Origin: Wenzhouxiangella sp.
Lineage (GTDB): Bacteria; Pseudomonadota; Gammaproteobacteria; Xanthomonadales; Wenzhouxiangellaceae
DNA: 64,000 nucleotides
Direction of reading: 5' to 3'
Assembly: GCA_007694885.1 (NCBI GenBank)
Contig: REEW01000100.1
Span: 1-64,000, forward strand
The notes below the pieces were generated by a model. It worked only from the letters and a program-made list of their open reading frames with translations. It ran no database searches and was not told where the DNA came from. Positions 1 through 64,000 of the stretch are shown here, one piece after another. Each line of letters opens with the position of its first letter. Positions within the stretch are counted from its first letter, which is position 1. Both the position numbers and the translations under genes were made by a program.

Positions 1-157
1 CCGCCGATGCTCGAAACCCTCTACAGCCCAAAACCGCAGATCCCACGAAAACCGATCGCCAAGGACGGCCCGAAGCACCCGGCAGCCGCCGATGCTCGAA
101 CCCACCTACAGCGAAAGCTCAAAGACCCCGCTAGCCGATCGCCAAGGACGGCCCGGA
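1..157. repeat. Two copies of an ~87-bp imperfect tandem repeat, truncated by the window edge
   Basis: CCGCCGATGCTCGAA..C...CTACAGC...CCGATCGCCAAGGACGGCCCG occurs at ~1-72 and again at ~88-156. Confidence 0.75.
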
Positions 158-173
158 TCGGGTCGGCCCCTGG

Positions 174-662
174 CTATTGCACCCGGCGCGGAATGAAGCC
201 TTCCAGAAGCAGGAGGATGACCCCGATCACGATCACGCTGTCGGCGACGTTGAAGGCCGGCCAGTGCCAGCCCTGATAGTGGATGTCGATGAAATCGACG
301 ACGTAGCCGTGGCGGATCCGGTCGATGACGTTGCCCAGCGCCCCGGCCAGCACCATGGTGATGGCGACCGGCAACAGCCGGGCACCCTGCGGGAGACGCT
401 TGAGCCAGACCAGCAAGACCGCGCTGACCAGCAAGGCAACGGCGGTGAAAAACCAGCGCTGCCAGCCACCGGCGCCGGCCAGGAAGCTGAATGCCGCGCC
501 TTCGTTGTGGGCCAGGGTCAGATTGAGCCATCCGGTCACCGCCTGCGGCCGGTACAGATCCAGATTCTGGCTGGCCAACTCCTTGGTCCACAGATCGAGC
601 CCCAGCAGCACGGCCGCCAGGCCCAGCCAGAGCAGGTAACGAGTCGCTCGCATGGACGGCAT
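174..662 (-). CDS. lspA: Lipoprotein signal peptidase (signal peptidase II)
   Basis: Four-TM protein with LspA motifs NEGAAFSF, GNVIDRIRHGYVVDFID, FNVADS; next to ileS. Confidence 0.95.
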   Translation of the reverse strand: MPSMRATRYLLWLGLAAVLLGLDLWTKELASQNLDLYRPQAVTGWLNLTLAHNEGAAFSFLAGAGGWQRWFFTAVALLVSAVLLVWLKRLPQGARLLPVAITMVLAGALGNVIDRIRHGYVVDFIDIHYQGWHWPAFNVADSVIVIGVILLLLEGFIPRRVQ

Positions 663-666
663 GACC

Positions 667-3471
667 TCAGCCCCAGCGCCTGGTTTCGCCGGCGGAGCTG
701 ATGTTGTCCACGCAGCGTCCGCACAGCTCGGGGTGTTCGGCGTTGCTGCCGACGCTGTCGCGATGGTGCCAGCAGCGCACGCATTTGCCGTGCGCGGTGG
801 ATCGAACCGAAAACCGCAGGCGCTGGCCCTGGATCACCGCTTCGGCGGCCTCTCCATGCACAGGCCCCAGATGAACGTCGGAAGAAATGAAGAAAAAGCG
901 CAGCTCATCGCCGACCCGTCCCAGCACCTCGGCCAGCTCACCCTCGGTTTCGAGCGTAATCTCGGCGGCCAGCGACGAACCAATGGCCTTGCTCCTCCTG
1001 AGCTCTTCCAGGCGCGGCCCGACCACTTCGCGCACCGCGCGCAGACGCTGCCAGAACAGGCGATCGTCGTCGCCGATTTCGGCCAGGCCCTGATACCAGG
1101 TCGCCATCATCACCGAATCGGTCCGCGCGCCCTGCATTTCAGCCCAGATTTCTTCGGCGGTAAAGCAGCACAGGGGCGCCAGCCAGCGCACCAGGGCTTC
1201 CAGGATGTGCTGCATCGCGGTCTGTGCCGAGCGCCGGGCCGGGTGGTCGGCCGGCAGGGTGTAGAGCCGATCCTTGATGATGTCCAGGTAGAACGCGCCC
1301 AGGTCCACGCTGCAGAAATGATGCAGGCGCTGGTAGATGTTCAGAAAACGGTAATTGGTGTAGGCGTCGACAATCTCGCCCTGGAGACGCGCAGCCAGGT
1401 CGACCGCATACCGATCCAGGGGCAGCATTTGATCCATCGGCACGGCGTTGCCGGCCGGATCGAAATCGCTCAGGTTGCCGAGCAGAAAGCGGGCCGTGTT
1501 GCGAATGCGGCGATAGGCATCGGCGACACGCTTGAGAATTTCGTCGGAGACCGACATCTCCTGGCGGTAGTCGGCGGCGGCGACCCACAGCCTGAGAACG
1601 TCCGCTCCGAGGGTGTTCATGATCTGTTGCGGGGCAACGACGTTGCCCTGCGATTTCGACATCTTGCGCCCCTCGGCGTCGACCGTAAAGCCGTGGGTCA
1701 ACACCTGCCGGTAGGGCGGAGTGCCGTGCATGGCCACCGAAGTCAGCAACGAGGACTGGAACCAGCCGCGATGCTGGTCGGAGCCTTCCAGGTACAGGTC
1801 GGCCGGCCGGCCCAGCTGCTCATTCTGTTCAAGCACGCAGTGATGAGTCACGCCCGAGTCGAACCAGACATCGAGAATGTCGCTGACCGGCTCATAACGA
1901 CCCGGATCGACGCCCAGGCGCTCGACGATGTCGTCGCGGTACCAGGCATCGACGCCGTCGCGCTCGACCATTTCGGCCAGCCGGTGGAGCAAAGCCGGCG
2001 TATCGGGGTGCGGCTCCTGGGTCTCGCGATGGATCAGCAGACCCAGGGGCACACCCCAGGTGCGTTGCCGCGAGATACACCAGTCCGGCCGGGATTCAAC
2101 CATGCTTCGAATACGCGCCCGACCCCACTCCGGCACCCAGCGAACCTGGTCGATCGCCGCCAGCGCCTGGCTGCGCAAGTTTGCCTGATCCATGGAAATG
2201 AACCACTGCGGCGTGGTCCGGAAGGCCGTGGGGGTCTTGTGACGCCAGCAGTGCGGATAGCTGTGCTGGAATGATTCGGCGGCAAGCAGAGTGCCCTGCT
2301 CGCGCAGGTATTCGACCAGTGTATCGTTCGCCGCCCAGACGAACTGACCGGCCACGACCGGCGTATCGTCGACGAACACCCCGCGGCCATCGACCGGGTT
2401 GTAAACCTCCAGGCCGTAACGCTGGCCGACCTCGAAGTCTTCCTGACCATGGCCGGGGGCGGTGTGCACGGCCCCGGTACCGGTCTCGGTGGTGACGTGT
2501 TCGCCGAGGATCAGCGGTACCTCACGCCCGGCATAAGGGTGCTTGAGCGGCAGATGCTCCAGGCCCTGGCCCGATGTTCGACCCAGCACTTCGACCGCAT
2601 CCAGCTGCAGGCGCGAGCAAACCACGGGCCTGAGATCTTCGGCCACGACCAGTTCCACCGTCCGAGCGCCCTGACGGCCGCGCAGCAGGACGTAGTCGAG
2701 CTCGGCATTCAGGCAAACCGCCAGGTTGGCCGGGATCGTCCAGGGCGTGGTCGTCCAGATCAGAACCCCGGCCTGATCGCCAAGTGGCCCGGCCCCGAAG
2801 CGCTCGGCCAGTGCAGCCGGATCGAGCGCCGGAAACAGCACGTCGATGGCCGTCGAGGTCTTGTCCTGGTACTCGATTTCGGCCTCGGCCAGCGCCGAGC
2901 CGCAGTCGAAACACCAGTGCACCGGCTTGACGCCGCGCTTGAGGTGACCGCGCTCGACGATGCCCGCCAGGGCGCGCAGCATGTCGGCCTCGTAGCGGAA
3001 GTCGCGCGTGGCATAGCGGCGCGCCCAGTCACCCAGGCCGCCCAGGCGCTGGAAATCCGCCGACTGATTCTCGATCTGGCGATCGGCGTATTCCCGGCAT
3101 TTTTGCCGAAACGTCGCCGCATCGACCTTGTGCCCTACCTTGCCGACCTTTTTTTCAACCTGCAGCTCGATCGGCAGGCCGTGGCAGTCCCAGCCCGGCA
3201 CGTACGGCGAACGGTAGCCGGCCAGAAGGGCCGAGCGCACGACGATGTCTTTGAGAATCTTGTTGACCGCGTGGCCGATATGAATGTCGCCGTTGGCGTA
3301 GGGCGGACCGTCGTGCAGAACGAATCCGGGACGTTCGGCGGTGGCCTCCTGGATGCGCTGATACAGCTGGCTGTCCTGCCATTGCTTGAGCATTTGCGGC
3401 TCGCGGGCAGCAAGAGAGGCCTTCATCGGGAAGGCCGTACGCGGCAGATTGATCGTGTCTTTGTAGTCCAT
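667..3471 (-). CDS. ileS: Isoleucyl-tRNA synthetase
   Basis: Class I signatures HIGHAVNK and KMSKSQGN; C-terminal zinc site CVRCWHHR...CGRC. Start set at [18 protein letters not shown]. Confidence 0.96.
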
Positions 3472-3499
3472 CGGGCTAGTGTAAGGGCTGTCGGCCTTC

Positions 3500-4417
3500 T
3501 CAAGGAGCCAAAACAGCGCGGGCGCGGGCCGCATCGCTGTGCATCTGGACCATCAGCGCGTCCAGCGACTCGAATTTTTCCTCAGGCCGAAGCCGTTGGA
3601 CGAACTCCACGTTCAGATGGCGACCGTACAGGTCGCCGTCGAAATCAAACAAATGGGCCTCGAGCAACCAGCCTTCGCCGGCCACCGTCGGTCGGCGTCC
3701 CAGATTGGCAACCGCGGGGTGACGATCCAGTCCGGAGCCGCTGACCCGCACGGCAAAAACACCGCTCAGGGCCGGCGGCTGCGGCGAGCGCAGATTGACG
3801 GTGGGGAAACCCAGGTTCCGGCCCAGCTGCTGACCACGCAGAACCCGGCCGGACAGCCGGTAAGGCCTGCCGAGCAGGGCCGCGGCCGCGGCCAGTTCCC
3901 CGGTGGCCAGCAGGGCGCGAATGCGGCTGGACGACACTTTCTCCCCGTCCGCGCAGATCGGAGCGATCACCTCTACGTCAAAACCGTGGCGGCGACCCAG
4001 ATGCTTGAGCAGCGCCACATCGCCGGCGGCGCGGGCGCCGAAACGAAAATCCGCTCCAACCGCCACCACTCTGGCCCGGGCGGCCCCGACCACGACCTGG
4101 GCCACGAATGCCTCGGGACTCAAGGCGGCGAAGGCGCGGTTGAAACGCGGCATGAAGACCTGATCGAGTCCAAGCTGCCGGCAGACCTGCAGCCGATCGC
4201 GTACACCCATCAACCGCGCAACGGGCCGATCCGGCCGGAACAGGGTGGCCGGCAGAGGTTCGAAACACATCAGTGCAGCCTCCAGCTCCGGGCCGTGCGC
4301 GCGCACCGCGGAGATCAGCGCCTGGTGACCGCGATGCAGGCCATCGAAATTTCCGATCGCCAGCGCGGAGGCGGGATCGCTGGTCTGGTTTGGCTGAAGT
4401 GTGCGAGTCAGTTGCAT
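3500..4417 (-). CDS. ribF: Bifunctional riboflavin kinase/FAD synthetase
   Basis: [16 protein letters not shown] and [23 protein letters not shown] motifs; upstream of ileS. Confidence 0.94.
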
Positions 4418-4532
4418 GGCGGTCGCGGGATTTTAGCGGGTTTGGATCAGCAGCGCTTTGAAGTTTGCCGTCCGGTGTGGGTTACCATGCAGGCCGAACA
4501 TCTGCTCTCCATCGCGGCAAAAGACCTGAAAC

Positions 4533-5240
4533 ATGAGTGATCGTTACCAGGCCCTGCGGGTGAAAGTCGCCAGCCTCAGCCGGGAGCGCAATCAGAAAGC
4601 CTTGCCCAAAGGCAGTCATCAGGCCTTGCGCCAGACCCAGCGCCTGATTGAAGAGCAGACCCGGATTCTCCCGCGCGACGATCGTGGCCCGCTGGCCTGC
4701 CGGGCCGGCTGCAATTTCTGCTGCCACCTGAGAGTTCTGTGCACGGCCCCGGAAGTTTTCGCGGTGATCGACTGGATGCGCGCGCAGGCCTCGGCCGAAG
4801 ACTTCAAGCAATTCAGGCAGCGGGTCGCGGCCACGGCCGAAACCCTGCACGGACTCGATCCCGACAAGGTCCTCCGGACCAATCTGGCCTGTCCCAACCT
4901 CGTCGATGGTCACTGCAGCGTCTACGCCGCCCGCCCCTTGAGCTGCCGGGCCTACCACTCGCTCTCGCGCGAGGCCTGCGAAACCTCGTTCAATGCGCCG
5001 GAAAATCTCGACCTCGGTCACCCCCAGCTGACCGCGCTGGCCAAGGTGCATGAGGGCGGCCTGGCCGGCCTGATCGGCGCCCTGGACCAGGCCGGCCTCG
5101 ACAGTCGCCAGTACGAACTGGTCACGGCCATGGACGAGGCGCTGAGAGACCCCGCGGCTCGAACCCGGTTCGAAAACGGTGAACGCGCTTTCTCGACGCC
5201 GCTGACGGACATCCAGTCATCCGGGTCCAGGGCGTTCTGA
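4533..5240 (+). CDS. YkgJ-family cysteine cluster (metal-chelating) protein
   Basis: CRAGCNFCCHLRV plus CPNLVDGHCSVYAARPLSCRAYHS cysteine pattern. Confidence 0.8.
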   Translation: MSDRYQALRVKVASLSRERNQKALPKGSHQALRQTQRLIEEQTRILPRDDRGPLACRAGCNFCCHLRVLCTAPEVFAVIDWMRAQASAEDFKQFRQRVAATAETLHGLDPDKVLRTNLACPNLVDGHCSVYAARPLSCRAYHSLSREACETSFNAPENLDLGHPQLTALAKVHEGGLAGLIGALDQAGLDSRQYELVTAMDEALRDPAARTRFENGERAFSTPLTDIQSSGSRAF

Positions 5241-5264
5241 AGGCCTGACTGGCCATTGGGGCAT

Positions 5265-5330
5265 GGGGTAGCCGATCCGAAGCGTTCGCCCGCTGATGCT
5301 CGAAGCTCCTCTCAACCTCGAACCGCGCCC
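5265..5330. repeat. Probable diverged dispersed copy of the repeat at the left edge
   Basis: GCTGATGCTCGAAGCTCCTCTCAACCTCGAACCGCG resembles GCCGATGCTCGAAACCCTCTACAGCCCAAAACCGCAG at 3-40. Confidence 0.4.
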
Positions 5331-5354
5331 GGGTCAGGACACCGGGGCAGCCTG

Positions 5355-6968
5355 TCAGTCCGTGTCGGTCGCCACCCGTACCGGTCGGGCCAGGTCCCGA
5401 GGCCGGACTCCCAGGCCGATCAGCACCAGGCCATAGACCACAGCCCCGGCCACTACGCCCCCGGTCAGCCAGGCCGCGCGCCCGGCCGGCCCGAGTGCTG
5501 CCAGGTGCCCGGTCTCGGGAATCACGGCGACCACCGCCAGCGCCATGGCAAGGCAGCCGACAACGACCTGGCCGATACGCTTGAGCGGCACCACCGGGGC
5601 CAGACCGGGCGAGCGCAGATTGCGCCACAGGAGGATGGCATTGAGCCAGCCGGACGCGCTTGAGGCCAGGGCCAGGGCCGCGTGAGCGCCCGGATGGGCG
5701 GCCAGGGTGGCAAACAGACCGGCGCCGAAATCACCGCCGGCCAGGTGCCAGGTCAGGATCAGCACGAAGACCACGTTCAACATCATGTTCACGGCCAGCG
5801 CCGTGATCGCGATCCGAACCGGCGTGCGCGTGTCCTGGCGCGAGAAAAACGCAGGCGCCAGGATCTTCACGCCGATAAAGGCCGGCAGCCCGAAGCAGTA
5901 GGCGACCAGCGCCACCGAGGCCATGCGCGCATCGGCAAGGTCGAACGCGCCGTACTGAAACAGCGTGACGGTGACCGGCTCTGCCAGTACCGCCAGGCCC
6001 ACCGCCGAGGGCACACCGATCATCACCCCCAGCAACAGCGCCCATTCCAGGGTCGCCCGGAATCCGGCCACGGCGCCGCGCGCGTGCAAACTGGCCAGGC
6101 TGGGCAGGATGACGGTCGACAAGGCCACGCCGAACAGCCCAAGCGGAAACTCCATCAGCCGATCGGCGTAGTACAGCCAGCTGAGACTGCCGGAGATCAG
6201 CAAGGAGGCGATCAGCACGTCCAGCAACAGGCTGATCTGGGCCACCGACGAGCCGAACAGGGTCGGCACCATCAGGCGCATGATGCGGCGCACGCCCGGA
6301 TGGGAGAAATCCGGCCACGGACGCGGCAGCACTCCATGCCTGGCCAGGGCCGGCAGTTGCACGCTCAGCTGTAACACGCCGGCGACCAGGACCCCCCAGG
6401 CGAGCGCCTTGACCGGTTCGGCAAAGTAGCCGCTGAACACCACCGCCGCGGTGATCATTGCCAGGTTGAGCAGTGCGGGGGTGAGTGCGGGCAGCGCGAA
6501 ACGCCCCAGCGTGTTGAGAATCCCCCCGGCCAGCGCGGTCAGGGCGATAAACAGCAGGTAGGGAAAGGTCACCCTGAGCATGTCGCTTGCCAGCGCCAGC
6601 TGTTCGGGATTGGCGATGAAGCCGGGGGCGAAAATCCTGACCAGCCAGGGTGCGGCGAGCATTCCAACGGCGGTGATGATCAGCAACACCGACAGCAAGA
6701 CGCCGGTTGTGGCGTCGATCAAGGCCTTGAGTTCGGCCGTGTCGCCGCGCTCCCGGTACTCTGCCAGGACCGGTACAAAAGCCAGCGAAAAAGCGCCCTC
6801 GGCAAACAGCCGGCGCAGGAAGTTGGGAATCTTGAACGCCACGAAGAAAGCATCTGTCGCCGCGCTGGCGCCAAACCAGCGCGCCAGGACGACATCGCGG
6901 GCGAAACCCAGGATCCTGGAAATCAGCGTCATCGAGCCGAAATTGAAGGTCGAGCGCAGGAGACTCAC
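5355..6968 (-). CDS. murJ: Lipid II flippase MurJ
   Basis: Multi-TM MVF-family protein; SLLRSTFNFGSMTLISRILGFARDVVLARWFG and FLRRLFAEGAFSLAFVPVLAEY. GTG start at 6968 fits the family N-terminus better than the longer ORF. Confidence 0.93.
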   Translation of the reverse strand: MSLLRSTFNFGSMTLISRILGFARDVVLARWFGASAATDAFFVAFKIPNFLRRLFAEGAFSLAFVPVLAEYRERGDTAELKALIDATTGVLLSVLLIITAVGMLAAPWLVRIFAPGFIANPEQLALASDMLRVTFPYLLFIALTALAGGILNTLGRFALPALTPALLNLAMITAAVVFSGYFAEPVKALAWGVLVAGVLQLSVQLPALARHGVLPRPWPDFSHPGVRRIMRLMVPTLFGSSVAQISLLLDVLIASLLISGSLSWLYYADRLMEFPLGLFGVALSTVILPSLASLHARGAVAGFRATLEWALLLGVMIGVPSAVGLAVLAEPVTVTLFQYGAFDLADARMASVALVAYCFGLPAFIGVKILAPAFFSRQDTRTPVRIAITALAVNMMLNVVFVLILTWHLAGGDFGAGLFATLAAHPGAHAALALASSASGWLNAILLWRNLRSPGLAPVVPLKRIGQVVVGCLAMALAVVAVIPETGHLAALGPAGRAAWLTGGVVAGAVVYGLVLIGLGVRPRDLARPVRVATDTD

Positions 6969-7009
6969 GGCATCATTCCGCTTATCACCGTGTCGATCAC
7001 GCAATCTGC

Positions 7010-7038
7010 TTGACTCGATCCTGTTTCCATTCCACAAT
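7010..7038 (+). promoter_or_regulatory. Candidate sigma70 promoter for rpsT
   Basis: TTGACT, 17-bp spacer, CACAAT upstream of rpsT. Confidence 0.35.
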
Positions 7039-7083
7039 ACCCGGCTTGACTTTCTTACACCAGACCAACCTCAGGAGTAACAC

Positions 7084-7350
7084 GTGGCCAATAGCGTCTC
7101 CGCCCGCAAGAGGGCTCGCCAGGCCGAGCGGCATCGCCAGCGAAATGCATCGCTGCGCTCTCATGTTCGCACCAAAATCAAGAAGGTGCTGCGGGCCATC
7201 GAATCCGGCGACAAGGCTGCCGCTCAAACCGCCTTTCAGGATGCCGTTCCGGCCATCGACCGTTCGGTGTCGCAAGGCATTATGCACGCCAACAAGGCAG
7301 CCCGGCACAAGTCGCGCCTGAACCAGCATGTGCGCGGCATGGGCGACTGA
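7084..7350 (+). CDS. rpsT: 30S ribosomal protein S20 (GTG start)
   Basis: Small basic protein MANSVSARKRARQAERHRQRNASLRSHVRTKIKKV; SD CAGGAGT upstream; divergent from murJ. Confidence 0.96.
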   Translation: MANSVSARKRARQAERHRQRNASLRSHVRTKIKKVLRAIESGDKAAAQTAFQDAVPAIDRSVSQGIMHANKAARHKSRLNQHVRGMGD

Positions 7351-7397
7351 CTCAGCCGGGTAGAATGAAGGCTGGTATGAACGTGAGGTAGCAGTCC

Positions 7398-7820
7398 ATG
7401 GCACGCTGCATACTGACCGGGGTCGACGGGTCAGCCCAGGCTGAAAAGGCATTCCGCTTCGCGCTGGACCTCGCTCGCTGGTCGGGCGCGGAATTGCATG
7501 TCTGCGCCGCCGTCTATGGCGCCGAAATCGAGCTTGCCGAGGCATCCGAGAGGGAGGCGCTGACCGAAGGGGTTCGCCGCCGAATGCAGGCGCACCTGGA
7601 GCAAATGGAGCGCCTGGCAGGGGACGAAGACCTGAGCCTGGCCACCCATCTGCTCGAAGGCCATCCGGTCGAAGAACTGCTCAAGCTGGCCGGGCGCATC
7701 AGCGCCGACCATATCGTGGTCGGCCACCGCAGCAAGGGGATGTTCGAACGCCTGTTGATGGGCTCGGTCGCCAAACGGGTGGTTGACTTTGCCCGCTGCA
7801 CCGTCACCGTGGTCCGCTGA
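7398..7820 (+). CDS. Universal stress protein (UspA family)
   Basis: 140 aa; C-terminal VVGHRSKGMFERLLMGSVAKRVVDFARCTVTVVR nucleotide-binding motif. Confidence 0.9.
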   Translation: MARCILTGVDGSAQAEKAFRFALDLARWSGAELHVCAAVYGAEIELAEASEREALTEGVRRRMQAHLEQMERLAGDEDLSLATHLLEGHPVEELLKLAGRISADHIVVGHRSKGMFERLLMGSVAKRVVDFARCTVTVVR

Positions 7821-7842
7821 GGTCCGGCAGCTGCGAAAACAC

Positions 7843-7867
7843 CCTGCCGCAGCAGGCTTGCGGCAGG
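7843..7867. terminator. Stem-loop between convergent genes, possible bidirectional terminator
   Basis: CCTGCCGC-agcaggctt-GCGGCAGG, 8-bp perfect stem; no strong T tract. Confidence 0.5.
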
Positions 7868-7871
7868 TTCC

Positions 7872-8555
7872 CTAGCGTCGATATCGACGCAGAAGAATCT
7901 CGACTCTACGCACGTACTCGCGGGTTTCCGCAAAAGGCGGCACCCCCTCATGCCGCCGAACCGCATTCTCACCGGCGTTGTAGGCCGCCAGCACCCGGGT
8001 CAGATCCTGATCGAATTCCTCCAGCAGCCAGGCCAGGTAAGCCACCCCGCCGGTGATGTTGTCGACCGGATCGAACGGATTGACCACGCCGAAGCGTCTT
8101 GCCGTCGCCGGCATCAGCTGCATCAGCCCCTGGGCACCGGCATGGGAGACCGCGTCCGGCTGGAACCAGGATTCGGCGTGGACCACGGCGCGCACCAGGG
8201 CCGGATCGACGCCGAATACTTCGCTCGCCGCCTCGATTTCAGCCTGGAAGCTGCCGTTGAACAGGGGCGTTTGCTCCCAGTCCACCCCGGTCCGGCAAGT
8301 TCCGAAACAGCCCAGGTTCCGAACCCGGTAGCGACTGGTATCCGGCTTGCGGTCGGTAAAAACGGTGATTCCGTTTTCATCCACGTAGGTGTACACCTGG
8401 GCCCGAACCGATTCGGCACCGGCCAGCAGCACAATCAGCGCAGCCAGAAGGCCGCACAGGAATCCGCCGCCGGACCGACCGCGCGCCGGGTGGCCACGCA
8501 CCCCGATTCGAACCGGCGCGGTATCGCTGCAAATCTGACAACGAGTGACCGGGTG
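7872..8555 (-). CDS. Lytic transglycosylase (SLT domain) with DUF4124-like N-terminus
   Basis: VYTYVDENGITVFTDRKP, then VVHAESWFQPDAVSHAGAQGLMQLMPATARRFGV and AYNAGENAV; GTG start assumed. Confidence 0.88.
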   Translation of the reverse strand, partial: HPVTRCQICSDTAPVRIGVRGHPARGRSGGGFLCGLLAALIVLLAGAESVRAQVYTYVDENGITVFTDRKPDTSRYRVRNLGCFGTCRTGVDWEQTPLFNGSFQAEIEAASEVFGVDPALVRAVVHAESWFQPDAVSHAGAQGLMQLMPATARRFGVVNPFDPVDNITGGVAYLAWLLEEFDQDLTRVLAAYNAGENAVRRHEGVPPFAETREYVRRVEILLRRYRR

Positions 8556-8557
8556 CA

Positions 8558-9313
8558 CTAGAAACCGCCGGTGACCGAGAGACCGCCGTCGGCGGTGATG
8601 ACCTGGCCGGAAAGCCAGCCGGAATCCTCGCCGCAAAGAAAAGCGATGACGCGGGCGATGTCGTCGGGCTCGGCCAGTCTTTGCAGCGGGGTGGTGGTTT
8701 CAAAGTAACGCACCATGCGTTCATCCTCGAGCAAGGCGCGGGCAAAATCGGTCTTGACCAGACCCGGGGCGACGGCGTTGACCCGAATCCCGTCGCCGCC
8801 CAGTTCCAGGGCGAGGTTTCGAACCAGCTGGTTTTCAGCGGCCTTGGACATCCCGTAGACGCCGATCAGGCGGTTGCCGAACAAACCGGCAATCGAGGAG
8901 ACCAGGACCACGGCCCCGCCTCCGGCCGCTTTCAGGTGCGGCCGGGCAAGATGAGCCAGGCGCATGGTGCTGAAAACGTTGTTGCGCATGATCAGATCGA
9001 AGGCTTTCTGGTCGACCTGGTCCGAGGGCCCGTAGACCGGATTGCTGGCCGCATTCATGACCACCGCGTCGAGCCGGCCGAAGTGTTCCACCGTTTCGGC
9101 GATCAGTCCGTCAAGCTGGTCCTCGTGCCCGATATGGCAGGCGACCGCGTGCGCCTCACCGCCATTGCTGCGAATCGCCTCGGCGACCGGCTCTGCGGTC
9201 TCACGGCTACGGCTGGAGACCACGACCCGGTAGCCGCGCCGGCTCATGAGTTCGGCAGCGGCACGGCCAATCCCGCGCGAGGAACCGGTGATGATAACGA
9301 CAGGCTGACTCAC
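8558..9313 (-). CDS. SDR-family oxidoreductase
   Basis: TGSSRGIG, YGMSKAAENQLVRNLALELGGDGIRVNAVAPGLVKTDFA. Confidence 0.92.
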   Translation of the reverse strand: MSQPVVIITGSSRGIGRAAAELMSRRGYRVVVSSRSRETAEPVAEAIRSNGGEAHAVACHIGHEDQLDGLIAETVEHFGRLDAVVMNAASNPVYGPSDQVDQKAFDLIMRNNVFSTMRLAHLARPHLKAAGGGAVVLVSSIAGLFGNRLIGVYGMSKAAENQLVRNLALELGGDGIRVNAVAPGLVKTDFARALLEDERMVRYFETTTPLQRLAEPDDIARVIAFLCGEDSGWLSGQVITADGGLSVTGGF

Positions 9314-9365
9314 AGACCCTCCTATTAAAGAAACCAGCCGACCAACCCCGGGCGCCGCGGATCAA

Positions 9366-10082
9366 TCAGGCCAATGTCACCAGATCGTGCGGCTCCAGGT
9401 GAGACACACAGTTGATTCGGTTGAGCTGCCAGCGTGTCCTGGCGTCCAGACTCAACTCCGTTACCGATGCATTGTACAGGCTGACGTTGAGCTCGCGCTG
9501 CCAGGCCAGGCCCCGGCCCAGCAACTCCGACACGACCGTGCTGATGATCCCGGCCGATGTCACCACGACCACGCTTCTGCCGCCCTGGAGTTCCTGCTTC
9601 CACAAATCGACCAGCGCCAGTGCCCTGACCCGGAATGCAGCCCAGGTGCCGTTGGCCGCATCGGTCAGGAGACCGGCTTGCCAACGATCCAGAACATTTG
9701 GAAACCAGGCCAGAAAGGTATCCAGGTAGGCGACCGGGTCGGCAAACGCCTGCTGCTCGGGCACCTCGAGGCGCAGGTGTGCAGCCTGGGCCAGGGCGCT
9801 TTGCATGAGCTGATCGACGCGGTATTCGTTGAGCTTGGGATCAATGAAGGCCGCGCCACTTGGCGCTAGCGACTCCAGGGTCTGGCGGTGGCGCTTCAGC
9901 GATCCGCTCCAGACCGGCCAGCCGCCGGCCAGGTCCGCTCGCAGCCGTTCGCCAAGAAGGGCGCTCTGGCGCTGCCCGGACTTCGACAGGCGGTCGTAAT
10001 CCTCGCTGCCGAGCATGCCCTGGCCGTGGCGCAGCAACAGCAGGCGCGGGGTCGCCGCGGCCTGGCCCATCGTCTTCGACAT
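9366..10082 (-). CDS. Histidine phosphatase family protein
   Basis: LLLLRHGQGMLGSEDYDRLSKSGQRQSALLGERL; start set at MSKTMGQAAATPR. Confidence 0.8.
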   Translation of the reverse strand: MSKTMGQAAATPRLLLLRHGQGMLGSEDYDRLSKSGQRQSALLGERLRADLAGGWPVWSGSLKRHRQTLESLAPSGAAFIDPKLNEYRVDQLMQSALAQAAHLRLEVPEQQAFADPVAYLDTFLAWFPNVLDRWQAGLLTDAANGTWAAFRVRALALVDLWKQELQGGRSVVVVTSAGIISTVVSELLGRGLAWQRELNVSLYNASVTELSLDARTRWQLNRINCVSHLEPHDLVTLA

Positions 10083-10087
10083 GGCCT

Positions 10088-10558
10088 TCAGATCGAACAG
10101 CTGCCGCCGCGGCGGGCCAGGTATTGCTGGTGGTAGTCCTCGGCTTTCCAGAAGGCCTGGGCCGGCTCGATCCGGGTCGCGATCGGTCCGGGATAACGAC
10201 CGGACGCGTCCATTTCCGCCCGAACCTGCTCGGCGGTCTCGGCCTGGCCGGGGTCGTGGCAAAAAACCACGGACCGGTACTGAGTGCCCCTGTCCGGACC
10301 TTGACGATCGACCTGGGTGGGATCGTGCATGGCAAAAAACGCCCGAACCAGGCGCGCATAGTCGCATTGTTCCGGGTCATAGGTGACCTGGACGACCTCG
10401 ACGTGGCCGGTCGTGTCGGTACAGACCTGCTCGTAGGTCGGCTGCTCGACGTGGCCGCCCATGTAGCCGACAGCGGCATCGATGACGCCGGGCACGTCAC
10501 GAAAACGCGCCTCTACACCCCAGAAACAACCCGCCCCGAACGTCGCTAGATGGCTCAT
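10088..10558 (-). CDS. msrA: Peptide-methionine (S)-S-oxide reductase
   Basis: ATFGAGCFWGVEARFRDVPGV, GHVEVVQVTYDP, GTQYRSVVF. Confidence 0.95.
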   Translation of the reverse strand: MSHLATFGAGCFWGVEARFRDVPGVIDAAVGYMGGHVEQPTYEQVCTDTTGHVEVVQVTYDPEQCDYARLVRAFFAMHDPTQVDRQGPDRGTQYRSVVFCHDPGQAETAEQVRAEMDASGRYPGPIATRIEPAQAFWKAEDYHQQYLARRGGSCSI

Positions 10559-10663
10559 GATCCAATCCGAAATTGATTTGATTTTCAATGATACTAGAGC
10601 GACATGGCCATCAGGCGAACATTCCGGTTAGGCTGGAAGCGTTGAAACGCGGGCACAACCTCA

Positions 10664-12103
10664 ATGAACGACACCTTTCTCTGGCACGACTACGAAACCT
10701 TCGGGGCCGATCCGCGGCGTGACCGGCCGGCCCAATTCGCAGCACTCCGGACCAATGTCGATCTCGAACCGATCGAAGCGCCGCTGGTCGTCTACTGCCG
10801 CCCTGCCGACGACATGCTGCCCCAACCGGCGGCCTGCATGATCACCGGCATCACGCCGCAGCTGGCCCGGCAGCGTGGCGTTCCCGAGCATGAATTCGCC
10901 GGCACCGTCTCCGAGGCGATGAGCCGTCCGGGCACCTGCAGCGTCGGTTACAACAACTTCCGTTTCGACGACGAAGTCACCCGGCATCTGTTCTGGCGCA
11001 ATTTCATCGACCCGTACGCGCGCGAATACGCCAACGGAAACACTCGCTTCGACCTCATCGACCTGACCCGCCTCACCCGCGCCCTGCGTCCGGCCGGACT
11101 GCACTGGCCCGACCGGGATGACGGCACGCCCAGCTTTCGACTCGAAGACCTGGCCCGGGCCAACGGCATGGACACCAGCCGGGCCCACGATGCGCTGGCC
11201 GACGTGGAGGCCACGCTGGGGCTGGCCAGGCTGATCCGATCGGCACAGCCGCGGCTCTGGGAATGGGCGCTGGGTTTGCGCCAGCGCCACCAGGTCGATC
11301 GCCTCCTGCGCTCGGGCAAGCCGCTGCTCCACGCTTCCGCCCGCCTGCCGGCGCAGTGGTGCGCCACAGCCCCGATATTGCCGCTCGGCGAACATCCGCA
11401 GATTCGATCCCAGTGGGTGGTCTGGAATCTTCGCGAAAGCCCGGCCCCGTTTCTGGAGCTCGACGAAGACGAGCTTGCCGACCTGCTGTGGACACCGGCT
11501 GCAGATCTGCCGGAAGGGCGCGAGCGCCTGCCCGTCAAGCTGGTCCGAAGCAATCGCTGTCCGATGCTCTCCCCGATGAGTGTTCTGGATTCGGCCGCGG
11601 CCGACCGCCTGGCAATCGACCCCGGTCGCATCCGTCGGCATGCGCAAGATATCGCCGCGGCAGTCGATTTCCGCGAACGGCTGCTACGACTGTTCCAGCA
11701 GGATCGGGCGCGGTCGACACCCGATCCCGAGATCGATTTATACGGCGGCTTCAGCCCGCGACCCGACCAGGCCCTCCGGGATCGTGTTCGATCCATGACC
11801 GGGCAGGATCTGGCGGCGCTGGGCGAGCCGTTCAGCGATGAACGACTCAACGTCCTGCTGTTTCGCTACCGCGCACGGGGCTGGCCGGAGAGCCTGGACA
11901 GTGCCGAACAGGCGCGCTGGGCCGAGTACCGCCGACGCCGGCTCGTCGACGACCCGGACCTGGCCAGCATCCGCTTGCACGACTACCAGGCTGAAGTCAG
12001 TCGGCTGCTGAGCGAGCATCCCGAAAGACGCCGCCTGCTGGAAGACCTGATGCGCTGGCCGGGGGAAATCGGCTGTCAGAGTCCGGCAACCAGACTTCAA
12101 TGA
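10664..12103 (+). CDS. sbcB: Exodeoxyribonuclease I
   Basis: FLWHDYETFGADPRRDRPAQFA DEDDh motif, GYNNFRFDDEVTRHLFWRN, HDALADVEATLGLARL. Confidence 0.94.
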   Translation: MNDTFLWHDYETFGADPRRDRPAQFAALRTNVDLEPIEAPLVVYCRPADDMLPQPAACMITGITPQLARQRGVPEHEFAGTVSEAMSRPGTCSVGYNNFRFDDEVTRHLFWRNFIDPYAREYANGNTRFDLIDLTRLTRALRPAGLHWPDRDDGTPSFRLEDLARANGMDTSRAHDALADVEATLGLARLIRSAQPRLWEWALGLRQRHQVDRLLRSGKPLLHASARLPAQWCATAPILPLGEHPQIRSQWVVWNLRESPAPFLELDEDELADLLWTPAADLPEGRERLPVKLVRSNRCPMLSPMSVLDSAAADRLAIDPGRIRRHAQDIAAAVDFRERLLRLFQQDRARSTPDPEIDLYGGFSPRPDQALRDRVRSMTGQDLAALGEPFSDERLNVLLFRYRARGWPESLDSAEQARWAEYRRRRLVDDPDLASIRLHDYQAEVSRLLSEHPERRRLLEDLMRWPGEIGCQSPATRLQ

Positions 12104-12138
12104 CTTGGCGACGAATAGTGAAGTAGTTTTTGGGGTTG

Positions 12139-12147
12139 TTATACACA
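12139..12147 (+). promoter_or_regulatory. DnaA box (TTATACACA)
   Basis: Exact match to the TTATNCACA consensus. Confidence 0.65.
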
Positions 12148-12214
12148 ACTGACTGATTCCCGAATTGACACTTTCATGACAGCAGCCAGCCCCGCCCGGG
12201 CGCCGCCATGAAAG

Positions 12215-12262
12215 CATAACCATCTGATATATATAGCTTTAAATTACTGTATAAGAAATGAC
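12215..12262. other. AT-rich tract in a GC-rich window
   Basis: cataaccatctgatatatatagctttaaattactgtataagaaatgac, lying between DnaA boxes. Confidence 0.7.
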
Positions 12263-12313
12263 CAATTCGGCGAAGAGCCGACAGCCGCCCGCTTCGATCC
12301 AGACTGCCCACAA

Positions 12314-12340
12314 GCTTATCCACAGCTTGTGTGGATAAGC
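12314..12340. promoter_or_regulatory. Inverted pair of perfect DnaA boxes (TTATCCACA / TGTGGATAA)
   Basis: GCTTATCCACA-gcttg-TGTGGATAAGC; 11-bp perfect arms, boxes at 12316-12324 (+) and 12330-12338 (-). Confidence 0.7.
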
Positions 12341-12354
12341 CCACGGTGCGTCGT

Positions 12355-12666
12355 TCAGTAACCGGTGGTAGCCGCCGAATAACGACACGCATCCTGGGCC
12401 ATGCCCTCCAGGGACAGCTGCGCGGTTTCCGTTCTTTCGGCTCGGTCCAGGAGGTCGGCGGCAGCGGACCGGCGATCGCCGCGCAGCGATCGCTTGAGCA
12501 GGCGATCGCTGCGCGGTGATACGAATTCGACCACGCTGCCGTCTTCGAAGCGCAACATCAGAACAACCGGAGGCTCACCGGCCTTGCCGGGGCGCGCGAT
12601 TACGCCGCTGATTGTTCGACCGACAATCTCCTCGCGAAGCTGGCGCGGGCTGGAAGTGGATGTCAT
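12355..12666 (-). CDS. Hypothetical protein, 103 aa
   Basis: ORF with good SD (TAGGAG about 8 nt before ATG); MTSTSSPRQLREEIVGRTISGVIARPGKAGEPPVVLMLRFEDGSVVEFVSPRSDR. Confidence 0.6.
   Translation of the reverse strand: MTSTSSPRQLREEIVGRTISGVIARPGKAGEPPVVLMLRFEDGSVVEFVSPRSDRLLKRSLRGDRRSAAADLLDRAERTETAQLSLEGMAQDACRYSAATTGY
12475..12520. repeat. Inverted repeat, 19-bp arms with 18/19 identity, containing GCGATCGC octamers
   Basis: ATCGCCGCGCAGCGATCGC-ttgagcag-GCGATCGCTGCGCGGTGAT. Confidence 0.85.
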
Positions 12667-12894
12667 GGCAAATCTCCTACAGGTTTTTACGCTCTATACC
12701 CTCATTCAAACAGGTCGCTTTCTCAAAACCTGATAAGCAGGAAACCGCGCTGGAAAAGGGGGCCAATCGCACGCATCGACGCGGCGTTTGACGACTGCGC
12801 AGATCGGGTTGAAGTTTTTACGCTTTGTCCTGACGCCGGCGAGCCGTCCGGCGTCGAACCAAGCATCCACAATCAACCTTTGGAGAATACCGAC

Positions 12895-13176
12895 ATGATC
12901 AACAAAACCATTGCTGCCCTTTTCCTCGCTATCGCCCTGGCCGGCTTCGCCATCGCCGAGCAGGCTCCGGTCAACATCAACAGCGCAACGGCAGAGGAAC
13001 TGGCCGAGGCCCTGACCGGCGTCGGCCATGCCCGGGCCGAAGCCATCGTCGCCTATCGCGAAGAAAACGGGCCGTTCGGCCACATCGACGAACTGGTCAA
13101 CGTCAGCGGTATCGGTCTGGCAACCGTCGACCGCAACCGGGACCGCATTGCCCTGGAAGAGACGGCCGGGGAATAG
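12895..13176 (+). CDS. ComEA-like helix-hairpin-helix protein with signal peptide
   Basis: Signal peptide, then VNINSATAEELAEALTGVGHARAEAIVAYREENGPFGHIDELVNVSGIG. Confidence 0.88.
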   Translation: MINKTIAALFLAIALAGFAIAEQAPVNINSATAEELAEALTGVGHARAEAIVAYREENGPFGHIDELVNVSGIGLATVDRNRDRIALEETAGE

Positions 13177-13196
13177 CCGGCAGCTGAACCGGTCAA

Positions 13197-13228
13197 CGGA
13201 GCCACCGGCCCAGGCGCCGGTGGCTCCG
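13197..13228. terminator. Strong bidirectional stem-loop between convergent genes
   Basis: CGGAGCCACCGGC-ccaggc-GCCGGTGGCTCCG; 13-bp perfect stem. Confidence 0.7.
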
Positions 13229-13242
13229 ATATCGTTCGACAA

Positions 13243-14163
13243 TCAGCCGGAAAGATCTTCGGCCCGCACCCCTCCACTACCCCGGTAACGCAGCTCGCCG
13301 GCCTCCACCTGCACGTCCAGCCGATTCTCCGGCGGCGGCAGCGGGCACGTGGTGTAGGCATTGAAGGCGCAAGGCGGGTTGTAGGCGCGATTGAAATCCA
13401 GCTCTACGCGCCCCTCCTCGGGAAGATCGGAATACAGAAACCGGCCCAGGCCGTAGGTCGAGCGGCCAGAGGTCCGGTCGGCAAAGATGAAGAACAGCTC
13501 ATCGTCCGCGGCCAGAGCTTCCAGACTGTAGGTCCGGCCACCGAATTCGAACACGGCGCGACCCGGATTGGCTTGATCACGCAGTTCTCCAAGGACATCG
13601 GCGATCGGGATGGTCGAGCCTTCCGGATGCGGCTCCCAGCGGGCATCAATCCGCCAGTCGGGGTCGAATTCGAAATAGTCCAGGCCCAGAAACTCACGCC
13701 GGGTGACCGCTTCGCTGTCGCGCGCGCGCAAGACCAGCCGGTCGCCGCGGCGGGCGATTTCGAACCAGCCGGTTCCGGCATGAACCCGGGTGGCCGGTTC
13801 CTCGCCGCCAACCACCAGTTCGCGCCGCGAGGGCACCGGCGCGTCCTCGATCAATACCTCCGCTCCGGGTTCTGGTTCGAACCAGGCACGAGGACCCTCC
13901 ACGACCACATCCCCCCAGTGTTCCGGCCCTGACGGCAAGCGGACGGGCTTGTCGTTGGCCGAACCGACCGCCCAGGTGCCGTCTCCCAGAAACTCCAGCG
14001 CGACCAGGCTCAGCCATCCGAACGGTGCTGTCAGGCGCTCCAGCCTCTGTTCACGCCACTCCAGCGCGGCCGCCTCCCCATCATCGGCGTGCACGGCCAG
14101 CGCCGGCAGGAGCGAGCCCAGCAGGACCAGCAACATCACTCGACTCTTTCTAGGCACGACCAT
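13243..14163 (-). CDS. DUF1684 domain-containing secreted protein
   Basis: FEFGGRTYSLEALAADDELFFIFADRTSGRSTYGLGRFLYSDLP...LDFNRAYNPPCAFNAYTTCPLPPPENRL; signal peptide at N-terminus. Confidence 0.85.
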   Translation of the reverse strand: MVVPRKSRVMLLVLLGSLLPALAVHADDGEAAALEWREQRLERLTAPFGWLSLVALEFLGDGTWAVGSANDKPVRLPSGPEHWGDVVVEGPRAWFEPEPGAEVLIEDAPVPSRRELVVGGEEPATRVHAGTGWFEIARRGDRLVLRARDSEAVTRREFLGLDYFEFDPDWRIDARWEPHPEGSTIPIADVLGELRDQANPGRAVFEFGGRTYSLEALAADDELFFIFADRTSGRSTYGLGRFLYSDLPEEGRVELDFNRAYNPPCAFNAYTTCPLPPPENRLDVQVEAGELRYRGSGGVRAEDLSG

Positions 14164-15580
14164 AGATATCCTCCAGGCGCTCGATGTCGTCCTCACCAAA
14201 ATAAGATCCGGTCTGCACCTCGATGATATGGACCTCGTCATCGCCCTTGTTTTCCAGGCGATGCAGCTGGCCGGCGGCTATGCGCGTCGTCCCGCCCGGC
14301 CCGAGCAGCATCTCCTCGTCATCGATTCGCACCGTCGCCATGCCGGCAACGACCGTCCAGTGCTCGCTGCGATGCTGATGGCGCTGCAGCGACAACACAC
14401 CACCCGGACGAACCACAAGCCGTTTGACCTTGCAGTCCAGAGCGTCCTCGAGCACCGTGTAGTTGCCCCAGGGCCGATGCACCGTCCGGTGATAGGTTGC
14501 CGACTCGTGCTGGGTACGGCTGAGTTCTTCGACCACGGCCTTGACGTCCTGGGCGCGATCCCGGCCGGCGACCAGCACCGCGTCACCGGTATCGATGATC
14601 AGCAGGTTGTCCACGCCGACAGCGGCAACCAGGCGTTTTTCTCCCTGGACAAAGGTGTTGCTGGCATCGATCAGGACCGCCTCGCCGCGCACCCGGTTGC
14701 CGAGTGCGTCGCTCTCGTAGAGCTCGCTGATCGCCTGCCATGAACCGATATCGCTCCAGCCGCACGACACGGGTACGACGGCTCGGTGGTCGGCCTTCTC
14801 CATCACGGCAAAATCGATGGAGTCGGCCCGTACCTGCGCGAAGGCAGCTGAATCCAGCTCCACCGGCTCGGCGCCCCGATCGCTTTGCTCCCAGGCCCGA
14901 TCAACACTCTGACGGATATCGGGCGCATGCTGTTCTAGGGCGTCCAGCACCGCTTCGGCCTTGAAACAGAACATCCCGCCATTCCAGAGGTAGCGTCCGG
15001 ATTCGTAGTAGCGACGGGCGGTTTCCTCGTCCGGTTTCTCCACGAAAGCGTCAATGATCCGACCACCGCCTGCCAGCTCGGCCCCGGCACGAATGTAGCC
15101 GTAGCCGGTTTCGGCATGGGTCGGGCTGATACCAAGACAGGTCAGCCAGTCTGCCGAGGCCAGCTGTGCTGCCTGCGTGACGGCCTGCTCGAAAGCCTGC
15201 TGATCACGAACCAGGTGATCGGCCGGAAGCACCAGCATCAGGGCATCGGTGCCGAAACGTTCGCGAACCCACAGAGCAGCCGCCGCGATGGCCGGGGCCG
15301 TGTTGCGGCCCGACGGCTCGAGCAGAAAGTGATGCCGGCCCTGCGTGGTCGTTTCCCGGTACAGATCGCGGGTCAGAAAATAATGATCACGACCGGTCAC
15401 GGTCAACGTTGTATCTGCATCGGCCACTTTCAGCGCACGCTCCAGCGTGCTTCCGGCCAGGGTCCGGCCGTCGGCCAGGCGCATGAACGGTTTGGGGTGC
15501 GCCTTGCGCGAGACTGGCCAGAGACGGGTTCCGGCTCCACCGGAAAGAATCACGGGAATCAGCATGTTCGGGATTTCCAT
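14150..15580 (-). CDS. manC: Mannose-1-phosphate guanylyltransferase/mannose-6-phosphate isomerase
   Basis: PVILSGGAGTRLWPVSRKAHPKPFM; FVEKPDEETA; cupin C-terminus RPWGNYTVLED...LSLQRHQHRSEHWTVVAG. Confidence 0.94.
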   Translation of the reverse strand: MEIPNMLIPVILSGGAGTRLWPVSRKAHPKPFMRLADGRTLAGSTLERALKVADADTTLTVTGRDHYFLTRDLYRETTTQGRHHFLLEPSGRNTAPAIAAAALWVRERFGTDALMLVLPADHLVRDQQAFEQAVTQAAQLASADWLTCLGISPTHAETGYGYIRAGAELAGGGRIIDAFVEKPDEETARRYYESGRYLWNGGMFCFKAEAVLDALEQHAPDIRQSVDRAWEQSDRGAEPVELDSAAFAQVRADSIDFAVMEKADHRAVVPVSCGWSDIGSWQAISELYESDALGNRVRGEAVLIDASNTFVQGEKRLVAAVGVDNLLIIDTGDAVLVAGRDRAQDVKAVVEELSRTQHESATYHRTVHRPWGNYTVLEDALDCKVKRLVVRPGGVLSLQRHQHRSEHWTVVAGMATVRIDDEEMLLGPGGTTRIAAGQLHRLENKGDDEVHIIEVQTGSYFGEDDIERLEDIYGRA

Positions 15581-16452
15581 TCATTCAGGCATTGACTCAG
15601 CGCCTGCTCGATTGTTGGAACCGGATGACCGACCAGAGTTTCCAGGGCACTTGGGTCAAGTACCGACCAGCGCGGCCTCTCGGCACGCTGCGGCCACTCC
15701 GACGAGGCGATCGGCTCAATCGCAACAGGCTGCTCCACCAGACCCCGTTCAAGTGCCATCGTTACCGCAGTTTGGGCGAATTCGTACCAGCTCAACCGGC
15801 CTCGACTGACCGCATGGAGGGTCCGCGAGCTCGCTGTCATGGTACCGCTTTGCAGCACGGCTTTCGTCATTTGCGCCAGACTGCCTGCCCAGGTGGGTGA
15901 GCCGATCTGATCACTGACCACGCGCAAGTCCTCACCGCGGGCAGCGCGGCCGATGATCGCACTCAAGAAGTTTCCCGGCAGGGAACTGTACAGCCAGGCG
16001 GTGCGCAGGATGATCGCCCGCGCCCCCGACGCCCGGATGGCGTTCTCTCCGGCCAGCTTGGTCTGTCCGTAGACGCTGACCGGGGCAGTAGCATCTTCCT
16101 CGGTCCAGGCACGCCCCGGACTGCCGCTGAATACGTAATCGGTAGAGTAATGAACGAGCACAGCACCGTGTCCAAGGCACCATTGGGCCAACTGGCCAGG
16201 CAGCCAATGATTCAGCATCCGGGCCGCGTCAACCTGGTCTTCGGCCGCATCGACTCCGGTCCAGGCGGCAGGATTGACCACGATATCAGGCTGCACTTCG
16301 CGCAATAGCCGTTGCAGCGCATCGGGGTCGGTCAGATCACAAGGGTATGCTCCAGTATTCCGGCTGCTTGTGACCAGCTCACCCATGCCACCCAGGCGGG
16401 GCTCCAGGTGCCGGCCGAGCTGACCGTTGGCCCCGGTCAGCAGCACTCTCAC
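15559..16452 (-). CDS. rfbD: dTDP-4-dehydrorhamnose reductase
   Basis: LLTGANGQLGRHL, STDYVFSG, YGQTKLAGENAI; rml cluster. Confidence 0.93.
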   Translation of the reverse strand: MRVLLTGANGQLGRHLEPRLGGMGELVTSSRNTGAYPCDLTDPDALQRLLREVQPDIVVNPAAWTGVDAAEDQVDAARMLNHWLPGQLAQWCLGHGAVLVHYSTDYVFSGSPGRAWTEEDATAPVSVYGQTKLAGENAIRASGARAIILRTAWLYSSLPGNFLSAIIGRAARGEDLRVVSDQIGSPTWAGSLAQMTKAVLQSGTMTASSRTLHAVSRGRLSWYEFAQTAVTMALERGLVEQPVAIEPIASSEWPQRAERPRWSVLDPSALETLVGHPVPTIEQALSQCLNEWKSRTC

Positions 16453-16997
16453 GCGGGCAACCGCTCGTGCCCAAGCGTGGCCAGGGGCGGCGCAGCCTGA
16501 TCCTTGCCCGACAATCCGGCCGGGTTCAGTGGCCAGTTGATTCCGATGTCGGGATCATCCCAGGCAATCGCGGCGTCGCAATCGGGCCGGTAAGGGCGCG
16601 TACAAAGGTAGTTGAAGGTCGCCTGCTCGCTAAGCACCTGGAACCCATGGGCGAAGCCTTCGGGGATCCACAACTGCTGGTGGCGCTCGCTATCGAGCTC
16701 AACGGACGTCCAGCGGCCAAAATCGGGCGAGCCGGGGCGAATATCCACGGCCACGTCGAAAACCCGTCCCGCGCTCACCCAGACCAGCTTGCCTTGCGGT
16801 TCCGGCCACTGATAATGCAGTCCTCTGAGCACCCCACGGGTAGAACACGACGCATTGGCCTGAACGAAATCCGGGCCGATCCCGTGCTCGGCGTAGCGTT
16901 CTGCGCGCCAGGTCTCCAAAAACCAGCCGCGCTTGTCGCCGAACAGCGTCGGGGTGATCAAAAGAACCTCCGACAGGTCGGTGGCCTCGACTTTCAC
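16449..16997 (-). CDS. rfbC: dTDP-4-dehydrorhamnose 3,5-epimerase
   Basis: [50 protein letters not shown]. Confidence 0.95.
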
Positions 16998-17908
16998 GGG
17001 CCGATCCGGTGATCGGCGATCATGCGCAGATAATCTCCGTATCCGGATGACGCCAGCGGTTCGGCCAGGGCCAGGAGCTGATCACGATCGATCCAGCCCT
17101 GGTGGTAGGCGATTTCCTCGGGGCAGGCCACGCGCAACCCCTGGCGCGATTCCAGCGTTTCGATGAAGCTGGCCGCCTGCTGCAAAGAGGCATGGGTGCC
17201 GGTATCCAGCCACGCGTATCCTCGACCCATGCGCTCCACGGTCAGATCGTTGGTGTCCAGGTAGCAGCGGTTGAGGTCGGTGATCTCAAGCTCGCCGCGC
17301 GCCGACGGCTCGAGCCCGGCGGCAAAGTCGCAGGCCCGTTCGTCGTAGAAGTACAGGCCGGTCACGGCGTAATTCGATTTCGGATGGGCCGGCTTTTCTT
17401 CCAGCGAAACCGCCTGACCCTGTTGGTCCATTTCGACCACGCCGTAGCGCTCGGGATCACTGACCCGGTAGCCGAACACGGTTGCACCCCGGCTCCGACC
17501 GGCCGCGCGCGCCAGCAACTCGCGCAAGCCCCCGCCGTGGAAGATATTGTCGCCCAGAATCAGGCAGGAAGGCCCTCCGGCAAGAAAGTCCCGACCGATC
17601 AGGAAGGCCTGGGCCAGGCCACCCGGATGGGGCTGCTCGGCGTAGGTCAGGCGCAGGCCCCACTGGCTGCCATCGCCGAGCAAGGCTCGAAACAAGGGCT
17701 GCTCATGGGGCGTGGTGATCAACAGGATCTCGTCAATCCCGGCCATCATCAGGGTGCTTAGCGGGTAGTAGATCATCGGCTTGTCGTACACCGGCAACAA
17801 CTGCTTGCTGATGACCCGGGTCAGCGGGTAGAGCCGAGTGCCGGAGCCGCCGGCCAGAATGATGCCTTTCCTCTTGATCACGTGCAAACACTCTCTTGCG
17901 GGAATCAC
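16994..17908 (-). CDS. rfbA: Glucose-1-phosphate thymidylyltransferase
   Basis: [41 protein letters not shown]. Confidence 0.96.
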
Positions 17909-17985
17909 CCGATCGAAGAAGACTAACGCAGATCCAGACGACAGGGTGGCCGGTCTGAAGGTTGCCGCTCAGGCCTGGTCCGCGC

Positions 17986-19059
17986 TCATCCGCTCGCGTC
18001 AGCGCTTTCCTGCCCCACACCCCTGGAAACGCCGAGCCGCTCTGATCGGTAGCGACCATCGCGAATGCGCTGCCACCAGTCGCGGTTGGCCAGGTACCAG
18101 TCCACCGTCGCGGCCAGGCCGCGGGTGAAGTCCATCGAAGGCTTCCAGCCGAGTTCGGCATGGATGCGCTCGGCGTTGATCGCATAGCGTCGATCATGCC
18201 CCGGGCGATCGGCGACGTATTCGATCAACTCACGGCGCGGACGCGATCCCGGTACGCGCTCGTCAAGCAGATCACACAGCAGATGAACCACGTCCAGGTT
18301 CGCCATTTCGGCGTTGCCGCCGATGTTGTAGACCCGGCCCGGCGCCCCCGCTTCCAGCACGCGCAGGATGGCTCGACAGTGGTCGGTCACGAACAACCAG
18401 TCGCGCCGCTGCTGACCGTCGCCGTAGACCGGCAGGCGCTCACCTTCCAGGGCATTGATCAGCATCAGCGGAATCAGCTTTTCCGGAAACTGGTAAGGCC
18501 CGTAGTTATTGGAGCAATTGGTGATCATGACCGGCAAGCCATAGGTCCGATGCCACGCCCGGGCCAGGTGATCGGCGGCTGCCTTGGAGGCGGCGTAGGG
18601 AGAATTCGGCGCGTAGCGATGCTGTTCGGTAAACGCCGGCTCGTCCGCCCTGAGGGTGCCGTAGACCTCATCGGTGGAAACATGGACGAACCGGAACTCC
18701 GGATGGCCGGCCTGTCGGTAGTTCAGGGCCGCATCAAGCAGGGTCTGGGTGCCGACGACGTTGGTGCGGATGAACGCACCCGGGTCATCGATCGAGCGGT
18801 CGACGTGGCTTTCGGCGGCAAAATGGATCAGAGCGGACGGCTGATGCTCGGAAAACAGGCGGCTGATCAGGCCCGCGTCGCAGATGTCGCCGTGGGTGAA
18901 CCGGTGACGGTCTGGATTCAGCCCGGCCAGGGACTCGCGGTTCCCGGCATAGGTCAGCAGGTCCAGGTTGACCACCGAGTAATCGGTCGCCTCGAGCACG
19001 TGCCGGACGAAATTGCTGCCGATGAATCCGGCACCCCCGGTCACCATCAGTGTGGTCAT
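17986..19059 (-). CDS. rfbB: dTDP-glucose 4,6-dehydratase
   Basis: VTGGAGFIGSNFVRHVLE, HFAAESHVDRSI, STDEVYG, YAASKAAADHL. Confidence 0.96.
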   Translation of the reverse strand: MTTLMVTGGAGFIGSNFVRHVLEATDYSVVNLDLLTYAGNRESLAGLNPDRHRFTHGDICDAGLISRLFSEHQPSALIHFAAESHVDRSIDDPGAFIRTNVVGTQTLLDAALNYRQAGHPEFRFVHVSTDEVYGTLRADEPAFTEQHRYAPNSPYAASKAAADHLARAWHRTYGLPVMITNCSNNYGPYQFPEKLIPLMLINALEGERLPVYGDGQQRRDWLFVTDHCRAILRVLEAGAPGRVYNIGGNAEMANLDVVHLLCDLLDERVPGSRPRRELIEYVADRPGHDRRYAINAERIHAELGWKPSMDFTRGLAATVDWYLANRDWWQRIRDGRYRSERLGVSRGVGQESADASG

Positions 19060-19089
19060 GACATTTTCCCGAAATGGCGATGGATCAGA

Positions 19090-19536
19090 TCAGAACGGAA
19101 TGTCGTCTTCCAGCCCCTCCGGGCTCGGCGCCGGGCTTTTGTTACCCGAATCGGACCGGCTGTAGGAACCGGACGAGTCCTCCATCGATCCGGAACCGCC
19201 ACGGCTGTCGAGCATCTGCATTTCGTTGGCAATGATCTCCGTGGTCCAGCGATCGTTGCCGTCGCGATCCTGCCACTTCCTGGTCTGCAGCCGCCCTTCC
19301 AGGTAGACCTTGCCGCCTTTGCGCAGGTATTCACCGGCGATTTCTGCCAGTTTCCCGAACAGCACCACGCGGTGCCACTCGGTATTTTCGCGTTGTTCTC
19401 CGGACTGACGATCCCGCCAGGCTTCCGAAGTTGCAACCGACAGGTTGGCCACTGCGTTTCCGCCGGCGGTGTGCCTGGTTTCCGGATCCGCGCCCAGATT
19501 GCCGATAAGAATGACTTTGTTGATGCCTCTGGCCAT
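19090..19536 (-). CDS. ssb: Single-stranded DNA-binding protein
   Basis: [42 protein letters not shown]; acidic tip DDIPF. Confidence 0.97.
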
Positions 19537-19658
19537 TGCGGGAGCGCTCCTGATTCCTGCCGTGAAGTTGAGCAAAAGTCTAGCACAGCAGCCCGCCAGA
19601 TCCGCCATCGTCGATTTCTTGCCGTGCTGTAGGAATCCCGCTCGTATAATTGCAGGCA

Positions 19659-20657
19659 ATGAACGATGTCTCCCCCTACGCCGAGGTGCAAACCCTCGCC
19701 GATGTACTGCAGCTTGCAACCGCCGACCGCGAACGTGTCGACCGGCTGATCAGGCGCCGCCTGGCCTCCGATGTGGTCCTGGTCAACCAGATCGGGCGTC
19801 ACATCATTGGCGGGGGCGGCAAACGTCTCAGGCCGCTCCTGCACCTGTTGTGCGCACGCGCAGCGGGCTACCGGGGGCACGACCACATCCAGCTGGCCGC
19901 CGTGATCGAGTTCATCCACACCGCCACCCTGCTGCACGACGACGTGGTCGATGAGTCCGGTCGCCGGCGCGGCAAGGAGACCGCTCACCAGATCTGGGGC
20001 AATGCAGCCTCTGTTCTGGTCGGCGATTTTCTGTACTCGCGCAGCTTCCAGATGATGGTCGAGATCGACCGTCTCGACGTGATGCGGATCCTGGCCGACA
20101 CCACCAACACCATCGCCGAAGGCGAGGTGCTGCAACTGATGCAGATGGGCAACGCGGACCTGAACGTGGCTGACTACTTTCGCGTGATTTCGGACAAGAC
20201 CGCTTGCCTGTTTGCAGCCAGCGCCCGACTGGGTGGCGTTCTGGCCGATCTCGAAGCCGCCGACTGCGAACAGCTGGCCGACTTCGGCCTGCTGCTTGGC
20301 CAGGCATTTCAGATTGCCGACGACGTGCTGGATTACCGCGCCAACGACCACGAACTGGGCAAAAACATCGGCGATGATCTCGCCGAAGGCAAAGTCACCC
20401 TGCCCCTGATCCTGGCTCTGGAACGCGCCGAGCCGGTCGATCGGCAACATCTGCGCGAAATCATCGTGTCCGGCGGCTCCAGGAAAATGGACCAGGTCCA
20501 GCGCATCCTTGACGAGACCAGGGCCCTGGATACTGCGCTCACCCAGGCCAAGGATCTGGCCGCTGCTGCGGCCCAAAAGCTGCTGATACTGCCGCCCACG
20601 ACCGAGCGCAGCGCCATGGAAGTCCTCGCCCGCTACGCGGTGGATCGATCGCTGTAG
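19659..20657 (+). CDS. ispB: Octaprenyl (polyprenyl) diphosphate synthase
   Basis: [37 protein letters not shown]. Confidence 0.95.
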
Positions 20658-21970
20658 TAGTCGGCCACGGCTGCATGGAACTGCTGCCCCCGGTCCTCGA
20701 AGTCTCTGAACTTCGGAAAACTGGCGGCACCCGGGCTGAGCAACACGGTTACCGGCGCTTCGCCGGTCATTGACGCCGCCTCCCGCACCGCCGAGGACAG
20801 ATTGTCGACCGCGTTCATCCCGGCGACGGGTTCAAGACCCGCCTCGGCAAAGGCGCGCGCAATGACCGGGCCGCTGTCGGGCATCAGAACCAGGCCGTGC
20901 AGCGGACGATCCCGGCAAAACTCCAGCACGGGCCGCCAGTCGGCCGGACGCACGTAGCCACCGGCGATCAGCACCACCCGCTGCCCGTCCAGGGCCTGCA
21001 GCGCGGCCAGGGTCGCATGCGGCGTGGTCGCGATCGAGTCGTTGATCCAGTCGACTCCGTCCCGCCGTGCAACAACCTCGAGGCGGTGTGCAAGCGGCTC
21101 GAACGCTTCAAGCGCCCCGACGGCCGTTTCCAGTCCCACCCCCAGGCGCAGGGCCGCCTCCACCGCCAGGGCGGCGTTGTCGAGATTGTGCCGCCCGATC
21201 AGCCGCAGACGTTCCAGGCTGGTCAGCCTCCGATCCTGGCTGTACAGGCCATCACCGCTACGGTGAACCAGCGGTGACCGGTTACCGAGCAGGCGGCCCG
21301 GCGCGGTCCGGGTATGCTCGCGCAGGGTCTCATCGCCGGCGTTGATCAACAACGGCGCACCGAACAGCAGATCGACCATTCTCATCTTGCTGGCGTAGTA
21401 GTGCTGCCAGCCGCCGTGCCAGTCGCCGTGTTCGGGGAACAGGCGGGTCATGATCCCGAAGGCCAGTCGTCCCTCGAGGTCGGCCAACTGGTAACTCGAC
21501 AGCTCCACGACCACGAGATCGGCGTCGCAGTCCAGGTGGGCCAGCAAGGGGACGCCGATGTTGCCGGCCAGAACAACCCTGCGCCCGCCGGCCGACAGCA
21601 TCCCGGCCAGCATCGAACTGGTCGTGCTCTTGCCCTTGGAGCCGGTCACGGCCACGACCGGGAGGTCCGGCCGCTCGGCGAACCAGATCGAGCCGGGATT
21701 GACGACACGGCCGCCGGCTCGATGAAAACGCTCCAGGGCCGGGTGGAGCACGGGTACGCCGGGAGAACGGATCAGAACCTCGAAGTCTTCCAGCCGGTCA
21801 TCGAAAGGACCCGCCTGAACGGGAATGCCTTCGGGAACCGTGCCGGATTCGACCAGGACGGTCAGGTCGGCCGCGCTTCGGAAGCGGCGAATGGCCTCGA
21901 ACGCCGCCTTGCCCTCGCGCCCGAAACCCAGAATACCGACTCGGGCCCGGGCCAGTTCAGCCAGTTTCAT
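20633..21970 (-). CDS. murD2: Mur ligase, probable UDP-MurNAc-L-Ala--L-Glu ligase (MurD2 type)
   Basis: Mur-ligase motifs VVAVTGSKGKSTTSSMLAGML, GRHNLDNAALAVEAAL, WINDSIATTPHATLAAL; 14-bp overlap with a MurL-like gene supports MurD2 over MurD. Confidence 0.75.
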   Translation of the reverse strand: MKLAELARARVGILGFGREGKAAFEAIRRFRSAADLTVLVESGTVPEGIPVQAGPFDDRLEDFEVLIRSPGVPVLHPALERFHRAGGRVVNPGSIWFAERPDLPVVAVTGSKGKSTTSSMLAGMLSAGGRRVVLAGNIGVPLLAHLDCDADLVVVELSSYQLADLEGRLAFGIMTRLFPEHGDWHGGWQHYYASKMRMVDLLFGAPLLINAGDETLREHTRTAPGRLLGNRSPLVHRSGDGLYSQDRRLTSLERLRLIGRHNLDNAALAVEAALRLGVGLETAVGALEAFEPLAHRLEVVARRDGVDWINDSIATTPHATLAALQALDGQRVVLIAGGYVRPADWRPVLEFCRDRPLHGLVLMPDSGPVIARAFAEAGLEPVAGMNAVDNLSSAVREAASMTGEAPVTVLLSPGAASFPKFRDFEDRGQQFHAAVADYYSDRSTA

Positions 21971-23300
21971 CGAGCAACTCCGCCGGAATCAGATGCGGCC
22001 CGCCGGGCCGGCACAGTGTATCCAGCGTCGGTACCTCGAGCTCGCCCAGGGCGGCGTTGAGCGCCCGCACCACGACCTGCTCGCACCATTCGGGACGGGC
22101 TGCCAGCGCCCGGATCGCCGCTCGCGCCTCGGCCGCCTCGCCCACGCACTCGAACGGCTTGCAGCCATCGAGCGCCAGCAAGGACTTGAAGCCGTCCAGC
22201 TGTCGTGAATCGGCCAGCAGATTCGCACCGAAGATCGCAATCAGTTCGTCGGGGGTCATGAACGGGGCCAGGCCCAGGAACACGAAATGGCATTTCGGAC
22301 AATGCCCACACCAGCGCGAAGTCCTCGCACCGTCGAGATGGAAGTTGCGGTTGCAGGAGGAAAAAACATCGTGGAAGCGTCCGAGCGCCGCAAACTCCTT
22401 GCAGATCGCCAGTTCGCGATCCCGACGCAAAAGCGAAAACACGCGCAAATCGGCGGCGATCCAGGTCCGGACCCAGTCGTCAAGCATGCCCTCGAAAGCC
22501 AGGGTCTTGGCAAACTGATGATTGATCGACCGACCGCGCGCATCGGTCAGCGTGGCTTCCTCGGCGGACCGTTCATTGGCAAAGACCACTTGGCCGAACC
22601 CGCGCAGCAAGGCGAGCACGACCAGTGCTGCGGCATTGATGGCGGTGACCGGCACGTGGCCGTTCCAGGCGCCGGCACGGTTGAACGCGGCCAGGGCCGG
22701 ATCGAGACGCCGTTCGATGATCAGGTGCTCGTGGCCGATCCGCTGCGCGACCCGCTCGATCAGGGCGGCCTGTCCGACTTGGGCTGTGACGGTTTCCAGT
22801 CCGCGTCGATCCAGCCTGGACCAGGCTACGAGGGAGTCTTTACCTCCCCCCATGGCCACCAGAAAAGCTCGATCAAGCGCCTGTTCGTCGGCCGGTGGCG
22901 AAGCCTCGGGACCGCCGGCGAAAACCTTGAAACGCTCTACTTCCAGGCCGTTGTTCCAGGCAAATTCGCCCAACCCCTCACGGTAAAGCGTATTCAGCCA
23001 GGCGGCCTGACGCTGGTCCGGGCGCTTGCCGGCGAACTCCACGCCGGCCGGGCAGCCGGCTTTCCAGTAACTGATTCCGGCGACCCAGTGCAACAGATCC
23101 AGCGCCGCGTCCAGCGCCTGCCGGCGCGCAACGGGGGCAGTGACGGAAAGCGGAAACCGGAACGTTTCGGTGAGCGGATGGCCGTCGAGCCGATAGTTCA
23201 AGCGCGCCTCGCCGTCTGCCTCCGAGAACGACCAGCCGGCAAAAACGAACTCGCTGCTGACGGCCGGACGCCATCCGGGCGCAGGTGCCGGGCAGCTCAT
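21957..23300 (-). CDS. murL: UDP-MurNAc-L-alanyl-L-glutamate epimerase (MurL-like)
   Basis: 447 aa; PP-loop-like VAMGGGKDSLVAW, VTAINAAALVVLALLRGFGQVVFANERSAEE, CGHCPKCHFVFLGLAPF; coupled to a Mur ligase. Confidence 0.8.
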   Translation of the reverse strand: MSCPAPAPGWRPAVSSEFVFAGWSFSEADGEARLNYRLDGHPLTETFRFPLSVTAPVARRQALDAALDLLHWVAGISYWKAGCPAGVEFAGKRPDQRQAAWLNTLYREGLGEFAWNNGLEVERFKVFAGGPEASPPADEQALDRAFLVAMGGGKDSLVAWSRLDRRGLETVTAQVGQAALIERVAQRIGHEHLIIERRLDPALAAFNRAGAWNGHVPVTAINAAALVVLALLRGFGQVVFANERSAEEATLTDARGRSINHQFAKTLAFEGMLDDWVRTWIAADLRVFSLLRRDRELAICKEFAALGRFHDVFSSCNRNFHLDGARTSRWCGHCPKCHFVFLGLAPFMTPDELIAIFGANLLADSRQLDGFKSLLALDGCKPFECVGEAAEARAAIRALAARPEWCEQVVVRALNAALGELEVPTLDTLCRPGGPHLIPAELLDETG

Positions 23301-23305
23301 CTCGT

Positions 23306-24460
23306 TCAGGAAGCCGCGCTTTGCGGCGTCGGATCGTCCGGCTCCAGGCGGGCGCGCGGCCAGGCACGCAGGACTGCATTGACCAGGGTTGCCAGCGGGA
23401 TGGCAAAGAAGACGCCCCAGAAGCCCCAGATTCCGCCGAATACCAGGATCGCGGTAATGATGGCGACCGGGTGCAGGTCCACCACCTCCGAAAACAGGAT
23501 CGGCACCAGAACGTTCCCGTCCAGCGCCTGAATGATGGCGTAGGCAATGATGACGTACCAGAACGGGGCGGTAAAACCGCCGAAGGCAATCAGCGCAACC
23601 AGGGCCACCGGAATGGTCACCACCGCGGCGCCGATGTAGGGAATGATGACCGAAAACCCGACCAGCATCGACAGCAACATGGCAAACGGCATCCCGAGCA
23701 GGCCGAACACGGCGTAGGTCACGATCCAGACAATCAGAATTTCCAGCGCCTTGCCGCGAACATAATTGGCAATCTGCACATCGACTTCCTTCCAGACCGT
23801 CGTCGCCAGGCCCCGGTCGCGCGGCATGTACTTGGCAAACCATCCGATCAGACGGTCCTTGTCCTTGAGAAAAAAGAACACCAGCACAGGCATGAGCACA
23901 AGAAAAATCAGCAGGCTGACAATGCCCAGAACGCCGGAGAACGTGACCAGCTCGGTTCCGTAACGCCCGATTTCAGCTCCGAGATTGTCCAGAAGCTGGG
24001 AAAGCTGCTCCTGGGAGATCAAGGCCAGTTGATCGGACTCCTCCCCCATCAGACTTTCATCGGAAGGCGCATCCGAGGGCGCGGAGACGAGCTGCGGATA
24101 GCGTTCCGGCAGGGTGGCCAGCCAGTCCTGCGCCATGCGGATATAACGCGGCAGATCGGCCACAATGGCTGTGACCTGCCGGGTCAACATCGGCAACAGC
24201 CCAAACAGCAGGAAAAACAGCGCCGCCATGAAGGCGGCGAACACGCTGATCACGCTGACCAGGCGCGGCAGACCAAAGCGTTCGAGGCGCTGCACGGCAC
24301 CTTCGAGCAGGTAGGCGATGATCAGGCTGGCCACGACCGGCGTGAGCATGCGCCCGAACAGCAGGACCACGACCAGCCCCAGGATCAGAAACAGCGCCAG
24401 AATGACCACTTGCGGGTCGGAAAAATTGCGCTGGAACCACTCGTTCAGTCGACTAAGCAT
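23306..24460 (-). CDS. AI-2E/PerM-family transporter
   Basis: Multi-TM; FKDKDRLIGWFAKYMPRDR, ALEILIVWIVTYAVFGLLGMPFAMLLSMLVGFSVIIPYIGA. Confidence 0.9.
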   Translation of the reverse strand: MLSRLNEWFQRNFSDPQVVILALFLILGLVVVLLFGRMLTPVVASLIIAYLLEGAVQRLERFGLPRLVSVISVFAAFMAALFFLLFGLLPMLTRQVTAIVADLPRYIRMAQDWLATLPERYPQLVSAPSDAPSDESLMGEESDQLALISQEQLSQLLDNLGAEIGRYGTELVTFSGVLGIVSLLIFLVLMPVLVFFFLKDKDRLIGWFAKYMPRDRGLATTVWKEVDVQIANYVRGKALEILIVWIVTYAVFGLLGMPFAMLLSMLVGFSVIIPYIGAAVVTIPVALVALIAFGGFTAPFWYVIIAYAIIQALDGNVLVPILFSEVVDLHPVAIITAILVFGGIWGFWGVFFAIPLATLVNAVLRAWPRARLEPDDPTPQSAAS

Positions 24461-24496
24461 TCAGGCCAGTATAAATCCAGTTCGGTTTCAACCCCA

Positions 24497-24532
24497 GCCC
24501 GGTAGGCCTCTCCCCGTGGAAGGCTACCGGGC
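24497..24532. terminator. Stem-loop 3' of the outer-membrane protein gene, possible terminator
   Basis: GCCCGGTAG...CTACCGGGC plus interrupted inner stem; no T tract. Confidence 0.4.
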
Positions 24533-24602
24533 ACGTCGACAGCAGGAGTGTTGTAGTGCGGGGATACTCGGACAAAGAGCCGTCGGGCGCGTGCGATTCG
24601 CC

Positions 24603-25772
24603 CTAAAAGTCGACCCTCCAGGTCGCCTGAAGTTCAAGGCTCTGATCCAGACGATCGGAAACAATCCCGAGAACGTTGCCGCCGAAAGCGTATTCGGGTG
24701 GCGCATAGGCGGCATTGACCTGAAGTCGCGAACGATCGCCGAAGCCCTTGTTTACGCCGACCATGAAGGCATTCTGGGCCAGTTCGGAGGCCAGGGCGGA
24801 AGCCAGGCTTGGAGCGGAAGGCCGAGGCTGCGAACGCGTCCGGTAGTCCATGAACAGTTCCACTTCATCCTGCTGCCACGACCAGCCCAGGCTGTAGACC
24901 AGCAAATCGTCCCAGTCGAACTGGGGGCTGGTGCTGTCGCCAAGCAGGGCGTTGAACCGGGCCGGTAGCGACCTGGACGGAAAGGCGCCGACTTCGCTGT
25001 AGAAAATCTGCGAAACGCCGAAGTTGACCGACGTTCTCGCACTGGTCTGGAGTTCCATCCCGACCTGCAATCTTGACGGAATATCCAGCTCGGCGCGGCT
25101 GCCGTGGACGCCGCGCACGCTGGCGAATTCGTTCATGTCGATGCGCGACTGGAACGCAGCCTGCACCGACAGTCGCTCCATCAACTCGCCACTGAGGGCA
25201 AAGCGGATGCCGGCACCGTGGGCCACCTCATCGGACCGGTAGTACCCGCGACCCGGGCCATTCGCGCCGAACGGCTCGTCGCGTTCGTCCAGATTCATTC
25301 CTGCCGACACGAAGCGCTGCGTGGCCAGAACTGCCGAAACGGTGAAGACACCTCGATCAGCCATGGAGGCGCTGACTCCCGGCATCAGCACCGACCGCTC
25401 CAGCCTCTGCCCATTGCCGCTGACGGGGGAAGCGCCGGACAGGTCGAGGGCAACGTTGCGCTGAACCAGGCTGAGACCGGGCACAAACCGGTCAGACTGC
25501 ATCAGGCCGACGGCAAAATCAGGCAGCAGCGCCCGTTCATCGAGCATCAACCAGCTGATGCGCGGGGAAGCAGGCCCCGACAGCTTCTCGAGATCCGGGG
25601 TCAGTTCATGGATCAGATACTCTTCCCACGGGCCCAGTTCGAAGGCGACCAGAAACCACGCCAGGTTGCTGTGCGACGGGGAAATACTCGCCGCGGAACG
25701 GGCGAACGCAGACGAGCCCGAACCCATCAGGAGGCCGGCCAGCACACAAAACAGAATCGCTCTGGATTTCAC
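24603..25772 (-). CDS. Predicted outer-membrane beta-barrel protein, function unknown
   Basis: Signal peptide, alternating beta-rich C-terminal half ending in ATWRVDF (terminal Phe typical of BAM substrates). Confidence 0.65.
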   Translation of the reverse strand: MKSRAILFCVLAGLLMGSGSSAFARSAASISPSHSNLAWFLVAFELGPWEEYLIHELTPDLEKLSGPASPRISWLMLDERALLPDFAVGLMQSDRFVPGLSLVQRNVALDLSGASPVSGNGQRLERSVLMPGVSASMADRGVFTVSAVLATQRFVSAGMNLDERDEPFGANGPGRGYYRSDEVAHGAGIRFALSGELMERLSVQAAFQSRIDMNEFASVRGVHGSRAELDIPSRLQVGMELQTSARTSVNFGVSQIFYSEVGAFPSRSLPARFNALLGDSTSPQFDWDDLLVYSLGWSWQQDEVELFMDYRTRSQPRPSAPSLASALASELAQNAFMVGVNKGFGDRSRLQVNAAYAPPEYAFGGNVLGIVSDRLDQSLELQATWRVDF

Positions 25773-26069
25773 TCGTTAACGGCACGCACAGTCCAGTCCG
25801 TAGTGTACGCACTCCGTTGGCAAAAATACAACGGCTGGATGAACTTTTCGGCCCGCATTCCGCGCTGAAACCAGGACACAGGCGCAGATCAGGGGCGAGC
25901 GGGACTTCTGCCGGAATGTGGCGTGATCACAACAAGACCGGCCGCAGCCGGGGAAAATCCCGCGGCATTCGCCGCCCTGACCGCCGTCGGCTGAAGCCGG
26001 GGCCTTGCAAAGAACCTGTTCTTGCGGCCGTCCGACCACGAAGTGGCCGGCACACCCTGGAGCAAATTG

Positions 26070-27077
26070 TCAGCGTACGCGTTCGCTGATCGCCTCGGCA
26101 AAGCCGGCGGTGGTGCCGTTTCCGCCCAGGTCCGGCGTGGTCCGGTCAGCGCTGCCGATGGCATCACCGATGGCCAGACGCAGGCGACGCGCCTTGTCGT
26201 GCATTTCCAGGTACTCCAGCATCTGGGCCGCGGCCAGCAACAGCGCGCAGGGGTTGGCGATGCCGCGTCCGGCAATGTCGGGCGCCGAGCCGTGAACTGC
26301 CTCGAACATGGCCGCCTTTTCGCCGATGTTGGCTCCCGGGGCAAGCCCCAGCCCGCCGACCAGGCCTGCGCACAGGTCGGAGATGATGTCGCCGAACAGG
26401 TTGGTGGTCACGATGACGTCGAATCGCTCCGGGCGCATGACCAGCTGCATGCAGGCGTTATCGACGATCATGTCGTCGCAATCCACATCGACGTATTCGG
26501 ACGCCACGTCCCGGGCCACGCTCAGGAACATGCCGGTCACGTCTTTGAGGATATTGGCCTTGTGGACGACGGTGACGCGTTTGCGCCCGTTCCGGCGGGC
26601 CAGCTCGAAGGCGAAGCGGACGATGCGCTCGCAGCCGGACCGGGTTGCAATCATTTTCGATTCAGCCCGGCTGCCGTCGGGCGTGGTGAACGCACCTTCT
26701 CCCAGGTAAGCGCCTTCGGTGTTCTCGCGCACCGTGATCAGGTCGACGTTTTCGTAGCGCGACATCGATCCCTTGAAGCTGATCGCCGGGCGAACGTTTG
26801 CATACAAGTCGAAATGGCTGCGCAGGGCCACGTTGAGCGACTTGAACCCACCCCCGACCGGCGTGGTCAGCGGGGCCTTCAGGGCAATCCCGTTGGTTTC
26901 GATGGACTGCAGGGTCGCGGCCGGCAGAAGATCACCGGTTTCATCCTGGGCGGCCAGGCCGGCCAACTGGAAGTCGTAGACCAGCCCTGCATCAAGGGCA
27001 TCGAGCACCTTCAACGAGGCATCCATGATTTCAGGGCCGATTCCATCGCCCCGAATGACGGTAATTTGCTGCTTCAC
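26070..27077 (-). CDS. icd: NAD-type isocitrate dehydrogenase (IDH/IPMDH family)
   Basis: ITVIRGDGIGPEIMDA, LYANVRPAISFKG, NLFGDIISDLCAGLVGGLGLAPGANIGEKAAMFEAVHGSAPDIAG; GTG start. Confidence 0.88.
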   Translation of the reverse strand: MKQQITVIRGDGIGPEIMDASLKVLDALDAGLVYDFQLAGLAAQDETGDLLPAATLQSIETNGIALKAPLTTPVGGGFKSLNVALRSHFDLYANVRPAISFKGSMSRYENVDLITVRENTEGAYLGEGAFTTPDGSRAESKMIATRSGCERIVRFAFELARRNGRKRVTVVHKANILKDVTGMFLSVARDVASEYVDVDCDDMIVDNACMQLVMRPERFDVIVTTNLFGDIISDLCAGLVGGLGLAPGANIGEKAAMFEAVHGSAPDIAGRGIANPCALLLAAAQMLEYLEMHDKARRLRLAIGDAIGSADRTTPDLGGNGTTAGFAEAISERVR

Positions 27078-27156
27078 GGGATTTTCCTCAGGCCCAGGGC
27101 CAGCTCGAACGAGCACAGGATTATACCGGGAGCCGGCGATCGCACCAGCGCCGGAT

Positions 27157-27423
27157 TCAGGCCGCGCCAGCCAGAAGAGCGTCGAGCTCGCCTTTTCGGT
27201 CCATCAGGCTGAGCTCGTCGTAACCGCCGACATGATGGTCGCCGATGAAAATCTGGGGCACGGTATGGCGGCCGCTTCGTTGCATCATTTCGGCTCGTTT
27301 CTCGCTTTGGCGATCCACCGGCACCTCGGTCCAGCGCACCCCCTTCGACTGCAGCAGACTGCGGGCGGCCACGCAGTACGGGCAAGCGGCGGTCGCGTAC
27401 ATGACAACGGGAGAATGGGTCAT
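27157..27423 (-). CDS. grxC: Glutaredoxin 3
   Basis: VVMYATAACPYCVAARSLLQSKGV, HTVPQIFIGDHHVGGYDEL. Confidence 0.95.
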   Translation of the reverse strand: MTHSPVVMYATAACPYCVAARSLLQSKGVRWTEVPVDRQSEKRAEMMQRSGRHTVPQIFIGDHHVGGYDELSLMDRKGELDALLAGAA

Positions 27424-27471
27424 GGATTCACTCCTGATCTTTGATTCGATACGGTTTGTGGCGGTGCCTTG

Positions 27472-27816
27472 TCACAGGCACCAATCCGGTTTCGGCAAGC
27501 CTCCGTACTTGCAAGCGAGGCGAACCGGGCCGCCGGGAAACAGGCGGTACAGCCAGCGGCTACCACCGTTTTCTGCGTCAAACTGCCTGGACGCGGCCAC
27601 CAGGGTGCGCATCAGTGGAGGATTGCCGTAACGCTGATGATACCCGCGCACGAAATCAATCAGCCACCAGTGGCCCTCTTTCAGTTCGATCCCGTCGGCG
27701 GCAGCCAACTGACGAGCGATCTGCGGGCTCCAGCGTGCGCCACAGGCCAGGTGCCCATCGGCGTCGAGCTCGACGTGTTGCATCGCCGGCTGACGCTTCA
27801 AGGGCTTTTCGGTCAT
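27472..27816 (-). CDS. tusE: TusE/DsrC-family sulfur carrier
   Basis: HWWLIDFVRGYHQRYGNPPLMRTLV; C-terminal penultimate Cys, GLPKPDWCL. Confidence 0.9.
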   Translation of the reverse strand: MTEKPLKRQPAMQHVELDADGHLACGARWSPQIARQLAAADGIELKEGHWWLIDFVRGYHQRYGNPPLMRTLVAASRQFDAENGGSRWLYRLFPGGPVRLACKYGGLPKPDWCL

Positions 27817-28133
27817 GCCCTTATCCACGTGCGCTGGGCGAATCGCAGCGGCAATTCCGCGGCAGCAAGTCCGGTCACGCCGGGGGCCAGCGAATCAAAC
27901 GGGTCCGAGTCGTCCGTCGAGACAACGAACAGACTGGCCAGCCCCTGTTCGGCAAGCTGCAGCCAGGCGCCGGCGGCCGGCCCCGAGAGCAAGCTCGCAG
28001 CGTTGTTTTCAAACACCACCTCGACCGGCAAATCAAGACTGGCTGCCGCAAGCACCAGTTCCAGCAACTCGCGCGCCTCCCGCTGCGGCGGAGGCGCCGG
28101 AATCGACACCACATAGCGTCGCCGCTCAGACAC
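27813..28133 (-). CDS. tusC: DsrE/F-family protein, TusC-like
   Basis: Position between TusD-like and TusE genes with overlapping starts/stops; PVEVVFENNAASLLSG, small DsrE/F-like fold. Confidence 0.65.
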   Translation of the reverse strand: MSERRRYVVSIPAPPPQREARELLELVLAAASLDLPVEVVFENNAASLLSGPAAGAWLQLAEQGLASLFVVSTDDSDPFDSLAPGVTGLAAAELPLRFAQRTWIRA

Positions 28134-28443
28134 GATCAAGCCCCCCGAAGCTCTCGACCCGCTCCGCCCCATCTGCCGCATCCCAGAACTGAACCAGGCT
28201 GCCCGGCTGCCAGGGCGGAGGCGGTGGTGCCGGGTAACGGCGCTGCCATGCCGCTGAACACACCATCAGTTCCATCCCGCCCCTGCGCCACTGCGCGGCG
28301 GTCGAAGACGGTGTCGCCACCGCCCAGTCGACTCCGGCACTGTGAAAAAACAGCAGGCCGGACGATCCGCTTCGAGTCCACTGCAGAATCCGCTCCTGCA
28401 CCCGGCTCGCTGTGGCCGCGTCGGGTCGGCAACGGATGAGCAT
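28126..28443 (-). CDS. tusD: DsrE-family protein, TusD-like
   Basis: LLFFHSAGVDWAVA...GGMELMVCSAAWQRRYP with conserved Cys; translationally coupled to tusC. Confidence 0.65.
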   Translation of the reverse strand: MLIRCRPDAATASRVQERILQWTRSGSSGLLFFHSAGVDWAVATPSSTAAQWRRGGMELMVCSAAWQRRYPAPPPPPWQPGSLVQFWDAADGAERVESFGGLDRV

Positions 28444-28519
28444 GACCTGGCGACAAGACACCGGCTATCCTCTGAGCCCAGATGAAACAATCGACGCTCT
28501 TCCCGGTCTTAAAGGTGCC

Positions 28520-29986
28520 ATGACGTCATTCCTTCGATCCATTTTGCTGGCTGCAGGCATTGCCGGTCTCGCCGTTAGTGTATCGGCCCAGCAGGAGGTG
28601 CGTCTGCCCGACATGGGCAGCACGACCACGCGCGTCCTGTCGCCCGAGCAGGAGCGAACCTTCGCCCGGGATTTCGAACGTTTCCTGCGCGCCAACAATC
28701 TGCTCATCGAAGATCCCCTGATCCGGGGATATATCAAGGACATGGCTTTTCGACTGGTGTCGTTTTCAAGCCGCAACGACGCGCCGTTCAGCTTTTTCAT
28801 CATCCGCGAGCCCAGCATCAACGCCTTCGCCGCTCCCGCCGGCGTCATCGGCCTGCACTCCGGCCTGATCCTGACCGCCGAGACCGAGGCCGAGGTCGCC
28901 GGCGTTGTCGCCCATGAAATCGCCCACATTACCCAGGACCACCTCGCCCGGGCGATGGAGGCCCAGCAGGCCACCTCGCTTCCGACCATGCTCGCGACTC
29001 TCGCCCTGGCTGTCGCCGCCGGAGCGGCGGGCAGCCCGGATGCCAGCCAGGCGGTTTTGATGAGCGGGATGGGCCTGGCCCAGCAGTTCGCCATCAATCA
29101 CACCCGCCAAAGCGAGGCCGAAGCGGACCGTGTCGGCATCAGCCTGATGGCCGCGGCCGGCTACGACCCGCACGGAATGGCCGCATTTTTCGAGCGTCTC
29201 AACACCGCCAGCCGGGCGATGGGCCAGGGTCCACCGGAATACCTGCGCACCCACCCGCTGACCGTGCATCGGATTGCCGAAGCCCGCAGTCGCGCCGACA
29301 GCCTGCGCGTTCGCCAACCCCGCGAAGACGACATGTTTCATTTCGTCCAGGCCCGCCTGCGCGTGATCATGAGCAACCGGCCCGACCAGGCCATCGAATG
29401 GTTCCGGTTGCGCATGGCGCGCGAGGATCGTCCGGCCGATGCGATGCGCTATGGACTGGTGATGGCCTTGACCCGGACGCGTGATTTCGACCAGGCCCAG
29501 AAGTACCTGGATGAACTGCTCGACGCCCAACCCAATCGCCAGATTTATCTCCTGCTGCAGGCCGAACTGCTGCTTGCCCGAGGCCGGGGCCAGGATGCCA
29601 TCGAAATCCTCGCCGATCTCTATCGATCCTTCCCCGGCAGCGCGCTGGTTACCAGCCAGTACGCCGAGGCGCTGATGCACGACAAAAACGAAGAACTCGC
29701 TGCCCGGGCCGCTACCGTGATCCGGGCCCATCTGCGCGACCATCCGACCGACCTGCGCATGACCGAACTGCTCGCCCAGGCCGCCGACCGATCCGGCGAC
29801 AGAGTGCGCGCATCCGAAGCCCTGGCGGAAAGTTATTACCTGCGCGGCGGCGTTCCCGAAGCCATCGAGCAACTGGAAAAAGTGCTGCAGCGAACGGATC
29901 TGGACTACTACCAGCGGGCCCGAATCAGCGCCCGGCTGACCGAGTTGCGCAGCCTCCATTTCCGCCAGCTCAATACCGCACGCTGA
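28520..29986 (+). CDS. bepA: M48-family periplasmic metalloprotease/chaperone with TPR region (BepA/YfgC)
   Basis: VAHEIAHITQDHLARAMEA HEXXH-like site, SEAEADRVGISLMAAAGYDP; signal peptide. Confidence 0.88.
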   Translation: MTSFLRSILLAAGIAGLAVSVSAQQEVRLPDMGSTTTRVLSPEQERTFARDFERFLRANNLLIEDPLIRGYIKDMAFRLVSFSSRNDAPFSFFIIREPSINAFAAPAGVIGLHSGLILTAETEAEVAGVVAHEIAHITQDHLARAMEAQQATSLPTMLATLALAVAAGAAGSPDASQAVLMSGMGLAQQFAINHTRQSEAEADRVGISLMAAAGYDPHGMAAFFERLNTASRAMGQGPPEYLRTHPLTVHRIAEARSRADSLRVRQPREDDMFHFVQARLRVIMSNRPDQAIEWFRLRMAREDRPADAMRYGLVMALTRTRDFDQAQKYLDELLDAQPNRQIYLLLQAELLLARGRGQDAIEILADLYRSFPGSALVTSQYAEALMHDKNEELAARAATVIRAHLRDHPTDLRMTELLAQAADRSGDRVRASEALAESYYLRGGVPEAIEQLEKVLQRTDLDYYQRARISARLTELRSLHFRQLNTAR

Positions 29987-30020
29987 TTCTCCGCCAGCCC
30001 TCCGTCGGGCATGCTTGGTG

Positions 30021-30041
30021 TAAAGTGAAAGCTTCACTTTA
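30021..30041. promoter_or_regulatory. Palindrome upstream of ppk1, candidate operator
   Basis: TAAAGTGAA-agc-TTCACTTTA, 9-bp perfect arms, 25 bp upstream of the ppk1 ATG. Confidence 0.5.
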
Positions 30042-30066
30042 TTGAATCCGGCGAGCCCACACCACC

Positions 30067-32205
30067 ATGTCCACAGCCGATCAGGCACTGACCCGAAGCG
30101 TCAGCCAGCAGGCACCCGAACTTGCCGAGTGGCGCAGCGAAGACCTTGACCCCCCGGAATTGCTGTTCAACCGCGAGCTCAGCCTGCTGGCCTTCACTCG
30201 CCGGGTACTGGAGATGGCCCGTGACCGGCGCGTTCCGCTGCTGGAACGGCTCCGCTTTCTGTGCATCTCGTGCACCAATCTCGACGAGTTTTTCGAAGTA
30301 CGGGTTGCCTCGGTTCGGCAACGCATGCAGCATGGCGCCAATCAGCCCGGTCCGGACGGAATGACTCCGAAAGCGATTCTCGAGGCGATTGGCGCGGCCG
30401 CGCTCGAGATGATCGAGCAGCAGTACAGCGTCATGAACGATGAACTGACCCCGGAGCTGGCCGAACAGGGCATCCATATCGTGCGGCGCACCGAATGGAC
30501 CCGCCGCCAGCGGCGCTGGCTGCACCGACACTTCCGCCAGGAACTGATGCCGGTTCTGAGTCCGCTGGGGCTTGACCCGGCCCACCCCTTTCCGCGAATC
30601 CTGAACAAGAGCCTCAACTTTGCCGTCTCGCTGGAGGGCCAGGACGCCTTCGGACGCGACAGCGGCATGGCCCTGGTCCGGGCTCCGCGATCCTTGCCGC
30701 GCATCATCCGGATTCCGAAAAGTTACACGCGCGGCCCCAACGACTTCGTCTTCCTGTCGTCGATCCTGCATGCCTTCATCGACGAACTGTTTCCCGGCAT
30801 GAAGGTCCGCGGCTGCTATCAGTTCCGCGTCACCCGCAACTCCGAGCTGTTCGTCGACGAAGAGGAAATCGAAGATCTCGCCCGGGCCCTGGAAGGCGAA
30901 CTGCTCGGGCGCGGATTCGCCGAAGCCGTGCGCCTGGAAGTCGCGACCAACTGTCCCGACAACATCGCCCGATTCCTGGCCAGCAAGTTCGGTCTCGGCG
31001 AAGACAGCATGTACCGCTGCGATGGGCCGGTCAACCTGAACCGGATGAGCGCGATTTGCGATCTGGCCGATCGGCCGGAGCTGAAATTCACGGCCTTTCA
31101 ACCCCATACACCGAAAGCCCTGCTGCCCGGGGGCAATCTGTTTGCCGCCATTCGGCGCAAGGACTGGCTGCTGCACCACCCCTACGACAGTTTTCAGCCG
31201 GTGGTCGATCTGCTCCGGCAGGCGGTCAGCGATCCGGACGTGCTCGCCATCAAGCAGACCTTGTACCGCACCGGCGTGGATTCGGCGCTGGTCGGTTTGC
31301 TGGTCGAAGCAGCCCGCAAGGGCAAGGACGTGACCGTGATCGTCGAACTTCGCGCCCGCTTCGACGAGGAAGCCAACATCACGCTTGCCACGCGCATGCA
31401 GGAGGCCGGCGTGCAGGTGGTCTACGGGGTGGTCGGGCACAAGACCCACGCCAAGATGATGCTGCTCGTGCGGCGCGAACGCGGCCACCTGCACCGTTAC
31501 GTCCACCTGGGCACCGGCAACTACCACCAGGGCACGGCCAAGGCCTACACCGACTGGAGCCTTCTGAGCGCCGATCCGGATCTGGCTCAGGACGTCCATC
31601 GCATTTTCCTCCAGCTTTCGGGCCTGGGCAGGGTGCAGGCCCTGAATCAGCTCATCCAGTCGCCTTTCGATCTGCATCGTTTCCTGCTCGACCGGATCGC
31701 CAGGGAAACCGCACACGCCGAGGCCGGTAATCCCGCCCGCATCTGCGCGAAAATGAACTCGCTGACCGAGCCGGAACTGATCCGGGCGCTCTACCGCGCG
31801 TCGCGCGCCGGGGTCGAAGTCCGCCTGGTCGTGCGCGGTATCTGCTGCCTGCGTCCGGGTGTCCCCGGGCTGTCGGAAAACATCCGTGTGCGCTCCATTC
31901 TCGGGCGCTTTCTCGAGCACAGCCGGGTTTACCACTTCGCCAATCACGGCCAGCCGGAGACCTTCGCCGCCAGCGCTGACTGGATGGAAAGAAATTTATT
32001 CCAGCGCGTCGAAACCTGTTTTCCGATTACCGCGGCCAAAGCGGCCGAGCGCGTACTGCGCGAATCCATCGAGCTGGCTTTCGCCGACAACCGCAGCGCC
32101 TGGGAACTGCAGCCGGATGGCGACTACCGGCTGGTCTATCCAGACAATGAAGAAGACAGCATCGCCCTGCAGGAGGTGCTGATGAGCGAAGCGACGGATG
32201 CCTGA
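30067..32205 (+). CDS. ppk1: Polyphosphate kinase 1
   Basis: LFNRELSLLAFTRRVLEMA, AIKQTLYRTGVDS, HLGTGNYHQGTAKAYTDWSLLSADP. Confidence 0.97.
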   Translation: MSTADQALTRSVSQQAPELAEWRSEDLDPPELLFNRELSLLAFTRRVLEMARDRRVPLLERLRFLCISCTNLDEFFEVRVASVRQRMQHGANQPGPDGMTPKAILEAIGAAALEMIEQQYSVMNDELTPELAEQGIHIVRRTEWTRRQRRWLHRHFRQELMPVLSPLGLDPAHPFPRILNKSLNFAVSLEGQDAFGRDSGMALVRAPRSLPRIIRIPKSYTRGPNDFVFLSSILHAFIDELFPGMKVRGCYQFRVTRNSELFVDEEEIEDLARALEGELLGRGFAEAVRLEVATNCPDNIARFLASKFGLGEDSMYRCDGPVNLNRMSAICDLADRPELKFTAFQPHTPKALLPGGNLFAAIRRKDWLLHHPYDSFQPVVDLLRQAVSDPDVLAIKQTLYRTGVDSALVGLLVEAARKGKDVTVIVELRARFDEEANITLATRMQEAGVQVVYGVVGHKTHAKMMLLVRRERGHLHRYVHLGTGNYHQGTAKAYTDWSLLSADPDLAQDVHRIFLQLSGLGRVQALNQLIQSPFDLHRFLLDRIARETAHAEAGNPARICAKMNSLTEPELIRALYRASRAGVEVRLVVRGICCLRPGVPGLSENIRVRSILGRFLEHSRVYHFANHGQPETFAASADWMERNLFQRVETCFPITAAKAAERVLRESIELAFADNRSAWELQPDGDYRLVYPDNEEDSIALQEVLMSEATDA

Positions 32206-33730
32206 ACGCCAGCTCTACGCCGCAGTCGATCTCGGCAGCAACAGCTTTCACATGATTGTCGCCCGGGTAGAACACGGCGAGCTGCGCGTGATCGACCGGA
32301 TCAAGGACATGGTCCGACTGGCCGGAGGGCTCGACGAAAAAGGGCGGCTCGACCCGGCCACGCGTGAAATCGCGCTCGCCAGCCTGGCCCGCTTCGGTCA
32401 GCGGCTCAGGGACATTCCGGAAACCAACCTGCGCGCGGTGGGAACACAGACTTTCCGTCGCCTTGACAACCCGGCCGGATTTCTCGTGGTCGCGGAGACC
32501 GCGCTGGGCTGCCCGATCGATATCGTCAGTGGCCGCGAAGAGGCTCGCCTGGTCTATACGGGTGTCCGCCAGGGGATGCCGGCCGACGTCAGCCGCCGCC
32601 TGGTCATCGACATCGGTGGCGGATCGACCGAAATCGTGGCAGGCGACACACTTGATCCGGTGCTTGCCGAAAGCATCCCCTTCGGCTGTGTTGCCACCAC
32701 CCGGATGGCCTTCCCCGATGGTCGCATCGACGCACGCCGCTGGCGCGACGCCCGGCGCATGGTTCTGGGCGAGCTGCAGCAATTCAGCAGCAGCTTTCGT
32801 CACTATGGATGGGACCAGGCCGTGGGTTCATCGGGAACCATCAAGGCCGTGCAGGCCATGCTGAGCGCAATCCGGCCGGATGCCCCGGCCGGGATCAATC
32901 GTCAGGGACTGTCCGAATTGCGCGAGCGAATGATCCAGGCCGGCCACATCGACCGGATCGACCTGGACGGGCTCTCGCAGCGGCGCCGGCCGGTGATCTC
33001 CGGCGGGCTGCTGATCCTGGATGCGGTCTTGAAAGCGCTGGCCATCGACCGGCTGGATGTTTCCGACTTCGCCCTGCGCGAAGGTCTGCTGCATGACCTG
33101 GTCGGGCGCCTGGGTGACCATGATCCGCGCGACAAGAGCGTCGACGCAATGGCCCGGCGCTACGACTGCGACATCGCCCAGGCCGACCGGGTCAGCGACT
33201 GGGCCGGCGCGGGTTTTGACCAGGTCGCTGAAGCCTGGGGCTTGCGCGATGGCCATCGTGAACTCCTGCTGTGGGCGGCCAGGCTGCACGAAATCGGTCT
33301 CGCGGTTTCCCACGAGGGCGCACCGCAGCACGGCGCCTACATACTCCAGCATGCCGACATGCCGGGCTTCACCCGCCAGGAGCAGGCGCTGCTGGCCTGT
33401 CTGGTAGCAATGCAGCGCGACAAGCCGGATTCCCAGCCGATCGACGATCTGCCGCCGCGATTGCGCGACCTCGCCCGCCGCTTGCTGATGATTCTGCGCC
33501 TGGCGATCACCATCAGCAGGGCACGTTCGGATGCCGACTGCAGCGATTTCGCACTGTCGGTGCGCAAGAGCAATCGGATCGAACTGGCCCTGCCGGAAGA
33601 CTGGCTGGCCTCCCATCCCCTTACCCGCCATGACCTTGCACAAGAACGCGAGCATCTGCAGCGCCTCGGTCTGCAACTGCGTCTGACCACCCTGCCGCCG
33701 ACCCCGGGCCATGACGAACTGGCGACCTAG
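32198..33730 (+). CDS. ppx: Exopolyphosphatase (Ppx/GppA family)
   Basis: AAVDLGSNSFHMIVARVE, LVIDIGGGSTEIV, GSSGTIKAVQAM; overlaps ppk1. Confidence 0.94.
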   Translation: MPERQLYAAVDLGSNSFHMIVARVEHGELRVIDRIKDMVRLAGGLDEKGRLDPATREIALASLARFGQRLRDIPETNLRAVGTQTFRRLDNPAGFLVVAETALGCPIDIVSGREEARLVYTGVRQGMPADVSRRLVIDIGGGSTEIVAGDTLDPVLAESIPFGCVATTRMAFPDGRIDARRWRDARRMVLGELQQFSSSFRHYGWDQAVGSSGTIKAVQAMLSAIRPDAPAGINRQGLSELRERMIQAGHIDRIDLDGLSQRRRPVISGGLLILDAVLKALAIDRLDVSDFALREGLLHDLVGRLGDHDPRDKSVDAMARRYDCDIAQADRVSDWAGAGFDQVAEAWGLRDGHRELLLWAARLHEIGLAVSHEGAPQHGAYILQHADMPGFTRQEQALLACLVAMQRDKPDSQPIDDLPPRLRDLARRLLMILRLAITISRARSDADCSDFALSVRKSNRIELALPEDWLASHPLTRHDLAQEREHLQRLGLQLRLTTLPPTPGHDELAT

Positions 33731-34637
33731 CGGGCGCATCGAATGGCTGCACCGACGCGCCAGGGTGCAACAACGGATTCGAGATTTCTTCGCCGATCGT
33801 TCCGTGACCGAGGTCTCGACGCCGTTGATTACCCCGGCCGGGGTCACCGAGCCGCACATCGAAAGCCTGTCGATTGCGGGTGTACCGGGCTATCTGCGAA
33901 CCTCGCCGGAATACTTCCACAAGCGCCTCCTGGCCTCGGGTTTTGGTGACCTGTACGAACTCGGGCCGGTTCTGCGCGCCGGCGAGCATGGACGAGAGCA
34001 TCGAACCGAGTTCACCATGCTGGAGTGGTATCGGCTGGGCATGGACTGGCAGCAACTTGCCGACGAAACCGTCGACCTGGTGATCGCCTGCGACCGGCGA
34101 CGGAAACCGGCCTGGCGGGTGCAGCGGATCGCCTGGCGACAGCTGTTCATCCAGATCCTGGATTTCGATCCGCTGGAAGCACCGGACCGGACCATTCAGG
34201 CGGCAACTCCGGACCTGCCGGCCGCCTGCGACCGTCAGATGCGCCTCGATTACCTGCTGGGTACGCAGATTCAGTCGGGATTTTCAGCCGATCAGCTCAC
34301 CGTCGTTCACCATTTTCCGGCCGAGCAGGCCGCACTGGCGCAGCTCGATCCCGAAGACCCGCGCCTGGCGCTTCGCTTCGAGATCTACGCCGGCAGAATC
34401 GAGCTGGCAAACGGGTACCAGGAACTGACCGACCCCGTTGAACAAGGTCAACGCTTCGAACAAGACAATGCGGTCCGGCGGTCACGAGGCCAGCCGCCCA
34501 TGCCGGTCGACGAAGGTTTGCTGGCCGCGCTCAGCCATGGACTCCCGGCCTGTTCAGGGGTCGCCCTCGGTATCGATCGGCTGATGATGGCGCTGCTTGC
34601 AGCCGACGATTTATCCGAGGTCGTGACTTTCGCCTGA
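33711..34637 (+). CDS. epmA: EF-P--(R)-beta-lysine ligase (EpmA/GenX/PoxA)
   Basis: Compact LysRS-like catalytic domain: RTSPEYFHKRLLASGFGDLYELGPVLRAGEHGREHRTEFTMLEWYR; GVALGIDRLMMALL. Confidence 0.93.
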   Translation: MTNWRPSGRIEWLHRRARVQQRIRDFFADRSVTEVSTPLITPAGVTEPHIESLSIAGVPGYLRTSPEYFHKRLLASGFGDLYELGPVLRAGEHGREHRTEFTMLEWYRLGMDWQQLADETVDLVIACDRRRKPAWRVQRIAWRQLFIQILDFDPLEAPDRTIQAATPDLPAACDRQMRLDYLLGTQIQSGFSADQLTVVHHFPAEQAALAQLDPEDPRLALRFEIYAGRIELANGYQELTDPVEQGQRFEQDNAVRRSRGQPPMPVDEGLLAALSHGLPACSGVALGIDRLMMALLAADDLSEVVTFA

Positions 34638-35102
34638 AACCTCGGGGCCGGGCGACCTCCCGCGAGTCGGGCGCCGCTCGCGCAGGATGTCCCGGATCAG
34701 ACCGACCCTGGACGACAGCGACAGATTGTTCGGAGTGTAGGTGCGGCGTATCGTCGCGCCTTCGACATCGACCGCAGATCTGCCGTCGCTGATCCGCACC
34801 ACGGCACCAGCTGCATCATCGACCGGCAGGGGAAAGCCGTAAACCACGATGCCATCGGTCCGCTCCAGAGCAAGCAGGCTGCGCGGATAGCTGCGCGCAA
34901 TGGGATCTGCCGGGGTGGTCTTGGAGGTCGACGGATGGAACTCTACCCGGCCGTCGTCCAGGATCAGTTCCTGAACTCGCGCCGGCCAGATTTCCAGCAG
35001 CGCATGGCGCGCAGGCACGATGGCCAGCCCAAAGCCGACCGTCACCAGCACCAAAGCGGCAATGGCAGAACGGAACCATCGGAGACCGGGGCTTGGCAAC
35101 AC
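34611..35102 (-). CDS. Hypothetical membrane-anchored protein
   Basis: GTG start, one N-terminal TM segment (AIAALVLVTVGFGLAIVPA); convergent with epmA. Confidence 0.55.
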   Translation of the reverse strand: MLPSPGLRWFRSAIAALVLVTVGFGLAIVPARHALLEIWPARVQELILDDGRVEFHPSTSKTTPADPIARSYPRSLLALERTDGIVVYGFPLPVDDAAGAVVRISDGRSAVDVEGATIRRTYTPNNLSLSSRVGLIRDILRERRPTRGRSPGPEVSGESHDLG

Positions 35103-35177
35103 GGTGAAAATATAGCACGATGGCCCATCAGCTATCGCCTGAAGATCGGCGCAGGGTGCAGGAGTTGCCGACGACCG

Positions 35178-36161
35178 ATGACACAGAACGCAAGCATCCA
35201 GCTGGCGCGGATGGCAGAACTGGGCATGCTGGGCGAGTTGATCCGGACCCAGCTTCCCGATGTGGTACACGCCGGCCCGTCCAAGGATACTCTTCAGCGC
35301 CAGCTTTCCTATCTGATTGAAGACGGCTGTCTGATCACGGCCCGACACGAAGGCCGCTACCACGGGGTGGTCGCCCTCGACCTGCTCGACGGCCGGGTCA
35401 CCGCCTGTTATCTGGATCCCGCACTGGCGGATGCCACAACGCCGCGCAGACTGATGCAGGCGGCAGAGAAACGCGCCCTGATGTTCGGCCTGCGCAAGCT
35501 GGAGTGCTGTGTTCGGGCACCGGCACTGCGCTTCATGCGCTCGATCGGTTTCGAACTGGCCGCGGCCGAAGCCGCGGCCTCGCAGGCAATTCTGGTCACG
35601 AAACAACTTGAAGAAAATGCCCCGGCCTGGATCAAGGACGTCTTCGCCCTGCACGGGCAACTCGGGATTCCGGACGATTACGGTGCCCGTCACCGTCTCG
35701 TCATGGTGCCCGATGCCCGCAACCTGGACTCGATCGGCTTCGACGTCTACGACCGCGAGCAATGGCTGACGCCGGAGGCGGCGAAGAGCTGGCGCAAAAT
35801 GCACGAAACCGCCGTACGCGCCGGGGTCGAGTTACAGGTGGTCTCGGCGTTCCGGAGCCGAAAATACCAGGCCGGCCTGATTCGCGGCAAGCTCGACAAG
35901 GGCCAGACCATCAACAGAATCCTTTCGGTGTCTGCAGCCCCGGGGTTCAGCGAACATCACAGCGGACGCGCTCTGGATCTCAAGTGCCCGGGGGAGCCGC
36001 CGGTCGAAGAAAGCTTTGCCCGCACCCGCGCCTATCGCTGGCTGAAAGCCAATGCGCGCTACTTCGGTTTTCAGGAAACGTTTCCGCAGAGCAACCGCCA
36101 CGGCATCATCTGGGAACCTTGGCACTGGTGTTTTCGACCCAGCCACAGCCAGGCATCATGA
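35178..36161 (+). CDS. N-terminal GNAT-like domain fused to D-alanyl-D-alanine carboxypeptidase (VanY/M15)
   Basis: M15 motifs SAFRSRKYQAGLI, SEHHSGRALDL, HGIIWEPWHWCF; N-terminal GNAT-like EGRYHGVVALDLLDGRVTACYLDP...LRFMRSIGFEL. Confidence 0.78.
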   Translation: MTQNASIQLARMAELGMLGELIRTQLPDVVHAGPSKDTLQRQLSYLIEDGCLITARHEGRYHGVVALDLLDGRVTACYLDPALADATTPRRLMQAAEKRALMFGLRKLECCVRAPALRFMRSIGFELAAAEAAASQAILVTKQLEENAPAWIKDVFALHGQLGIPDDYGARHRLVMVPDARNLDSIGFDVYDREQWLTPEAAKSWRKMHETAVRAGVELQVVSAFRSRKYQAGLIRGKLDKGQTINRILSVSAAPGFSEHHSGRALDLKCPGEPPVEESFARTRAYRWLKANARYFGFQETFPQSNRHGIIWEPWHWCFRPSHSQAS

Positions 36162-36223
36162 AGAACGCGAGGACAGCCGCGGCACGGGCATCGAGTGTTG
36201 CTCCGCGCTGATTTCACGTAGCG

Positions 36224-37639
36224 TCAGGCCTTGCGGATTTCATCGAAGGCGGCAAGAGCGCGGGCACGGCTGCCCTTGAGGTCCACGATCGCACGCGGGT
36301 AGCCATGCCCACTCTCGCCTTCACCCACCGGCTGGTGCAGCAAACGCCCGGAACGACCCGCCAGTTCCGGGCACCAGCGTCGCACATAGGTGCCGTCAGG
36401 ATCGAACTTCTGGCCCTGCAGTACCGGATTGAACACGCGGAAATAAGGGGCTGCGTCGGCACCGCATCCGGCCGTCCATTGCCAGCCGGCCGAGTTGTTG
36501 GCCAGATCCGCATCGACCAGCGTGTCCCAGAACCATCTGGCGCCCTCAACCCAGGGAACCAGCAGGTTCTTGGTCAGGAACGAAGCCACGATCATGCGAA
36601 CCCGATTGTGCATCCAGCCGGTCTGCCAGAGCTCGCGCATGCCCGCGTCGACCATGGGAATCCCTGTCGTGCCGCGCTGCCAGGCCTCCAGGTCATCGGC
36701 ATAGTCCGTCCGGGCCCGCCATGGAAAATTCTTGTACTGCTCCTTGAGCGGCTCACCGGGCAAACCAGGATGCTGGAACAGCAGGTGGGCCGAAAACTCG
36801 CGCCAGGCGATTTCGCGCAGGAAGGACAAAGCGCCCTGCCCCGCCGGCAATTCGCCGGATTCGTTCAGCGCGCGCACGACCTGGCCCGGCGACAGTTCGC
36901 CAAAGTGCAGGTGCGGCGACAGGCGCGAGGTCGCGTGCCGGTCCGGTCGGTCCCGACCCTTGTCGTACAGACCGATCCGGTCGTCGACGAATTCGTCCAG
37001 TCGTCGTCTTGCCGGCAGCTCGCCGGGGCGCCAGCGCGAACTGAATTGCGAGGCCCAATCCGTGTCCGGCAACAGCTTCAGGTTCTCGATGCATTCGCTC
37101 ACCGGCCAGCGTGCAGGCGGCTGGAGCACGCGCGGCTCGGGCGAGGCCGCAGGCGAGGACCAGCGTTGCTGCATGCGTTTCCAGAACGGGGTGAAAACGA
37201 GATAGGGCGAACCGTCCCCCTTGAGCAACTGCTGCGGCTCGAACAACAGGGCGCCGCCGAAGCTGCGCACGGTCGTGCCCTGCTTGCCCCAGTCGGCTTT
37301 CAGCCGCGAATCGCGGTCGACAAAAGCCGGCTCGTAGAGGCGGTTCCAGTAGATTGCTTCTGCGCCGGTCGCGTTGCGAATCCGATTCATCTGCTCGGCG
37401 GTCTGGCCACGCGCAAGGATCAGGCGGCTGCCGCGTTGCCGAAGCCGTTCGTCCAGATCCACCAGGCTGTGATGCAGCCACCAGCGACTGGCCGAGCCGG
37501 GCTTCCAGTCGCCCTCGGCATCCGGGTCCCAGATGAACACGGGCACGATTCGATCGTGCGCGCTTCGGGCGTGATCAAGGGCCGGGTTGTCGGCCAGACG
37601 AAGGTCACGGCGAAACCAGACAATGGCGGTGGACGTCAT
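36224..37639 (-). CDS. phrB: Deoxyribodipyrimidine photolyase/cryptochrome family
   Basis: IVWFRRDLRLADNPAL, REIAWREFSAHLLFQHP, TGIPMVDAGMRELWQTGWMHNRVRMIVASFLTKNL. Confidence 0.94.
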   Translation of the reverse strand: MTSTAIVWFRRDLRLADNPALDHARSAHDRIVPVFIWDPDAEGDWKPGSASRWWLHHSLVDLDERLRQRGSRLILARGQTAEQMNRIRNATGAEAIYWNRLYEPAFVDRDSRLKADWGKQGTTVRSFGGALLFEPQQLLKGDGSPYLVFTPFWKRMQQRWSSPAASPEPRVLQPPARWPVSECIENLKLLPDTDWASQFSSRWRPGELPARRRLDEFVDDRIGLYDKGRDRPDRHATSRLSPHLHFGELSPGQVVRALNESGELPAGQGALSFLREIAWREFSAHLLFQHPGLPGEPLKEQYKNFPWRARTDYADDLEAWQRGTTGIPMVDAGMRELWQTGWMHNRVRMIVASFLTKNLLVPWVEGARWFWDTLVDADLANNSAGWQWTAGCGADAAPYFRVFNPVLQGQKFDPDGTYVRRWCPELAGRSGRLLHQPVGEGESGHGYPRAIVDLKGSRARALAAFDEIRKA

Positions 37640-37680
37640 GGGTTCACTCTCGATCCTCGGTCGTCAACGGCCGATGAAGA

Positions 37681-39159
37681 TCAGGCTTTGGCGCGACGCT
37701 CCTGGCGGGCCGAATCCGAACGGCGCACAGCCAGCTCATCGAGGTAGCCGGCATCCAGTCCGGTGACGTACTCACCGTTGAAACACGAGCTGTCAAAGCC
37801 GGCCAGTTTGCGGTTCTTGCCCAGCACGGCTTTTTCCAGGTCGGCCAGATCCTGGTAGATCAGGCGATCGGCCCCGATTCGGCGGCAGATTTCTTCCTCG
37901 CTGCGACCGGCGGCGATCAGCTCGCTGGTCGCCGGCATGTCGATGCCGTAGACGTTGGGATAGCGCACCGGCGGCGACGCCGAGGCGAGATAGACCTTGC
38001 GCGCCCCGGCCTCGCGAGCCATCTGGATGATCTGGCGCGATGTGGTGCCGCGCACGATGGAATCATCGACCAGGAGCACGTTCTTGTTGCGAAACTCCAG
38101 CGAAATGGTATTGAGCTTGCGCCTGACCGAGCGGGCACGCTCCTCCTGACCGGGCATGATGAACGTGCGCCCGATGTAGCGGTTCTTGATCAGACCCTCG
38201 CGGTACTTCACCCCGAGCATGTGCGACAACGGCAGACAGGCCGTACGGCTGGTATCGGGCACCGGAATGACGACGTCGATGTCGTGGTTGGGCCACTCGC
38301 GCAGAATCTTCGCGGCCAGCGCCTCCCCCATGCGCAGGCGCGCCTTGTACACCGACAGATCGTCGATCATGGAGTCGGGACGGGCAAAATAGACGTACTC
38401 GAACAGGCACGGCGTATGCGGCCGGGCGTCCGCGCTGCGGTGGCGGTACAGCTCGCCATCGAGCGTGATGAGCACGCTCTCGCCGGGCTGCAGATCGCCA
38501 ATCAGGTCGAAACCGAGGATATCGAGCACCACGGACTCCGAGGCAATGATGTACTCCCTGCCCTCGCGCGCCTCGCGCTGACCCAGCACCACCGGCCGGA
38601 TTCCATGCAGGTCGCGAAACCCGAGCAGGCCGACGCCGGCAATGAGAGCAACCGTGGCGTAGCCGCCCCGACAACGCCGGTGCACTCCGTCGACGGCGGA
38701 GAAGACGCGGGCCGGCGTCATGGTGTTGCCGTCATGGTGGACCAGCTCGTGGGCCAGGGCGTTGAGCAGGACCTCGGAATCCGATTCGGTGTTGATGTGC
38801 CGGCGATCATGGGCAAACAGGTCGCCGCTGAGCTCGTCGGAGTTGATCAGATTGCCGTTGTGCCCCAGGGCAATGCCGCAGGGCGAGTTGACGTACATGG
38901 GCTGAGTCTCGTCGGGCCGATCGCAACCGGCGGTCGGATAGCGCACGTGGCCGATACCGACATCACCGGTCAGCCCGGCCATGGAACTCTCGCCAAACAC
39001 GTCACGAACCAGACCCAGGCCGCGCGCCGAACGCATCCGGTTCCCGTCCAGCGTGGTCATCCCGGCCGCATCCTGGCCGCGATGCTGCAGAATCGTCATG
39101 GCGTCATACAGGCGAGCCGCAACCGGTGTCCGGCCAAAAATTCCGACAATTCCACACAT
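37681..39159 (-). CDS. purF: Amidophosphoribosyltransferase
   Basis: MCGIVGIFG Ntn Cys, LQHRGQDAAG, VLLVDDSIVRGTTSRQIIQMAREAGA. Confidence 0.97.
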   Translation of the reverse strand: MCGIVGIFGRTPVAARLYDAMTILQHRGQDAAGMTTLDGNRMRSARGLGLVRDVFGESSMAGLTGDVGIGHVRYPTAGCDRPDETQPMYVNSPCGIALGHNGNLINSDELSGDLFAHDRRHINTESDSEVLLNALAHELVHHDGNTMTPARVFSAVDGVHRRCRGGYATVALIAGVGLLGFRDLHGIRPVVLGQREAREGREYIIASESVVLDILGFDLIGDLQPGESVLITLDGELYRHRSADARPHTPCLFEYVYFARPDSMIDDLSVYKARLRMGEALAAKILREWPNHDIDVVIPVPDTSRTACLPLSHMLGVKYREGLIKNRYIGRTFIMPGQEERARSVRRKLNTISLEFRNKNVLLVDDSIVRGTTSRQIIQMAREAGARKVYLASASPPVRYPNVYGIDMPATSELIAAGRSEEEICRRIGADRLIYQDLADLEKAVLGKNRKLAGFDSSCFNGEYVTGLDAGYLDELAVRRSDSARQERRAKA

Positions 39160-39162
39160 GAG

Positions 39163-39672
39163 TTATCTGGCCTCCGGACCATGATCTGGCGGCACATATT
39201 CTCGCACCGTTTCGGGGAAATAGCTGACCGCCACGACGGCCAGGCGCTCGAACTCCGGCAACAGGCGCGACTCCTGCCACCACGGGTCCTCGGGAAAGGG
39301 AGTGAATCGGGCGATGATGACCGCGGCCAGGACAATCGCAACACCGCGCATGGCGCCGAACAGCGCACCGACCAGGCGGTCGGTTCCGCTCAATCCGGTG
39401 CCCGCAACCAGCCTGCCGAGCAGATAGTTGATCAATCCACCAACCACCAGGACCAGCACAAAAACCCCGACAAACGCGATGATCATTCGCACCGACGGCA
39501 ACTCCACCCAGGGCTGCATTCGCTCAGCCAGTGGATTCGTCGCCAGCAGGCCGGCATACACGGCCGCGATCCAGACCAGCAATGAAAAGACTTCGCGGAT
39601 GAAACCTCGAAACAGGCTGACCAGCATCGAGACCGCGCAAATCGTCAGAATCGCCAGATCGGCTCCGTTCAC
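39163..39672 (-). CDS. cvpA: CvpA-family membrane protein
   Basis: Four-TM small protein directly upstream of purF; SLFRGFIREVFSLLVWIAAVYAG. Confidence 0.92.
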   Translation of the reverse strand: MNGADLAILTICAVSMLVSLFRGFIREVFSLLVWIAAVYAGLLATNPLAERMQPWVELPSVRMIIAFVGVFVLVLVVGGLINYLLGRLVAGTGLSGTDRLVGALFGAMRGVAIVLAAVIIARFTPFPEDPWWQESRLLPEFERLAVVAVSYFPETVREYVPPDHGPEAR

Positions 39673-39682
39673 GGCGAACTGC

Positions 39683-40612
39683 TCATGGATGGCTGACGAT
39701 CAAACCTTCCAGACCGGCCCGTTCCAGCACTTCCGCTTGCAGGTCCTGTGCTTCGGATCGATCGGCCACCGTGCCGACTCGAACTCGCCAGATCGAACGC
39801 GAGCCGGTTTCGTCGGGATGAATGAAGGCCCGGAAGCCCTGATCGGTGAGCTGCTCGAGCAAGCGGTCGGCATTGTCCCTGGATGCGAACGAGCCGACCT
39901 GGATGGCCAGACCTGGCGCGGCGACGTCGCTGGCAGCCGACCGACCGGGCGTCTCGCGCACGACCGGCTCGACGCCGCTGACGGTTGCGGCGATCTGGGC
40001 ACGGGCCCGCTCGGCCTGCGTACGACTCTCATAGGGTCCGGTCGAGACCCGGTGCAGCCGCGCTTCGCCGCGCACCATGACGTCGACACCGGCCTCGTGA
40101 CCGAGACGACCGAGCTGCTCCATGACCTGATCGGCGGTTGTCGCCGAACTGAAACTGGCGACCTGTACAAGCCAGTCCCCCGCCGACGAGGCGGGCGGCA
40201 CCGGGTCAGGCTCCGACGGGGCTGTCGGCTCGGGTTCTGCGGCCGCTTCCGGCGGTGGACTGTCCGGTTCGGCTGGCGCCGGCGCATCAGGCACGGGTTC
40301 GGGTTGCGTTTCAGGCTCCGGCACGTCGTCGCCCGGCTCCGGCTCGATCAGCGCGATCTCCGATTCGCGGGCATCGGGCACGGCTGGCTCGGCCGGCTCG
40401 GCCGGCGGCGACGGGACCTCTCGCGCCCGCTCCGGATCCAGCGGCAGGCGTCTGACCTCGCGCCGATCGGACGGCGGCGGCGGCAGATCGATCGCGGAAT
40501 CGCGCACGGTTTCACGCGCACCGTCACTGTCGAACAGCATCGGAACGAAAATCACCGCCAGGGCGATCAATATGGCCGCACCGACAAGGCGTTGTTTCAA
40601 TAGTTTGTCCAT
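39683..40612 (-). CDS. SPOR-domain protein (DedD-like), two SPOR-like repeats
   Basis: N-terminal TM, P/E-rich linker, WLVQVASFSSATTADQVMEQL and LAIQVGSFASRDNADRLLEQL. Confidence 0.88.
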   Translation of the reverse strand: MDKLLKQRLVGAAILIALAVIFVPMLFDSDGARETVRDSAIDLPPPPSDRREVRRLPLDPERAREVPSPPAEPAEPAVPDARESEIALIEPEPGDDVPEPETQPEPVPDAPAPAEPDSPPPEAAAEPEPTAPSEPDPVPPASSAGDWLVQVASFSSATTADQVMEQLGRLGHEAGVDVMVRGEARLHRVSTGPYESRTQAERARAQIAATVSGVEPVVRETPGRSAASDVAAPGLAIQVGSFASRDNADRLLEQLTDQGFRAFIHPDETGSRSIWRVRVGTVADRSEAQDLQAEVLERAGLEGLIVSHP

Positions 40613-40614
40613 TT

Positions 40615-41886
40615 CTACCGTCCGTGAGGCTGGTGCAGTTCAGGCCAGGCCGCCGCCACGGTCCGAAACGAACCGAACACGACCACCCGGTCGTCCGGGG
40701 CGGAGTCCTGCAGCGCTTGTTTCAGCGCCGCCGGCACCGATTCTACCGCCTCGACCCGGCCAGCGACAGGAATGTCTCGAAGACTCTGGGCCAGGGATTC
40801 ACCGCTACGGTCTCGATCACCCCCCAACGGCGCCACCAGCCAGCGGTCGAAACATCGGTCCAGCGCCCGGCCGATCGCGCGGACGTCTTTTCCGGCCAGA
40901 AGACCGAACACCGCAGTGCTGCGCCCCGCAGCGGGCCCAAGTCCCCGGGCCAGCGCCCGGGCAGCCGCGCCATTGTGGGCGACGTCCAGCCAGACCTCGG
41001 GTCGGGTCGAAACGCGTTGCAGGCGTCCCGGCAAGGCGACATTCTCCAGTCCCTGCGCGAAATGCGGCTCGTCAGGACCGGAATTCGCCGGCAGCTGGCG
41101 CAGTGCCGTGACCGCGCAGGCGGCGTTGGCCATCTGCCAGGGTCCGGCCAGCGCCGGCCTGGGCAGCGAAATCGACTGCTCACCCCAGGACACGCGCAAC
41201 CCGCCGCCCTGTTCGGCGCGCCAGCGGAAGTCGCGACCAGCCAGCCAGAGGCGGGCCCGGCTTGCCCGCAGGACTTCGAGCAAACCGCGCGGCAGGCGGC
41301 GCTCGCCGACGATCAGCGGGCGACCCGGGCGAGCGATGCCGGCCTTTTCGCGGCCGATGCTCAGGCGCGTGGGCCCCAGCCAGTCAACGTGATCCAGGCC
41401 GATGGAAGTAATCACGGCAACATCGGCGTCGACTGCATTGACTGCATCCAGCCGCCCGCCCAATCCGACCTCGAGCAAGAGCAGGTCCGGCCGCACGCGG
41501 GCGGCCAGGCTCAGGGCCGCCAGCGTTACATGCTCGAAATAGGTCAGCTCGGTGCGGCCGCGCTGGTCTTCCACCTCATCCAGGGCCGCCACCAGATCCC
41601 CAGCCTCGACCCATTCTCCGTTGGAGCGAATGCGCTCGCGAAAATCCAGCAAATGGGGGGAGCTGTAGGCCAGGGTACGCAAACCGGCCGCCCGGGCAAT
41701 GGACTCCATCATGGCAACCACCGAGCCCTTGCCGTTGGTGCCGGCGACGGTGATCACCGGGCAACCGGGCAATCCGCCGGGCAAGCGCTCGAGCACGCTG
41801 CGCACCCGGTCCAGGCCGAGCTCGATGCGCGCTTCCGGCGAGCGCGTTTCCAGGCGCCGCAGCCAACGCTGAAGAGAAGAGTTCAA
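40615..41886 (-). CDS. folC: Bifunctional folylpolyglutamate/dihydrofolate synthase
   Basis: VITVAGTNGKGSVVAMMESIARAAG, YSSPHLLDFRERI, DVAHNGAAARALA. Confidence 0.94.
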   Translation of the reverse strand: MNSSLQRWLRRLETRSPEARIELGLDRVRSVLERLPGGLPGCPVITVAGTNGKGSVVAMMESIARAAGLRTLAYSSPHLLDFRERIRSNGEWVEAGDLVAALDEVEDQRGRTELTYFEHVTLAALSLAARVRPDLLLLEVGLGGRLDAVNAVDADVAVITSIGLDHVDWLGPTRLSIGREKAGIARPGRPLIVGERRLPRGLLEVLRASRARLWLAGRDFRWRAEQGGGLRVSWGEQSISLPRPALAGPWQMANAACAVTALRQLPANSGPDEPHFAQGLENVALPGRLQRVSTRPEVWLDVAHNGAAARALARGLGPAAGRSTAVFGLLAGKDVRAIGRALDRCFDRWLVAPLGGDRDRSGESLAQSLRDIPVAGRVEAVESVPAALKQALQDSAPDDRVVVFGSFRTVAAAWPELHQPHGR

Positions 41887-41913
41887 AGTCGGGGTTCAGC
41901 TGCCCACGAGCCG

Positions 41914-42846
41914 CTATTGCTGGGGTTCGTCGGTCGTCGGCTCCGGATCGGGCTGTGCTTTCGGCAACACCTCACCCTCGCACACGGGAGGTGGGCGACC
42001 GCCCAGCATCATTCGCAACAGCCGGTGGATTCGCTGACGCAGATCCCGTCGATCCACGATCTGGTCAATCGCGCCTTTCTGGAGAAGAAATTCCGAGCGC
42101 TGAAAGCCTTCGGGCAGCGTTTCGCGAACGGTCTGCTCGATCACGCGTGGGCCGGCAAACCCGATCAGGGCATTCGGTTCGGCCAGGTTGACGTCACCGA
42201 GCATGCCCAGGCTGGCCGACACACCGCCGGTGGTCGGGTGGGTCAGGACCGAAACATAGGGCAGGCCGCGCTCGGCCATGCGGGCCAGACCGGCCGATGT
42301 CTTGGCCATCTGCATCAGCGAAAACAGTCCTTCCTGCATGCGCGCCCCCCCGGAGGCGGAAAAACAGACCAGCGGCAAGTCCTGGTCGAGACAGGCCTGG
42401 ACGCCGACCATGAAGCGCTCGCCGACCACCGAGCCCATGGATCCACCCATGAAACGGAAGTCGAACGCGCAGGCGACCAGTTCCAGCTCCATCAGGTGGC
42501 CGCGCATGACCACCAGCGCGTCTTTTTCACCGGTTGCCTTCTGGCTGGCCACGAGGCGGTCACGGTATTTCCTGGTGTCCCGGAACTTGAGCACGTCGAC
42601 GGGCGCCAGATCCTGGCCCAACTCCACTCCTGCTCCGTCATCGAGAAAGCTGACCAGTCGCGCCCGCCCGGTCAGGCGCATGTGGAAATTGCACTTGGGA
42701 CAAACCTGCTGGTTGCGTTCCAGTTCCGGCTGATACAGCACCGCGTCGCAGGCCTTGCATTTGATCCACAGTCCATCCGGAACCTTGCGGCTGCTGCCGC
42801 CTTCGGTCCGGATCCTCCCCGGCATCAGCTTCTGAAACCAGCTCAT
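41914..42846 (-). CDS. accD: Acetyl-CoA carboxylase carboxyltransferase beta subunit
   Basis: Zinc ribbon [68 protein letters not shown]. Confidence 0.97.
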
Positions 42847-42847
42847 A

Positions 42848-43681
42848 TCAAGCCTCGGCGACCGCGGGCCCGGTTTCGGTCGCTGCATCCATCGCGGCGC
42901 GGATCTGGCCGAGGTATGCGCGCGTAGCGGCGACCGACTCTTCGGCATTCGTGCAGCGGTCCAGGCGATCCACCAGCGCAGACCCGATCACCACCGCATC
43001 CGACACCCTCGCGACCGCGGCCGCCTGCTCGGGCTCGCGAATGCCAAAGCCGACGGCAACCGGCAGCTCGGTGACCGAGCGCACCCGCTTCACGGCCGGG
43101 GCCAGGCTCGCCAGATCCAGGCTGGCCGCGCCGGTCACGCCCTTGATCGAAACGTAGTACACGAAACCGCCGGCGAGTTTGGCCATGCGCTGCAGGCGAT
43201 GGTCCGTGGTGGTCGGCGCGACCAGAAAGATCTGGTACAGGCCACGGCGCTGCAGTTCGGCTTTCAGCTCTTCGGCCTCATCGGCGGGGCAATCCACCAC
43301 CAGCAGCGCGTCAACGCCGGCGGCGGCGGCTTCGCCGGCAAAGCGCTCGACGCCGCGGCGCTCGATGGGATTGGTATAGCCCATGAGAATCAGCGGCGTC
43401 TCGGCATCGCGCTCGCGGAACTGGCGGACCATGTCCAGCACCCGGTCCAGGTCGGTGCCGTGCCGAAGCGCGTGAGCACAGGCGTTCTGGATCACCGGGC
43501 CATCGGCCATGACGTCGGAAAACGGCATGCCGAGTTCAAGCAAATCCGCTCCCGCCTCGACGGCGCCGTGGAGCACGTCCACGGTGACATCCGGGTGCGG
43601 ATGACCGGCCGTGATGTAGGGCACCAGCGCGGTTCGACCGCGCCGGGCAAGCTGACGAAAACGCTGATCGATTCGATTCAA
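42848..43681 (-). CDS. trpA: Tryptophan synthase alpha chain
   Basis: [43 protein letters not shown]. Confidence 0.96.
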
Positions 43682-44898
43682 AACTGGATTCCTTCGATTT
43701 CGGCCACGGTGTTGATGTCCTTGTCGCCTCGGCCCGACAGGTTGATCAGAACGATCTGGTCAGACGTCAGTTCGGCGGCAAGCTGCATACCATAGGCGAC
43801 CGCATGCGCGGTTTCCAGGGCCGGCATGATGCCCTCGCTTCGGGTCAGGGCATGGAACGCCTTCATCGCCTGCTTGTCGTCGATCCCGACGTAGCGGGCC
43901 CGGCCGGTGTCCTTGAGCCAGGCATGCTCCGGCCCGACCCCGGGATAGTCCAGCCCGGCCGACACCGAGTGGGTGTGACGTATCTGGCCGGCGTCGTCGT
44001 CGAGCAGGTAGGTTCGGCTGCCGTGCAGTACGCCGACGCGTCCCGCGCACAGGCTGGCGGCATGCTCGAGTCCACCAAGACCACGCCCGGCCGCCTCGAC
44101 CCCGTACATGGCCACCTGTTCATCCCTGATGAATGGATGAAACAGACCGATGGCGTTGGAGCCACCGCCGACGCACGCGACCAGGGCATCCGGCAGGCGA
44201 CCGTATTCTGCCAGTGACTGGGCCCGTGCCTCGCGCCCCACGATGGCATTGAAATCCCTGACCATCGCCGGGTACGGATGTGGACCGGCCACGGTGCCGA
44301 GAATGTAGAAGGTATCGTCGACGTTGGTGACCCAGTCGCGCATGGCCTCGTTCAGGGCATCTTTCAAGGTCCTGGAACCAGCCTCGACGCTGACCACTTC
44401 GGCGCCGAGCAGCTTCATCCGGAACACATTGACCGCCTGCCGACGCACGTCCTCGGCGCCCATGTACACCACACAGTCCATGCCAAGGCGTGCAGCGACG
44501 GTCGCCGAGGCCACGCCGTGCTGGCCGGCCCCGGTTTCGGCAATGACCCGCTTTTTGCCCATGGCCCGGGCCAGCAGACCCTGGCCCACGGTGTTGTTGA
44601 TCTTGTGGGCGCCGGTATGGTTGAGATCCTCGCGCTTGAACACGATGCGTGCTCCGCCCATCTGACGGGTGAGATTCTCGGCAAGATACAGCGGCGAGGG
44701 CCGTCCGACGAAGTGCGCCAGATCGCGGTCCAGTTCGGCCAGGAAATCCGCATCCTGCAAATAATGCTTCCAGGCCCGATCCAGTTCTTCGAGCGCCGGC
44801 ATCAACGTTTCGGAAACGAATCGTCCGCCAAAGATTCCGAAATGCCCGGACGCGTCCGGAATCGATTCTGAATGGGTTCGCTGGGCTGCTTCAAGCAT
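43678..44898 (-). CDS. trpB: Tryptophan synthase beta chain
   Basis: [50 protein letters not shown]. Confidence 0.97.
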
Positions 44899-45523
44899 GT
44901 CGTACCGCCTCGATGAATTGTTGCATGAGTCCATGATCCTTGATTCCGGGACTTTTCTCCACCCCGCTGGAGACATCGACCGCGGCCGGGGCCAATCGGC
45001 GGCAGGCAACGGCGACGTTGCCGGGGTGCAGCCCGCCGGCCAGAATCCAGGGTCGCTGCAGGGCTGGAATCTTCGACCAGTCGAAGGCTTCGCCCGAACC
45101 TCCGAGCTTGCCGCTACCGTGTGAATCCAGCAACAACGCGTCGGCAGCCGCCCACTCATCCCAATCGGGCAAATCCGCCTGCCCCATCGCCAGGGCCTTG
45201 ATCCAGGGCCGGCCGAAGCGGCTGCAGTCGGCCACGGTTTCGGTACCGTGAAACTGCAGCACATCCAGCGGGACACGCGCCAGCGTCTGCTCCACCGCGG
45301 CCGGGGCGGCGTTCATGAACAAACCGACCCGGGTCACGAAAGGCGGCAGGGCGCGGACAATTTCCAGGGCCCGGTCAAGACTGACCCGCCGAGCGCTTTG
45401 ATCCACGAACACCAGGCCAACGGCATCGGCGCCGGCAGCGGCAGCAGCAAGCGCGTCTTCTGCGCGGGTAATACCGCAGATCTTGATCCTGGTCGTTGGT
45501 CTGGCTGGTGGCTCCATGTTCAT
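44891..45523 (-). CDS. trpF: Phosphoribosylanthranilate isomerase
   Basis: [51 protein letters not shown]. Confidence 0.96.
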
Positions 45524-45538
45524 CGAACCTCTTTCAGG

Positions 45539-46318
45539 TCATCCGGGAAAACCCACCGCCTCGCCGACCGGCAAGGCTGGATGATCGGGATAGCTTGGGG
45601 CGACGAAATACAAGCCGCCAGCCGGCGCGGTCACACCGGCAACGGTGCGATCCCGGGCGGCCAGCAGTTCAGCCACCCATTCCGGACTGCGCTGCCCGCG
45701 TCCGACCGCGATCAGTACGCCGGCGACATTACGGACCATATGGTAGACGAAGGCGTTGGCCTCGATGTGGAGAGACACCTCGTGCCCCAGCCGGCTGACG
45801 CTGGCTGCATGGACGGTCCGGACCGGCGACCTGGCCTGGCAGCCGACGGCACGAAAACTGGAAAAGTCGTGCTCACCCAGAAGGAACCGGGCCGCCTCGT
45901 TCATGCGCGCGGCGTCCAGCGGCTGCCGAATCCAGGCCACGCGATCCCGCTCGACGGCCGGACGCACCCAGCGATTGAGAATCCGGTAGTGGTAGCGACG
46001 CCGCCGGGCCGAAAAACGGGCATGGAAATCGTGCCCGACCTCGCGCGCCCACAGCACGCTGATGCCGGCCGGCAGGTGTGTATTGGCGCCCAGAACCCAT
46101 GCCCTTTCGTCACGATCGGCCCGGGTATCGAAATGGACCACCTGGCACCAGGCGTGGACGCCCGTATCGGTGCGCCCGGCGCAGTGGACTGTCAGCGGAT
46201 GATCGGCGACGCGGGCCAGGGCCGTCTCCAGGCAGGACTGCACTGTCGGCGATTGACGCTGACGCTGCCAGCCGAAAAATCCGCTGCCGTCGTACTCGAC
46301 TCCGGCAGCCAGGCGCAT
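45539..46318 (-). CDS. truA: tRNA pseudouridine(38-40) synthase
   Basis: YDGSGFFGWQRQ, CAGRTDTGVHAWCQVVHFDT, SFRAVGCQARSPVRTV. Confidence 0.96.
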   Translation of the reverse strand: MRLAAGVEYDGSGFFGWQRQRQSPTVQSCLETALARVADHPLTVHCAGRTDTGVHAWCQVVHFDTRADRDERAWVLGANTHLPAGISVLWAREVGHDFHARFSARRRRYHYRILNRWVRPAVERDRVAWIRQPLDAARMNEAARFLLGEHDFSSFRAVGCQARSPVRTVHAASVSRLGHEVSLHIEANAFVYHMVRNVAGVLIAVGRGQRSPEWVAELLAARDRTVAGVTAPAGGLYFVAPSYPDHPALPVGEAVGFPG

Positions 46319-46322
46319 GCGC

Positions 46323-48764
46323 TTATTTCAGCTCGTCCAGCAATCGGCGAGCCTGCTCGCGGTGCGCGTCGGACCCGTCGGCCACGATCTCCTCAAGAAG
46401 CGCTCGAGCCGAGTCCACGTCGTCCATGGACAAGTAGGCGCGAGCGAGATCCATCTTGACCTCGGCATCATCGTCACTCAACCCGGCTCCGGACCGATCC
46501 TCCGCATCACCGGATTGATCTTCAGGCGCCGCGTCCGGTTCGCCAACCATGAACCAATCGTCGGCTTCGTCGCCACCATCATCGCTATCCGATCCGATCC
46601 CGGGGTCGACCGGTCGGAACTCCTCGTCAAGCTCGCCGTCAGTCTCATCCCCTGCATCCTCGCGCGAGGAGAAGTCAAAGTCCAGGCTCAGTGGCTTGTC
46701 GGCCTCCTCGTCTTCGTCCGGCAGAGTCGTCTGCCCTGGTTCCGGGAACAACGCGGCCGCCTCATCTTCCTCCAGGCGCACGCTGTCGCTTGCCCTGCCA
46801 TCTCGCTCGTCTGCATCCAGTCGGTTCGACAGCTTTGCCAGATCCGCGTGTTCCTCGGACTCGGTCAAGCCCTCGGAGCGGTCCGGGCCCTCTTCATAAC
46901 CGAAGTCCGGCCCCGAGACCTCCTCGCCCGGCGGCGATTCCTCATCGCTGTCGAGAATGCCGAACAAGGCCTCGGCATCCTCGTCCGTCTGGTCAGCTAC
47001 GGCATCGTCATCGCCGGGCTGCCGGGCCTGGACCAGCGGATGACCCGGGATGATCTGGCGGGCAAGGTCGTTGGCCTCGACCCAGCGTGAATCCGAGGGA
47101 TCACTGACCTCGGTTTCAAAACGTTCGAACACGTTGGCAAACGCCTCCCGATCCTCTTGATCGGCGAGACGGTAAAGCTCGGCGAGCAGCGCGTCGAAGC
47201 CCACGGCGGCGATGGCCGCGCCGGACGGCTCGACCGGCTCGGCCGGTTTCTCGGGCAGCGGGTCTTCGACGAGATCCTCGGAAGCATTCTTACGGCGACG
47301 CTTGAAGGCCAGAAGCACCAGGATCAACAGCCCGAGAGCAACCGCTGCGGCCACCGCCGGCCACAGCCAGCCAGGCGATCCGGTCGCGGCCGGCGGTGGT
47401 GCCGGTGCCGGCTCGATCGCCTCGTCGGGCGGCGTCGGCTCTGGCTCGGCCAGCCCTGCTGCCGCCCGCTCTTCGCGCTCCTGCCTGGCCGCACGAAGCT
47501 GCTGCTCGAGCAGCGCCAGGTCTTCGCGGGCGACCATCAAACCGCCGGCATCGGCCGAGTCAATGGCCTGCCGAATCTGGTCGAGGTTGGCGACCAGTTC
47601 ATCGTCGGCGAATCGTTCAGCCCGAATGTCCGCTTCCAGATTGCCGAGACGGTCTTCAAGGCGCTCGCGCTCCACGCCCAGGGCCTGGGTATCAATGGCG
47701 AGGTCTTCGGCCGGCGGCGTCAACTCAAGCCGCGGAAGCGGCTGCGCTTCGGGACTTTCGTCCACGGCAGGCTCGGTTTCGGCCTGCGCAGCCGGGACTT
47801 CGGTCGACTCGTCGGCCGGCGCCGGCACGGGCTCCGGCAAGGCAACCGGTTCCGGATCGGCAACGGGAGCAGGCTCCTGCAACTCGGCAACGGCCGGCAC
47901 CGCGGCCGGCCCGGCGCGCATGGCTTCCCATGCCTCGGCCTGCTCGCGAATCCGCCGGTTGGCCTGGGCCGGCGCGATCGCCTGGACCTCGGACACATCG
48001 GGCATGGTCAGGCGAGCGCCGCGCCGCAGCCGGTTGACGTTATTGTTCATGAACGCCTCTGGATTGCGCTCCAGAATGGCCAGCATGACCTGGTTCATGC
48101 TCAGGGCGTCGTCGGGCCGCCAGGCGGCTGCGATCGACCACAAGGTCTGCCCCGCCGCCACCGGCCCAATGGTCTGCCGAGCATCCTCTGCCGTCCGAAT
48201 CGGATCTGGTGTCGGCTCGGGCCGGGCCTCGGATTCTCGCAGTACGGGGGGTGGCGCCGATGACTCGTCCGGGTCCGTTTCGGCTTCCGTGACCGGAGCG
48301 GCTTGCGCATCGGCCGGCGGATCATCCCGACGACGGATCGGCGGTGCCATCGGCACCGACGGTGGATCGATAAACAGGGTGTATTCCCTGAGCATGCGAC
48401 CGCTGGCCCAGCGTGCATTGATCAGGATCTGGACGAACGGATCGTTGACCGAACGCTCCGAGCGCAACCGAATCACCGGCGGGTCAACGCTTTGGTCCAG
48501 TTCGACGCCAAGTCCCAGCGCGAGCGCTTCGACCGGAACGCCGAGGCGTGCATGATCGTCCAGGCTCGCCACATCCACCGTCAGCGATTCCAGGGCCGAT
48601 TCGCTCGGCTGCAGCAGAGCAATGCGGACATCGAGCGTTTGTCCAAGATAGGACTGGACCCGGGCTTCCCCCAGCCCCAATCCGCCGTGGGCAGGCGCCG
48701 CAAGGATCAGTCCAAGCAGCACAGCAAAGATCAACGCGACACGGCTTGAGCCTTCGGCACTCAT
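46323..48764 (-). CDS. fimV: FimV/HubP-family peptidoglycan-binding polar protein
   Basis: N-terminal LGLGEARVQSYLGQTLDVRIAL, LysM-like region, TM, acidic tail, C-terminal DDAEVKMDLARAYLSMDDVDSARALLEEI. Confidence 0.92.
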   Translation of the reverse strand: MSAEGSSRVALIFAVLLGLILAAPAHGGLGLGEARVQSYLGQTLDVRIALLQPSESALESLTVDVASLDDHARLGVPVEALALGLGVELDQSVDPPVIRLRSERSVNDPFVQILINARWASGRMLREYTLFIDPPSVPMAPPIRRRDDPPADAQAAPVTEAETDPDESSAPPPVLRESEARPEPTPDPIRTAEDARQTIGPVAAGQTLWSIAAAWRPDDALSMNQVMLAILERNPEAFMNNNVNRLRRGARLTMPDVSEVQAIAPAQANRRIREQAEAWEAMRAGPAAVPAVAELQEPAPVADPEPVALPEPVPAPADESTEVPAAQAETEPAVDESPEAQPLPRLELTPPAEDLAIDTQALGVERERLEDRLGNLEADIRAERFADDELVANLDQIRQAIDSADAGGLMVAREDLALLEQQLRAARQEREERAAAGLAEPEPTPPDEAIEPAPAPPPAATGSPGWLWPAVAAAVALGLLILVLLAFKRRRKNASEDLVEDPLPEKPAEPVEPSGAAIAAVGFDALLAELYRLADQEDREAFANVFERFETEVSDPSDSRWVEANDLARQIIPGHPLVQARQPGDDDAVADQTDEDAEALFGILDSDEESPPGEEVSGPDFGYEEGPDRSEGLTESEEHADLAKLSNRLDADERDGRASDSVRLEEDEAAALFPEPGQTTLPDEDEEADKPLSLDFDFSSREDAGDETDGELDEEFRPVDPGIGSDSDDGGDEADDWFMVGEPDAAPEDQSGDAEDRSGAGLSDDDAEVKMDLARAYLSMDDVDSARALLEEIVADGSDAHREQARRLLDELK

Positions 48765-48854
48765 GAATCTGGCTCCCTCATGGACTCGATTCGGACAAAA
48801 CTCCTGTCCGAGTATAGCAACCTCTGCCGGCTTCGAGATAGAGCGCACCAGGCC

Positions 48855-49871
48855 TCACCTGGCCACCAGGTACTCGGCAATCTGGATCGCATTCAGCGCC
48901 GCGCCCTTGCGCACGTTGTCAGCGACCACCCATAGATTCAGCCCTTTGGGATGGGACAGATCCTGCCGGACTCGCCCGACACAGACCGCGTCCTTGCCGG
49001 CGGCATGCGTCATCGGCGTTACGCATTCGGGCTCGGCAACCAGTTTGAGGCCCGGCGCTGCAGCGAGCAGCCTGCGCACCTCGACAAGATCGAAAGCTTC
49101 CCGGGTCTCGAGATGGATGGCTTCGCCGTGGCCGATGAATACCGGCACACGAACTGCGGTGGCGTTGACGGCGATATCGGCGTCATCGAAGATGCGCCGG
49201 GTTTCCCGGTGCATCTTCATTTCTTCCCTGGTGTAACCGTTGTCCTCGAAAACATCGATTTCCGGAATGACGTTGAACGCGATCGGAACCTTGAACGCCT
49301 TGGGCTCAGGATCCCGGAAATTGAAGCGATCGGCGCTCTGCTGGCCAAGCTCCATCATGGCGCTCTTGCCTGCACCGGATACGGATTGATAGGTCGCCAC
49401 GTTGATGCGCGCGATTCCGTAGCGACGATGGATCGGAGCGAGCGCGACAAGCATCTGGATGGTCGAGCAGTTGGGGTTGGCAATGATCCCGCCGCCGGCA
49501 AAATCATCGAGCACGGAGCCGTTGACCTCCGGAACCACCAGGGGAACGTCCGGATCCAGACGAAAATGCGAGGTGTTGTCGATCACCGTACAGCCGGCAT
49601 TGGCCGCGCGCGGCGCATGCTCGGCCGAGACCGACCCGCCCGCCGAGAACAGGGCAAAATCCCAGCCGCTGAAGTCGAAGGTCGCAAGATCGTCGACGAC
49701 CAGGGATTTTCGGCCAAAACTCACCTCACGCCCAACCGAGCGGCTGCTGGCCAGGGCGGCGAGGTCGGCGATCGGGAATTTACGCTCGGCCAGGATCTCG
49801 AGCATGGCTTCACCAACGGCACCGGTGGCACCGACCACGGCGACGCGATAGCCGTCTTTGCGGGTTGTCAT
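48855..49871 (-). CDS. asd: Aspartate-semialdehyde dehydrogenase
   Basis: VAVVGATGAVGEAMLEIL, NPNCSTIQMLVALAPIH, TYQSVSGAGKSAM. Confidence 0.96.
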   Translation of the reverse strand: MTTRKDGYRVAVVGATGAVGEAMLEILAERKFPIADLAALASSRSVGREVSFGRKSLVVDDLATFDFSGWDFALFSAGGSVSAEHAPRAANAGCTVIDNTSHFRLDPDVPLVVPEVNGSVLDDFAGGGIIANPNCSTIQMLVALAPIHRRYGIARINVATYQSVSGAGKSAMMELGQQSADRFNFRDPEPKAFKVPIAFNVIPEIDVFEDNGYTREEMKMHRETRRIFDDADIAVNATAVRVPVFIGHGEAIHLETREAFDLVEVRRLLAAAPGLKLVAEPECVTPMTHAAGKDAVCVGRVRQDLSHPKGLNLWVVADNVRKGAALNAIQIAEYLVAR

Positions 49872-49905
49872 GGGTGGACCTCGGGTCGGGTTCAGTAAAG
49901 GGACT

Positions 49906-49926
49906 GCAGATTAACGCAGATGAACG
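49906..49926. repeat. Partial copy of the 10-bp-periodic motif seen beside aroC
   Basis: GCAGATTAACGCAGATGAACG. Confidence 0.6.
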
Positions 49927-49965
49927 GCAATTGTCGGTGCCGGCGCGGAATGCGACCGATGGCGA

Positions 49966-51057
49966 TCAGGTCGGGATGCGCGGCTGCTGCGGGGCCACGT
50001 CGCCGCACTGGGCCCGATGCAACAGGAAGTGATCCATGATCGTCAGCGCAAGCATGGCCTCGACGATGGGGATGGCGCGGATGCCGACACAGGGATCGTG
50101 TCGACCGGTGGTGATGATCTCGACCGGCTCGCCGGCCGCGTTCACGGTGCGGCCGGGCAGGCGCAGCGAAGAGGTCGGCTTGAAGGCCACCGCGACCTCC
50201 ACCGGCTGGCCGGTGGCGATGCCGCCGAGCACGCCGCCGGCATGGTTGGACTCGAAACCCTCGGGGGTGATCTCGTCGCGGTGCTCCGTGCCCTTCTGGG
50301 CGACCGACCGAAAGCCGGCGCCGACCTCCACCCCCTTGACCGCGTTGATGCTCATCATCGCAGCGGCCAGATCACCGTCGAGCTTGGCATAGACCGGCGC
50401 ACCCAGACCGACCGGCACCCCCGTCGCGCGCGCCTTGACCAGGGCGCCGACCGAGTCACCGGACTTCCACAGACGCTTCATGTAGCTTTCCAGCTGGGCC
50501 ACCTTTTCCGCATCGGGGCAGAAGAAAGGGTTGGTAGGGATCACGGCCGAATCGAAATTCAGGTCGCAAACCTCGTCGCCGAGCTGGGCCAGCCAGCCGG
50601 TGATTTCCACGCCCAGCACCCGTTTCAGGTACTTCCTCGCCAGGGTGGCTGCGGCAACGCGCATGGCAGTTTCCCGGGCCGACGAACGGCCCCCGCCGCG
50701 GTAGTCGCGCAAGCCGTACTTGTGATGATAGGTGTAGTCGGCATGCCCGGGGCGAAATTGCTCGGCGATGCGGCTGTAGTCCTTCGAGCGGGCGTCGGTG
50801 TTGTAGACCACAAGCGCGATCGGCGTGCCCGTGGTCTTGCCCTCGAACACTCCCGAGAGAATCTGTACCTCTTCGGCTTCCTTGCGCTGGGAGGTCCAGC
50901 GACTCTGGCCGGTGGCCCGGCGCATCAGGTCATGGCGGATTTCGTCGGCGCTGATCTCCAGCCCGGGCGGGAAGCCGTCGATCACGCAGCCAATCGCCGG
51001 CCCGTGACTTTCGCCGAACGTGGTTACGCAGAGAACGCGGCCGAAGGTATTGCTCAT
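49966..51057 (-). CDS. aroC: Chorismate synthase
   Basis: [61 protein letters not shown]. Confidence 0.97.
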
Positions 51058-51078
51058 CGGAGCACTCCAGGGCTGGAA

Positions 51079-51229
51079 GGGAACCGCGGATGAACGCAGA
51101 TGAACGCAGACAAGAAACCTCGAGAAAAACAGACTGCAAGGTTCCCGGCATCGCCTGCTTTCGGCGCCGAGCGACGCGGGCCACCGGGCCGCTTCAATCT
51201 GCGTTCATCTGCGTTCATCCGCGGTTCCC
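51079..51229. repeat. Perfect 32-bp inverted repeat with 87-bp spacer
   Basis: GGGAACCGCGGATGAACGCAGATGAACGCAGA at 51079-51110; exact reverse complement at 51198-51229. Confidence 0.95.
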
Positions 51230-51249
51230 CGTCATTGGACAATCCCGAT

Positions 51250-52845
51250 TCAGAGATTGGAGTAGTTGGGCCCCGAGCCGCCCTCGGGCGTCACCCAGTT
51301 GATCACCTGGTAGGGGTCGGCGATATCACAGGTCTTGCAGTGCACGCAGTTGGCCGCGTTGATCTGGATGCGCTTGCCGTTCTCGTCTTCGACTTTCTCG
51401 TAGACGTTGGCCGGGCAGAAACGTGTGCACGGATTACCGAACTCGGACTCGCACCTGCTGAAACACACGTCCGGGTCGATGATCTTCAGGTGAACGGGCT
51501 GGTCCTCGTCGTGCTCGGTCGAGGCAAAGTAGACCGAGGCCAGTCGATCGCGCGGCGGAAGGTCGCGCTCGACCCAATCGTAATCGAAGCCGTTCTCGTC
51601 CAGGCGCCGGTACTGCGCATGGTCGGCGTGATTGTGCAGGGTCCGCGGCAGCTTGCCGACCGTAACGGTCTCGACGGCCGCGGTGAACATGCCCCGCCAC
51701 AGGCCTTTCTGGAAGCCGGGCCGGACGTTGCGGACCTTTTTCAGTTCGGCGACAACGTCGGAATTGCGCAGGCGCCGGTCGAAGCCCTCGGCAGACAGGT
51801 TCTCGGCCAGGTGTTCGGCGGCCAGCATGCCCGACTTCAGGGCCTGGTGGGTGCCCTTGATCTTGGGCACGTTGAGCAGGCCGGCCGAATCACCGATCAA
51901 CACGGCGCCCGGCATCTCCACTTTCGGCAAGGACTGGTAACCGCCTTCGACCAGCGCCCGTGCCCCGGCCGACAGGATTTCTCCTCCGTCGAGCAATTCG
52001 TGCATGCTCGGATGATGCTTGAACTGCTGAAAGGCCTCGAACGGCGAAAACCGCGGATCCTGGTAATCCAGGGCACACACGAAACCGACCGCGACACGAT
52101 CCTTGTCCAGGTGGTAGACGAAACTGCCGCCGTAGAGCGCGTTCGGCATGGGCCAGCCCACGCTGTGCTGGATCAGGCCGGGCTGGCCACGACCGGCCGG
52201 CAGTTGCCAGAGTTCTTTCATCCCGATCGCGTAGGTCTGTGGATCGCAATCCTCATCGAGCCCGTACCTGGCAATCGCGCGCTTGCTCAAGTGGCCCCGG
52301 CAGCCTTCGCCGAGCACCGTGACCCGGGCCCGGATTTCAATGCCCTGGACGTAGGCGTCTTTTTCCTGACCCTCGCGGTCCACGCCCATATCGCCAATGA
52401 TGACGCCCTGCACGGCACCGTTTTCGTCATAGCTCAGATCAGCAGCGGCAAAGCCGGGGAACAGATCGACCCCCAGGGCCTCGGCCTTGGGCGCCAGCCA
52501 GGCACAGGTGGCCCCCAGCGAGACGATGTAATTGCCGTGGTTGTTCTGCTGCGGCGGTGTCGGCAATTTGCGCTTGCCGGTTTTGCTCAGCAGCAGGAAC
52601 TCGTCGCGACCGGCCGGCACGCAGATCGGCGGCGGATCCTCGCGCCAGCCCGGGATCAGGCGATCCAGCGGTTCCGGCTCGATGACCGCACCGGACAGGA
52701 TGTGCGCCCCGATTTCCGATGCTTTCTCGATAACGCAGACGTTGAGGTTGTCGGCCAGCTGTTTCAAGCGGATCGCGCAGGCCAATCCTGCCGGTCCGGC
52801 GCCCACCACCACCACGTCGTACTCCATGATTTCACGTTCACTCAT
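51250..52845 (-). CDS. etfD: Electron transfer flavoprotein-ubiquinone oxidoreductase
   Basis: DVVVVGAGPAGLACAIRLKQ, 4Fe-4S ferredoxin C-terminus INAANCVHCKTCDIADPYQVINWVTPEGGSGPNYSNL. Confidence 0.96.
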   Translation of the reverse strand: MSEREIMEYDVVVVGAGPAGLACAIRLKQLADNLNVCVIEKASEIGAHILSGAVIEPEPLDRLIPGWREDPPPICVPAGRDEFLLLSKTGKRKLPTPPQQNNHGNYIVSLGATCAWLAPKAEALGVDLFPGFAAADLSYDENGAVQGVIIGDMGVDREGQEKDAYVQGIEIRARVTVLGEGCRGHLSKRAIARYGLDEDCDPQTYAIGMKELWQLPAGRGQPGLIQHSVGWPMPNALYGGSFVYHLDKDRVAVGFVCALDYQDPRFSPFEAFQQFKHHPSMHELLDGGEILSAGARALVEGGYQSLPKVEMPGAVLIGDSAGLLNVPKIKGTHQALKSGMLAAEHLAENLSAEGFDRRLRNSDVVAELKKVRNVRPGFQKGLWRGMFTAAVETVTVGKLPRTLHNHADHAQYRRLDENGFDYDWVERDLPPRDRLASVYFASTEHDEDQPVHLKIIDPDVCFSRCESEFGNPCTRFCPANVYEKVEDENGKRIQINAANCVHCKTCDIADPYQVINWVTPEGGSGPNYSNL

Positions 52846-52908
52846 CGATTCGAACGTCCTGATCGGTTTCCTGAGAGATAATTTGTCCGGACATATTACC
52901 GGTTTTCG

Positions 52909-53541
52909 TCATTCGCCGGGGCCGTTTGCTTCCAGCCACTGCTTGACTTCCGGCCAGATGGCTTCGAGCATGTACGGCTGGGCCGCTTCGCCCGGATGGA
53001 TGCCGTCGCTCATCATCATACCGGGCCGGTCGAACAGATTCTCGAGGAAAAACGGCAGCAGCAGGGCCTCGTGACGTGCCGCCAGTTCCGGATAGAGCCC
53101 CTCGAAGCGGTCAAGATACGCCGCGCCCAGATTGGCCGGCAGACGGATTTGCATGAGCGCCACATCGATGCCGGCTTCGCGGGCCTTGACGATCATCTCT
53201 TCGAGATTGGACGCCAGCTGGGCCGGGTTGAGGGCGCGCAGGCCGTCATTGCCGCCCAGAATGATCAGCAGCCAGTTCGGCGAGTACTGCTCGATCAAGC
53301 CGGGCAGACGCCGCACACCGCCGGCAGAGGTCTCGCCGGAAATGCTGGCGTTGACGACCGTGTAGTCGCCACCCAGCCGCTCCGACAGCAACGCCGCCCA
53401 GCCGGCTTCACGCGGCATGTTATAAGCGTCTGACAGACTGTCGCCGACGATCAGCAGCGTATTTGCCTGCGCGCTCTGGGCCGCCATGGCGCTGCCAAAC
53501 AGCAGCAACCAACAACCCATTACAAGAATTCTTGCATTCAT
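52909..53541 (-). CDS. tesA: Arylesterase / lysophospholipase (TesA-type SGNH hydrolase)
   Basis: Signal peptide; LLIVGDSLSDAYNMPREAGWAALL, LGGNDGLR, DGIHPGEAAQPYM. Confidence 0.93.
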   Translation of the reverse strand: MNARILVMGCWLLLFGSAMAAQSAQANTLLIVGDSLSDAYNMPREAGWAALLSERLGGDYTVVNASISGETSAGGVRRLPGLIEQYSPNWLLIILGGNDGLRALNPAQLASNLEEMIVKAREAGIDVALMQIRLPANLGAAYLDRFEGLYPELAARHEALLLPFFLENLFDRPGMMMSDGIHPGEAAQPYMLEAIWPEVKQWLEANGPGE

Positions 53542-54277
53542 GAACGATTCCAGTTCCTCGATTCTGAGCTGCCGCCGGGTCGGATTCGCGGTTCAGGCGC
53601 CGGGCGGCCACCTCGATATCCTGCACGATATCAGCCTCGACCTGAACGCCGGGGAAACGCTGGCCATCGTCGGCGCTTCGGGATCCGGCAAAACCACCTT
53701 GCTGGGCTTGCTGGCCGGTCTGGAGCAGCCGACTTCCGGTGAGATCTGGCTGGCCGGGTCGCGCCTGAATCATCTTGACGAAAACGAGCGCGCCCGGCTC
53801 CGGCGCCGCAACGTGGGCTTCGTCTTTCAGTCGTTCCATCTGCTGCCGAGCCTCACCGCACTTGAAAACGTCATGCTGGCCCTGGAGATTGCCGGGATCA
53901 CAGATCCGCGCGAACGCGCACTGGCTGCCCTCGACCAGGTCGGCCTGAGTCACAGGCTCAACCACTATCCCCGCCAGATGTCGGGCGGCGAGCAACAACG
54001 CGTGGCCATCGCCCGCGCCTTTTCCGCCGAGCCGACCATCCTGTTTGCCGACGAGCCGTCCGGCAACCTGGACCGCAAAACCGGCCAGGTCGTGGCCGAC
54101 CTGTTGTTCCGGATCAATCGCGAGCTCCGCACCGCCCTGGTACTGGTCACCCATGACCCGAGCCTGGCCCGTCGCTGCGGGCGGGTCGAAGAAATCGAGG
54201 ACGGGCGCTTGATCGGAGCGGGTGAAAAGCAGCACACCGGACGGCTGCAGCTGATCGAGGGCGGCCAGCAACCGTGA
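53540..54277 (+). CDS. ybbA: ABC transporter ATP-binding protein (YbbA/LolD type)
   Basis: GASGSGKTTLLGLLAGLEQPTSG, QMSGGEQQRVAIARAF, ILFADEPSGNLD. Confidence 0.92.
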   Translation: MNDSSSSILSCRRVGFAVQAPGGHLDILHDISLDLNAGETLAIVGASGSGKTTLLGLLAGLEQPTSGEIWLAGSRLNHLDENERARLRRRNVGFVFQSFHLLPSLTALENVMLALEIAGITDPRERALAALDQVGLSHRLNHYPRQMSGGEQQRVAIARAFSAEPTILFADEPSGNLDRKTGQVVADLLFRINRELRTALVLVTHDPSLARRCGRVEEIEDGRLIGAGEKQHTGRLQLIEGGQQP

Positions 54278-56733
54278 ACCCGCTGACCCTGTCGGCCCGC
54301 CTGCTGCTGCGCCAGGGGCGTTCGGGCGCTTTGCTCATTCTCGCAGTGGGGCTGATCGTTGCCACCGCGGCCCTGGTTGCCGTGGGCAGCTTCACCGACC
54401 GGGTCGGACGCGCACTGGAACGCCAGGCCGGCGAGGCACTGGCCGCCGACCTGGTGATCGCGGCCGGCCAGCGCATTCCGCAACGCATCATCGAGCAGGC
54501 CGAAAGTCTGGGCCTGGAAACCGCCGAGACGATCAGCGTCAACACCGCCCTGTTTGTCGGCGACGAGAGCCAGCTTGTCGACGTCAAGGCCGTGGGCCCG
54601 GGCTACCCGCTGCGCGGGCTCTTGCGCCTGGACCTGGGCCGAGGCGACCCGGAGCAGTCGTTGCGGGGCCAGCCCGAACCGGGCACCGCCTGGATGGATC
54701 CGCGTGCCCAGCGCGCACTCGATGCCGACATCGGCGATCAGGCCGAGGTCGGCGTCCTGGTCCTGGACATCAGCGCCATCCTGACCTATGAACCGGACCG
54801 GGCAGGCGCGGGCTTCGGATTTGCGCCTCGCCTGATGGTTCACCTGGACGACCTGAGGGCGAGCGAACTGCTGGGTCCGGGCGCGAGGGCGCGCCACCGG
54901 CTGCTGATGGCCGGTGAGGAGCGGGCACTGCGCGAATTCCGCCAGTGGTTTGGCGAGCAGGGCGAGGAAGGCCAGCGCCTGATCACCGCCGCTGACGCCG
55001 AAGACCAGACCGGAATGGCCCTGACCCAGGCCCGGCGCTTCCTCGGGGTGGCCGCTCTGACCGCCGTGATTCTGGCCGCGATCGCCATCTTGCTGTCGGC
55101 GCTGCGCTTTGCCGCCGCCCAGCGCGACCTGGTCGCGCTGCTCAAGACCTTCGGGGCCAGCTCCAGCCGAATCATGCTGGCCCTGGGCCTGTTGCTCGGC
55201 TACCTGGTTCTGGCGTCGGTCCTGGTCGGGGGTTTGATTGGCTGGGGAGCGCAGGATCTGATTGCGCGCATTCTCGCCGAGGGCCCGGAAACCGCGCTGC
55301 CGCCGGCGCGGATCGCCCCGATCTTCGGGGCCGGCCTGTTTACCGTGTTGTTGGCGGCAGGGTTTGCCCTGCCGCCCTTGATCAGTCTGCGGCGCGTACC
55401 GACGATGCGGATCCTCAATCGTTCCCTGGACACGCGCCCCGGACTGGCCGGCCTGCTTTGGCTGGTTCCGGTCCTGGGTGCGCTCACGATCCCGGTCATC
55501 CAGCTCGGCGATGTCCGCCTGGCCGTCATCGTCCTCGGCGGCAGCGCGGCCCTGGCCGGAACCCTCGCCCTGGCCGGCTGGCTGGCGATGCTGGCCACGG
55601 CAGTCCTGGCTCGCCGGGCCCGGGCGGGCTGGCGTTTCGGTCTGGCCGGCCTCCAGCGCCGGCGCACCGGCGGAATCGTGCAGATCACCGCGCTTGGCCT
55701 GGGCCTGATGTCGCTGCTGCTGCTGGTCGTGGTCCGGGCCGAGTTGCTGGAGCAGTGGCGCGGCAGCCTGCCGCCGGACACGCCGGATCATTTCATCATC
55801 AATATCCAGCCCGACCAGGTCGAGGCCGTGCGCGACAGCCTGGCAGATCAGGGCGCGGCCAACCTGCAGCTGCGCCCCATGGCCAACGTCAATCTGGTCG
55901 CAATCAACGATCAGCCGCCGCCGGCCCACCGCATGGCCGGACAGGTCAATGTCTCCTGGATCGATCGGCTGCCGCCGGCCAACGAGGTGATTGCCGGGGA
56001 GTTCTTTGCGCCCGGTGCGACCGACGAGGTTTCGCTGGCCAGGACCTGGGCGGACAATCTCGGGGTCGAACTCGGCGATGAGCTGAGCTTCGAGTCCGGC
56101 TCGCAGCGTTTCCAGGTCCGCGTGACCAGCATCCGCGAGGTCGACTGGAACTCGTTCAACGTCAACTTCTTCATTTTGCTGACGCCGGACGCGGAATCCT
56201 TTCTTCCTCATCAGCACATCGCCAGTTTCTACCTGGACGATGCGGCCACCGCGGACCTGCGCGAAATCACCCGCGCTTTCCCCAACCTCTCGGTCATCGA
56301 CATCGGCGCCATCATCGAGCGAGTCGGCGAAATCATCGACCAGGTCAGTCGCGCCGCCCAGGTCGTGTTCGGCTTCACCCTGCTGGCCGGGCTGGTCGTC
56401 CTCCTGGCCGCTCTCGAGGCCACCCGTGACGAACGCCGCCAGGAGTCGGCACTGATCCGAACCCTGGGCGCCGACGACGCCATGGTCCGGCGAGGCCTGC
56501 TGGTCGAATACAGCGTCATGGCCATCATCGCGGCCCTGCTGGCCACGCTGGGCTCGGCCCTGACCGGCTGGCTGCTGGCGGCCGAACTGTTCGCTTTCAC
56601 CTATCGGCCGTCACCGCTGTTGTTCGTTCTCGGCTTCGTGGTCGCCGCGGTCCTGGTCATCGGCAGCGGCTGGATCGGCAACCGTTCCGTGCTGTCCACA
56701 CCGCCGGTGCGCATTCTGCGGGCCGGACACTGA
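54274..56733 (+). CDS. ybbP: ABC transporter permease (YbbP/FtsX-like MacB-type)
   Basis: 819 aa, multi-TM with two FtsX regions; ATRDERRQESALIRTLGADDAMVRRGLLVEY; coupled to ybbA. Confidence 0.9.
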   Translation: MNPLTLSARLLLRQGRSGALLILAVGLIVATAALVAVGSFTDRVGRALERQAGEALAADLVIAAGQRIPQRIIEQAESLGLETAETISVNTALFVGDESQLVDVKAVGPGYPLRGLLRLDLGRGDPEQSLRGQPEPGTAWMDPRAQRALDADIGDQAEVGVLVLDISAILTYEPDRAGAGFGFAPRLMVHLDDLRASELLGPGARARHRLLMAGEERALREFRQWFGEQGEEGQRLITAADAEDQTGMALTQARRFLGVAALTAVILAAIAILLSALRFAAAQRDLVALLKTFGASSSRIMLALGLLLGYLVLASVLVGGLIGWGAQDLIARILAEGPETALPPARIAPIFGAGLFTVLLAAGFALPPLISLRRVPTMRILNRSLDTRPGLAGLLWLVPVLGALTIPVIQLGDVRLAVIVLGGSAALAGTLALAGWLAMLATAVLARRARAGWRFGLAGLQRRRTGGIVQITALGLGLMSLLLLVVVRAELLEQWRGSLPPDTPDHFIINIQPDQVEAVRDSLADQGAANLQLRPMANVNLVAINDQPPPAHRMAGQVNVSWIDRLPPANEVIAGEFFAPGATDEVSLARTWADNLGVELGDELSFESGSQRFQVRVTSIREVDWNSFNVNFFILLTPDAESFLPHQHIASFYLDDAATADLREITRAFPNLSVIDIGAIIERVGEIIDQVSRAAQVVFGFTLLAGLVVLLAALEATRDERRQESALIRTLGADDAMVRRGLLVEYSVMAIIAALLATLGSALTGWLLAAELFAFTYRPSPLLFVLGFVVAAVLVIGSGWIGNRSVLSTPPVRILRAGH

Positions 56734-56740
56734 AGCGATC

Positions 56741-58138
56741 TTGGCCAGCCAAGGCACCCCACCGGACCCGCAAGCCGAGCTGATCCTGAAAGGTCACCCG
56801 TGGCGGGTTGCCTGGGAAATGAGCTGGCCTGCGGTGGCCGCAATCACCCTGTTCGGCTTCAACGCGGTGCTGGACGCGGTCTACATCGGCCAGTTGCTTG
56901 GGCAGCAAGCGCTGGCGGGTGCGGTGATGGCCTACCCACTGACCCAGATCACCATGGGTCTGGGCTCGCTGGCCGGCATCGGCGGCGGCGTGGCCTTGTC
57001 GATCGCAATCGGGCGAGGCGACCAGCACACCCTGAGGCGTCTGCCGGGCACCGCCCTGACCATTTCGGCCCTGCTTGCCCTGCTCTATGCGCTGGTCGGT
57101 GGAGGGCTGGCCGAACAATGGGTCTACGCCATGGGCGCGCGCGACGAACTCATCCCGATTGCCGCCAGCTACCTGCGTGCTTCGGCTCTGGGCAGCATTG
57201 GCGCGCTCGCCGGACTCACCCTGAACATGCTGCTGCGCGGCGAGGGCAAGATGAAACTGGCCGCGCTGTACATGGGCGCCGGCCTGCTGGTGAACATGGC
57301 CCTGACCCCGATCCTGATCCTGGTGTTCGATCTGGGCGTGGCCGGCGCCGCCTGGGCGACCAACATCGGCAGCGCCTGCGGCGCCTGGCTGGTCTGGCGC
57401 CGTTACAGGCTGGGACGATCCAGCTACCCGGTTGACGCCGGCTACCTTGGCCTGCCCGGTGCGCTGACCCGGCGCATCGTCAAACTCGGAACACCGGCCA
57501 TGATCATGAGTTCCATGGGCGTTTTGCAGGCCGTGGTGGTGTTCAACGTCATTGCCCGGGTCGGCACCGAGTCCGATATCGCGTTCTACGGCGCGGCCTG
57601 GCGCATCGTGATCTTCATGCTCACGCCGCTGTTTGGCATGATGCGCGCCTTTCAACCCGTGGCCGGGTTCAACTACGGTGCCGATCAGTGGCAGCGGGTG
57701 CAGACCTGTTTCTGGACGTTCGTCAAGGCCGGCGCGCTGATCATCGTGCCGATCTGGGCGCTGATGGCCACGTTCCCGGCCCAGACGCTGTCACTGATGC
57801 TTCCCGGGGTGACGTTCAGCGATCAGGATCTTCATCACTTCCGCACCCTGATCATGCCGCTGCCGCTGCTGCCGCTGGTTTTCACGGCCCTGGCCCTGCT
57901 GCCGGCCATCGAACAGGCCGGCAAGGCCACCCTGGTGTCCGTCTCCCGCCAACTGCTGCTGTACGTGCCGGTGATGCTCATCGTGCCGCCGATCATCGGC
58001 ATCTCGGGGGTCTACTACGGCTCCATGGCGATCGAACTGATCTGCGCGGCCTGGCTGTTGGTGACCGTCCTGCTGGTCTTCCGGCAGCCGCCTTCAGACG
58101 ACCTTCAGGCCATGCGATCGGTTCGACCGAGAACCTGA
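56741..58138 (+). CDS. MATE-family efflux transporter
   Basis: Multi-TM; QALAGAVMAYPLTQITMGLGSLAGIGGGVALSIAIG. TTG start is uncertain. Confidence 0.9.
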   Translation: MASQGTPPDPQAELILKGHPWRVAWEMSWPAVAAITLFGFNAVLDAVYIGQLLGQQALAGAVMAYPLTQITMGLGSLAGIGGGVALSIAIGRGDQHTLRRLPGTALTISALLALLYALVGGGLAEQWVYAMGARDELIPIAASYLRASALGSIGALAGLTLNMLLRGEGKMKLAALYMGAGLLVNMALTPILILVFDLGVAGAAWATNIGSACGAWLVWRRYRLGRSSYPVDAGYLGLPGALTRRIVKLGTPAMIMSSMGVLQAVVVFNVIARVGTESDIAFYGAAWRIVIFMLTPLFGMMRAFQPVAGFNYGADQWQRVQTCFWTFVKAGALIIVPIWALMATFPAQTLSLMLPGVTFSDQDLHHFRTLIMPLPLLPLVFTALALLPAIEQAGKATLVSVSRQLLLYVPVMLIVPPIIGISGVYYGSMAIELICAAWLLVTVLLVFRQPPSDDLQAMRSVRPRT

Positions 58139-58149
58139 TTGGCCGAGAC

Positions 58150-58545
58150 TCAACGCCGCACGTCGCGCCGGATGTCAAAGACGGCGAAAAACTGATCGGG
58201 CTGATCGCCCTCGCGGCGGCCCGGCCGGCTGAGATGAACCCGACCGACGAATCGTCGGTTCTCCTGCAGCGGCATGCGGTACACCAGCAGACCATCGTCG
58301 GTCTCCGGCAAATGGTCATGGCCGATGAGCGTCAGCCAGGGCTGGCCGTTGAGATCGGCCACGGTCACCGGATGCTCGTGCCGTGCAGCGGAAGCCAGAT
58401 CGGTAAAAGCCCCGTTGTAAAACACCGCCTTGCCGCGCTTGTCCAGAGACAGCTCACTCGACAGGCGCTCGCACATCTCATCGGCAAGTTTCAGCGTCTC
58501 GCTGCTCATCAACTCCGATGGCTGAAGTTCGTCTTTGTCTTTCAT
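58150..58545 (-). CDS. Hypothetical protein, 131 aa
   Basis: MKDKDELQPSELMSSETLKLADEMCERLSSELSLDKRGKAVFYNGAFTDL; SD-like GAGGGGAG upstream. Confidence 0.65.
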   Translation of the reverse strand: MKDKDELQPSELMSSETLKLADEMCERLSSELSLDKRGKAVFYNGAFTDLASAARHEHPVTVADLNGQPWLTLIGHDHLPETDDGLLVYRMPLQENRRFVGRVHLSRPGRREGDQPDQFFAVFDIRRDVRR

Positions 58546-58630
58546 GCTCCTCCCCTCTCGAGTCGAATTGCGCCCGGCAGGCCCTGCCCGACATGCTCCA
58601 TTGTCGCGCCAATGGCCACGACCGGACAAG

Positions 58631-59602
58631 TCATTTTCCGGATGCCGGACGCGGTCCGTCCTCGACCAGTTCCCGATGGACGCAAACGGCCGTATTGCGC
58701 GGCCGGATTTCCAGACCCCGGGCCTGGCAATGTGCACGCGTAACCGCGGCACCGAACAACAGGATCAGCGAGGAATAATTGACCCATAGCAGGAGGATCA
58801 CCAGCGAGCCCGCCGCGCCGTAGGTCGAGGCCGGTGCCGCCTGGGCCAGGTAGATCGCGATCAACGAGCGGCCGATCGTGAACAGCAGCGCGGTAATGAA
58901 AGCACCGGCCAGAACGTCGCGCCAGCCCAGAATCACGTCCGGGAGAATCTTGAAAATGGCCGCGAAGAGTAGCGTGATGACGGTCAGCGACAGGACGAGC
59001 TCCAGGCTGATCATGGTCCAGCCCGGCACCGGCAGCCACTGCTCGGCAAACCCCATGACCGCGCGCAACGCCACGCTCAGCAGCAACGAGACCATGAGAA
59101 CAAAGCCGATCGCCAGAACAATGGTCAGCGACAGGACCCTGGACTGAAGAAACAGCCACAGGCTGTTGCGCGAAGGCCTCGGTGCCACGTCCCAGATCTG
59201 GTTGAGCGACTGCTGCATCTGGGCAAACACCGTGGTCGCCCCGACCACCGTGGCCGCAAGCCCCAGCAGGGTCGGCACCAGCCCGCCCTGGTCAATCTGC
59301 GAATTGACCACCGCCGTCTGCACGACCTCGGCCGCCTCGCTGCCCAGCACGTCCTGCAGCTGCTCGAAAATCCGGCCCTGCGCGGCCATCTCGCCAAGGA
59401 AGATACCGGCCACCGCCACCACCACGATGACCACCGGTGCAATGGAAAACACGGTGAAAAAAGCCAGCGCTGCAGCATGGACGAAGGCCTGGCTTTCCAG
59501 CCAGTTGGCCGTGGCCGACTTGAGAATATTCAACCAGGACCGTGCAATCCGAATCACCACCACGTCAATGCCGCTAGAATTCAACCAGACAGAAGTATGC
59601 AT
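58631..59602 (-). CDS. YihY/BrkB-family inner membrane protein
   Basis: ALAFFTVFSIAPVVIVVVAVAGIFLGE, WRDVLAGAFITALLFTIGRSLIAIYLA, YGAAGSLVILLLWVNYSSLILLFGA. Confidence 0.92.
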   Translation of the reverse strand: MHTSVWLNSSGIDVVVIRIARSWLNILKSATANWLESQAFVHAAALAFFTVFSIAPVVIVVVAVAGIFLGEMAAQGRIFEQLQDVLGSEAAEVVQTAVVNSQIDQGGLVPTLLGLAATVVGATTVFAQMQQSLNQIWDVAPRPSRNSLWLFLQSRVLSLTIVLAIGFVLMVSLLLSVALRAVMGFAEQWLPVPGWTMISLELVLSLTVITLLFAAIFKILPDVILGWRDVLAGAFITALLFTIGRSLIAIYLAQAAPASTYGAAGSLVILLLWVNYSSLILLFGAAVTRAHCQARGLEIRPRNTAVCVHRELVEDGPRPASGK

Positions 59603-59678
59603 CGATTGCCGGGTCAGAATGAACCACCCGCCTGTTTTCTCGCCCGCCGTATTCGCCCCCGAGAGGAGTTGAGAGCCG

Positions 59679-60425
59679 ATGGCCCGAGTCCTGGTCGTCC
59701 AGCACGTAGCCGCCGAACCGCTGGGCGTGCTCGATCCCATGCTGCGCCGACGCGGCCACCGGATCCGTTATGCCAACTTTGCCCGCCATCCCGAGGCGAC
59801 CCCGGATCTTGAACGCTATCAGGCCCTGATCCTGCTCGGCGGGCCGATGCAGGTTACCGATACGCAGCGGCATTCGCACCTCATCACCGAATGCCGCCTG
59901 ATCGAGCAGGCGCTCAAACGCGGCATCCCGGTTCTGGGGATCTGTCTCGGGGCCCAGCTGGTCACTCACGTCCTCGGTGGCCGGGTGGGTCCCTGCCCGA
60001 CCCCCGAGATCGGCTGGTATCCCGTCCACCCGACCGAGGCCACGCCCGGGGACCCGCTGCTCAAGACCATCCAGCAGCCGCAAGCCGTATTCCAGTGGCA
60101 CCACTGGGGTTTCGATTGCCCTCCCGAATCCACCGCCATCGCCGACAGCCCGGAAAGCGGCTGCCAGGCGTTTCGAGTCAACGGACACGCCTGGGGTTTG
60201 CAGTTCCACCTGGAACTCGATCAGCGCCTGATTCATCGCTGGCTGACCCTGCCCCAGTACCGGGAGGATCTGAAGGCATCGGGGCTGCCGGTCACGCCGG
60301 AACGAATCGAAGCCGATACGACACGCCTGCTGCCGGCCACACTGACCCTGGCCGAGCAGGTCTTCGGCGCCTGGCTGGATCGACTGGGCGACCCCGAGCA
60401 GCGTCTGGTTCTGAGCTCACGCTAA
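59679..60425 (+). CDS. Class I glutamine amidotransferase-like protein
   Basis: LILLGGPMQVTD, GIPVLGICLGAQLVTHVLGG, AWGLQFHLELD; SD GAGAGGAG. Confidence 0.9.
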   Translation: MARVLVVQHVAAEPLGVLDPMLRRRGHRIRYANFARHPEATPDLERYQALILLGGPMQVTDTQRHSHLITECRLIEQALKRGIPVLGICLGAQLVTHVLGGRVGPCPTPEIGWYPVHPTEATPGDPLLKTIQQPQAVFQWHHWGFDCPPESTAIADSPESGCQAFRVNGHAWGLQFHLELDQRLIHRWLTLPQYREDLKASGLPVTPERIEADTTRLLPATLTLAEQVFGAWLDRLGDPEQRLVLSSR

Positions 60426-60508
60426 TGCACCCCGCCCCGATCCGGGGCCGCGGGGCCGCTAGCCGGCGTCTTTCCAGCGCCCCGAGACGGCGACAACAAC
60501 CAGGGCCA

Positions 60509-62299
60509 TCACTCGTCCAGCCCCATTCGCTGACGCGTCAGCGCCGCATCGCCTGGCTGCGGACTGAAGCGCCGATCCTCGCCGAGTTCGACGGCGCCGG
60601 ACAACACCGCCAGCACATGGTCGATGCCGGCCCAGCCGTAGGGCAGAATGGGGACCAGGCGAGCGCCCGCGCCCGGCACGTTCAGAAACGCATCGAAATG
60701 CTGGGCCCGATCAACTTCCCAGTAAGCCAGCCGAGCCGCTCCGCGCGCGCGCGCCTCTTGCACGTATGGCCGACTGGACAAGGCCGCCGGGATCAGGCCG
60801 TCCTCGCGGCCGTGGATCAGAAGGACAGGGATTTCCGGCAGACGGGCGGTGGCTCGCGTCTGTTCGACCGCGGCCCTGAGCGCGATCGCCTCGTCATGAT
60901 CGTGGATCCACAACTCACGCAGGCAGACCAGCCCGGGCAAAGCCGCATCCGCGCCTTCGGCCAGACCGTCGACCAAATCGATGCCGCCGCCCGGACCCAC
61001 CCCGGAATGCGTTGCCCACCAGGCCGCACGCTGGGCCTCGGATGCCTCGGCAGCCACCAGGGCATACCCGCAGGGCATATCGTCCGGTCCGCGACGCAGA
61101 TAGGCCGAGGCATAGCTGCCGGCCACGGCTCGCCACAGATCCAGGGCCACGTTTCCGGCCCCCAGGGCCAGGGCCGGCTCCTCGAATCCTGCCTCGAGCA
61201 GCAGCGCGCGGGCCAACTCCGGGTCCGCTGCTTCGAGCAAGCCGGCGGCGGCCAGGCTTTCACAACGTTGCCGGCCCATGGCGACCAGGACGGGATTGCC
61301 CAGCGGCTTGGCCAGGGTGCGCTCGGCATCGCCCAGCGCGCAGGGTTGATACAGTGCCGCCAGGGTGGCGTAGTCGTACAGTGGCGACTGGCCGGCAGAG
61401 GTGATGTTGGGCATCACCGCCACGACCGCGTCGAGCAAGCCTGCACTGTCGATTTCGGCCGCTCGCAGCGCTGCGGCGGCGCCGTTGGACAATCCGACCG
61501 CAATGACCCGGATCTCGCTTTGTTCAGGCAGACGATCCCGGAGTTGCTGCCGAGCGAAACCGGCGGCGGCCAGCACATGCCGCCCCCAGTCGGCTTCGGG
61601 ATGATCGCCGGAATGGGCGTGTTTCATGGCCAGCGCGCCGGTTTGAGGTGCATCCGTCGCGCGATGGCTGAAGGCCCGCAGCGCATCGCCGGCCGGACGC
61701 CGCAGGCCGGCCAGATCAGGACTGAGATCCCGATCGAGTTCATGATGATCGGTGCCGGCCCCCTTGTCGGTGTAGGCGATGGCACAGCCGCGCGTCAGCG
61801 CCGGCGGACCGGCCAGGGGAACGGCCCCGTAGACCCCGCGCGAGCCGGAGGCCGGAGCGATGAACAGGCAGGGCCGGTTCGTATCCAGGTTGTTCGGAAT
61901 CTGGACCAGCACGCGGAACGGGTGGCGGGCCCCGGCCAGCCGCAGCAGGGCACTGATCTCGTCACCGGCCACCGCCGGCAGCTCCTCGTACAACCCGCCC
62001 TCGCCAAGTCCTCCGGCCGGCCGCGGCACGGCCAGGGCGGTCCAGGCGTTGTGAATCGCCAGCCGCCGCAGTTCGGCCGCAGTCGGCGCACCGGGGTTGC
62101 CCGGCAGCGGGGACGATGCCTGCAACCCGGACAGACCCAGGCCCGCCGTCAACAGGTCGGCGTCATCGCCAAAGGTCGATTCAGACTGAGCAAGGACCGC
62201 CCAGTCCGGTGTCTGGTCACCGGCCCAGGCGGATTGGGCACCCGTGGCGCAGGGAAGGAACAAAGCGAGCATCAGCAAGGGGGTAAACGAAGTTCGCAT
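60509..62299 (-). CDS. Probable D-(-)-3-hydroxybutyrate oligomer hydrolase
   Basis: Signal peptide; IAYTDKGAGTDHHELD, VIAVGLSNGAAAALRAAE, VLLIHGREDGLIP, QHFDAFL; next to 3-hydroxybutyrate dehydrogenase. Confidence 0.82.
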   Translation of the reverse strand: MRTSFTPLLMLALFLPCATGAQSAWAGDQTPDWAVLAQSESTFGDDADLLTAGLGLSGLQASSPLPGNPGAPTAAELRRLAIHNAWTALAVPRPAGGLGEGGLYEELPAVAGDEISALLRLAGARHPFRVLVQIPNNLDTNRPCLFIAPASGSRGVYGAVPLAGPPALTRGCAIAYTDKGAGTDHHELDRDLSPDLAGLRRPAGDALRAFSHRATDAPQTGALAMKHAHSGDHPEADWGRHVLAAAGFARQQLRDRLPEQSEIRVIAVGLSNGAAAALRAAEIDSAGLLDAVVAVMPNITSAGQSPLYDYATLAALYQPCALGDAERTLAKPLGNPVLVAMGRQRCESLAAAGLLEAADPELARALLLEAGFEEPALALGAGNVALDLWRAVAGSYASAYLRRGPDDMPCGYALVAAEASEAQRAAWWATHSGVGPGGGIDLVDGLAEGADAALPGLVCLRELWIHDHDEAIALRAAVEQTRATARLPEIPVLLIHGREDGLIPAALSSRPYVQEARARGAARLAYWEVDRAQHFDAFLNVPGAGARLVPILPYGWAGIDHVLAVLSGAVELGEDRRFSPQPGDAALTRQRMGLDE

Positions 62300-62444
62300 G
62301 GGTCGGCTCAGCGGGTAGGCGGCCAGAAGAGCGTAGCAGAGCCGGGGCCGGCCGCAATGGACTTTCGTACAGGCCCGCAGCTGCGAAAGCTTTGCTAGTC
62401 TTGACCTTCCGGAGTTCTCTCCCCACCCAGGGCGCAATTCGACC

Positions 62445-63215
62445 ATGAGCGATCCGACCAGACGCATCCTGATCACCGGTGCCGGCTCCGGCATCGGCGC
62501 CGGCATTGCCGAGCAGCTGGCCGTGGCTGGACATGAACTGCTGGTCACCGATCTCGACGCAGCCGCTGCCGCCGCCGTGGCCGAGCGCATCGTCGGCCGG
62601 GGCGGACGCGCCCGGGCCTATGCCCTGGATGTCACCAGCGAGGACTCGGTGAACGACTTGTGCAATGCGCTGGATGGCCCGGTCGATGTTTTGATCAACA
62701 ATGCCGGACTGCAGCACGTATCGCGGCTGGAAGACTTCCCGATGGACAAGTGGGAGCTGCTGGTGCAGGTCATGCTGGTCGGCGTTGCCCGCCTGACCCG
62801 GGCGCTGTTGCCCGGCATGCGCGCGCAGGCCTTTGGCAGAATCATCAACATCGGTTCGATTCATTCCCTGGTTGCCAGCGCCTACAAAAGCGCCTACGTG
62901 TCGGCCAAGCACGGCCTGATCGGCTTTTCGCGCGTGCTGGCCCTGGAGACCGCCGACAGCGACATCACCATCAACACCGTGTGCCCGACCTATGTCCGCA
63001 CACCCCTGGTCGAACAGCAGATCGCCGACCAGGCCCGGGTACACGGGATTTCCCAGGAGGAAGTCATCGACCGCATCATGCTCAGCCCAATGCCGAAAGG
63101 CGTATTCATCAGCATGGAAGAACTGGCCGGCATCTGCGCGTTCCTGGTCTCGTCGACCGCCCGCAACATCACCGGCCAGGCAATCGTGGTCGACGGTGGA
63201 TGGACGGCCCAGTAA
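62445..63215 (+). CDS. bdhA: 3-hydroxybutyrate dehydrogenase
   Basis: SDR motif TGAGSGIGAGIAEQL, NNAGLQHVSRLEDFPMDKWELLVQVMLVG, SAYKSAYVSAKHGLIGFSRVLALE. Confidence 0.92.
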   Translation: MSDPTRRILITGAGSGIGAGIAEQLAVAGHELLVTDLDAAAAAAVAERIVGRGGRARAYALDVTSEDSVNDLCNALDGPVDVLINNAGLQHVSRLEDFPMDKWELLVQVMLVGVARLTRALLPGMRAQAFGRIINIGSIHSLVASAYKSAYVSAKHGLIGFSRVLALETADSDITINTVCPTYVRTPLVEQQIADQARVHGISQEEVIDRIMLSPMPKGVFISMEELAGICAFLVSSTARNITGQAIVVDGGWTAQ

Positions 63216-63216
63216 T

Positions 63217-63885
63217 GTGTCCACGCGCGTTCTGATCGCCGACGATCACCCGCTCTTCCGGACCGCGCTGGTTCAGGCTCTGGGCGGCTGGCTGGCCGAC
63301 GCCGACATCCTGCAGGCGCGTGACCTGCCGGAAACCTTCGAGCAACTGGCCGCGCGTGAAGACATCGATCTGGTGCTGCTGGACCTGCACATGCCCGGCA
63401 ATCAGGGTCTGACCGGGCTGGCCTCGATCCGCTGTCAGTATCCGGCCGTGGCGGTGGTCGTGGTCTCGGCCAACGAGGATCCACAGGTCATCCGACGCGC
63501 TCTAGACCACGGAGCGGCCGGCTTCATCCCCAAAAGCTCCGGCCTGGACGAGCTGACCGAGGCCCTGAAGACCGTGCTCGACTGTCGCCAATGGGTGCCG
63601 GCGCACCTGGCCCGGGCCGTGACCGGGATCGACGATGCCCGCGGGGACCGCGACTTGGCCCGCCGCATGGCCGCCCTCACCCCTCAGCAGTTTCGCGTCC
63701 TGGCCATGGTCGCCAATGGAAGGCTCAACAAGCAGATTGCCGATGCCCTCAACATCCAGGAACGCACGGTCAAGGCCCACATGAGCGAGATCTTCCAGAA
63801 ACTCGACGTCCGCAACCGAACCCAGGCCGGCATTGCCTTTCGTCGTCTCGAGCTGATCGACCCGGCCAGCCGGGTCGATCTGTAA
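63217..63885 (+). CDS. LuxR/NarL-family response regulator
   Basis: RVLIADDHPLFRTALVQAL receiver, DLVLLDLHMPG phospho-Asp, LTPQQFRVLAMVANGRLNKQIADALNIQERTVKAHMSEIFQKLDVRNRTQ HTH; GTG start one base after the bdhA stop. Confidence 0.92.
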   Translation: MSTRVLIADDHPLFRTALVQALGGWLADADILQARDLPETFEQLAAREDIDLVLLDLHMPGNQGLTGLASIRCQYPAVAVVVVSANEDPQVIRRALDHGAAGFIPKSSGLDELTEALKTVLDCRQWVPAHLARAVTGIDDARGDRDLARRMAALTPQQFRVLAMVANGRLNKQIADALNIQERTVKAHMSEIFQKLDVRNRTQAGIAFRRLELIDPASRVDL

Positions 63886-63921
63886 ACAATCAGTCCGGCA
63901 AGTGCCTGGACCATGTCGAGC

Positions 63922-64000
63922 TCATTTCCCCGAACGCAACCACTGCCAGATCGCATCCACGCAGGCCCGTCCAAGATGCCGACTACGGTCCGGGCTCCAG
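63922..64000 (-). CDS. Possible C-terminus of a gene continuing past the right edge
   Basis: Open minus-strand frame to the window edge, ...WSPDRSRHLGRACVDAIWQWLRSGK-stop. Confidence 0.3.
   Translation of the reverse strand, partial: WSPDRSRHLGRACVDAIWQWLRSGK

Follow-up and report, generated by a model that had tools for sequence, protein, structure and literature searches.

The gap downstream of sbcB in the window analysed here (the whole 64-kb stretch of DNA, from a Wenzhouxiangella genome) most probably contains a DnaA-reactivation site of the DARS class, with DARS2 of Escherichia coli as its closest counterpart, the function being assigned from the arrangement of sites in the DNA. DARS elements are non-coding DNA platforms on which the spent initiator DnaA exchanges ADP for ATP, and, to our knowledge, nearly all that is understood about DARS and datA comes from E. 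coli. As such a site, the element is a variant of the known DARS type, more widespread than the available papers describe and of a different construction, and its blueprint—that is, a fixed outer DnaA box together with sites of the Fis and IHF types—turns up repeatedly in many gamma- and betaproteobacteria only distantly related to E. coli.

Three exact matches to the DnaA box TTATNCACA are located at 12139-12147, 12316-12324, and 12330-12338, as a preliminary description of this DNA had reported, and an exact search showed them to be the only three in the 64 kb. Dinucleotide shuffles of the window (n = 100) gave a mean of 0.24 TTATNCACA matches and a maximum of 2, with at least three in 0 of 100. 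The source genome, a draft assembly of 2.6 Mb in 215 contigs, contains 15 TTATNCACA matches, 8 of which lie within three clusters, namely the sbcB gap of the window, a site on contig C186 with the same layout as the window cluster, and an inverted box pair in the dnaA-dnaN gap on contig C124. The proposed comparison of the genome-wide count with this interval thus shows equally dense clusters to be rare. The AT-rich tract described between the boxes is likewise present, and houses an IHF-like site and part of a Fis-like site.

These three boxes belong to a larger conserved unit, located in the convergent gap after sbcB and read on the minus strand, with box I followed after 5 bp by the inverted box II and, 3 bp further on, by box III, and then by a Fis-type site (+75), an IHF site (+109), and an outer box (+191). 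Box I (TTATCCACA; 12330-12338, minus strand) is an exact match, defines coordinate 0 of the element, and is invariant in the genus alignment; box II (TTATCCACA; 12316-12324, plus strand), also an exact match, is inverted relative to box I across the 5-bp spacer. Box III (12304-12312, plus strand) lies 3 bp from box II in the orientation of the latter and is recognized by its position and TGTG core, the box itself being degenerate (CTGCCCACA) rather than full consensus, which counts against the DARS assignment. The palindrome at +75 (GGTCATTTCTTATAC; 12249-12263, minus strand) matches the Fis consensus in full, making Fis a candidate binder. An IHF-consensus site (TATCAGATGGTTA; 12217-12229, minus strand; 8/9 match) follows at +109, and a second IHF-type site (AATCAGTCAGTTG; 12146-12158, minus strand; 8/9) at +180 abuts and overlaps the outer, or distal, DnaA box (TTATACACA; 12139-12147, plus strand), which is an exact match in the orientation of boxes II and III; like the Fis site, both IHF sites are predictions from consensus matches only. 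In the window, neither a Fis-consensus site on the outer side of the IHF site nor a box adjoining the outer box, which would be the counterpart of datA box 7, was found. Box III, the IHF sites, the palindrome of Fis type, and the fixed 5-bp spacer between the boxes at 12316 and 12330 are all additional to the preliminary description.

The element fills the gap between two convergent genes, and no gene starts in this gap. The upstream gene, sbcB (10664-12103, plus strand), encodes exodeoxyribonuclease I (NF008746, 565 bits; PF08411 and PF00929), and is a conserved neighbor with no part in the mechanism. The other is a conserved 103-amino acid open reading frame (ORF103; 12355-12666, minus strand) without a match in Pfam or NCBIfam, homologues of which occupy this position both across the genus and in another family of the order (L108). 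An Rfam search of the window gave no match. Among the open reading frames of the genome are those for IHF-alpha, one Fis-like protein, and Hda/DnaA-like proteins, with the Hda matches scoring under the curated cut-off of the family.

Conservation was examined in 60 relatives. The inverted box pair, with a spacer of 1-20 bp allowed, was found in 51 of them, with nearly all listed pairs spaced by exactly 5 bp, and the reversed control pattern was found in one genome among the 60. The surroundings of the fetched loci reveal two recurrent sites in the genus, one flanked by sbcB, ORF103, and a comEA-like gene (the window type) and the other by argS and a gamma-carbonic anhydrase gene (the C186 type). 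Both bear a third box facing the pair, with gap lengths of mostly 166-170 bp for the sbcB type and mostly 178-184 bp for the argS type. The second copy in the source genome (L016:10115-10325, contig C186) lies between divergent argS and gamma-carbonic-anhydrase-like genes. Conservation of the boxes in related genomes, proposed earlier as a check, was borne out in close relatives; two lacking the exact pair (G017 and G034) carry the element at sbcB with one mismatch. This retention at two loci, and in one-mismatch form where the exact pair is absent, supports the DARS assignment.

The sbcB element is retained in 25 aligned genomes of the genus, in which the mean pairwise identity is 1.00 for boxes I and II and 0.95 for the outer box (both values partly by selection), 0.80 for box III, 0.62-0.63 for the Fis and IHF sites, and 0.32-0.50 for the flanks and spacers. 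The second IHF-type site is visible throughout this alignment as AATCA[AG]NNNNTTG. In addition, TGTG on the element strand was observed exactly 3 bp past box II in 92-97% of 169 elements that had been gathered without requiring box III, and this unasked appearance of box III also supports a DARS-type function.

Beyond the genus, 274 genomes were sampled from the class, here taken as in GTDB and thus including the former betaproteobacteria; the exact core pattern (I-5-II-3-TGTG) was detected in 120 of them, and the reversed control of this pattern gave 0 matches in the same 274. From core-positive genomes, 60 loci were fetched and 59 cores, chosen only on boxes I-II-III, were analysed. An exact outer box in the orientation of boxes II and III was found at +192 to +215 in 46 of the 59, and only one further exact box besides the outer ones was found from +45 to +400 on both strands. 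Because the 59 cores were chosen only for boxes I-III, the outer box is not an artefact of selection, and as an independent finding it likewise supports the DARS reading. Outside the class, the exact pattern of pair plus outer box had 0 matches among about 150 genomes. In the phylum-wide sample, besides G000, it matched only 2 of about 50 class members, indicating that searching with exact patterns gives too low a count; neither DARS1 nor DARS2 of E. coli matches the exact core pattern. Across the remainder of the class, priA is the most frequent neighbor, adjoining the element at 21 of the 60 class-sampled loci and at 37 of 118 loci from the scan.

In other gammaproteobacterial families (L264-L323; for example, L265, L297, L312, and L316), a DARS-like element very often adjoins priA, and 9 of 10 large flanking open reading frames tested at those loci encode PriA, the replication restart helicase. 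The three-box genome scan also returned two Lentilactobacillus contigs and one symmetrical locus matching on both strands (L145:3656-3853; L122, L168), possibly by chance or from another arrangement.

The IHF consensus WATCAANNNNTTR is locked in position on one strand, at +119 to +122 or at +109/110, and most of the 46 class-wide cores with an exact outer box have an IHF site near +120 or +109; 9/9 matches occur in 48 of 168 pattern-selected elements, compared with about 3 expected from local shuffles. The Fis-consensus palindrome occurs at +86 or +75, preceding the IHF site by 34-35 bp, and 98 full matches were counted in +68 to +94 over 213 elements, for which shuffles of +60 to +124 predict about 8 elements. 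With core-to-IHF distances clustering at 109/110 and 119-122 bp, and those from IHF to the outer box at 71-75, 81-87, and, in rare cases, 93-94 bp, both arm lengths step by about 11 bp, or about one helical turn, as would be expected for the phasing of a DNA bend in an IHF-bent loop. These steps agree with experiments on DARS2 in which a 5-bp displacement of the IHF site in the direction of the Fis sites was more detrimental than a 10-bp one (PMC4245941).

The E. coli loci used for comparison were identified via the ChIP-seq table of PMC11317965. The DARS1 core (bioD-uvrB) reads TTATCCACT-5-TGTGGATAA-3-TGTGTATTA and the DARS2 core (upstream of mutH) reads TTATTCACC-5-TGTGGATAG-3-TGTGAAGAA, both thus having the I-5-II-3-III core of the window element, although with mismatched boxes, unlike the exact boxes I and II of the window. 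The suggestion in the preliminary description that the locus controls replication, by titration or reactivation, is supported by this comparison, and the reactivation type is favored because the pair and box III share the E. coli DARS core geometry. DARS2 further contains an 8/9 IHF match at +109, identical in offset and strand to that of the window, which, together with the approximately 11-bp phasing and the genes for IHF-alpha, Fis-like, and Hda/DnaA-like proteins, supports the assignment. Fis involvement would also be held in common, Fis being only a candidate in the window, but the essential Fis sites of DARS2 (FBS2-3) lie beyond the IHF site, whereas the Fis-type site of the window lies between the core and IHF. 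Furthermore, the exact box of DARS2 at +211 has the opposite orientation to the window outer box, and its genomic neighbors differ. The positions of the Fis sites and the lack in DARS2 of a same-orientation outer box near +191 argue against the assignment. DARS1 has a one-mismatch box at +223 in the orientation of the window outer box; unlike the window element, it has no IHF-consensus site in the scanned stretch, and it has been reported to be IHF-independent (PMC4245941).

From the observed anatomy, conservation, fixed spacings, and genes for IHF, Fis-like, and Hda/DnaA-like proteins, we infer the occupancy of the sites, nucleotide exchange, the loop, and an effect on initiation timing as follows. 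ADP-DnaA would occupy boxes I and II, whose orientations are opposite, box III being aligned with box II; opposed boxes of this kind have been described as the site of the head-to-head DnaA contact that frees ADP (PMC8682772). AAA+ domains in such contact would loosen ADP, and the released apo-DnaA would take up ATP, thereby increasing the amount of initiation-competent DnaA. IHF, with Fis, would bend the DNA between the core and the outer box, so that DnaA at the outer box (+191) could meet the core complex and stimulate or gate it.

The closest rival to DARS-type reactivation is a datA-type site, at which an IHF bend would join ATP-DnaA on the outer box to the inverted pair, with ATP hydrolysis inactivating DnaA after initiation; this activity of datA is opposite to that of DARS (PMC5742627). 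The overall plan is indeed alike, since datA combines an inverted pair (boxes 3/4) with a same-strand IHF site at +105 and a like-oriented outer box at +174. The location of the IHF site, flanked by the pair on one side and the outer box on the other, is common to both and so does not discriminate between them. However, the pair spacer of datA is 3 bp, compared with 5 bp in the window and almost all relatives, and datA lacks box III and has an extra box 7 beside its outer box (box 2), whereas box III is conserved here and no second box (up to 2 mismatches) is enriched beside the outer box in the relatives. Membership in the datA type was rejected on the spacer, box III, and the absent box 7, and such a function is considered improbable. 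Simple titration, in which DnaA is soaked up without nucleotide exchange, would suit high-affinity consensus boxes in a genome with a total of only 15, but would need no fixed spacer, box III, IHF site, or helically phased outer box, and is very unlikely.

Regulation of transcription is less likely still: the perfect 11-bp inverted repeat that separates the convergent genes, with its 5-nt loop, could form a hairpin terminator, or the boxes could mark a DnaA-controlled promoter, but no promoter- or terminator-like site was found in a scan of 11900-13000, where the gap also lacks gene starts, and the same anatomy stands between the divergent argS and gamma-carbonic anhydrase genes and beside priA and other genes elsewhere. 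Both forms were rejected on this constancy of the anatomy between divergent genes and beside unrelated ones. That the locus is oriC or part of it, rated the less likely option in the preliminary description, can be given practically no credence. The locus does combine DnaA boxes with an AT-rich tract and a site of the IHF type, as origins do, but the dnaA-dnaN gap, with its own inverted pair, is on contig C124 and is the likely oriC. Within the window, all 8-kb blocks have a negative GC skew, without a sign change. Skew samples from a complete relative are mainly positive as far as about 1.8 Mb and mainly negative thereafter, so the switches fall at dnaA-dnaN and near 1.9 Mb rather than at the sbcB locus (1.6 Mb). 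An origin at the window was thus rejected on gene linkage and skew.

The map positions of the two copies bear on the choice between DARS and datA in different ways. In three single-contig genomes of the genus, the sbcB copy is separated from dnaN by 0.83, 0.90, and 0.60 of the half-genome, and this distance from oriC speaks against a datA-type function; the argS copy, which is found 91-99 kb away from dnaN in two complete relatives, has a datA-like position near oriC, which favors that function and counts against the DARS reading. The corresponding values in E. coli are 0.66 for DARS1, 0.41 for DARS2, and 0.20 for datA. No constant map position was found across the class, the distances from dnaN varying widely.

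Conservation of DARS2 has been mentioned in a review (PMC5742627), conservation of its core has been described as specific to gammaproteobacterial relatives of E. coli (PMC4245941), and a published alignment covers E. coli-proximal species, including Vibrio and Shewanella (PMC8682772). In the open-access literature, no DARS study beyond this E. coli-proximal group was found, although some of the sites may have been mentioned earlier. If the element acts as a DARS, DNA-driven reactivation of DnaA would be general in the cell cycles of the class, given a core in 120 of 274 genomes. The conserved outer DnaA box is a feature that E. coli DARS2 lacks in such form, through its helical phasing the IHF-loop model can be tested directly, and the pattern allows such sites to be annotated in unstudied genomes.

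The shared plan suggests, without proving, a common ancestry of datA and DARS2. It is conceivable, though rather doubtful, that one ancestral IHF-bent platform, consisting of an inverted core, an IHF site, and a phased outer box, gave rise to both. On this tentative scheme, a near-ancestral form, with DnaA on the outer arm and the Fis-type site kept between the core and IHF, would survive in many gamma- and betaproteobacteria; E. coli DARS2 would have moved Fis to the outer arm, and the core spacer of datA would have changed from 5 to 3 bp. The two copies in the genus, near and far from oriC, may then divide the activating and inactivating roles.

E. coli DARS2 was also observed to contain a second, degenerate core-like stretch, TTATCCCAG-5-TGTGGATAA-3-GGTGTAAGA, about 316 bp from the first (L229:2452-2489, corresponding to about 2969451-2969488 in E. 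coli MG1655).
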